Part shown: positions 1 through 33,736 of the stretch, piece after piece
Numbering within the stretch: the stretch's first letter is position 1
Layout of the letters: each line of letters begins with the position of its first letter
From: Pseudomonadota bacterium
GTDB lineage: Bacteria > Pseudomonadota > Gammaproteobacteria > Steroidobacterales > Steroidobacteraceae
Length of the DNA: 33,736 bases
Direction of reading: 5' to 3'
Assembly (NCBI GenBank): GCA_021815925.1
Contig: JAKAZL010000023.1
Coordinates: 1 to 33,736 of the forward strand
Position numbers and translations under genes: made by a program
Notes under the pieces: model-generated
The model's input: the letters and a program-made list of their open reading frames with translations, nothing else
What the model was told of the DNA's origin: nothing
The model's database searches: none

Positions 1-19
1 CCGGACCGGCCCCGCACGG

Positions 20-1015
20 CTAGTCGAAATAGCTGAGCGCGGCGACCGGTGTCACCGTAGCGGTCTGGTTGCGGCCGGCGGCCGTGACGCGCACACCGAA
101 GATCACGCCGAGTCGAGCGCTCCAGTTGTATTCGAACGCCGGCGCCACGTACAGCACGCGTCCCACGCCCGTGTTGCTCGCGTAACGGGCGGGCGCACCG
201 GCCGCGCGGACGGTGCCCCCGACGCGCGTCGCGGCATCCTGCTCGGCCCACAGATCGCAGGCCAACACCCAGTGGCGGCTCAGGCTGTACTCCAGCCCGA
301 GGTCGCCGAAAGCGCTGTCGCCCGGCCAGGCCTCACCCTGAAAACCCGCGGGCGTGCCGTAGACGCTGCGCCCCTGGAGCGCGACGTGGCTCGAGCGTGC
401 GTAGGACAGATCGAGCCGCGCGCGCAGGATCCTGCCGTTCGGCAGCCAGAAATACGACATGAAATACAGCGACAGCGTGGTCGTGTAGGCGCCGGCCCCG
501 AGCCCGTCGCTGAAGCGCCCGAGACGCTGGTAGCGGCCCGTGGGCAGCGTCTCCTGCAGATTGATTGAGGCGATGGGAACGGGGCTGTGCGGATCGAGCG
601 GCGTCAGGCGGTATTGGGCCTGCACCGTGAGGTCGCCGATGCCGACACCGGAGCTGCCCGGCGCGTCGGCGGGCCGCGCGTAACCGAAGCGCGGGATTAT
701 CCCGACCGTCAGCCGGCGGCGCCATCCGTAGCTGAGGTAGGTCAGGGACCCGAAGTTGTTCGCATACGGCGCCGGCCGCGAGCGCCCCGCGGCATCGAGG
801 CGCGCGTAGGGCAGCGCATCGTAGAGGTAAGGCTCCAGGTATACGTGTCCCACGGGCAGCGTGGCGGCGTTGGGCGCCAGCAGCGGTCCCGTCCACCACG
901 CATCGCTCAGCGACTGCGGCGCTGCGCCGAGCGGCGCAATCCCGAGTGCCAGGGCAGCAACCGTGACCGCCTGCAACCCCGAGCTGCACCGCCTGAAATC
1001 TCCCTTCGTCCCCAT
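20..1015 (-). CDS. Putative outer-membrane beta-barrel protein with signal peptide
   Basis: The product is about 331 residues. It starts with a signal peptide (MGTKGDFRRC, then an alanine/leucine-rich stretch ending in APLGAA). The rest alternates aromatic and polar residues in amphipathic strands rich in Tyr, Gly and Arg (YLEPYLYD, LTYLSYGWRRRL, LSLYFMSYFWL). It ends in a strand with SYFD, close to the aromatic C-terminus typical of outer-membrane barrels. This resembles the MetA-pathway-of-phenol-degradation-like or 'transporter' barrel family, but that assignment is only by feel. The frame stays open 75 bases further upstream. I chose the inner ATG because it puts the charged n-region directly before the hydrophobic core, and GGCGGAG lies just upstream. 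The gene stands alone and diverges from the DUF1697 gene. Substrate and role cannot be told from sequence. Confidence 0.6.
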   Translation of the reverse strand: MGTKGDFRRCSSGLQAVTVAALALGIAPLGAAPQSLSDAWWTGPLLAPNAATLPVGHVYLEPYLYDALPYARLDAAGRSRPAPYANNFGSLTYLSYGWRRRLTVGIIPRFGYARPADAPGSSGVGIGDLTVQAQYRLTPLDPHSPVPIASINLQETLPTGRYQRLGRFSDGLGAGAYTTTLSLYFMSYFWLPNGRILRARLDLSYARSSHVALQGRSVYGTPAGFQGEAWPGDSAFGDLGLEYSLSRHWVLACDLWAEQDAATRVGGTVRAAGAPARYASNTGVGRVLYVAPAFEYNWSARLGVIFGVRVTAAGRNQTATVTPVAALSYFD

Positions 1016-1172
1016 CGTCTCCGCCCTGGCCGGCGCATGGTCGCGCCCACGCAGAAGGTGGAGCATCTGCCGCCGCCGGGCAAGCGGCACCGTCCGTTCG
1101 GCGGGCGGCCCTGTCCACTGGCGGCGAGTGTACCCTGCGCGCTACTCTGCGCACCCGGACGCGGATTGTCCT

Positions 1173-1682
1173 ATGCCGGCCTATGTCGCTCTGCTGCGCG
1201 CGGTCAACGTCGGCGGCACCCAGCTGCCGATGGACGCCTTGCTCGCAATGTGCCGGTCGGCCGGCTTCGAGCAGGCGCGCACCTATATTGCCTCCGGCAA
1301 CGCCCTGTTCAGAAGCCGCCTCAGGGCGCCGCAGGTCCGTCACGCGCTCGAAGCCCGCCTGGCCGGTTTCTTCGGCAAGCCGGTCGGAGTACACGTGCGC
1401 ACCGCCGCCGAGCTCGCGACGGTGCTGGCCGAGAACCCCTTCACCGGCACGCCCCCGAGCCGCAACGTGACTGTGTTTCTGCACGCGCCACCGCCGGCCG
1501 GTGTCCTCGCCGATGTGCGCGGACGCGACGCGGAGCAACTCGCGCTCGGCCGGCGTGAGATCTATGTGGCGTACCCGGACGGGATTGGCGCCTCGAAGCT
1601 CGTGATTCCGGCGGCCCGAACGGGCACGGCGCGCAATCTGAACACGATCAGCCGGCTCACCGCACTGGCGGCAGCGCTGTAG
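1173..1682 (+). CDS. DUF1697 family protein
   Basis: The protein has 169 residues. It opens with MPAYVALLRAVNVGG, the hallmark N-terminus of DUF1697 (alpha/beta proteins of unknown function), followed by the family's TYIASGNALF segment, an NPF motif near the middle, and a C-terminal TARNLNTISRL segment. The family has a ferredoxin-like fold in known structures and no established activity. The frame is open for 104 codons upstream, but there the sequence is arginine-rich shadow translation. The family N-terminus fixes the ATG. No strong ribosome binding site is visible. The DUF962 gene follows after 14 bases in the same direction, so the two are probably cotranscribed. Confidence 0.85.
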   Translation: MPAYVALLRAVNVGGTQLPMDALLAMCRSAGFEQARTYIASGNALFRSRLRAPQVRHALEARLAGFFGKPVGVHVRTAAELATVLAENPFTGTPPSRNVTVFLHAPPPAGVLADVRGRDAEQLALGRREIYVAYPDGIGASKLVIPAARTGTARNLNTISRLTALAAAL

Positions 1683-1696
1683 GGGGAGGCAGCCCG

Positions 1697-2113
1697 ATGA
1701 GCAAGACGGTCGAACAGTGGCTGGGCGAGTATGCGCACTCCCATCAGCACCCGGTCAATCGCGCGCTGCACACGGTGTGCGTGCCGGCCATTCTGTTCGC
1801 GATCGTGGCGCTGCTGTGGAGCAGCCGCATCGCCGGGGTGCGCACGGCCTATCTGCTGATGATCCTGGTGGCCCCGTTTTACCTGCGTCTCGGTACGCGG
1901 GCCGCGATCGTCATGGCCGCGCAGCTCGGCGCGTGTATCCTCGTGCTGCACCTCTGGCCGGCGGGAATTGCGTTGCGCCCGGCTGCCCTCGGACTGTTCG
2001 TCCTGGCGTGGATAGGCCAGTTCGTCGGGCACTCCATCGAGGGACGGCGCCCGAAGTTCGTCCAGGACCTGACCTTTCTGCTGATCGGCCCATTGTGGGT
2101 GGTGCTGAAATGA
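1697..2113 (+). CDS. DUF962 / Mpo1-like membrane protein
   Basis: This 138-residue protein matches the DUF962 (YGL010w/Mpo1-like) family. It has an N-terminal WLGEYAHSHQHPVNRALH segment with several histidines, hydrophobic membrane segments at about residues 28-45, 50-65 and 70-110, and the second conserved block GQFVGHSIEGRRP near residue 110. Yeast Mpo1 is an Fe(II)-dependent dioxygenase in alpha-oxidation of 2-hydroxy fatty acids, and the conserved histidines are its proposed iron ligands. Whether this bacterial homolog does the same reaction is inference. AGGGGGAGGC lies just before the ATG. The gene sits between the DUF1697 and GFA-like genes with short gaps, as in a small operon of minor metabolic genes. 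Confidence 0.85.
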   Translation: MSKTVEQWLGEYAHSHQHPVNRALHTVCVPAILFAIVALLWSSRIAGVRTAYLLMILVAPFYLRLGTRAAIVMAAQLGACILVLHLWPAGIALRPAALGLFVLAWIGQFVGHSIEGRRPKFVQDLTFLLIGPLWVVLK

Positions 2114-2138
2114 GCGCCGCATGCCGGAAGGAGTCGTG

Positions 2139-2672
2139 ATGTCCGCTGAGCCCCTCTGCCCACTGGATGGCGGCTGTGACTGTGGCCGCGTCCGCTATCG
2201 GCTCGCCTCGCGCCCGTTGTTCGTGCACTGCTGCCACTGCCGCTGGTGCCAGCGCGAAAGCGGCGCCGCCTTCGCGCTGAATGCGCTCATCGAGTCGGAG
2301 CGGCTGGTGCACCTGCGCGAGGAGCCGCAGATCATCGATACGCCCTCCCAGAGCGGCCGCGGCCAGCGGATCGCCCGCTGCCCGCACTGCCGGATCGCGC
2401 TGTGGAGCCACTATTCCGGGGCCGGACCGATCCTGCGCTTCGCGCGGGTCGGCACGCTCGATCACCCCGATGCGCTCCCCCCGGACATCCACATCTTCAC
2501 CGCCTCGAAGCAGCCCTGGGTGGTGCTGCCCGAGGGCACCCCGGCAGTACCGGAGTTCTACGACCCCAAGGCGTACTGGCCGCCGGAGAGCCTGGAGCGC
2601 CGCCAGGCCTTCCTGCCCCAGCTGCTCGCCTACCGGGCCGCCCGGGAAGCCAGCCCGCCGCGGCGCCCCTGA
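2139..2672 (+). CDS. GFA / CENP-V domain zinc protein
   Basis: The protein has 177 residues and belongs to the glutathione-dependent formaldehyde-activating enzyme (GFA) fold family. The zinc-binding cysteines are visible: C13 and C15 in the first CxC, C32, C34 and C37 in the CHCRWC cluster, and C81 and C84 in RCPHC. The central RESGAAFALNALI stretch and a late HIFTASKQPW segment are also family features. Substrate cannot be inferred, since many GFA-fold proteins do not act on formaldehyde. An in-frame ATG at 2121 exists, but GGAAGGAG (2124-2132 region) sits inside that extension and is well placed for the ATG at 2139, so I use the latter. It follows the DUF962 gene by 25 bases. Confidence 0.85.
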   Translation: MSAEPLCPLDGGCDCGRVRYRLASRPLFVHCCHCRWCQRESGAAFALNALIESERLVHLREEPQIIDTPSQSGRGQRIARCPHCRIALWSHYSGAGPILRFARVGTLDHPDALPPDIHIFTASKQPWVVLPEGTPAVPEFYDPKAYWPPESLERRQAFLPQLLAYRAAREASPPRRP

Positions 2673-2696
2673 GCGCACCCGCGGTGGCCGGCGCCA

Positions 2697-2727
2697 GGCG
2701 GCCGGGCTAGGCTGCCCCCCGGCCGCC
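2697..2727 (+). terminator. GC-only hairpin after the GFA gene, possible terminator
   Basis: GGCGGCCGGG at 2697-2706 pairs perfectly with CCCGGCCGCC at 2718-2727 across an 11-base loop. It lies 24 bases after the GFA stop and before the ECF sigma gene. There is no T-run directly after the stem (a TTTTT run occurs only at 2751), so intrinsic termination is uncertain. It may instead be a processing or pausing structure. Confidence 0.35.
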
Positions 2728-2745
2728 GGCCGGCGGGGCGGCGCT

Positions 2746-2774
2746 GCAACTTTTTGGCGCATCCCGTGTTCTTG
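2746..2774 (+). promoter_or_regulatory. Candidate ECF-type promoter before the sigma gene
   Basis: TGCAACTTTT (from 2745) carries the AAC signature of ECF -35 elements. About 17 bases downstream is TCTTG (2770-2774), and CGT occurs at 2765-2767. Either could be a -10 element. The GTG start of the sigma gene lies 20 bases further on. ECF factors commonly transcribe their own genes, so a self-recognised promoter is expected here. The -10 assignment is weak. Confidence 0.3.
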
Positions 2775-2794
2775 CCTCAAACGATGATCTACCC

Positions 2795-3379
2795 GTGCAA
2801 TTGGCAAGCTCAAGGCCCGATTCCAGAGAGTTCGAAGCGTTCATGCGCGCCTATCAGGACATGGTTTTCTCCACGGCAGTGCGGCTGACCGGCAGCCCCG
2901 CGCAGGCCGAGGACATCAGCCAGGACGTGTTCCTGAAGGCGTACGAGAACTTCGAGCGGCTGCGCGACAGCGCGACGGCCGGCGGCTGGCTGAAGACCGT
3001 CGCCACTAATCTGACGCTGAACCACCTGACCCGCCACCGCAAGCGCTGGCGGCTGTTCTCCGAGGTGTTCGCCGACGAGGCGGGCGAGGAGGAGATCGAG
3101 GACGCCAGCGCCACGCTCGAGAGCGCGCTGCAGCAGCTCGAGCGGGCTCAGCGTCACGCACTGCTCGAGCAGGCGCTGCGCGGCCTGCCGGAGCACCAGC
3201 GCGTGCCGCTCGTCCTGTTTCATTTCGAGGAGATGTCCTACCAGGACATCGCCGCCCGTCTCGGCCACTCGCTGGCCAAGGTCAAGACCGACATCCTGCG
3301 CGCCCGCCTGGCCATGGCCAAGGCGCTCGCCGGGAGCGGGCTCGAACCGAGCACCGACCGGAGCTGCACACCGTCATGA
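2795..3379 (+). CDS. RNA polymerase ECF sigma factor (RpoE-like)
   Basis: The 194-residue protein has the two-domain ECF layout. Region sigma2 spans about residues 12-82, with MRAYQDMVFSTAVRLTG, the AEDISQDVFLKAY motif (D40, Q43, D44) and WLKTVATNLTLNHL. An acidic linker follows at about 92-108 (EAGEEEIEDAS). Region sigma4 spans about 123-175, with LRGLPEHQRVPLVLFHFEEMSYQDIAARLG as its helix-turn-helix. It would direct RNA polymerase to stress or envelope genes. The start is GTG; no ATG precedes it in frame. Its stop overlaps the start of the next gene (ATGA at 3376), which is the usual sigma/anti-sigma coupling. The downstream operon of membrane and efflux genes is the likely regulon core. 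No signal or sensory extension is present. Confidence 0.92.
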   Translation: MQLASSRPDSREFEAFMRAYQDMVFSTAVRLTGSPAQAEDISQDVFLKAYENFERLRDSATAGGWLKTVATNLTLNHLTRHRKRWRLFSEVFADEAGEEEIEDASATLESALQQLERAQRHALLEQALRGLPEHQRVPLVLFHFEEMSYQDIAARLGHSLAKVKTDILRARLAMAKALAGSGLEPSTDRSCTPS

Positions 3380-3858
3380 AGTCCCACAATCCCGAGCACG
3401 AGCAGCAGCTCGAGCGCCTGGCGCACCGGGCGCTGCGCGAGCTGCCCCCCTGCCCCGCACCGGCCTCCCTGGAGGCGCGCGTGCTGCGGGCCATCGAGCA
3501 GCACGCGCAGCCGCGCGGCGCCGGCGTCACCCGTTGGCCGCGGGCCGTGCGCGCAGTGCTGATCGCCGCGTGTGCGCTGTGCGTGCCGCTGGTGTGGATG
3601 CTGGCGGCGCTGCTGCGCGGCCATGTGACGCACGTGCTGGCCGACTCCAGCGTCGGGCACCTGGTCATGGGCGTGAGCGGCACGAGCCGCTCGCTCCTCG
3701 GCCTCGGCGAGCTCGCCGTGCGCCTCTCGCACCTGATTCCCTCAGACTGGTTGCTCGGCGGGTTGTTCATCGTGAGCGCGGTATATGCGGGACTGATCGC
3801 GCTCGGCTACCTCCTGCTCTATCCCACCCTTCCGCATTCCAAGGCCCATTCCGTATGA
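3376..3858 (+). CDS. Small membrane protein, candidate anti-sigma factor
   Basis: The 160-residue protein has a cytoplasmic N-terminus of about 55 residues with QLERLAHRALRELPPCPAPASLEARVLRAIEQH. This helix-LPxxPAPxSLExRV pattern is common in anti-sigma-like partners of ECF factors. Hydrophobic segments follow at about residues 58-80 and 125-150, with a weaker one at about 95-115. There is no zinc HxxxCxxC motif, so if it is an anti-sigma factor it is not of the ZAS type. The assignment rests on position: translational coupling to the sigma gene (ATGA overlap) and a further ATGA overlap with the next gene at 3855. The signal that would release sigma is unknown. Confidence 0.6.
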   Translation: MKSHNPEHEQQLERLAHRALRELPPCPAPASLEARVLRAIEQHAQPRGAGVTRWPRAVRAVLIAACALCVPLVWMLAALLRGHVTHVLADSSVGHLVMGVSGTSRSLLGLGELAVRLSHLIPSDWLLGGLFIVSAVYAGLIALGYLLLYPTLPHSKAHSV

Positions 3859-5546
3859 ACAAGGTCACTCGCTGGCTTCTGACTGTCACGTTGCTCACCT
3901 GCGTGGGCGGCTGCGGGGCACCGGCCCACGCCGCCGCGCACCCAAGCAGCCCTCCGGCGCACGCCACCGCAACCGCCCACAACGGCACCACCGAGGTACA
4001 GATCGGCTCGAGCGGCATCAATGTCAGCAACGGCTCGAGCCACGTCATCATCGGCGGCTCGGGGGTCAACATCGCCGACGGGGACAAGTCCGTGATCGTC
4101 GCGGGCGATTCGGACGAGTCCTGCCCGAGCGGCCGGGAGATCGTCGCCGTCGGTCACGACGCGAGGCTCGCCGCCGGCAAGAGCGCGTGCGACGTGGTCG
4201 CGGTCTTCGGTGACAGCGTGGTGCACGGCGATGTATCGGATTCGGCCGTCGCCGTCCTGGGCGATCTGCACGTCGATGGCAGCGTCGGCAACAGCGCGGT
4301 CAGCATCTTCGGCGACGCCGACATCAACGGTCCGGTGGCCGCGAACGCGGTATCCGTGTTCGGCGACATGAAGCTCGGCCCGAAGGCGGTGATCCACGGT
4401 CAGGCCGTAAACGTGTTCGGCACGGTCGAGCGCGATCCCTCCGCCGTGGTCCAGGGCGGCGCCGTCAACGTGATGTCCGGCATCTTTCACGGCGCGCACG
4501 GGCTGAAGATCTGGAGCGAGCACTGCCTGATCCTGGGGCGGCTGCTCGCGCCGCGGCTGGACATCGGCTGGGCCTGGGGTATCGCGCTCGGGGTGCTGCT
4601 GCTGTACGCACTGCTGGCTCTGTTGTTCCGCGACGCCGTGCAGCGCTGCATCCAGACGCTCGAGGAGCATCCGGGCGCCTCCCTGCTGGCCGCGTTTGCC
4701 TCGGCACTGCTGACGCCCGTCCTGATGCTCGCGCTGGTGTTCACTATCGTCGGCATCTTTGCCATCCCGCTGTTCTGGCTGGCGCTGCTGTGCGCCGGCG
4801 TCTTCGGGCGGGTCGTGACACTCGGTTGGCTGGGCGGGCGCATCCTGCGCGGCTTTAAAGTCGGGGTCACCCAGCCGGTGCTCGACGTGCTGCTCGGCGG
4901 TGTGGTGATCCTGGCGCTGTACATGGTTCCGGTGCTCGGCTTCATCATCTACACCCTGGTCGGACTGTTCGGCTTCGGTGCCGTCATGTACACCCTGCTG
5001 CTCGCCCTGCGCGCCGCGCGCGGTACGAACGCGCAGCCGGCCGGTGGCGGCTTCGTGCCCCCGGGCGGCGCCACCGTCAGCGAGGGCGCCGCCACCTCAC
5101 CGGCCGGCGCGGGTGCGGGTGAGCCGCCCCTCGGCGCAGGTGTCACCACGCCGATGGAGTTCGCGACGCTGCCGCGGGCGGGCTTTTGGATCCGCATGCT
5201 CGCGCTGCTGATCGACATCGTGCTGATCGGCTTCGCGCTCAACCTGATCGGCCATGACGGACACAGCAGCATGCTGCTGCTGCTGGCCGCCTACGGGGCG
5301 ATCATGTGGAAGCTTCGCGGCACCACGGTCGGCGGGATCATCTGTCACCTGCGGGTCGTGCGCATCGACGGTCAGCCGCTCAACTGGGAGACCGCCATCC
5401 TGCGCGCGCTGGGCTGCTTCCTCTCGCTGGTCGCCGCCGGCCTGGGATTCTTCTGGATTGCCTTCGATCGGGAACGGCAGGGCTGGCACGACAAGATCGC
5501 CGGCACGGTCGTGGTCGTGGTGCCGAAAGTACGAGGATTGGTCTGA
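3855..5546 (+). CDS. Lipoprotein-like beta-solenoid / multi-TM / RDD fusion protein
   Basis: The 563-residue protein has an unusual layout. Residues 1-20 look like a lipoprotein signal ending in VGGC (C20). Residues 46-210 form about eight degenerate repeats of roughly 18-20 residues with recurring VAVFGD, VAVLGD, VSIFGD, VSVFGD and VNVFG, alternating with short HGDV or NGPV turns. This is a bactofilin-like or polymer-forming right-handed solenoid pattern. Membrane segments lie at about 237-258, 280-318 and 343-388, followed by a Gly/Pro/Ala linker (395-432). A C-terminal RDD domain (about 438-560) shows FWIRMLALLIDIVLIGF, TVGGIICHLRVVRIDG and a final RQGWHDKIAGTVVV. RDD proteins are membrane proteins, and some have been linked to ion transport. 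The start overlaps the anti-sigma candidate by ATGA. It may be the sensor or effector of the operon's envelope stress; this is inference. Confidence 0.75.
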   Translation: MNKVTRWLLTVTLLTCVGGCGAPAHAAAHPSSPPAHATATAHNGTTEVQIGSSGINVSNGSSHVIIGGSGVNIADGDKSVIVAGDSDESCPSGREIVAVGHDARLAAGKSACDVVAVFGDSVVHGDVSDSAVAVLGDLHVDGSVGNSAVSIFGDADINGPVAANAVSVFGDMKLGPKAVIHGQAVNVFGTVERDPSAVVQGGAVNVMSGIFHGAHGLKIWSEHCLILGRLLAPRLDIGWAWGIALGVLLLYALLALLFRDAVQRCIQTLEEHPGASLLAAFASALLTPVLMLALVFTIVGIFAIPLFWLALLCAGVFGRVVTLGWLGGRILRGFKVGVTQPVLDVLLGGVVILALYMVPVLGFIIYTLVGLFGFGAVMYTLLLALRAARGTNAQPAGGGFVPPGGATVSEGAATSPAGAGAGEPPLGAGVTTPMEFATLPRAGFWIRMLALLIDIVLIGFALNLIGHDGHSSMLLLLAAYGAIMWKLRGTTVGGIICHLRVVRIDGQPLNWETAILRALGCFLSLVAAGLGFFWIAFDRERQGWHDKIAGTVVVVVPKVRGLV

Positions 5547-5547
5547 C

Positions 5548-6795
5548 ATGGATACCCCAGTGAACCGGGAAGCCGGCATCGAGCGCGCCGCACAGGGCGA
5601 GACGGCGCACGCCGAGTCGGTCACATGGATCAGCCGCGAGGCCGCCCGGCCGCCGCAGCTCGAGCAGACGCCCCGGCGCACGCTGCCCAAGCGCTGGCTG
5701 ATCGTCGGTGCCGCGGCACTCGCGGCGGTGGTGGCGGCCGGCGTGTGGCGGCATTTCGCGGACAAGTCCGCCGCGCCCGTGCCGCTTGCCGACCGGCACA
5801 TCGTGCCCCTGGTGAGCACGCTGGTGCCGGGACTGCGGCCGGTGACCACCCAGGTGCAGATCACCGGTACGATCTCGGCGCGCCACGATCTGCCGATCGG
5901 CGATGGCGGACAGGCCGGACGGATCGTCGCGGTCTATGTCCAGATCGGTGATGCGGTGCGGCGCGGCCAGCTGCTCGCCCAGCTCGATGACTCAGTACTG
6001 AAGCCACAGGTCGCCCAACTCTCCGCTGCGCTTGCCAAGGCGCGCGCCCAGGCGACACTCTCCGCGGCCGAATACCGGCGTGCGCTCGCGATCGGACCCG
6101 ACGGCGGACTGTCGCAGGAGAACATCGAGCAGCGCCAGGCGACGGCGGCCATGGATGCCGCGGCGGTGCGGATGGCCGATGCGCAGCTGCAGCAGACGCG
6201 CGCGCAGCTGGCGCTGACCCGCATCGTCGCCCCAGTCGCGGGCATCGTGCTCACCCGCAGCGCCGAGGTCGGCCAGGTGGCCAGCCCCGGCGGCCCGGCG
6301 CTGTTCACCCTCGAGGACAATAGCCGGGTCGAGCTCAGGGGTCAGGTGCCCGAGCAGGACCTGGCTGCGCTGAAGGTCGGTCAGCCGGCACAGGTGCACC
6401 TGATCGGCTATCCGCAGATCTTTCCCGGACACATCTGGCTGCTCGGGGCGACCGTCGATGCGCAGACCAGCCTCGGCGAGGTACGCATCGCGCTTAAGCC
6501 CAATCCCGCCCTGCGTCCCGGCGCCTTCGCGCGTGCCGTGATCATTGAGAGCCATGCCGAGCGCCCGGTGGTGCCGCAGACCGCGGTCATGACCGACTCG
6601 GCCGGCTCGTATGTGTTCGTCGTCAATCGCCACAAGGTCGCGGTCCGGCGGCCCGTGCGGCTCGGTGGAGTCATCGCCTCGGGTGTCGTCATCGATAGCG
6701 GTCTGAGCGGACGGGAGCAGGTGGTGACGCTCGCCGGCGGATTCCTCCAGAACGGTGAAGCGGTGCGCGTTGCGCCGGCGAGGACGCACACGTGA
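5548..6795 (+). CDS. RND efflux periplasmic adaptor (membrane fusion protein)
   Basis: The 415-residue protein has a cytoplasmic N-terminal tail of about 48 residues and one membrane segment at about 50-66 (LIVGAAALAAVVAAGV). Next comes a biotinyl-lipoyl-like half (GRIVAVYVQIGDAVRRGQLLAQLDD), a helical hairpin rich in Ala, Gln and Arg at about 150-220, the second lipoyl half (TRIVAPVAGIVLTRSAEVGQVASPGG), a beta-barrel domain with EQDLAALKVGQPAQVHL, and a membrane-proximal end. This is the RND/HlyD_D23 adaptor order. It links the inner-membrane pump of the next gene to an outer-membrane channel. An unusually long cytoplasmic tail replaces the common lipoprotein signal. It starts one base after the RDD gene's stop and overlaps the pump gene by GTGA. 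Confidence 0.92.
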   Translation: MDTPVNREAGIERAAQGETAHAESVTWISREAARPPQLEQTPRRTLPKRWLIVGAAALAAVVAAGVWRHFADKSAAPVPLADRHIVPLVSTLVPGLRPVTTQVQITGTISARHDLPIGDGGQAGRIVAVYVQIGDAVRRGQLLAQLDDSVLKPQVAQLSAALAKARAQATLSAAEYRRALAIGPDGGLSQENIEQRQATAAMDAAAVRMADAQLQQTRAQLALTRIVAPVAGIVLTRSAEVGQVASPGGPALFTLEDNSRVELRGQVPEQDLAALKVGQPAQVHLIGYPQIFPGHIWLLGATVDAQTSLGEVRIALKPNPALRPGAFARAVIIESHAERPVVPQTAVMTDSAGSYVFVVNRHKVAVRRPVRLGGVIASGVVIDSGLSGREQVVTLAGGFLQNGEAVRVAPARTHT

Positions 6796-9700
6796 AACGC
6801 CTGTCGGCTTGGGCGATCCGCCACCCGCTGCCGCCGATCGTACTGTTCGTGGTGCTGCTGTTCATCGGCATCACCTCCTTCGTGCGCTTGCCGGTGACGC
6901 TGAACCCCCACCTGTCCTACCCGATCGTCGCGGTAACCATCACCGAGCCGGGCGCGGCGCCGGAGGAAGTGCAGACCCAGATCGTGCGCCGGATCGAGGC
7001 CGCGGTGGCCGGCATCGGCAATATCCGCCACATCCTCTCCAAGGCGTACCAGGGCGGGGAGGAGACCGACGTCGAATTCCAGATCGGGACACCCATCGAC
7101 CGCGCCGTCACGGAGGTGCGCGACGCGGTGACCCAGGTCCAGGCCGACCTGCCCACCGACATCCTGCCGCCGGTGGTGCAGCGGGTCAAAGTCGATGGCG
7201 GACCGATCGTGTACTACGCGGTCAGCTCGACCAACATGAGCGACCGGGCCATCTCCTGGTTCATCGACAACACCATCACCAAGACGCTGCTCACGGTCCC
7301 CGGCGTGGCCCAGGTCTCGCGCTTCGGCGGCGTCGATCGCGAGATCCGCGTCGAGCTCGACCCGCAGCGCATGCAGGCGCTCGGCATCACCGCCGCGCAG
7401 GTGAACCAGCAGCTGACCAACCTCAACATCGACCTGCCGGGCGGGCGGGCCGACCTCGGCGACGGCGAACAGACCATCCGCGTGCTCGGCGGCGCGCAGA
7501 CCGCCTGGCAGCTCGCCCAGACCCAGATCACCCTGCCCGGCGGGCGCTTCGTGCGCCTCGGCAGCATTGCCACGGTGCGCGACGGCGCCGCCGAGGTACG
7601 CAGCGTGGAGCTGTTCGACGGGCAACCGGCGATCTCCTTCGCGGTGCAGCGCTCGCGCAATACCTCGGACGTCACGGTGCTCAAGGGCGTGCAGCAGGCG
7701 CTCGCCACCATCCGCAAGGCACACCCCGACATCAATATCCACAGCATCTTCACGTCGGTCACCTACACCAAGCAGATGTATCACTCGGCGCTCGAGGCGC
7801 TGATCGAAGGGTCGATCCTCTCAGTGCTGGTCGTCTGGCTGTTCCTGCGCGACACACGCGCCACGCTCGTCTCGGCGCTTGCGATCCCGCTGTCGGCCAT
7901 TCCGACGTTCGCCGTCATGGACTGGCTGGGCTTCACACTCAACCAGGTCAGCCTGCTCGCGCTCTCGCTGGTCTCCGGCGTCCTGGTGGACGACGCCATC
8001 GTCGAGATCGAGAACATCGTGCGTCACAAGCACATGGGCAAGAACGCCTTCCAGGCCGCGATCGACGCGGCCGACCAGATCGCCCTTGCCGTGGTCGCCA
8101 CCTCGTGCACGATCATCGCGGTATTCCTGCCCGTGAGCTTCATGGGCGGGATCATCGGCCAGTACTTCAAGCAGTTCGGTCTGACGGTCGCCGCCGCCGT
8201 GTTCTTCTCGCTCATGGTGGCGCGGCTGCTGACACCGGTGATCGCCGCCTACACGCTAAAGTCCGACCCGGCGCCCGAGCCCGTCGACGGGCCGATCATG
8301 GCCTGGTACCTGCGCGTGCTGCAGTGGTGCGTGCATCACCGCTGGAAGACCATGCTGTTCGGCGTCGCGTTCTTCGCCGCCTCGATCGTCGGGCTGGCAC
8401 TGATTCCGAAGACCTTCGTGCAGAGCTCCGACAGCGGCAACGCCTCGCTGGCGATCGAACTGCCACCGGGCGTGCAGCTCGCCGACACGGAGAAAGTGGC
8501 GAACGAGGCTTATCGGATCATTGCCCGGCAGCCCGACGTAACCTCCGTCGACGAGTCGGTCGGCGGCAACGGCACGGTGCGCAGCGCGAACCTGTACATC
8601 ACGCTGGTGCCACGCAGCCAGCGCTCACTGAGCCAGAACCAGTGGCAGGAGCGGATGACGAAGCTGCTGCGCAGCATTCCGAATGCGCAGATCTACTTTC
8701 AGAACTTCGAAGGCGACAGCGACGGTCACGACATCACGATCGACCTGACCGGCGACAATCTGACGCTCCTCGAGCACACTGCCCACAAGGTCATGAGCCA
8801 GATGGCCGCGCTGCCGGACCTGCGCGACGTGAGCTCGGCGGACGGCCTGCCGCGTCCGGAAATCCGCATCCGGCCGCGGTTCGCCCTCGCCGCCCGGCTC
8901 GGCGTGACGGTCGCCGACATCAGCCAGACGATCCGCATCGCGACGCTCGGCGATCTGCTGCAGAACGATGCCAAGTTCACCCTGCCGGACCGCCAGGTGC
9001 CCATCCTGGTCAACCTGAAGCGGTCGGCGCGCAGCGATCTGACCACGCTGGAGAATCTGCCTGTGCCGACCGCGCGGGGCGGATCGGTGCCGCTGAAGGC
9101 GGTGGCGGACTTCGGCTTCGGCGAGGGTCCGACCGAGATCCACAGCCGCGACCAACGGCTGCGGATCGCGATCGACGCTGACCTGAACGGCGTTGAGCTC
9201 GGCACGGCCATGAAGCAGATCCACGCCCTGCCGGCGCTGCGCCACCTGCCCCCCGGGGTGCACCTGGCCGAGACCGGCAGCGCGCGGCTGATGTCCGAGC
9301 TGTTCACCGACTTCCTCATCGCGATGGGCACCGGGATACTGATGGTGTTTGCCGTGCTGGTGTTGTTGTTCGCGCGAGTGCTGCAGCCGATCACCATTCT
9401 CTCGGCGCTACCGCTGTCGATCGGCGGTGCGGTGGCGGCATTGTTCATCACCCACAAGCCGCTATCCCTCGGCGTGATGATCGGCTTCCTGATGCTGATG
9501 GGCATCGTCGCGAAGAACTCCATCCTGCTCGTGGACTTCGCGATCGAGGAGATGCGCGCCGGCAAGGATCGACTCACCGCGCTGCTCGAGGCGGGACACA
9601 AGCGCGCCCGTCCCATTGTCATGACCACGGTGGCGATGGTGGCGGGTATGCTCCCGGTTGCGTTCGCCATCGGCGATGCGTTCCGGGCACCCATGGCGAT

Positions 9701-9866
9701 CGGCGTGATCGGCGGACTGATCACCTCGACCGCGCTCACGCTGGTGGTGGTACCGGCCGGATTCACGCTCATCGATGACATCGAGCGCTGGATCGCCCCG
9801 CGCGTGGCTCGCGTGGTCATCGCCGAGCCGGGGAGTGTGGCGAGGCAGGCCGGTCAGCCGGGATAA
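6792..9866 (+). CDS. RND efflux pump, AcrB/MdtB-type inner-membrane permease
   Basis: The 1024-residue protein has the usual length and order of RND permeases: a first TM (about 13-31), a large periplasmic loop, TM2-6 (about 335-495), TM7 (about 522-540), a second periplasmic loop and TM8-12 (about 835-1005). The proton-relay pair in TM4 is present (D400, D401 in LVDDAIVEIENIV), as is the family FMGGIIGQYFKQFG segment. It would export drugs, lipids or metals across the envelope using the proton gradient. The start is GTG, overlapping the adaptor stop by four bases. No outer-membrane channel gene lies nearby, so a TolC-type protein encoded elsewhere is needed. The substrate is unknown. The link to an ECF sigma factor points to envelope-stress-induced expression (inference). 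Confidence 0.93.
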   Translation: MKRLSAWAIRHPLPPIVLFVVLLFIGITSFVRLPVTLNPHLSYPIVAVTITEPGAAPEEVQTQIVRRIEAAVAGIGNIRHILSKAYQGGEETDVEFQIGTPIDRAVTEVRDAVTQVQADLPTDILPPVVQRVKVDGGPIVYYAVSSTNMSDRAISWFIDNTITKTLLTVPGVAQVSRFGGVDREIRVELDPQRMQALGITAAQVNQQLTNLNIDLPGGRADLGDGEQTIRVLGGAQTAWQLAQTQITLPGGRFVRLGSIATVRDGAAEVRSVELFDGQPAISFAVQRSRNTSDVTVLKGVQQALATIRKAHPDINIHSIFTSVTYTKQMYHSALEALIEGSILSVLVVWLFLRDTRATLVSALAIPLSAIPTFAVMDWLGFTLNQVSLLALSLVSGVLVDDAIVEIENIVRHKHMGKNAFQAAIDAADQIALAVVATSCTIIAVFLPVSFMGGIIGQYFKQFGLTVAAAVFFSLMVARLLTPVIAAYTLKSDPAPEPVDGPIMAWYLRVLQWCVHHRWKTMLFGVAFFAASIVGLALIPKTFVQSSDSGNASLAIELPPGVQLADTEKVANEAYRIIARQPDVTSVDESVGGNGTVRSANLYITLVPRSQRSLSQNQWQERMTKLLRSIPNAQIYFQNFEGDSDGHDITIDLTGDNLTLLEHTAHKVMSQMAALPDLRDVSSADGLPRPEIRIRPRFALAARLGVTVADISQTIRIATLGDLLQNDAKFTLPDRQVPILVNLKRSARSDLTTLENLPVPTARGGSVPLKAVADFGFGEGPTEIHSRDQRLRIAIDADLNGVELGTAMKQIHALPALRHLPPGVHLAETGSARLMSELFTDFLIAMGTGILMVFAVLVLLFARVLQPITILSALPLSIGGAVAALFITHKPLSLGVMIGFLMLMGIVAKNSILLVDFAIEEMRAGKDRLTALLEAGHKRARPIVMTTVAMVAGMLPVAFAIGDAFRAPMAIGVIGGLITSTALTLVVVPAGFTLIDDIERWIAPRVARVVIAEPGSVARQAGQPG

Positions 9867-9893
9867 CCCATGCAACCCTCGGAGGTCGAAACG

Positions 9894-10454
9894 ATGAATC
9901 GTCACAGCTCTGCGCGGATCACGATTGCCGGGCTGCTGGCCGTTGGCCTGCTCGCGGCCTGCACGCAGCATGCGCAGATGAACACGCATGGATCACTCCG
10001 CGTCGTGAACAACGAGGTCCGTATCACCGTGCGAGGTGCGCCGGATGCATACGTGCAAAGCGGCGGCGGCCTGGCGATCGGGTCGCGCACGCTGACGCTG
10101 ACGCCGGCGGAGCAGACTCTGGCGCAGCGCTACTACCAGGATGCGAGCGGCCTCGGGGCGGCCGGCAAGGCCACCGGTGAGGCGGGCGGACGGATGGGAA
10201 TCGCGATCATCGGCTCGCTGTTCTCGGCGCTCTGGCACGACGACTCCTCCATCATCGATCGCACGGCGCATCGGGGGGCCGCCAGCATCAAGGCCAACGT
10301 CCAGAGCCTGTGCGCCGAGCTGTCGGGACTGCGGACCACGCAGGACGCGCTTGCCTCCGCCCTGCCGGCGTTTGCCCCGTATCGAGTCATCCGCGCGCGC
10401 GACGTGAGCGAATGCCTCCACGGTGCCGAGCGGCACGACGCAGTCGCGGATTGA
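9894..10454 (+). CDS. DUF2884-like lipoprotein
   Basis: The 186-residue protein begins with a clear lipoprotein signal, MNRHSSARITIAGLLAVG then LLAAC, with C23 as the lipidated residue. The mature part has VRITVRGAPDAYVQSGGGLAIGSRTLTLTPAEQTLAQRYY in the middle. This resembles the YggN/DUF2884 pattern, in which a small beta unit is followed by a helix starting at an LTxxQ motif. A glycine-rich hydrophobic stretch (GGRMGIAIIGSLFSALW) follows, then a helical C-terminus with two cysteines. GGAGGT at 9881-9886, 7 bases before the ATG, fixes the start over an earlier in-frame ATG at 9870. It lies 27 bases after the RND pump and is probably the last gene of that operon. Its function is unknown. Confidence 0.7.
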   Translation: MNRHSSARITIAGLLAVGLLAACTQHAQMNTHGSLRVVNNEVRITVRGAPDAYVQSGGGLAIGSRTLTLTPAEQTLAQRYYQDASGLGAAGKATGEAGGRMGIAIIGSLFSALWHDDSSIIDRTAHRGAASIKANVQSLCAELSGLRTTQDALASALPAFAPYRVIRARDVSECLHGAERHDAVAD

Positions 10455-10558
10455 TCAGGCGCCGGCCGCCGCCGCGCTCGCAGCCCCGGGGCTCAGGCCA
10501 TAGTGCGCAAAGCTGCCGGCGATGCGCGTGTTCCAGGCTGCGCTCGCAGATGCCGCGA

Positions 10559-12592
10559 TCATGGAGTGCCCAGCCGAACGCCGGCGCGAACCGCATCACC
10601 CCCTCGTACGGTCGAATCGGTACCTGACAGCGCGCGCCCGGCGATCGCTCGTCGGGTCACCACGCCGGGCGGCGCACGCAGGTAAAGACTCGAGCGGGAC
10701 AGATCGCGCAGAATGCTCTGATCCTGCGCGGCCTCCTGCGCCGGGAACTCGCGCGCGACACTGCGCCCACTCGCTACGGCGCGGAACACGCCGGCCTGGA
10801 TGCTGGCGTGGCGCTCGTAGTGAATTCCGGCGGCCGTGCGATCGATATCCGCTCCCACGACACTGAACCCCTTGCCGGCCTGCGGCAGTCGGATCGTTTC
10901 GCTTGTCCGGGTATAGAACGGATAGGCAACCGCGTAGGGTGCATCGCGTGCCGGACCGGGCGAGCGGGCGAAGTCCGCCTGGAAGCCGACGCCGAGACCC
11001 TCGATGAGGTAGTCGTGGTCGCGCCAGCGCAACCGCGCAGCTCCCTGCATCTCGAAGCGCTCGGCGTGGCGCTTGCGGTCGTAGCGGGCCGAGACGGACT
11101 TGATGTCCACGAAGCCGTATTGCTGCGTCCAATAGCGGCGCAGGGCGTCATCGAGCTGGTCCGGCGTGAGATTCGCGAGCCGCTGCTCGATGTAGAGGCC
11201 CGCATCGCCGCGCATGCTCATCTGCGCCCGAAAGGGCGCTGGCCTCAGGATGCCGGCAGATGCATCGATGCTGATGCGCGTATCGCTCAATGGCCGGCGG
11301 GCCGGGGGCGGAACCATGGACAGCAGCTGCGCACCGTGCGCTCGCAGCGGCAGGCCCCAGTGGTAATACGGCACGCGCAATTGCGCGAGGCTGCGGTCGC
11401 CGAGCCGCGTGCCGTCCAGCCAGTACGTGCGCCCGGCGATCACGGCGCGCACCAGCACGTGATTGAACAGCTCGATCATCGGCAATCGTCCCTGCACCAC
11501 GTCGCCGGCCAGCACGTTCACGGCCACCGGTTCGGCCTGGATGCCAAGCTTGTGCAGCAGCGCGAGCAACAGCACCGTCTTGGCCTTGCAGTCGCCAAAG
11601 CGCCGCGACCAGGTGAGGTCCGCCGGCGCCGGCTTCAGACCGCCGTCATTGAAATCCAGGAACAGGTAGCGCACCTGCGATTCGACCAGACGCAGCGCGA
11701 GCGCGGCCTGGCGCAGAGGGTCGGTGCTCGCGGCGCGGATGTTTGCCACCTGCTTAAGCAGTGGCGAGTGCGGCCCGAGCCTGGCCGCCCGGCGGTACAG
11801 CGGCGCGAAGCGCCGCGCCAGCTGCGCCCAGGAGCGGAACGCGGTGAAGTCCACGCGCCGGTCGACGAGAAAGCGCAGCGGCGCAAGTCGCGGCTGCAGC
11901 ACCGGCGGAACGTTGCGCATGGTCAGACTGATCCCGCGCTCGTCCCCCGATTCGATCGGATGCGCGACCGCGAGTCCCTGCCCTTCCTGCCAACGGATCG
12001 GCAGCGACCGACTCCACAGCGCGCGGATGTGCAGCCGCGCCACGGGCAGCGCCCACGGCACTTGCACCTCGGCGGAGGGGGTCCCGGCGAGCAGTGGCTC
12101 GCGGCGCACCAGGGTGTAGGCGACATCCAGGATATCCCCGACGCGCATCCCCGGCGGTTGCAGGATGGCCGTCAGTGTATCGTCGAGCGTGGCGGCCTCG
12201 AGGTTGGTCTCGCGCTTGGCGATCGTGAAATGCCGCCCGCCGGCCAGCAGGTTGATGATCTTACCGTCGCGGATCAGATCGACCTTGTGCACGACCAGCA
12301 CGTCGGTGTCCGGATCCCAGATCAGCGTGATGGTGCCCAGGGCCGACAATCCCTGCGGCGTCTGGATGCGAATGGCGTTCTCGACGTAGTAGTTGACGGT
12401 CTTTGCGGTCAGCTCGACCTGGCGGTCGGCGAGCAGAAACTGCACGGCGGCCCCGGTCGGTTTGATTGCACTCGGCACCACCTGCGGCACGACCCACGCG
12501 GCCGGCGGCGCAAAGCGCAGCTGGTGGGCTGCCAGAGCGACCCCCCACCACAGCAACGCGACAACTCCAGCGGCGATGCGACGCATCAGCAC
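10559..12592 (-). CDS. Exported DUF3857 / transglutaminase-like protein
   Basis: The 677-residue protein has a signal peptide (residues 1-22) and an N-terminal DUF3857 beta domain (about 55-230). A transglutaminase-like core follows, with C335 in RFGDCKAKTVLLLALL, H378 in FNHVLV and D393 in TYWLDGTR, a complete Cys-His-Asp triad. A C-terminal beta-rich part (DUF2569/DUF3858-like position) runs from about 420. Such proteins are periplasmic and of unknown substrate. The start may be GTG at 12592 or ATG at 12586; neither has a strong ribosome site. The last 15 residues or so look atypical. One added base in the GGG near 10568 would extend the frame to a stop at 10455, exactly against the convergent lipoprotein stop (see findings). 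It stands alone in its direction. Confidence 0.8.
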   Translation of the reverse strand: MLMRRIAAGVVALLWWGVALAAHQLRFAPPAAWVVPQVVPSAIKPTGAAVQFLLADRQVELTAKTVNYYVENAIRIQTPQGLSALGTITLIWDPDTDVLVVHKVDLIRDGKIINLLAGGRHFTIAKRETNLEAATLDDTLTAILQPPGMRVGDILDVAYTLVRREPLLAGTPSAEVQVPWALPVARLHIRALWSRSLPIRWQEGQGLAVAHPIESGDERGISLTMRNVPPVLQPRLAPLRFLVDRRVDFTAFRSWAQLARRFAPLYRRAARLGPHSPLLKQVANIRAASTDPLRQAALALRLVESQVRYLFLDFNDGGLKPAPADLTWSRRFGDCKAKTVLLLALLHKLGIQAEPVAVNVLAGDVVQGRLPMIELFNHVLVRAVIAGRTYWLDGTRLGDRSLAQLRVPYYHWGLPLRAHGAQLLSMVPPPARRPLSDTRISIDASAGILRPAPFRAQMSMRGDAGLYIEQRLANLTPDQLDDALRRYWTQQYGFVDIKSVSARYDRKRHAERFEMQGAARLRWRDHDYLIEGLGVGFQADFARSPGPARDAPYAVAYPFYTRTSETIRLPQAGKGFSVVGADIDRTAAGIHYERHASIQAGVFRAVASGRSVAREFPAQEAAQDQSILRDLSRSSLYLRAPPGVVTRRAIAGRALSGTDSTVRGGDAVRAGVRLGTP

Positions 12593-12704
12593 GGTGCACC
12601 CGTTGTTCTCATTTTTCCCCCGCCCCGACGCAAGCGGCGCCCCCCGACTGCCCGGATGGGCATCTTAGCATTGGCGCCCGCCGCGGCCGGTAAACCCGGT
12701 TCGA

Positions 12705-13097
12705 TCAAGCCACTGGGTTGGGCAGCAGGAACGCACGACGCGCCACGGCGCTCGCGAGGCGCTGCGGGCTGTACCAGCGGCTCAGCACGGCGGGGTCCAG
12801 CAGATCGGGGTTCGCCGCCGCAAAGCCAGCGAAGTCCGTCGGCGCCTCGGCGGCGAGCCGCTCGGCAATCAGCGCGAGGAACGCCAGGGTGAGCGTCTGG
12901 TGAAACTTCTCCGGTCGGCCCGCACGCTCGCACAGACGCCGCAGGGCCCGCGAGTAACGCACTGCGCCGTCGAGAAACTCGTACCGGCGAAGCGTCTCGA
13001 AACCCATGCGCACGTGCTCGCGATGCGTGAAGCGGGTCGGATCGATCCGGGCCCGCAGAAACCGCTGCAGGTCGGCGCTCGAGTCAGCGCGGCTCAT
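12705..13097 (-). CDS. Uncharacterised histidine-containing helical protein
   Basis: The 130-residue protein is predicted to be all helical. Conserved-looking elements are FTHREHVRMGFETLRRYEF (about residues 22-40), with two histidines one helical turn apart, and FHQTLTLAFLALIAERLA (about 65-82), with a third histidine. This resembles a widespread family of small hypothetical proteins whose spaced histidines suggest metal or cofactor binding. I do not know a function. The ATG at 13097 lies inside the end of the upstream RHH-like gene (14-base overlap), so the pair is translationally coupled. An earlier in-frame start would give an arginine-rich extension that looks like shadow sequence. Confidence 0.65.
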   Translation of the reverse strand: MSRADSSADLQRFLRARIDPTRFTHREHVRMGFETLRRYEFLDGAVRYSRALRRLCERAGRPEKFHQTLTLAFLALIAERLAAEAPTDFAGFAAANPDLLDPAVLSRWYSPQRLASAVARRAFLLPNPVA

Positions 13098-13338
13098 CGG
13101 ATTCACGCAGCTTGTGAGCGTCGGCGGCGCTGAGCTCGAGACCGTAGATACGCCTGAGCGCCCGGACCTTGCGCAGGGTCTCGGCGGAGAACGGCACGCG
13201 ACCCTCAAAGGCATGCAACACGACCCCCTCGAGCAGGTCCCCGAGGGACAGATCCAGCTCGGCGGCGAGCGCCTTCAGCACCTTCAACAGGTGCGCTTCG
13301 ATGCGCACGCCAGTCTGCACACGGGTCACGGTCTTCAT
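13084..13338 (-). CDS. Small ribbon-helix-helix-like DNA-binding protein
   Basis: The 84-residue protein has an N-terminal strand-helix-helix pattern: TRVQTGVRIEAHLLKVLKAL, then AELDLSLGDLLEGVVLHAFEG. This fits a ribbon-helix-helix (MetJ/Arc/CopG) fold, with a basic beta strand, a helix, a short turn with Ser/Gly, and a second hydrophobic helix. A charged helical tail follows (about residues 48-84). Such proteins bind DNA as dimers and usually repress their own operon. Just upstream (13346-13369) are three contiguous 8-bp GTAC-centred boxes, a plausible autoregulatory operator. No Shine-Dalgarno sequence precedes the ATG. TATAGA, ending 2 bases before it, could be a -10 for a nearly leaderless mRNA. 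It is the first gene of the two-gene unit with the uncharacterised protein. Confidence 0.65.
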   Translation of the reverse strand: MKTVTRVQTGVRIEAHLLKVLKALAAELDLSLGDLLEGVVLHAFEGRVPFSAETLRKVRALRRIYGLELSAADAHKLRESDEPR

Positions 13339-13345
13339 CTCTATA

Positions 13346-13369
13346 TGGTACCAATGTACTTTGGTACCA
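13346..13369 (-). promoter_or_regulatory. Three tandem 8-bp palindromic boxes, candidate RHH operator
   Basis: Three contiguous 8-base boxes read TGGTACCA (13346-13353), ATGTACTT (13354-13361) and TGGTACCA (13362-13369). GTAC is centred in each at an exact 8-base period. The outer boxes are perfect palindromes and also form a 10-bp inverted repeat (13345-13354 with 13361-13370). MetJ, a ribbon-helix-helix repressor, binds tandem 8-bp palindromic met boxes in this arrangement. The array ends 8 bases before the start of the RHH-like gene and covers the place of its promoter. Confidence 0.6.
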
Positions 13370-13538
13370 TGCAAATCGAGCCGCTCGCACGCCACCGCGC
13401 CCACTCCGGCTCCGCCCGGTAGAATGCGCTCTCGGCACAAATCGGGAGCTGGAGCGCGCCCGGGGGTGCTGCCCGGGGAACCCCGGCGGCGCACACCGGT
13501 CAATCCGGCTCTCGGGAACACTCTGGAGGCACCTTGCC

Positions 13539-14564
<1,026 letters not shown>

Positions 14565-14571
14565 GGCCATC

Positions 14572-15474
14572 ATGGTCATCCCGACGCTCGAGGACCTGCT
14601 GGCGCTGCGTGGTGCCGCGCACGGCCTGTCACTGCAGCGCCGGCGGCGGGCGCGGGCCGCGCTGATCGGCGCCCATGCGAGCGCGCAGCGCGGTCGCGGC
14701 CTGGAGTTCCAGGAGGTCCGCCCCTACACCCCGGGGGACGATCCGCGCAACATCGACTGGCGCGTGACGGCACGGCGCGGCCGGCCGCACACCAAGCTCT
14801 ATCACGAGGAGCGCGAGCGGCCGGTCTGGCTGCTGGTCGATCTTCAGCCAGGCTGCTTCTTCGGCAGCCGCCGGCAGCTGAAGTCCGCGCTCATCGTTCG
14901 CGCCGCGGCCCTGCTCGCCTGGATCGCCGCTCTCGACGGCGATCGGATCGGCGCGCTCATCAGCGGGGGCCGCGGACCGGCACACATCGTGCCGGCCCGC
15001 GCGCGACTGCAGGGCGTGCTGCCGATTCTCGAGGCGTTGCTCGCAGCGCAGCCGACCGCCCCCGGTGAGCCGGCACCGCAGTCGCTGCACGAGACGCTGC
15101 GGGCTGCGGCGGCCTTGATTCGGCCGGGCAGCCAGATCCTGGCGCTCAGCGACTTCTGTGCCCCCGCCACCGAGAACGACGATCCATGGCTGCCCGTAGC
15201 GCGGCACAATGACATCCGGCTGTTCTGGGCCACCGATCCGCTCGAGGAACAGGGCCTGCCCGATGGGCGCTTCCGGGCTGGCCTGCCCGGCCGGCTCGCC
15301 GCGCTCGACGGACAGCGAGTGCGCGCTGCCTGGCGCGCGGCGTGGCAGGATCGGGAGCGGCACCTGACGCGGTTGTCCCAGCGCCTCGCGGCACCGGTGG
15401 TGCGCCTGGACACCGCCGCACCGGTCGAGTCGTCGCTGCGCGCGGCATTGCTCGGGGGATCCTCGGCGGCATGA
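14572..15474 (+). CDS. DUF58 domain protein of the Bat operon
   Basis: The 300-residue protein carries the DUF58 signature at about residues 42-92: GRGLEFQEVRPYTPGDD, then RNIDWRVTARRGRPHTKLYHEER. A VWA-like core follows, beginning RPVWLLVDLQPGCFF. DUF58 proteins are constant partners of MoxR ATPases and are thought to be adaptors or clients. The protein lacks membrane segments. Its VWA-like motif reads DLQPG rather than DxSxS, as is common in DUF58. The gene starts 7 bases after moxR, and its stop overlaps the start of the DUF4381 gene (ATGA at 15471). Confidence 0.93.
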   Translation: MVIPTLEDLLALRGAAHGLSLQRRRRARAALIGAHASAQRGRGLEFQEVRPYTPGDDPRNIDWRVTARRGRPHTKLYHEERERPVWLLVDLQPGCFFGSRRQLKSALIVRAAALLAWIAALDGDRIGALISGGRGPAHIVPARARLQGVLPILEALLAAQPTAPGEPAPQSLHETLRAAAALIRPGSQILALSDFCAPATENDDPWLPVARHNDIRLFWATDPLEEQGLPDGRFRAGLPGRLAALDGQRVRAAWRAAWQDRERHLTRLSQRLAAPVVRLDTAAPVESSLRAALLGGSSAA

Positions 15475-15941
15475 ACGGTCAGTGGCTGACACGGCTCGCG
15501 CCGCCGCATGCGCCGCCGCCGCCCTCGCTCTGGCCGCCGGCGCCGGGCTGGTGGCTGCTCGCGGCGCTGACGCTTGCCCTGCCGGCGATCGCGCTGTGGT
15601 GGTGGCGGAATCCGCCACGGCGTCGCAGGCGCGCCGCGCTGCGTGAGTTGCGGCGCATCCACGCCGCGACCGACCCGCGTGAGAGTGCCCGCGCCATCGA
15701 GAGTCTGCTGCGCCGCTATGCGATGACTGTGTTTGGCCGCGAGCGGGTCGCACGCCTCGCTGGCGCGGCCTGGCTCGAGTTCCTCGGCGGTGAGGGCGGC
15801 GACATGCTCGGCGGTGAGCCGGGCCGGGATCTGCTCGCGGCCGCCTTTGGCGGCACGGTCCGCGACCGGCGCGCCGAGTGGCTCGCCGGCGCCGAGCGCT
15901 TCGTTCGCCAGGCGCGTGACACGGCCCGCAGGCGCCGCTGA
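15471..15941 (+). CDS. DUF4381 membrane protein of the Bat operon
   Basis: The 156-residue protein has a Pro-rich N-terminus (LAPPHAPPPPSLWPPAPGWW). One membrane helix lies at about residues 28-46 (LLAALTLALPAIALWWW), followed by a strongly basic stretch (RNPPRRRRRAALRELRR). The rest is a soluble helical domain with ARAIESLLRRYAMTVFGRERVARLAGAAWLEFL. This order is typical of DUF4381, found between DUF58 and the VWA proteins in Gram-negative Bat operons. The positive-inside rule places the helical domain in the cytoplasm, where it could meet MoxR and DUF58 (inference). The start overlaps the DUF58 stop and the last base overlaps the next ATG, so coupling is tight on both sides. Confidence 0.9.
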   Translation: MNGQWLTRLAPPHAPPPPSLWPPAPGWWLLAALTLALPAIALWWWRNPPRRRRRAALRELRRIHAATDPRESARAIESLLRRYAMTVFGRERVARLAGAAWLEFLGGEGGDMLGGEPGRDLLAAAFGGTVRDRRAEWLAGAERFVRQARDTARRRR

Positions 15942-16906
15942 TGTTCCATTTCGCCTGGCCCTGGATGATCCTGCTCGCACCCCTGCCCTGGGTCCTCAGG
16001 CGGGTGCTGCCGCCAAGCGGGGCGCGCGGCACGGCGCTGTACGTGCCGATGGCGGCCGAGCTGGCCGCCGCCGGATCCGGTGCCCCGCGGGCCCCGCGGG
16101 CCGACGCCGTGCTGCTGACGGGCACCTGGCTGCTGCTCATCCTGGCGGCGATGCGACCCCAGTGGCTGGGCGAGCCGGTCCCGGTGCACACGGTGGGCCG
16201 GCAGATCATCCTGGCGGTCGACTGCTCCGGCTCCATGGCCACCCAGGACATGGGCGCAGGGGCGAGCCGGCTGCAGGTGGTGCAGCAGGTCGCCGGCCGG
16301 TTCATCAGCGACCGGCACGGAGATCAGGTCGGATTGATCCTGTTCGGCACCCGACCCTATCTGCAGGCGCCGCTCACCGGGGATCTCGGCACCGTGCACC
16401 GTTTCCTCGACCAGGCGATGGTCGGTGTCGCCGGTCCGCAGACCGCCATTGGCGATGCCATCGGGCTGGCGATCAAGACGCTGCGGCAGGACAACCGCTC
16501 GGCGCGCACGCAGCGCCAGCCGCTGATGATCCTGCTCACCGACGGGGGCAACAATACCGGAGTGATGCCGCCGCTCGAGGCAGCGCATCTCGCCGCGCAG
16601 ACGGGACTGCGCATCGACACGATCGGAGTGGGCGCGGCGGTGCGCCAGACCTTCTTCGGCACCAGCGGCAACACCGACCTCGATACGCGTCTGCTCAAGC
16701 AGATCGCCCGGATCACTGGCGGGCGCTACTTCCGCGCCACCGACCGCGGAGCGCTGCGCGCCGTCTACCGACAGATCAACCGCCTCGAACCGGTGGCCGG
16801 CGACCGGCGCTGGCTGCGCCCGGCCACGGAATGGTTCGGCGTACCGCTGGCGCTGGCGCTGCTGCTGAGCGTCGCGGCGTCGTGGCGCATGACGGAGCGT
16901 GCGTAA
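15941..16906 (+). CDS. batA: VWA domain membrane protein, BatA-like
   Basis: The 321-residue protein has two N-terminal membrane helices (about residues 5-20 and 56-72), a von Willebrand factor A domain (about 86-290) and a C-terminal helix at about 302-315. The MIDAS site is intact: DCSGS (D94, S96, S98), a threonine in GPQTAIGDAIG and an aspartate in LLTDGGNN. BatA-type proteins place the metal-binding VWA domain in the periplasm next to the membrane, where they probably assemble with BatB and client proteins. The ATG shares its first base with the previous stop (TGATG). The next gene follows after 4 bases. Confidence 0.9.
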   Translation: MFHFAWPWMILLAPLPWVLRRVLPPSGARGTALYVPMAAELAAAGSGAPRAPRADAVLLTGTWLLLILAAMRPQWLGEPVPVHTVGRQIILAVDCSGSMATQDMGAGASRLQVVQQVAGRFISDRHGDQVGLILFGTRPYLQAPLTGDLGTVHRFLDQAMVGVAGPQTAIGDAIGLAIKTLRQDNRSARTQRQPLMILLTDGGNNTGVMPPLEAAHLAAQTGLRIDTIGVGAAVRQTFFGTSGNTDLDTRLLKQIARITGGRYFRATDRGALRAVYRQINRLEPVAGDRRWLRPATEWFGVPLALALLLSVAASWRMTERA

Positions 16907-16910
16907 CGCC

Positions 16911-17903
16911 ATGGCACACACCGTCCACTTCCTGCATCCGCTGTGCCTCGTGGCGCTGCCGCCGCTGTGGGCACTCGCAGCCTGGTTCGCACGCCGACGC
17001 GGGCGCGACGGCGCCTGGCCGCGGTTGGTGGATGCCGAACTGCTGCCGTTGCTGCGTCTCGGCGGCAGCGCCGGGGGCGGCCGCTCACCGTGGCCCCTCA
17101 TTGCCTCAGTGTGGACCCTCGCAGTGATCGCGCTCGCCGGCCCGAGCTGGCAGCGCCAGTCGACGGCCGCTTATCGCCTGCCGGCCGCGTGGGTGATCGC
17201 GCTGCAGCTCTCGCCGTCCATGGAGGCAAGCGACCTGCCGCCAAGCCGTATCGCACGCGCGCGCTTCGCAGTCGATGATCTGCTGTCGGCCGCACACGAT
17301 GCACGCGTGGGTCTGGTGGCGTTTGCCGGCGAGGCCTACGCCGTCTCCCCGCTGACCACGGACGACGCCACGGTGCGCAATCTCAGCCGCGCGCTCTCGC
17401 CCGGTCTGATGCCCGAGCATGGCGCACGACTCGCACCGGCGCTCCAGAGCGCGGCGCGGTTGCTCAAAGCGTGGGCCGGCCGCGACCGACAGATCATCGT
17501 GTTGATGGACAGTGTGCACGATCCGGCGCGCGCGATGCAGACGGCCGCGGCACTGCACCGGGCCGGCATCGTCGTCAACGTGGTCGGCGTCGGAACGACG
17601 GGCGGTGCCCCGGCGCCGGACGGCAGCGGCGGTTTTCGGCGCGGACCGGATGGCAAGGTGTGGTTGACGCGACTCGATCCCAACGTGCTCGGCCAGATCG
17701 CCGCGGCCGGCGGCGGCGAGTTCGTTCCGCTCGCGCAACTACCCCGGTTGATCGCCGACCTGCACGCGCAGGGACTGCGCAGCCTCGGCAGCGCGCGCGC
17801 CGCACCGCGCGTGCGCCTCTCGGACTGGCTCAATGACGGCATCTGGCTGCTGCCGCTGATCTTGCTGCTGGCAGCGCTGGTGGCGCGGCGAGGGTGGGCA
17901 TGA
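16911..17903 (+). CDS. batB: VWA domain membrane protein, BatB-like, with degenerate MIDAS
   Basis: The protein has 330 residues from the ATG at 16911; an in-frame GTG at 16899 would overlap the previous gene. It shares the BatA layout, with N-terminal membrane helices (about 10-27 and 62-78), a VWA domain (about 92-285) and a C-terminal helix (about 308-325). The metal site is altered: the expected DxSxS reads QLSPS (Q99, S101, S103), so the first MIDAS aspartate is replaced by glutamine. The later DSVHD stretch and the TTDDAT region remain. It may therefore bind metal poorly and act as a structural partner of BatA. The stop overlaps the next start. Confidence 0.88.
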   Translation: MAHTVHFLHPLCLVALPPLWALAAWFARRRGRDGAWPRLVDAELLPLLRLGGSAGGGRSPWPLIASVWTLAVIALAGPSWQRQSTAAYRLPAAWVIALQLSPSMEASDLPPSRIARARFAVDDLLSAAHDARVGLVAFAGEAYAVSPLTTDDATVRNLSRALSPGLMPEHGARLAPALQSAARLLKAWAGRDRQIIVLMDSVHDPARAMQTAAALHRAGIVVNVVGVGTTGGAPAPDGSGGFRRGPDGKVWLTRLDPNVLGQIAAAGGGEFVPLAQLPRLIADLHAQGLRSLGSARAAPRVRLSDWLNDGIWLLPLILLLAALVARRGWA

Positions 17904-18877
17904 GGCGCGCCGCTGCCGCAGTGCTGTTGACCTGCCTGGCGAGTGCACCGGCGCTCGCCGGCGTCTGGGGGAATCTCTGGCAGACTCCCGATCAGCAGGG
18001 TGAAGCGCTGCTCGCGGCCGGCCGGCCGGGGCAGGCTGCCACGCGCTTCTCCAGTGCGCGGCGCAAGGCTTATGCGGACCTCGAGGCCGGGCACTATGCG
18101 CAGGCGGCCCGACTGCTCGATCCCTACCGGGACGCGACCTCGGAATACAACCGCGGCAACGCACTGGCGCACCTCGGACATCTGCGTGGAGCACTGGCGG
18201 CTTATGAGGCTGCCCTGAAGCGGGCCCCACATGATGCGGACATCCGGCACAACCGCGACCTGGTCGCGCGCATGCTTGCGCGCCATCCGCCACCGCCGGG
18301 CAGCCCGGGCCAGCAATCGCAGCCGGGCCGCTCCGGGGGCGGCAGCTCCGGACAGTCCGCAGCCGCAGGCGCGCAGCACCCCGGAACGCAGTCACAGAGC
18401 GCCCAGGGCGCGAACCCGGGAAGCGGGCCGAATGCGGCAAGCCGCTCACCGGCACGCACCGCACCCACATCGACACGCGGCGCGGGACGCTCCGGTCAGG
18501 GTGCCCCGCCGCCAAGTGGCTCCATGGAGCGATCGCCCGCAGACACCGCCGCCACCGACGGCGCCGGGCACCCGCGCACCGGCAGCCCGGGACAGGCGCG
18601 CCGCGATGCGGCCGCCGCCGCAGCCATCGCACGCCAGCAGCAGCATGGCGGTCAAGGCCCCAATACGACCCCGGCGAGCCGACCGGGCACGCACGGCCCC
18701 GTGGCCAGCGTGCGGCCCGGTCCCAACACCGGGCGCTCTGCACCGGCGAAACCGCGCAGCGAGAAGGCCCTGGCACTCGATCAATGGTTGCGCCAGATTC
18801 CGAATGATCCGGCCGGACTGCTGCGCCGGAAGTTCCTGATCGATTACATGATGCGCCACCCGCAGAGGAACCCATGA
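17900..18877 (+). CDS. TPR protein of the Bat operon, BatC-like
   Basis: The 325-residue protein has a signal peptide or anchor (residues 1-21, ending APALAG), followed by TPR-like helices at about residues 32-128 (SEYNRGNALAHLGHLRGALAAYEAALKRAPHDADIRHN is the best unit, cut here by motif name only). A long Gly/Ser/Pro/Gln-rich disordered linker (about 132-275) comes next, then a conserved C-terminal segment with LDQWLRQIPNDPAGLLRRKF. That last segment is typical of Bat-operon TPR proteins. It probably works as a periplasmic scaffold. The start ATG overlaps the previous stop (ATGA); a GTG six bases earlier is less likely. The end overlaps batD by ATGA. Confidence 0.85.
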   Translation: MRRAAAAVLLTCLASAPALAGVWGNLWQTPDQQGEALLAAGRPGQAATRFSSARRKAYADLEAGHYAQAARLLDPYRDATSEYNRGNALAHLGHLRGALAAYEAALKRAPHDADIRHNRDLVARMLARHPPPPGSPGQQSQPGRSGGGSSGQSAAAGAQHPGTQSQSAQGANPGSGPNAASRSPARTAPTSTRGAGRSGQGAPPPSGSMERSPADTAATDGAGHPRTGSPGQARRDAAAAAAIARQQQHGGQGPNTTPASRPGTHGPVASVRPGPNTGRSAPAKPRSEKALALDQWLRQIPNDPAGLLRRKFLIDYMMRHPQRNP

Positions 18878-20625
18878 GGGGACGTATTGCCGGGGCCCTG
18901 CTGGCGCTGTGTCTGTGTGCGGCCGGCGTGCCGGCCCGGGCGACGATCACTGCCGCGCTCAGTGACAGCCGGATTGTCGCTGGCACGACGGTACAACTGA
19001 CACTGACCTACGACGGGCTCACCACGAGCGACCCCGACCTAAGGCCGCTGCGCCGGGACTTCGACATTCTGGGGCGAAGCTCCAGCACCAGCGTTCAGCT
19101 CGGCACCGGCGGCAGCTCCGAGACCAGTCAGGTCGTGCTGACCCTCGCGCCGAAGCGCGCCGGGGCGCTGACCGTTCCACCGCTTTCCTGGGATGGCGAG
19201 CGCAGTCCGCCGCTCGCACTGCAGGTCACGCCCGCCACGGGAAGCGCCTCTGCCGCGCACGGCCCGGCAACGCAGGCGCCCGTATTCATCGTCAGTCGCG
19301 TGACGCCGGCGCAGCCCTACGTGCAATCGCAGGTGCGACTGACCGTGCAGATCTACACCGCCGAACCGTTGTATCACGGTAGTTTGGATTTCTCGGGCAA
19401 CGGCGCCGTCCTCGTCAAGCAGCTCGGCGCCGATCAGTACGGCAATGCTCTGCGCGCCGGGCGGACCTATCAGGTCATCACGCGCCGCTTCGTGTTGTTC
19501 CCGCTGCGCAGCGGTCGCATCCAATTGCCGGGCCCGCTGCTCGACGCCGACGTCGCCGCGACGCAGCGCAATCCGGCCTGGAGCGGCAATCCGTTCAGCG
19601 GCTTCTTCGGCGGCATGCTGCAAACGCTGCATCCGATCGAGACGCGCGGCGATCCGATCGTTCTGACGGTACGTCCGCGACCCGCCAGCGCCGTCGGACC
19701 GGACTGGCTGCCGGCGAGTCACCTCACGCTGAGCGCCCAGTGGACCCCGCAGTCGCTGCGTGCTCAGGCCGGCGACCCGCTCACGGTCACAGTGGATCTG
19801 CAGGCCACGGGCCTGACCGGCGCACAGCTGCCGGACCTGTCGCGCCGGCTCGCGCCGCCCGCCGGCCTGCGCGCCTATCCCGACCAGGCCAAGCTCACCG
19901 ACACGGAACAGGGCCGCAGCATCGTAGGCAGCCGCGATCAGACCATTGCGTTCATCGCACGCCGACCTGGTCGCTATGTGTTGCCGGCCGTCACCGTGCG
20001 GTGGTGGGACACCCGCGCGAACCGCCCCGAACTCGCAACGCTGCCGTCACAGACCCTCCTCATCCTGCCCGCGCCGGCCACTGCACCGCCTGCCACAACG
20101 AGCACAGCCGCTACCGCGGGCGCGACGGCACACACTGCGCCGCCACCGGCGTCAGCGTCCCGCCGCGCGCCATCTCGCCGGGTACCGCAACACACGCTCT
20201 GGCCATGGCTGAGCGCAGCGCTGGGCGCACTGTGGCTCGCAACCGTGGGCGCCTGGCTCTGGTCGCGCCGCCGCCGGCACCGGCCGCGCACGGCGGCGCC
20301 TGCGCAGCGAGCGGCTCCGCCCGACGCCAAGGCCGAACAGAGCGCCTTCCGGGAGGCGTGCGCGCGCAATGACGCCCGGGCCGCTCGCCGACATCTGTTG
20401 CATTGGCTGGCAGCCGCCTGGGGGGTACCCGCGACGAGTCTCGGTCCGCTCGCGGCGGTTAACCACGACCCGCGCCTTGAGGCGCAACTGCGTGAGCTCG
20501 AGCAGGCGTGCTACGGTGGCGGGGACTGGCAGGGTGCGCCGCTTGCCGAGGCACTGCGCGAACTGCCTCCGCGATCCGGCGCGGCGGGGAAACCCGACCA
20601 GACGATTCCGCCGCTGTACCCGTAA
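18874..20625 (+). CDS. batD: BatD family protein (oxygen tolerance domain)
   Basis: The 583-residue protein has a signal peptide (residues 1-22, ending ARA) and a large beta-sandwich periplasmic part with the BatD opening (ITAALSDSRIVAGTTVQLTL) and repeated immunoglobulin-like units to about 395. An Ala/Thr/Pro linker follows (about 400-435), then one membrane helix (about 447-466) before a basic RRRRHRPR stop-transfer, and a cytoplasmic helical tail with ARRHLLHWLAAAWG. BatD closes most Bat operons, and in Bacteroides and Leptospira it was linked to oxidative stress tolerance. The gene ends 3 bases before the convergent pyrE stop, with no terminator between them. Confidence 0.9.
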   Translation: MRGRIAGALLALCLCAAGVPARATITAALSDSRIVAGTTVQLTLTYDGLTTSDPDLRPLRRDFDILGRSSSTSVQLGTGGSSETSQVVLTLAPKRAGALTVPPLSWDGERSPPLALQVTPATGSASAAHGPATQAPVFIVSRVTPAQPYVQSQVRLTVQIYTAEPLYHGSLDFSGNGAVLVKQLGADQYGNALRAGRTYQVITRRFVLFPLRSGRIQLPGPLLDADVAATQRNPAWSGNPFSGFFGGMLQTLHPIETRGDPIVLTVRPRPASAVGPDWLPASHLTLSAQWTPQSLRAQAGDPLTVTVDLQATGLTGAQLPDLSRRLAPPAGLRAYPDQAKLTDTEQGRSIVGSRDQTIAFIARRPGRYVLPAVTVRWWDTRANRPELATLPSQTLLILPAPATAPPATTSTAATAGATAHTAPPPASASRRAPSRRVPQHTLWPWLSAALGALWLATVGAWLWSRRRRHRPRTAAPAQRAAPPDAKAEQSAFREACARNDARAARRHLLHWLAAAWGVPATSLGPLAAVNHDPRLEAQLRELEQACYGGGDWQGAPLAEALRELPPRSGAAGKPDQTIPPLYP

Positions 20626-20628
20626 CCT

Positions 20629-21282
20629 TCAGGCAACTCCGTAGCGCTGCCGGTAGGCCTTGAGCGCCGCGAGTTCCTCGGCGCTGACGGCCGGCCCGCC
20701 GGGGCGGGAGAGCGCCGCGATCAGATCGACCAGGGTGAGCACGCTCAGGCACTTCAGACCCTGCTCGCGCTCGATCTCCTGCGTCGCGCTCAGCTCACCG
20801 CGACCGCGCTCCTGCCGGTCGAGCGCAAACACACATCCCACGGGCTGCGCGCCCGCGGCGCGAATCAGCTCGAGCGACTCACGCACCGCGGTGCCGGCGG
20901 TCACCACATCGTCGATGACGAGCACGCGGCCGGCGAGCGGCGCGCCGATGAGATTGCCGCCCTCCCCGTGGGTCTTGGCCTCCTTGCGGTTGAACGCGTA
21001 GGGCACGTTACGTCCGTGGTGATCGAACAGCGCGGCCGCCGTGCTCGCCGCCAGCGCGATGCCCTTGTAGGCAGGCCCGAACAGCATGTCGAATCCGAGG
21101 CCTGAGGCGCTGATCGCCGCGGCGTAACAGCGGCCGAGCACGGCAATTGCCTCGCCGTCGCTGAACAACCCGGCATTGAAGAAATACGGGCTCTCCCGGC
21201 CGGACTTCAGGGTGAACTGCCCGAAGCGCAGTGCGCGGCGCGCGAGCGCCAGTTCGATGAATTTGAGCTGGTGGTCCTGCAT
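20629..21282 (-). CDS. pyrE: Orotate phosphoribosyltransferase
   Basis: The 217-residue enzyme joins orotate to PRPP to make orotidine 5'-phosphate in pyrimidine synthesis. Its sequence follows the family closely: [29 protein letters not shown] is the N-terminal orotate region (in part), [11 protein letters not shown] follows, the catalytic loop has [13 protein letters not shown] (K100, K103, H105), and the PRPP-binding motif is [13 protein letters not shown] (120-132). Length is normal (E. coli enzyme 213). I start at the ATG of MQDHQLKF because it matches the usual family N-terminus; two more ATG codons lie upstream. No ribosome site is obvious. The gene is divergent from the ampG-like gene and convergent with batD. 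Confidence 0.96.
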
Positions 21283-21338
21283 AGCGCATATCATTGTCCG
21301 ATGCGCCCTCACACCGTCAACCGTCCGGAGGGGGTATT

Positions 21339-22763
21339 TTGACCCCCGCCCCCGCCACCCGCGGCGGGCTGATTGCCCGCTGGTGGCGCTCGGCCGCGAT
21401 CTACCGCCAGCCGCGCGTCATCGCCATGCTGTTTCTCGGTTTTTCGAGCGGCCTGCCGTTCCTGCTGGTGTTCTCGACGCTCACGGTCTGGCTGCGCCAG
21501 GCGGGTATCGAGCGCGCCACGATCGGCATGTTCGCCTGGGTGGGCATCGCCTATTCGTTCGAGTTCGCCTGGTCGCCGGTGGTCGATCGGCTGCGTCTGC
21601 CGCTGCTGCACCGGCTGCTGGGACAGCGTCGCTCGTGGATGCTGCTGGCGCAGATCGGGGTCGGACTCGGCCTCGCCCGGGTAGCGGCCACCCAGCCGGC
21701 CGCTGCGATCGCACCGACCGCCGGGGCGACGCTGTTCGTGGCATTGTGCTCGGCCACTCAGGACATCGCCATGAATGCCTGGCGCATCGAGTCGGTGCCA
21801 TTGCCGATGCAGGGCGCCATGGCGGCCACCTACCAGGTCGGCTACCGCATCGCCATGATTGCGGGCGGCGCCGGCGCGATCGCGATCGCGGCCGGATTCG
21901 GCTGGCATGTGAGCTACGCGACAATGGCCGCGCTGACCGGTGTCGGCATCGTCACAACGCTGCTGGTGCGCGAGCCCGTCCCGCCGGTGACGCGCGCCGA
22001 GCAGCAGCGCGAGACCCGCGTCGTCGAGTGGCTGGAGCGGCGCTCGCATTGGCCGAAATCGCTGCAACGCATCGGCGAGTGGTTCATCGGGGCGGTTATC
22101 TGTCCGATGACGGAATTCTTCGGTCGCTTCGGTGCGCGGGTTGCGCTCGCGGCGCTCGCCTTCTTCGGCCTGTATCAACTGGCCGAGTTCGCGATGGGAG
22201 CGATGGCCAATCCGTTCTACATCGATCATCACTACACGCTCGAGCAGATTGCGCTGGTCGGCAAGGTGTGCGGCTACACGGTGGGGATCGCGGGGGTGTT
22301 CCTGGGCGGGGTGCTGGTGGCGCGCATCGGACTTGCCCGCTCGCTGGCCGTCGGCCTGGGCGCCTCCCTGCTGTCGAACCTGAGCTACGCGCTGCTCGCC
22401 ACGACCCACACCGCGACGCTGCTCGGACTCGGCATCGCCAATGGCATCGACAATCTGGCGCTGTCGCTGCAGGGGGTGACGCTGGTCGCCTTCATGTCCA
22501 GCCTGACGAGCCCGCGCTACACCGCGACCCAGTATGCGCTGTTCGCTTCGCTGTTCGCGCTCACCGGCAAGACGCTGGAGGGTACCTCGGGCTTCGTGGT
22601 GCAGCGGATCGGCTACGTGCACTTCTTCCTCTACACCGCGAGCCTGACCCTCCCGGCGGCCGTCTTGCTCGTCTGGCTGTGGCGCAGGATTCCACAGGTC
22701 AGCGCCGCCGAGCCGCTGCTCGCGAGCGGTTCGACCGAGCCCATCGATGCCGGCCCCGGCTGA
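21339..22763 (+). CDS. ampG: AmpG-like MFS permease (PAT family)
   Basis: The 474-residue protein has about 12-14 membrane segments. It shows family motifs of AmpG, the muropeptide (GlcNAc-anhMurNAc-peptide) importer for cell-wall recycling: [48 protein letters not shown] and, near the C-terminus, [17 protein letters not shown]. The start is TTG at 21339, since GGAGG at 21327-21331 is 7 bases upstream. A TTG at 21294 in the same frame has no ribosome site and overlaps the pyrE leader. Sister PAT members carry acetyl-CoA or siderophores, so the substrate is probable rather than proven. Its end overlaps the Rieske gene by 17 bases. Confidence 0.87.
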
Positions 22764-23139
22764 GATCGACCTGGAGCGCGTGATCTGCCGCCTGGCGGAT
22801 CTGGAGGAGACCGGCGCGCGCGCCTTCCGCCTCGGCGGCGGTGACTGGCCGCTGCGGGGCTTCGTGGTGCGCTGCGGCACCACCGTGCACGGTTACGTCA
22901 ATCACTGCCCGCATGCCGGCCATCCGCTCGATCTGCGGCCGCATCATTTTCTGACACCCGACCGGGCACTCATCGTCTGCGCCTCGCACGGCGCACTGTT
23001 CGACAGGCAGTCCGGGCAGTGCATCGCCGGCCCGTGCCCCGGCCAGCGGCTGCGCTCGATCGCGCTCACCGTGACGGACGGACTGATCCTGCTTGCCCCG
23101 GATGTGGATATCGCAGCGCTCGCCGCAGCGGCGTCCTGA
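22747..23139 (+). CDS. Small Rieske [2Fe-2S] domain protein
   Basis: The 130-residue protein is a single Rieske domain. The two ligand boxes are CPHAGH (CxH) and, 35 residues later, CASHGALFD (CxxH), followed by GQCIAGPCPGQRL. Such stand-alone Rieske ferredoxins pass electrons to oxygenases or reductases, but no partner enzyme lies next to it. There is no signal peptide, so it is cytoplasmic. It starts inside the end of ampG, so its translation may depend on that gene. The stop TGA abuts the stop of the convergent DUF6763-like gene (TGATCA at 23137-23142). Confidence 0.9.
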   Translation: MPAPAEIDLERVICRLADLEETGARAFRLGGGDWPLRGFVVRCGTTVHGYVNHCPHAGHPLDLRPHHFLTPDRALIVCASHGALFDRQSGQCIAGPCPGQRLRSIALTVTDGLILLAPDVDIAALAAAAS

Positions 23140-23454
23140 TCACTCGAACAGATCGAGCCCATCGAGCGGGCTGGCGCGCGGAGTCGACTCCTCGCCGGGC
23201 GCCTCGCCCCCGGTGGGCAACTCGTCGTCGCCGTCCACGTCCACCGATCCGCTCCAGTCCTCCGGTGGCTCCGCGGCCTCAATCAGACCGTCGTCCCACT
23301 GCGCTTCCCAGTCCTCGCGATCCATCTCCTCGACGGTGCCGTCGAAATGCTGGATATCGATGGTCGCGTCGTCCTCGTTGATCGCGACCACCTCGAACAG
23401 CTCGCCGCCGCTCAAGCGGTACCAATCACCAATACCCGGCTGTGGCGCGACCAT
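23140..23454 (-). CDS. Small acidic DUF6763-like protein
   Basis: The 104-residue acidic protein has a compact N-terminal part: GDWYRLSGGELFEVVAINEDD, then TIDIQHFDGTVEEMDREDWEAQW, ending at about residue 55. A disordered Asp/Glu/Gly/Pro tail ends in LDGLDLFE. It resembles the DUF6763 family of gammaproteobacteria, whose function is unknown. The short beta-rich core suggests a small protein- or RNA-interaction module (speculation). GGGGAGGT about six bases before the ATG makes the start firm. The frame is open further upstream but there reads as arginine-rich shadow. It diverges from marC across 176 bases in which no clear promoter is seen. Confidence 0.75.
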   Translation of the reverse strand: MVAPQPGIGDWYRLSGGELFEVVAINEDDATIDIQHFDGTVEEMDREDWEAQWDDGLIEAAEPPEDWSGSVDVDGDDELPTGGEAPGEESTPRASPLDGLDLFE

Positions 23455-23630
23455 GGACAAACCTCCCCGCCGCGCCTTTGCCCCGTGGCGCCGCGGTGTC
23501 TCGGTCCCGCGGGCGGACCGCACGATGCGCCCGGCGGTCGCGAAGCTGGTATCCTGCGACGCCGAGCGAGGGACGGCATCCATGTTGCGCCTCGTCCGAG
23601 CCCCTTTCAAGAACGGAAAGCCCGCCGCCC

Positions 23631-24269
23631 ATGCTCGAGGAACCGCTGAAATTCTTCGTGGTGTTCTTCGCGGTGGTGGAACCGGTCTCGCTGCTGCCGA
23701 TTTTCAGCGGCCTGACCCAGGGCGCCAGCCGCGAGTACCGTCACCGGATGGCGGTGAAGGCCACCGTCGTGGCGGCTTTGATCCTGGCTTTCTTCGCCCT
23801 GGTCGGCGCCCCGTTCCTCGCCCTCATGGGCATCAGCCTCGGAGCCTTCCGCATCTTCGGCGGCGTGCTGCTGTTCCTGCTCGCCCTCGAGATGGTCTTC
23901 GCCCGCGAGTCGGGCAGTCGCACCACGAGCGATGAGCAGGCCGAGAGCCAGCGCCGGGCGGACATCTCGGTGGTACCGCTGGCATTTCCGTTCATATCCG
24001 GACCCGGCGCCCTCGCCACCGTGCTGTTGTGGTTCGGCCCGGTGCACCTGTTCCGTCACCCGCTGCTGTTCCTCAGCCTGTTTGTGGCCGTGGTGCTGGT
24101 GTTGGCGATCTCGCTGGTGATCATGTGGCTCGCCGAGCCACTGATGCGCATCATCGGCGTCACGGGCGTGAACGTGGCCGGTCGACTCTTCGGCGTGGTC
24201 CTCGGCGCGCTTGCCGTACAGTTCGTCGTAGACGGCTTGCGGGCCGTATTCGTGCTGCGCGGCGGCTGA
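23631..24269 (+). CDS. MarC family integral membrane protein
   Basis: The 212-residue protein has six hydrophobic segments and MarC/UPF0056 motifs: FFAVVEPVSLLPIFSGLT near the N-terminus, LMGISLGAFRIFGGVLLFLLALEMVF in the middle, VPLAFPFISGPGALATVL, and a C-terminal GRLFGVVLGALAVQFVVDGL. The family was once linked to multiple antibiotic resistance, but that link was later withdrawn and the function is unknown. The ATG at 23631 is chosen by family alignment; the frame is open to 23442. It is a single gene, convergent with trmB, 20 bases apart. Confidence 0.9.
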   Translation: MLEEPLKFFVVFFAVVEPVSLLPIFSGLTQGASREYRHRMAVKATVVAALILAFFALVGAPFLALMGISLGAFRIFGGVLLFLLALEMVFARESGSRTTSDEQAESQRRADISVVPLAFPFISGPGALATVLLWFGPVHLFRHPLLFLSLFVAVVLVLAISLVIMWLAEPLMRIIGVTGVNVAGRLFGVVLGALAVQFVVDGLRAVFVLRGG

Positions 24270-24289
24270 GCGGCCGGCCCGCCGGACGG

Positions 24290-24982
24290 TCAGACGCGCG
24301 CGAACGCCAGATCCCACACCGGGTGGCCGAGACGCGCGCCGCGCCGCTCGAAGCGCGTCGCGGCGCGCTCTGGCGGTCGAGCCACGAAGCCACCCTGCGG
24401 CGAGAGATTGCGCAGCCGTGCCTCGGCGTTGAGCGTGCCGAGCATCTCCTCGGCGTACGGGGACCAGTCGGTCGCCAGGTGCACCACGCCCCCCGGCTTG
24501 AGGCGCTCGGCGAGCAGACCCACAAACGCGGGTTGAATCAAGCGCCGCTTATGGTGACGCTTCTTCGGCCAGGGGTCCGGAAAGAGCACCAGAATCTCAT
24601 CGAGACAGGCCGTCGGCAGCAGCCGTTCGAGCACTTCGACCGCGTCATGGCAGATGAGGCGGACGTTCGTCAGGCCCTGCGTCTCCAGACCGAGCAGCAC
24701 GCGCCCCACCCCGGGCCGGTGCACTTCGATGCCGAGGTAATCCCGCTGCGGATGTGCCGCGGCCAGCGCCAGGAGATTCTCGCCGTTGCCAAAGCCAATC
24801 TCGGCTGTACGGGGCGCACTGCGGCCGAACAGCGCATCGAGGTCGAGCGGTCCGTGCGGATCGACCCCGAACTTCGGCCAAAGCACCTCCAGCGCGCGCT
24901 CCTGGGCCGCCGTGATGCGCCCGGCACGCGTGACGAAGGAGCGGATCGCGCGGGATGGATGATCGGTGGCGTTCAACCGCAC
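24290..24982 (-). CDS. trmB: tRNA (guanine-N7-)-methyltransferase
   Basis: The 230-residue enzyme methylates G46 of tRNA using S-adenosylmethionine. It shows the TrmB features RSFVTRAGRIT near the N-terminus, the SAM-binding AEIGFGNGENLLALA, IEVHRPGVGRVL, and the signature LVLFPDPWPKKRHHKRRL, followed by HLATDWSPYAEEML. Length is normal. The start is GTG at 24982, 4 bases after the rhodanese gene's stop, so it is very probably the last gene of the leftward operon that begins with the emrA-like gene. Confidence 0.96.
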   Translation of the reverse strand: MRLNATDHPSRAIRSFVTRAGRITAAQERALEVLWPKFGVDPHGPLDLDALFGRSAPRTAEIGFGNGENLLALAAAHPQRDYLGIEVHRPGVGRVLLGLETQGLTNVRLICHDAVEVLERLLPTACLDEILVLFPDPWPKKRHHKRRLIQPAFVGLLAERLKPGGVVHLATDWSPYAEEMLGTLNAEARLRNLSPQGGFVARPPERAATRFERRGARLGHPVWDLAFARV

Positions 24983-24986
24983 GCCA

Positions 24987-25316
24987 CTAGCTGACGATCG
25001 GCAGGCTCAGCGCCTTCCAGGCAACGATGCCGCCGGCCATGTGCGCGGCCGGCTGACCGGTCGAGCGGCGCAGTCGCGCCGCCGTCAACGAGCGACCGCC
25101 CGCGGCGCAATAGAACACCACGGCCCGAGCGCCGTCGGCCGGCAGATGCGCCGCATCGAACGTCGAGAGCGGGTACAGCAGTGCGCCGGGAATGCGCTCC
25201 CGGGCGTACTCGTCCGGCTCGCGCACGTCGATCAACAGGATCCGGCCCTCATCGAGCAGGCTCTGCACGTCCTGGGGCACATACTCGATGACCCCGTCTA
25301 TGGTGACTCTGTTCAT
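24987..25316 (-). CDS. Single-domain rhodanese-like protein
   Basis: The 109-residue protein is a single rhodanese domain: LLIDVREPDEYARERIPGALLYPLSTFD, the active-site loop CAAGGRS with C70, and the final HMAGGIVAWK. It would carry sulfur on C70 or handle thiosulfate. Of the frame's in-frame starts, the ATG at 25316 is the one that fits the domain. It lies 10 bases after the kmo stop and 4 before trmB, inside the kynurenine operon. No obvious functional tie to tryptophan breakdown is known. Confidence 0.92.
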   Translation of the reverse strand: MNRVTIDGVIEYVPQDVQSLLDEGRILLIDVREPDEYARERIPGALLYPLSTFDAAHLPADGARAVVFYCAAGGRSLTAARLRRSTGQPAAHMAGGIVAWKALSLPIVS

Positions 25317-25326
25317 TGGCGTGATT

Positions 25327-26715
25327 CTAGCCGGTCCGCGAATCGAGGTCGCGCTCCTCGAGCGCCGGCAGGCGTTCCTGCACCAGCGCGGCGACCAATG
25401 CGTAATCGATGCCGCCGTCGGCGAGCCGCTCACGATCGAGCTGCTCGAGGATCGCCGCCTGGAGCTCCCCGCGGCGCAGCGCCTCGCGATAGGGAATCTG
25501 CGGATGAAAGGTCACCATCGAGTAGCGGGGAATGAACCGCTGCGGAAATCTGCGCTCGAGCTCGAACGCCAGCTGCTGCAGGCGCGTGAAGCGGACATCG
25601 CGCACCCGTTCGCGCATTTCCTCGTAATTCTCCAGCGCCATACGCGCGATCGCCTCGGTGTCGGGACGGCGATCCAGCTCGAATTGCTCGAAAAGCGCCG
25701 CCCAATCCCCGCCGCGCTCGAGCATCTCATCGAGTCGGCTACAGTCCTCGAATGCAGCGTTCATGCCCTGGCCGTGAAACGGTACGATCGCGTGGGCGGC
25801 ATCGCCGAGCAGCAGCGCCCGGCCGCCGAGGTGCCAGCCGCGCGCGTGCACCGTGGCGAGCTGCCCTTGGGGATTGCGGCGATAGTCCGCGCAGAGTGCC
25901 TCGTGATAAGACTCGAGGTCGGGAAACTGCTCGGCGAAAAAGCGGTGCAGCGCCTGCTCCTCGCTGAGCGCGGCGAAACTCACCGGCCCCACGCGCGGCA
26001 GGAACAGAGTCAGGGTAAAGGTGCCCCCGGGATTGGGCAGCGCGATGAGCATGAACCCGCCACGCGGCCAGATGTGCAGCGCACCGGGGTCGAGGACATG
26101 CCGACCCGCAGGTCCGGCCGGCAGGGTCATCTCCTTGTAATCGTGCCCGAGCGGCTCGATGCGCACCGCGCAGACCCCGGCCTCGACGAGGCTCGAACGC
26201 ACCGCGGAACCCGCGCCGTCGGCCGCGATCAGCGTCTCACCATCGAGCACGGACGGCTCGCCCGTGCGCTCATCGACGCAGCTCAGGGCGTGGGTGCGTG
26301 GGTCGAGCCCCAGACACCGTTGGTTGAAGCGCAGTAAGACGCCGGCCCGCTCGGCGGCACCGAGCAACACCCGATTGAGCGCACCGCGCCCGATGGAGAA
26401 GTTGACCTCCTCGGGGCGCTGGCCATACGACTGCAGGGTCGACTCGCCCGAGGGCGCATGCAGCATCCGCCCACGCATCGGCAGCAGCAGCGGCGCGACG
26501 TCCGCGAACACGCCGGCGCGCTCAAGCGCCCGGATCCCGCGAGCCGAAAGCGCCAGATTGATCGAGCGGCCGCCGTCCGCCCGATCGGCACGCGGATCGC
26601 CTCGCCGCTCGAGCAGAACCACCGACACTCCGCGCCGTGCGAGCAGCACCGCGATGAGCGGCCCGGCGAGCCCCGCACCGACCACCGTGACGGAGCGCCG
26701 TATTGCGGCGCTCAT
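25327..26715 (-). CDS. kmo: Kynurenine 3-monooxygenase
   Basis: The 462-residue flavoprotein hydroxylates kynurenine to 3-hydroxykynurenine with NADPH and O2. Visible features are the FAD Rossmann motif VVGAGLAGPLIAVLLARRG (residues 10-28), the KMO-typical GRSINLALSARG, a DG motif in LIAADGAGSAVRS, the DYKEMTLPAG block, and the second FAD motif LLGDAAHAIVPFHGQGMNAAFED. Length fits the family. Together with kynU directly upstream (ATGA overlap) it yields 3-hydroxyanthranilate, the precursor for quinolinate and NAD. Tryptophan dioxygenase, formamidase and 3-hydroxyanthranilate dioxygenase are not in this window. Confidence 0.95.
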   Translation of the reverse strand: MSAAIRRSVTVVGAGLAGPLIAVLLARRGVSVVLLERRGDPRADRADGGRSINLALSARGIRALERAGVFADVAPLLLPMRGRMLHAPSGESTLQSYGQRPEEVNFSIGRGALNRVLLGAAERAGVLLRFNQRCLGLDPRTHALSCVDERTGEPSVLDGETLIAADGAGSAVRSSLVEAGVCAVRIEPLGHDYKEMTLPAGPAGRHVLDPGALHIWPRGGFMLIALPNPGGTFTLTLFLPRVGPVSFAALSEEQALHRFFAEQFPDLESYHEALCADYRRNPQGQLATVHARGWHLGGRALLLGDAAHAIVPFHGQGMNAAFEDCSRLDEMLERGGDWAALFEQFELDRRPDTEAIARMALENYEEMRERVRDVRFTRLQQLAFELERRFPQRFIPRYSMVTFHPQIPYREALRRGELQAAILEQLDRERLADGGIDYALVAALVQERLPALEERDLDSRTG

Positions 26716-27983
26716 ACCGTGCGCAGCGCCTCCTCGAGGCGCATCACGAAGTGAAAGACGTCGGCATAGGCGTTGTACAGCGGAGCGGCGGACGCGCGAA
26801 TGATGTCCGGCTCGCGCCAGTCGCAGATCGCGCCCTGAGCGTTGAGCCAGCGGAAGATCCTCCGAGCCCGCCCGGGATCAGCGCCGATGCGCAGCGAGAG
26901 CTGCGCGCCGCGCGCCGCGATCGAGTGCGGCGTGATGACGCGCACCTCGGGCAGGCGCGCCTCGAGAAGCTGCGCGAAGAAATCGGTGAGCGCGATCGAC
27001 TTTTCGCGCAGCCGCTGCACTCCGGCCTCGCGGAACAGGGCGAGCGAGGCGATCAACGGCGCGGCTCCGAGCACCGACTGGTTGCTCAGCTGGAACCCCG
27101 CCGCGCCCCGGGCGGCCCTGAACGCCTGCGGCATCTGGAATCGCGTGGCGAGCTCGTGCCCCCACCAGCCGGCGAGCCGCGGCCGATCGCTCAGCTGGTG
27201 CCGCCGGTGCACGAAGCAGCCCCCAGTGGCACCCGGACCGGCATTGAGATACTTGTAGCTGCACCAGACGGCAAAGTCGGCATCGAGTTCCCGCAGCGGA
27301 TAGGGCATGTTGCCCGCCGAGTGCGCCAGGTCGAAGCCCACGATCGCACCGGCGCCGTGCGCCGCGCGTGCGATGCGCGCCAGGTCGAACGACTGCCCCG
27401 TCAGATATTGCACGCCGGGCCAGAGCACCAGCGCAATCTGTTCCCCGCGCGCCCCGAGCAGCGACTCGAGGTCTTCCTCGCGCACGCAATCCTCGCCGGG
27501 CCGGGGCGACAGCTCGATCAATGCCTCGCCGGGGTCGACCCCGTGCCATTGCAGGTGGGTGGCGGCCGCATACCGGTCGGACGGAAAGGCGCCGGCCTCG
27601 ATGAGGATGCAGCGCCGCCCGCCCGCAGGACGGTAGAAGCTCGCCAGCATCAACTGCAGATTGACGCTGAGTGAGTTCATGATCGCGATCTCCTCGGCCT
27701 GAGCACCGAGCAGTTCGGCGGTCGGTCCGGCGAGCGCGTCGTGGTAGGTGATCCAGGGTCGGCGCGCGTGCTCGTGGCCGAGCACGGCGAGCTGCTCCCA
27801 GTCCTCGAGCGCTGCGCAGACTTCGTCGCGGGCGGCGAGCGGCATCGGCCCCAGGGAGTGCCCGCCGAGGTAGATCGACGGCTCGCCCGACCGCGTGCGG
27901 GGTAAGGCGAAACGGCTGCGCAGCGCGCGCAGAGGATCGGCGGCGTCGCGCTCGAGTGCGTCCGTGAGGGTTGCGGACTTCAC
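26712..27983 (-). CDS. kynU: Kynureninase
   Basis: The 423-residue PLP enzyme cleaves kynurenine or 3-hydroxykynurenine to anthranilate or 3-hydroxyanthranilate plus alanine. The family pattern is clear: YLGGHSLGPMP at about residues 38-48, the central GFDLAHSAGN, the PLP lysine K244 in CSYKYLNAGPGATGG, and WWGHELATRFQMP following. Length is normal. The start is GTG, overlapping the emrB-like stop by four bases. The stop overlaps kmo by four bases. Order and overlap make a single transcript with both the pump and kmo very likely. Confidence 0.95.
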   Translation of the reverse strand: MKSATLTDALERDAADPLRALRSRFALPRTRSGEPSIYLGGHSLGPMPLAARDEVCAALEDWEQLAVLGHEHARRPWITYHDALAGPTAELLGAQAEEIAIMNSLSVNLQLMLASFYRPAGGRRCILIEAGAFPSDRYAAATHLQWHGVDPGEALIELSPRPGEDCVREEDLESLLGARGEQIALVLWPGVQYLTGQSFDLARIARAAHGAGAIVGFDLAHSAGNMPYPLRELDADFAVWCSYKYLNAGPGATGGCFVHRRHQLSDRPRLAGWWGHELATRFQMPQAFRAARGAAGFQLSNQSVLGAAPLIASLALFREAGVQRLREKSIALTDFFAQLLEARLPEVRVITPHSIAARGAQLSLRIGADPGRARRIFRWLNAQGAICDWREPDIIRASAAPLYNAYADVFHFVMRLEEALRTV

Positions 27984-29617
27984 GCGACCTCGCCCGCCGG
28001 CGCTGCGCGGTGTCGATGATCGGTAGGGCCCCGCTTCAGTAGCAGCAGAATGGGCGCGACCACCACCACGAACAGCATCAGCGCCCAGAACACGTCATCG
28101 AAGGACATCATCAGCGCCTGGCGCTGCATGAGCGCGTAAATCTGGCCGATCGCCATGTGCGCCGCTGCCGCCGGCGGCACGCCATGCGCCGTAAAGGCGT
28201 GCGCGAGCGAGTGGACGGTATGCTCGAAGGCCGGGTTCAGCGGCTGCAGCCGCCCCACCAGGCGCGCCTGGTGGAACTGCTCGCGGCGCGCGAGCAGCGC
28301 CTGGACCATGGCAATGCCGATGCTGCCGCCGAGATTGCGCGCCACGGCGATCATGGCGGCGGCATTGCCGGTGCGATCCCCCGGCACGCCGACGTAGGCG
28401 GCGCTCATCAGCGGCACGAACAGGAACGGGATTCCGCCGGACTGCCAGGCACGGGCGTAGGCGATGTGATCGAAGGTCACCGTCACGCTGAAGCGCGACA
28501 TCATCCACAGCGACACGGAGATGACCGCCAGCGCTCCGAGCATGAGGAATCGCGGCTGAATGCGTCCGGTCAGAACGCCCGCGAGCGGCATGGTCACCAT
28601 GGTGATCATGCCGCCGAGCGTGAGTGCAAGACCGGCCTCCGTCGCGGTATAGCCGAGCACCTGCTGGGCGAACTGCGGGACGAACTGGGTCGTGCCGAAC
28701 AGGATCACCCCGATCACCATGATGATGAGCGTTCCAACCGCGAAATTACGATGTCGGAACAGGCGCATCTCGAGCAGCGGCTCGCGCGCGATGAGTTCCC
28801 ATACCACGAAACCGATGATGCAGACCGCGGAGATCACGGCCGCCGCTCGGATCAGTGGATCGGCGAACCAGTCATCCTGAACGCCGCGGTCGGTCATCAC
28901 TTCCAGGAAACCCAGTCCGAGCGCAATGAGCAGCGCACCGGGCAGATCGAAGCGGATGCCGCGCGCCCAGCGCGCGCGCCGCTCCGTCACGAGCAGCGGA
29001 GGCTCATCGACGAACGCCTCCACCAGCGTGAGCGAGAGCAATCCGATCGGAACGTTGATGAGAAAGATCCAGTGCCACGAGTACTGGTCGGTGATCCAAC
29101 CGCCGAGCAGCGGACCGAGCATTGGCGCCAGAATGACCGTGAACCCGTACACCGCCATCGCCTTGCCGCGCGAGGCCGGTGGAAACGTATCGATGAGCAT
29201 CGCCTGCGTGACCGGCGCAAGTCCTCCGCCGCCGATGCCCTGGGCGATGCGCGCCACGATCAGGAAGGTCAACGAGGGGGCGAGTCCGCAGCACAGCGAG
29301 GCAATGGTGAACAACGCAACGCTGGTCATGTAATAGCGCTTGCGGCCGAACACGCCGGACAGCCAGCTGCTCATCGGCACGACCACCGCGTTGGCGATCA
29401 GGTAGCTGGTCAGCACCCAGGTCGACTGGTCGTAGCTCGCCGCCATGGATCCGGCGATGTGCAGCAGCGACACGTTGGCGATGGCGGTGTCGAGCACCTC
29501 CATGAACGCAGAAATCGAGATGATCGTGGCGATCAGCCAGGGACTGTGGCTGCCGGCGGCCGAGCGAGCCGGCGTCCAGAGGTGCTCGGCTGGGCCCCCT
29601 CGGCCTGGCGCGGGCAT
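27980..29617 (-). CDS. EmrB/QacA-type MFS drug transporter (DHA2, 14 TM)
   Basis: The 545-residue permease has about 14 membrane segments. It shows the DHA2 motifs: motif D1-like FMEVLDTAIANVSLLHIAG, motif A in SGVFGRKRYY, and motif C in GFTVILAPMLGPLLGGWITDQYSWHWIFLINVPIG (in part). It would form a tripartite pump with the HlyD-like adaptor one base upstream. The start is the ATG at 29617; upstream codons in frame are shadow of the adaptor gene. Its stop overlaps kynU, which is an unusual neighbour for an Emr pump. Export of a kynurenine metabolite or an anthranilate-derived product is therefore a reasonable hypothesis. Confidence 0.9.
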   Translation of the reverse strand: MPAPGRGGPAEHLWTPARSAAGSHSPWLIATIISISAFMEVLDTAIANVSLLHIAGSMAASYDQSTWVLTSYLIANAVVVPMSSWLSGVFGRKRYYMTSVALFTIASLCCGLAPSLTFLIVARIAQGIGGGGLAPVTQAMLIDTFPPASRGKAMAVYGFTVILAPMLGPLLGGWITDQYSWHWIFLINVPIGLLSLTLVEAFVDEPPLLVTERRARWARGIRFDLPGALLIALGLGFLEVMTDRGVQDDWFADPLIRAAAVISAVCIIGFVVWELIAREPLLEMRLFRHRNFAVGTLIIMVIGVILFGTTQFVPQFAQQVLGYTATEAGLALTLGGMITMVTMPLAGVLTGRIQPRFLMLGALAVISVSLWMMSRFSVTVTFDHIAYARAWQSGGIPFLFVPLMSAAYVGVPGDRTGNAAAMIAVARNLGGSIGIAMVQALLARREQFHQARLVGRLQPLNPAFEHTVHSLAHAFTAHGVPPAAAAHMAIGQIYALMQRQALMMSFDDVFWALMLFVVVVAPILLLLKRGPTDHRHRAAPAGEVA

Positions 29618-29618
29618 G

Positions 29619-30797
29619 TCACTCGATCCTGATCTTCGGCTCGACCGACATGCCCGGACCGAGCACGCAGTCGCGCGGCAAGGCGTCGAACAGGATCCGC
29701 ACCGGAACCCGTTGCACGATCTTGACGTAGTTGCCCGTCGCGTTCTGCGGCGGCAGGAGATCGAACGCCTCGCCGGAGCCACGCTGGATCGATTGCACGT
29801 GTCCTTTCGCGTCGGCACCCGGACAGGCGTCGATCTTAATGCTGACGTGTTCGCCCGGGTGGATGACGTTCAGGTCCGTTTCCTTGAAGTTGGCCGTGAC
29901 CCAGAGCCTGAGCGGCACGATCGCCATCAGCTGCTGGCCGGGTGTGATGTAGTTGCCGACCGCGACCGATTTCTGCGTCACGTGCCCGGTGCGAGCCGCC
30001 GCGACGGTCGTGTATTGCAGGTTCAAGCGCGCCGCCTTCACCTCGGCGCGCGCGCTCGCGACCCGGGCAGCGGCCCCGGCCAGCGCCGCCTGCGCGACTT
30101 TAATCTGTGCGCCGGCACCGATCACCCGCTGGTGCGCCGCGAGCGCCTCGGCGCTCGCACTGCGGGCGGCGGTGAGCACCTGGTCCATCTGCGTGCGGGC
30201 GACCGCGCGGGCGTTGCGCTTGTGCAGGAAGCGATAGCGCTGCAGGTCCGCGGCGGCGTTGGCGGCCTGTGCACGCGTGCTCGCATAAGTGGCGATTGCC
30301 TGGTGCAACGCGGCTTGCGCAACAGCGATATTGGCCTGCGCCTCGCTGAGCCCGGTCTTCGCCAGCCGCTCGGCGGCGAGAGCCTGCTGCAGCGCGACCC
30401 GATACGGTGTCGGATCGATCCGGGCGACGACGGTGCCGGCGGAAACCCGCTGATTGTCGGTCACGGGCACGGCGATGACCTGCCCGGGCACGCGCGCCGA
30501 GACCGCCAGAACTTGCGTATCGATGAATGCATCGTCGGTGCTGACGAAGTGGCTCTCGTACCACCAGCCGAACAGGGCCACGATCACGATGGCCACCAGC
30601 AGTGCCACTGCGGCGACGGTGAGTACGGCGCGTCCGCGCTGAGGCGGTGCGGGTGACATGGCCGCCTGAGCACCTGCGCCCGCTGGGGGTGCCGGTGCGT
30701 CGTTCGGGGTCGGAGCATCGGGCCGCGCGTCGCGCCCCGGAGGGGAGGTCGTCGAATCCATGGCGTTACAGCCTATCTTACGGTTCAGCGCGGCCAT
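29619..30797 (-). CDS. EmrA/HlyD-type membrane fusion protein
   Basis: The 392-residue adaptor has a Pro/Ala-rich cytoplasmic tail, one membrane helix at about residues 58-77 (LTVAAVALLVAIVIVALFGWW), and the EmrA block YESHFVSTDDAFIDTQVLAVSARVPGQV. A lipoyl half with VTDNQRVSAGTVVARIDPTPY, a long coiled-coil hairpin rich in Ala and Gln (about 140-240), and the second half with TTVAAARTGHVTQKSVAVGNYITPGQQL follow. It couples the MFS pump to an outer-membrane channel. A second ATG at 30761 is an alternative start. It is the first gene of the six-gene leftward operon, with weak promoter elements TTTCCG and TAAAGT 17 bases apart at 30862-30834 on this strand. Confidence 0.9.
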   Translation of the reverse strand: MAALNRKIGCNAMDSTTSPPGRDARPDAPTPNDAPAPPAGAGAQAAMSPAPPQRGRAVLTVAAVALLVAIVIVALFGWWYESHFVSTDDAFIDTQVLAVSARVPGQVIAVPVTDNQRVSAGTVVARIDPTPYRVALQQALAAERLAKTGLSEAQANIAVAQAALHQAIATYASTRAQAANAAADLQRYRFLHKRNARAVARTQMDQVLTAARSASAEALAAHQRVIGAGAQIKVAQAALAGAAARVASARAEVKAARLNLQYTTVAAARTGHVTQKSVAVGNYITPGQQLMAIVPLRLWVTANFKETDLNVIHPGEHVSIKIDACPGADAKGHVQSIQRGSGEAFDLLPPQNATGNYVKIVQRVPVRILFDALPRDCVLGPGMSVEPKIRIE

Positions 30798-30833
30798 TTG
30801 CGCCCCCCGCGGGGCGACGCTGGATAATTCTTG

Positions 30834-30850
30834 ACTTTACGACGCAGAGT
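30834..30850 (+). promoter_or_regulatory. 17-bp imperfect dyad flanked by TTGAC repeats, candidate operator
   Basis: ACTTTACGACGCAGAGT is a 17-base dyad with 6 of 8 matching half-site positions. CTTGAC occurs at 30830-30835 and again at 30852-30857, 22 bases apart (two helical turns). The dyad lies just upstream of the -35 of the rightward promoter and covers the -10 of the weaker leftward one. The winged-helix regulator encoded at 31524 is the natural candidate binder. Confidence 0.4.
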
Positions 30851-30852
30851 AC

Positions 30853-30881
30853 TTGACGGAAATGCTGAAGCCCCCTAGAGT
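30853..30881 (+). promoter_or_regulatory. Sigma70-type promoter of the uppS-like operon
   Basis: TTGACG (30853-30858) and TAGAGT (30876-30881) are separated by exactly 17 bases, a near-consensus housekeeping promoter. Transcription would begin near 30888, giving a leader of about 28 bases before the ATG at 30916, or 52 before the alternative at 30940. Confidence 0.65.
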
Positions 30882-30915
30882 GCGGCGCACATCAGTTTGC
30901 AGCCGGACTTCTCCG

Positions 30916-31527
30916 ATGCGATCGAACACGCCGGTGGCCATGGACAGCCACGCGCTCGGAACTTTGAACTACATTCGCGCCTCGATCGAGGCCGCGGGTG
31001 CCTTCGCCGTGCCCGGCACCGCCGGCATCGCCATGGGCATGGTGGGACTCGCCGCTGCAGGGCTGGCCTACCTGCCGGCGCTCGGCGCGTACTGGCTGCT
31101 GATCTGGCTGATCGCGAGCGTCCTCGCAGCGGGGCTCGGGATCGTGCTGGTCGCGCGCCATCGGACGGGCGCCGGCCTGCCGTTGTACCGCGGACCGGCG
31201 CGCCGTTTCGTGCTCTGTCTCGGTCCGGCACTGCTCGCCGGCGTGGTGCTCACCGTCGTGCTTTATCACGCAGATCAGGCGCAGTTGATTCCCGGCACGT
31301 GGCTGCTGCTTTACGGCAGCGCCGTGCTGTCGGCCACTCTGCTCACCGCACCGGTGATGATGCGTCTGATCGGCACCATGGGGGCGTTGTTCGTGCTGCT
31401 CGGCGTGATCGCCTACGCGGCGGCCCCGGGCTGGCGCAACCTGCTGCTTGGTAGTGGCTTCGGCCTGCTGCACCTGGTGTTCGGCCTGCTGATCCGGCGT
31501 CTGGATGCCACGGGGGTCGAGGCATGA
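30916..31527 (+). CDS. Hypothetical six-TM membrane protein
   Basis: The 203-residue protein has a short N-terminus with DSHALGTLNYIRASIEAAGAFAVPGTAGIAMG, then about six hydrophobic segments (about residues 36-54, 58-78, 95-116, 126-145, 147-165 and 172-192) with short loops. The last loop ends RRLDATGVEA. It resembles a conserved but unnamed family that sits directly before a winged-helix regulator in gammaproteobacteria; I recognise the arrangement but not a function. A start at 30940 (MDSHALG) is equally possible. Overlap with the regulator gene (ATGA at 31524) suggests the two proteins work together, perhaps as sensor and regulator. Confidence 0.7.
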   Translation: MRSNTPVAMDSHALGTLNYIRASIEAAGAFAVPGTAGIAMGMVGLAAAGLAYLPALGAYWLLIWLIASVLAAGLGIVLVARHRTGAGLPLYRGPARRFVLCLGPALLAGVVLTVVLYHADQAQLIPGTWLLLYGSAVLSATLLTAPVMMRLIGTMGALFVLLGVIAYAAAPGWRNLLLGSGFGLLHLVFGLLIRRLDATGVEA

Positions 31528-31901
31528 AGCCCAGTACCCGCCGGCAGGAGACCCCAATTCGCGCGCCGACGACCGAGAAGAGCGCCCCGCAGCCGGCGAG
31601 TACCGCGGACACGAAATTCGACCGGCTGGTTTACGAGCGCGTGCGGCTCGGCATCATGAGCGCCCTGGCGGTGAACGAGCCGCTGACCTTCAACGAGCTG
31701 AAGGCGCTGTTCGATGTCAGCGATGGCAATCTGAGCGCGCACGCCCGCAAGCTCGAGGAGGCCGGATACATCGAATGTGCCAAATCGTTCGCGGGACGTC
31801 GGCCGAAATCCGAGTACCGTCTCACGCCGGCTGGACGCCAGGCGCTGTACCGTTACCTCGATCACATCGAGGCGGTCATTAAAGCCACACGACGCTCATG
31901 A
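31524..31901 (+). CDS. Winged-helix transcriptional regulator
   Basis: The 125-residue protein has a flexible N-terminus (about 1-30) and a winged-helix domain (about 31-115). RLGIMSALAVNEPLTFNELKALFDVSDGNLSAHARKLEEAGYI forms helices 1-3 with the recognition helix at DGNLSAHARKLEE, and KSFAGRRPKSEYRLTPAGRQAL forms the wing and last helix. This is the HTH_34/MarR-ArsR-like group of small regulators. It has no metal-binding cysteine motif. It is the middle gene of a tightly coupled three-gene operon and probably regulates that operon, through the dyad at 30834-30850 (inference). Confidence 0.88.
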   Translation: MKPSTRRQETPIRAPTTEKSAPQPASTADTKFDRLVYERVRLGIMSALAVNEPLTFNELKALFDVSDGNLSAHARKLEEAGYIECAKSFAGRRPKSEYRLTPAGRQALYRYLDHIEAVIKATRRS

Positions 31902-32605
31902 GCGCTGCGGGGAATTTTCACGTCGCCATCATCATGGATGGCAACGGCCGATGGGCGCAGCGGCGCGGCATGCCGCGCAGCGCCGGGCATGCGCAGGGCG
32001 CCAAGTCCGTCCGCCGCGTCGTGGAAGCGAGCGTACGGGCCGGAGTGCGCACACTCACGCTGTACGCATTTTCCGCGGACAACTGGGGCCGGCCGAGCCC
32101 CGAGGTCGACGCACTTCTGCGCCTGCTGCAGTGTTACCTCGCCAGCGAGACGCGGCGCTGCCTGCGCAATTCGGTACGCATCAACGTCATCGGCAGGCGT
32201 GATCGCCTGCCGGCAAGCCTGGTGCGCGCGATCGAGCAAAGCGAGCGCGCGACGGCGCACTGCACGCGCATGCGACTGCGGATCGCAGTGGATTATTCCT
32301 CCAAGCACAGCATCGTAGAGGCGGCGCGCCGCGCCGCGAGCGGCGGACTGTCGGCACAAAGTTTCGAATCATTGCTTGCGGAAGTCGACCACTCGGTTGC
32401 AGAGGTCGGCCCGGTGGATCTGCTCATCCGCACCGGCGGCGAGCAGCGCCTTTCGGACTTCCTGCTCTGGGACTGCGCTTACGCGGAATTGTATTTTACG
32501 GATGCGCTGTGGCCGGATTTCGGAGAAGCCGGCCTGCACGCTGCTTTAGAGGACTTCTCGAACCGCCATCGTCGCTTCGGCAAGGTGCTGGCCGAGACGG
32601 CCTGA
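31898..32605 (+). CDS. Cis-prenyltransferase (UppS-like, undecaprenyl diphosphate synthase family)
   Basis: The 235-residue enzyme has all main motifs of cis-prenyltransferases: IIMDGNGRWAQRRG with the catalytic D14, a GHAQGAKSVRRVV segment, TLYAFSADNWGRP (usual form FSSENW), and the C-terminal RTGGEQRLSDFLLWDCAYAELYFTDALWPDF (in part). It would condense isopentenyl diphosphate onto an allylic starter to give a cis-polyprenyl diphosphate. The usual uppS lies with frr, cdsA and dxr; here it is in a regulated operon behind a membrane protein and a winged-helix regulator. It is therefore probably a second, specialised enzyme. The start overlaps the regulator stop (ATGA). It converges with the LOG gene 10 bases on. 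Confidence 0.92.
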   Translation: MSAAGNFHVAIIMDGNGRWAQRRGMPRSAGHAQGAKSVRRVVEASVRAGVRTLTLYAFSADNWGRPSPEVDALLRLLQCYLASETRRCLRNSVRINVIGRRDRLPASLVRAIEQSERATAHCTRMRLRIAVDYSSKHSIVEAARRAASGGLSAQSFESLLAEVDHSVAEVGPVDLLIRTGGEQRLSDFLLWDCAYAELYFTDALWPDFGEAGLHAALEDFSNRHRRFGKVLAETA

Positions 32606-32615
32606 CCAAGCCGAG

Positions 32616-33221
32616 CTAGATGGCCGCGAAATCGCGCGCCGCGGCCGTCCATTCCGGCGCACTCTCCAGCGCCGCAGGAACCTGCTCGGGCTGCTCGACG
32701 ATCTGCCACATGCCCAGATGTCGCTCGTCCATGAAGCGCTCACGCACGGACGCCTCAAGCACCGAGCGCAACGGCTCGAAGTAGCGACGGGTGTTCACCA
32801 GCACGATGGGTCCGAGAAAAAGCCCAAGCCGCTTCAGCGTCACTGCTTCAAACAGCTCTTCCAGGGTTCCGCTGCCCCCCGGCAGCGCGATGGCAGCCTG
32901 GGCTCCCGTGAGCATCAGGTGCTTGCGTGTGCGCATGTCCTCGACGAGCTTCAGTTCCGTAAGCCCCCGATGACCCCATTCGAGGTCCGCCATGAAGCGT
33001 GGCAGGATGCCGACCACGCGCCCTCCCCGGTGGAGCGCGCCGTCGGCCAAGGCCCCCATGGAGCCCACCGCGCCGCCTCCGTACACGATGGCGATGCCCT
33101 GTTCCGCCAGGACTTCGCCCAGCCGATATGCAGCATGCCGATACTCCGGATGAGCGCTGCGGCTTGAGGCGCAGTAGACGCACACCGATCGATCGAACCG
33201 GCGTTCCGGGCTGACGCTCAC
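32616..33221 (-). CDS. LOG family protein (TIGR00730, nucleoside-5'-monophosphate phosphoribohydrolase)
   Basis: The 201-residue protein has the LOG pattern: VCVYCASSRSAHPEY at the N-terminus, IVYGGGAVGSMGALADGAL (about 45-62), the MRTRKHLM block with R98, and the diagnostic PGGSGTLEE at 114-122. Plant and many bacterial LOG enzymes release cytokinin bases from their 5'-monophosphates; in free-living bacteria the physiological substrate may be AMP or another nucleotide. The start is GTG at 33221, with AAAGGAG 11 bases upstream, a rather long spacing. The gene stands alone. Confidence 0.92.
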   Translation of the reverse strand: MSVSPERRFDRSVCVYCASSRSAHPEYRHAAYRLGEVLAEQGIAIVYGGGAVGSMGALADGALHRGGRVVGILPRFMADLEWGHRGLTELKLVEDMRTRKHLMLTGAQAAIALPGGSGTLEELFEAVTLKRLGLFLGPIVLVNTRRYFEPLRSVLEASVRERFMDERHLGMWQIVEQPEQVPAALESAPEWTAAARDFAAI

Positions 33222-33433
33222 GGCGGATGGCGCTCCTTTGGTCTACGAAGCTCGGCTTGCATACTGCTCTCCCCGGCATTGATGCAGCATCTTCCGCAAC
33301 GCGGCGAGCGCCCGCAAGAGGATGCCCTGGGCCCGCGGGTCGGGCCGACCCGCTCCCCAGCCATCAGAGCGTGACCAGCCACGCAAGAGAATTGCCAGGA
33401 GCCACCTGGATTCCTTAATATCGCGGAACCCGT
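33222..33433. other. Intergenic region with one hairpin and the tRNA promoter
   Basis: This 212-base gap between the LOG start and the tRNA holds no believable gene. GCGGGTCG at 33335-33342 pairs perfectly with CGACCCGC at 33346-33353 across a 3-base loop. It has no T-run and no gene ends at it, so its role is open. Confidence 0.5.
33392..33421 (+). promoter_or_regulatory. Promoter of the tRNA-Gly gene
   Basis: TTGCCA (33392-33397) and TAATAT (33416-33421) are 18 bases apart, with a GC-rich discriminator (CGCGG) after the -10. The mature tRNA begins 13 bases after the -10. A GC-rich discriminator is typical of stringently controlled stable-RNA promoters. Confidence 0.6.
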
Positions 33434-33507
33434 GCGGGTGTAGTTCAATGGTAGAACTGCAGCTTCCCAAGCTGCTAACGTGGGTTCGATTCCCATCACC
33501 CGCTCCA
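33434..33507 (+). tRNA. tRNA-Gly, anticodon CCC
   Basis: The 74-base cloverleaf includes an encoded CCA end. The acceptor GCGGGTG (33434-33440) pairs with CACCCGC (33497-33503), and the discriminator base is T. The D arm begins GTTC and closes with GAAC. The anticodon stem GCAGC/GCTGC holds the loop TTCCCAA, so the anticodon is CCC and reads GGG codons. The T arm has GGTTCGATTCC. The sequence closely follows E. coli glyU. tRNA-Gly genes are common integration sites, and the downstream DNA has phased repeats (next entries). Confidence 0.95.
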
Positions 33508-33514
33508 TCTCCTT

Positions 33515-33539
33515 GGCAACGCCAGGCAAGCTGCGGCAA
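33515..33539 (+). repeat. Three GGCAA repeats at a 10-base period
   Basis: GGCAA starts at 33515, 33525 and 33535, and again out of phase at 33550. A 10-base period puts the copies on one face of the helix, as in binding arrays for recombination or regulatory proteins. Confidence 0.55.
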
Positions 33540-33549
33540 TCGCCGCAGC
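33530..33549 (+). terminator. Hairpin after tRNA-Gly, possible terminator
   Basis: GCTGCGGC (33530-33537) pairs perfectly with GCCGCAGC (33542-33549) across the loop AATC, 23 bases after the tRNA CCA. The stem is strong but is followed by GGCAAAG, not a T-run, so it may stop or process the tRNA precursor. It overlaps the GGCAA array. Confidence 0.4.
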
Positions 33550-33611
33550 GGCAAAGTTCTGATTGCTTGGGAAATTCCATGGCCAGCGCCCGTTCCTGCT
33601 GGCACGGGTCG

Positions 33612-33636
33612 TTGCCGTGGATTGCCGGGCATTGCC
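33612..33636 (-). repeat. Three TTGCC repeats at a 10-base period, inverse of the GGCAA array
   Basis: TTGCC starts at 33612, 33622 and 33632, each preceded by G or A. TTGCC is the reverse complement of GGCAA, so the two triplets form an inverted pair of helically phased arrays with about 72 bases between them. Confidence 0.55.
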
Positions 33637-33655
33637 CCAGCATTCGCACCCATCG

Positions 33656-33690
33656 TCGCACTTGACTCGGACCGCATACTCCAAGTGCGA
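33656..33690. repeat. Inverted repeat with 9-base arms
   Basis: TCGCACTTG (33656-33664) and CAAGTGCGA (33682-33690) are perfect inverted copies with 17 bases between. A further partial left arm, ATTCGCAC at 33642-33649, matches the inverse of GTGCGAAT at 33685-33692. It could be an operator or a recombination site. Confidence 0.4.
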
Positions 33691-33736
33691 ATCGGAGGCT
33701 GCGAGCGCCCCCGCAACTCGTCGCAAAGCAACGCAT

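Follow-up and report, generated by a model that had tools for sequence, protein, structure and literature searches.

An 84-residue protein encoded in the stretch of DNA analysed here (33,736 nucleotides, referred to below as the window) is predicted to be a ribbon-helix-helix (RHH) autorepressor of its own two-gene unit, acting through three boxes of 8 bp ahead of its gene. Its build would be like that of MetJ, but it would not be a MetJ. The probability of this reading is put at about 0.8. The computed features on which it draws are the modelled RHH fold, the spacing of the boxes at period 8, the link between the boxes and the gene, the small number of other sites, the covariation of the boxes with residue 7 of the protein, and the overlap of the boxes with a promoter-like element within the genus.

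The operator lies at 13346–13369 on the minus strand, and was delimited by its sequence and by the conservation of the period of 8 in homologues. In gene orientation the three contiguous boxes are TGGTACCA (13369–13362), AAGTACAT (13361–13354) and TGGTACCA (13353–13346); on the forward strand they read TGGTACCA (13346–13353), ATGTACTT (13354–13361) and TGGTACCA (13362–13369). A preliminary description of this DNA had reported three contiguous boxes with GTAC every 8 bases, and this holds, with GTAC starting at 13348, 13356 and 13364. The gap of 8 bases that it gave between the boxes and the gene start needs correction – 7 bases separate the last box from the ATG. There are two copies of TGGTACCA in the 33.7-kb window where 0.04 would be expected, and none of 100 shuffles reached two. 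The operator has a score of 33.2 with a three-box matrix and is the sole high-scoring site in the window, the next matches listed (15.0 or less) being shifted frames of the same operator. The assembly to which the window belongs (93.8% complete) has one strict three-box place, the operator itself. The reading frame of gene 1 stays open upstream across the boxes. Coding sequence was considered as an origin of the boxes and rejected, since their phasing is by 8 bp and not by codons, and homologues align from the ATG or at most about 16 residues earlier.

Gene 1 (13084–13338, minus strand) was recognised as encoding a predicted RHH protein of 84 amino acids from its open reading frame, its homologues, an alignment of these (A1) and an AF2 model. 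The model built on A1 has a pLDDT of 84.2 (84.2 to 67.2 across five models), a pTM of 0.72, and helices at residues 15–27, 32–44, 52–65 and 71–74. The recognition strand is expected within residues 4–12, and in the AF2 monomer model it is not formed but remains coil. Structure prediction had been proposed earlier as a check on the fold, and the outcome agrees with it: in a second look with VIA, the model superposes on RHH folds, including CopG (2cpg_C; Z 4.9, rmsd 1.1, 42 residues). Other top rows are Arc, PutA and the RHH antitoxins AtaR and TacA (Z of 4.9 or less). All of the Z scores are below 5, and an unrelated helical chain, 6q7p, also reaches 4.7. MetJ is absent from the 50 VIA entries listed for this model, but may have a place further down. 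Foldseek found no match to the model at E 0.001, the top row being an antitoxin complex of RHH type (E 1.4).

Pfam RHH_4 matches all 30 of the aligned homologues at E of 1 or less, with a best value of 3e-4, and Pfam HTH_26 also matches 12 of the 30, with a best E of 0.011. PHROGs returned weak rows only (Arc-like repressor, E 0.097), NCBIfam one chance-like row for one of the 30 members of A1 (E 0.0084), and PDB sequence searches no row below E 0.1. Residues R6, T9, G10, K22, L35, E37, L41, F50 and Y65 are invariant in all 93 distinct homologues, Q8, R12 and H42 are conserved in 92 of the 93, and H75 is found in all 92 that cover it. Residues 9, 11 and 13 of Arc are its DNA-reading positions, and in the register given by VIA, residues 8, 10 and 12 of gene 1 fall on these three. 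The assignment of an RHH fold to gene 1 is based on the superposition of the model, the weak Pfam rows and the conservation of the strand. The RHH-like N-terminus of the preliminary description is supported, with the reservation that the match of the window protein to the RHH_4 family model (E 0.02) is not significant, at 15.4 bits against a cut-off of 25.

Counting the window's own genome each time, an RHH homologue was found in 41 of 99 genomes near that of the window, 87 of 296 genomes of the order, 3 of 369 of the class and 11 of 398 of the phylum. Twenty-eight loci come from records of Proteobacteria (several classes), Acidobacteria, Dormiibacterota, Nocardioides, ‘Lutibacter’ and others, and one further match is in a Nonomuraea record. 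The 58 initial loci were reduced to 48 that are distinct by protein and upstream sequence. Alignment A1 holds 30 of 47 distinct proteins, and the corresponding alignment of partner proteins, A2, holds 22 of 34; both selections were made by hand for spread. Because the 48 loci had trained the matrix, a held-out set of 43 loci was also scored, with L126 omitted as a repeat of L030. Twenty regions from the order were hand-picked for variety among the matches there that did not yet have a locus, and some of the held-out loci come from the same genome or genus as another of them or as a locus used for training.

Gene 2 (12705–13097, minus strand) overlaps gene 1 by 14 bases and encodes a 130-residue all-helical protein with an HxxH motif. 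Its AF2 model is all-helical with a pLDDT of 94.9; Foldseek gave no match to it at E 0.001, and VIA gave Z of 4.0 or less. No row was obtained for the window protein in Pfam, NCBIfam, PADLOC or PHROGs, and its family, A2, has single-member Pfam rows only (best 0.021) and none in NCBIfam. H25, H28, T68 and T70 are invariant among the 22 aligned A2 partners, which suggests, as a guess from sequence, a metal or cofactor site.

The two-gene unit described earlier is present in the larger part of the relatives, with the helical partner A2 at 34 of the 48 loci and 29 of the 43 held-out loci. This claim is refined by the finding of a second partner – at 8 of the 48 and 6 of the 43 loci an SRPBCC-like protein is encoded instead. 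The name SRPBCC-like is based on Pfam rows together with a profile built with L041, L042, L045, L047 and L048. Among six of these proteins tested, that of L048 is just above the Pfam Polyketide_cyc2 cut-off, those of L050 and L058 are below it, and those of L041, L045 and L057 have no Pfam match at E 0.01. At L002, L005 and L011 the RHH gene and boxes are kept beside a shortened or incomplete partner frame. The partner also occurs in genomes that gave no RHH match, at L087, L088 and L089 (genomes G127, G278 and G338). At L054, in ‘Lutibacter sp. B2’, the RHH gene is followed at 3315–3938 by a carbonic anhydrase gene (Pro_CA, E 8e-51).

Two small overlapping genes, the first encoding the RHH protein and preceded by an operator-like site, could also form a type II toxin-antitoxin system in which the RHH protein is both antitoxin and autorepressor and the second gene encodes the toxin. 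AtaR and TacA, which appear among the structural rows for gene 1, are antitoxins of this fold encoded by the first of two genes, but the partners are interchangeable here and belong to two unrelated families, one of them SRPBCC-like. This explanation is improbable on several further counts. The partner is held by 6 of the 369 class genomes, and 3 of these (those just named) have no RHH match. The RHH gene in turn occurs without either partner at 6 of the 48 loci, one of which (L053) is on a contig that ends there, and at 8 of the 43. The C-terminal part of the protein keeps F50 and Y65 (93 of 93) and H75 (92 of 92), unlike the variable tail with which an antitoxin neutralises its toxin. There was no PADLOC match, no RHH homologue was found in the phages and viral contigs searched, and the one PLSDB record with a match is 11.85 Mb in size.

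A strict box was defined as [GT]GTA[AC], with 300 dinucleotide shuffles as the control. Pairs of strict boxes were found at period 8 in 32 of the 48 distinct upstream regions and at period 16 in 20, and at all other periods between 5 and 20 in none (0/48). Three strict boxes were present in 16 of the 48. In the shuffles (n=300), the two-box count had a mean of 0.03 and a maximum of 1. The strict two-box rule is failed by 16 of the 48 upstream regions, including that of the window in gene orientation, because the middle box of the window reads AAGTACAT. With the matrix, a three-box site was found in 47 of the 48, counting L057, which has two perfect boxes, and L048 and L050, in which the third box lies over the start codon. 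L051 has no boxes in its upstream region, the sole such case among the 48 distinct loci.

In the held-out loci, a three-box site (at least 18 bits) was found in 40 of 43, compared to 1 of 797 control stretches taken from those loci. These sites are in 9 of the 10 loci from other genera of the phylum and in 31 of the 33 from the order; the loci below 18 are L104, L129 and L137. The conserved 8-bp boxes that the preliminary description had suggested looking for upstream of homologues are therefore present in both sets. A chance origin of the boxes was rejected on the shuffles, the period-8 count, and the comparison of held-out loci with control stretches. The consensus of the family is TGGTACCw, with GTTAC/GTAAC variants. 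Three genomes (G1012, G889 and G948) have two copies of the RHH gene (L128/L129, L130/L131 and L132/L133), and five of these six loci carry boxes scoring at least 18, with L129 the one that does not.

The boxes go with the RHH gene rather than with its partner, and are seldom found elsewhere. They are still present at loci that lack both partners (L017, L030, L044 and L054). The partner-only loci L087 and L088 have no site, and L089 has a weak site (13.6) more than 1 kb off. At L052, and also at L061 and L069 with provisional gene starts, the partner gene is divergent, and its conserved part and that of the RHH gene lie on either side of the operator. Across 57 genomes there are 16 distinct strict three-box places, and a reversed control pattern has 6. 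The operator is therefore local, since 14 of the 16 are within about 110 bp of an RHH gene. A regulon was considered and rejected, as the two strict places away from an RHH gene (L063 and L079) do not exceed the 6 of the reversed control. These two (at about 1499–1522) are near-identical three-box sites in the genomes G003 and G014 of the same genus, and are possibly a second target or a product of chance.

In the sequences compared, residue 7 of the strand, which is Val or Thr, covaries with the type of box, and does so in the held-out loci as well, with relatedness only partly controlled. The ratio of GTAC boxes to the rest (GTTAC/GTAAC) is 66:9 with Val7 and 21:30 with Thr7 (29 and 18 of 50 loci). 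Outside the genus it is 24:5 with Val7 vs. 1:13 with Thr7, and inside the genus 42:4 vs. 20:17. The closest Val/Thr pairs give 12 for the association, 1 against and 5 ties. The held-out counts, which omit the three loci below a score of 18, are 18:8 over 14 loci with Val7 vs. 8:36 over 19 loci with Thr7. Exceptions are L056, which has Val with GTTAC/GTAAC boxes, and L009, L023 and L027, which have Thr with GTAC. In a scan of positions residue 7 came second to residue 81, which was known for 31 loci in small groups. Placed by the register of Arc, residue 7 would lie off the DNA-facing side of the strand, and its effect on the box may therefore be indirect.

A promoter-like element coincides with the boxes in an alignment of 28 relatives within the genus, from which L012 and L030 were omitted as having their best site at another distance. 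In these relatives, a TTGATG-like element adjoins the first box or overlaps with it, and TAcCAT follows after a 17-bp spacer. The corresponding features of the window, all on the minus strand and all inferred from the relatives, are a putative -35 element TTGCAT at 13369–13374, an 18-bp spacer, and a putative -10 hexamer TACCAT at 13345–13350, made up of the end of the last box and one further base. Positions 1, 2, 5 and 6 of the -10 element are T, A, A and T at 0.97 (with pseudocount) among the 28. The final T of the hexamer is outside the box, yet is kept as well as the box. The start codon begins 7–9 bases after the last box in the 28 relatives, and the usual distance from -10 to +1 would place the transcription start at the start codon or at most two bases from it. 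In the window, the distance to the -10-like hexamer predicts a start at the A of the ATG (13338, minus strand). A strict sigma-70 consensus scan of this stretch of the window found no promoter, so the picture of the promoter is taken wholly from the alignment. Outside the genus the distances between boxes and start differ, so the leaderless picture applies to the genus only.

The coincidence of operator and promoter-like element in the genus would also suit an explanation in which the boxes belong to another regulator, or to the promoter alone, and the RHH protein acts elsewhere. This is very unlikely, as the boxes accompany the RHH gene in different phyla independently of the partner and its orientation, their phasing stays at exactly 8 bp while the distance to the start varies, and they covary with residue 7 of the RHH protein itself.

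In the autorepressor reading, dimers of the protein would bind side by side at 13346–13369, probably with cooperativity, each taking one 8-bp palindromic box. The boxes would fill the space between the -35-like and -10-like elements and take in most of the latter, so that the bound protein would shut RNA polymerase off its own two-gene promoter; the effect would be repression rather than activation. The message would probably be leaderless, starting at or next to the ATG.

Several known systems resemble this one in part. CopG and Arc are small repressors, and the RHH core of gene 1 superposes on theirs at 1.1 Å over 41–42 residues with Z of 4.5–4.9. Gene 1 differs from them in its 8-bp tandem boxes, an extra helix at 52–65, a chromosomal unit, and a partner that does not look regulatory. 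Aux1 of pLS20 is an RHH protein with a 25-bp binding stretch that holds one TGGTACCA, according to PMC5675868, and it differs in having one copy of the palindrome and in being a relaxosome protein at oriT. The new specificity of the TGGTACCA type claimed in the preliminary description has to be qualified – the box is unlike the met box, but the binding stretch of Aux1 contains such a sequence. The paper PMC5909449 contains GGTACCATGGTACC. A literature search outside subscription journals gave, among the matches listed, no paper on this RHH family or operator.

The layout also resembles that of MetJ. One MetJ dimer occupies one 8-bp site, at least two adjacent sites being needed for repression (PMC3228920), and MetJ controls its own gene too (PMC2775130). 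By sequence, tandem palindromic boxes of 8 bp are shared, and the family protein and MetJ have LKVLK of helix A and LHAF.G of helix B in common. Comparison of A1 with three MetJ proteins by hhalign gave 62.5% over 40 columns; PutA reached 0.6% and NikR 0.1%, and none of 60 column shuffles exceeded 1.5%. E. coli MetJ against the family profile gave 63.6% over 40 columns, and BLASTP of a single pair gave E 0.005. MetJ differs in its length (105 vs. 84 residues) and in nine extra residues between helices A and B; the box here is TGGTACCw and not a met box, and the operator is local, with no regulon seen. Glu39 and Arg42 of MetJ interact with its corepressor SAM, the latter as described in PMC2775130. 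That gene 1 encodes a genuine MetJ, repressing methionine genes with SAM as corepressor, is almost certainly wrong in spite of the 8-bp boxes and the hhalign value, as Pfam MetJ (PF01340) has no row for the 30 members at E of 1 or less and none in the window's own genome (the E. coli control was positive), the box and the regulon do not correspond, and the Arg42 stretch falls in a gap of the alignment with gene 1. The system thus has the layout of MetJ, and there may be a distant relationship between the two proteins, but this one falls outside MetJ by family model, by box sequence and by regulon.

The conserved LHAFEG segment of gene 1 aligns with the end of helix B of MetJ. As a guess, a small molecule near this segment might tune repression, and the partner, whether helical with HxxH or SRPBCC-like, might handle or carry that molecule. 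The two partner families may share a role, because they have the same place beside the same regulator. A wider reading, which is tentative and on balance doubtful, is that the family represents an unrecognised MetJ-type branch across several phyla, in which the 8-bp tandem logic and LHAF-G were kept and the DNA code and ligand changed. Such a protein would sense a small molecule and control in place a swappable effector (the helical HxxH protein or the SRPBCC-like carrier), leaderless in the genus, with Val or Thr at residue 7 tuning the centre of the box.

With the predicted autorepressor, an unnamed protein family gains a testable job, and a DNA code that can be read off the sequence in different phyla. 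The alternation between Val and Thr at residue 7 offers a natural experiment on how the RHH strand reads DNA. A regulator distantly like MetJ but with no methionine genes to control would illustrate how the 8-bp stacking of MetJ has been reused.

Genes divergent from the operator at 13539–16906 appear by eye to encode a MoxR ATPase, a DUF58 protein and a von Willebrand A protein, the first of them about 170 bp from the operator. A large minus-strand ORF at 10559–12592 appears by eye to be of the transglutaminase type (DUF3857).
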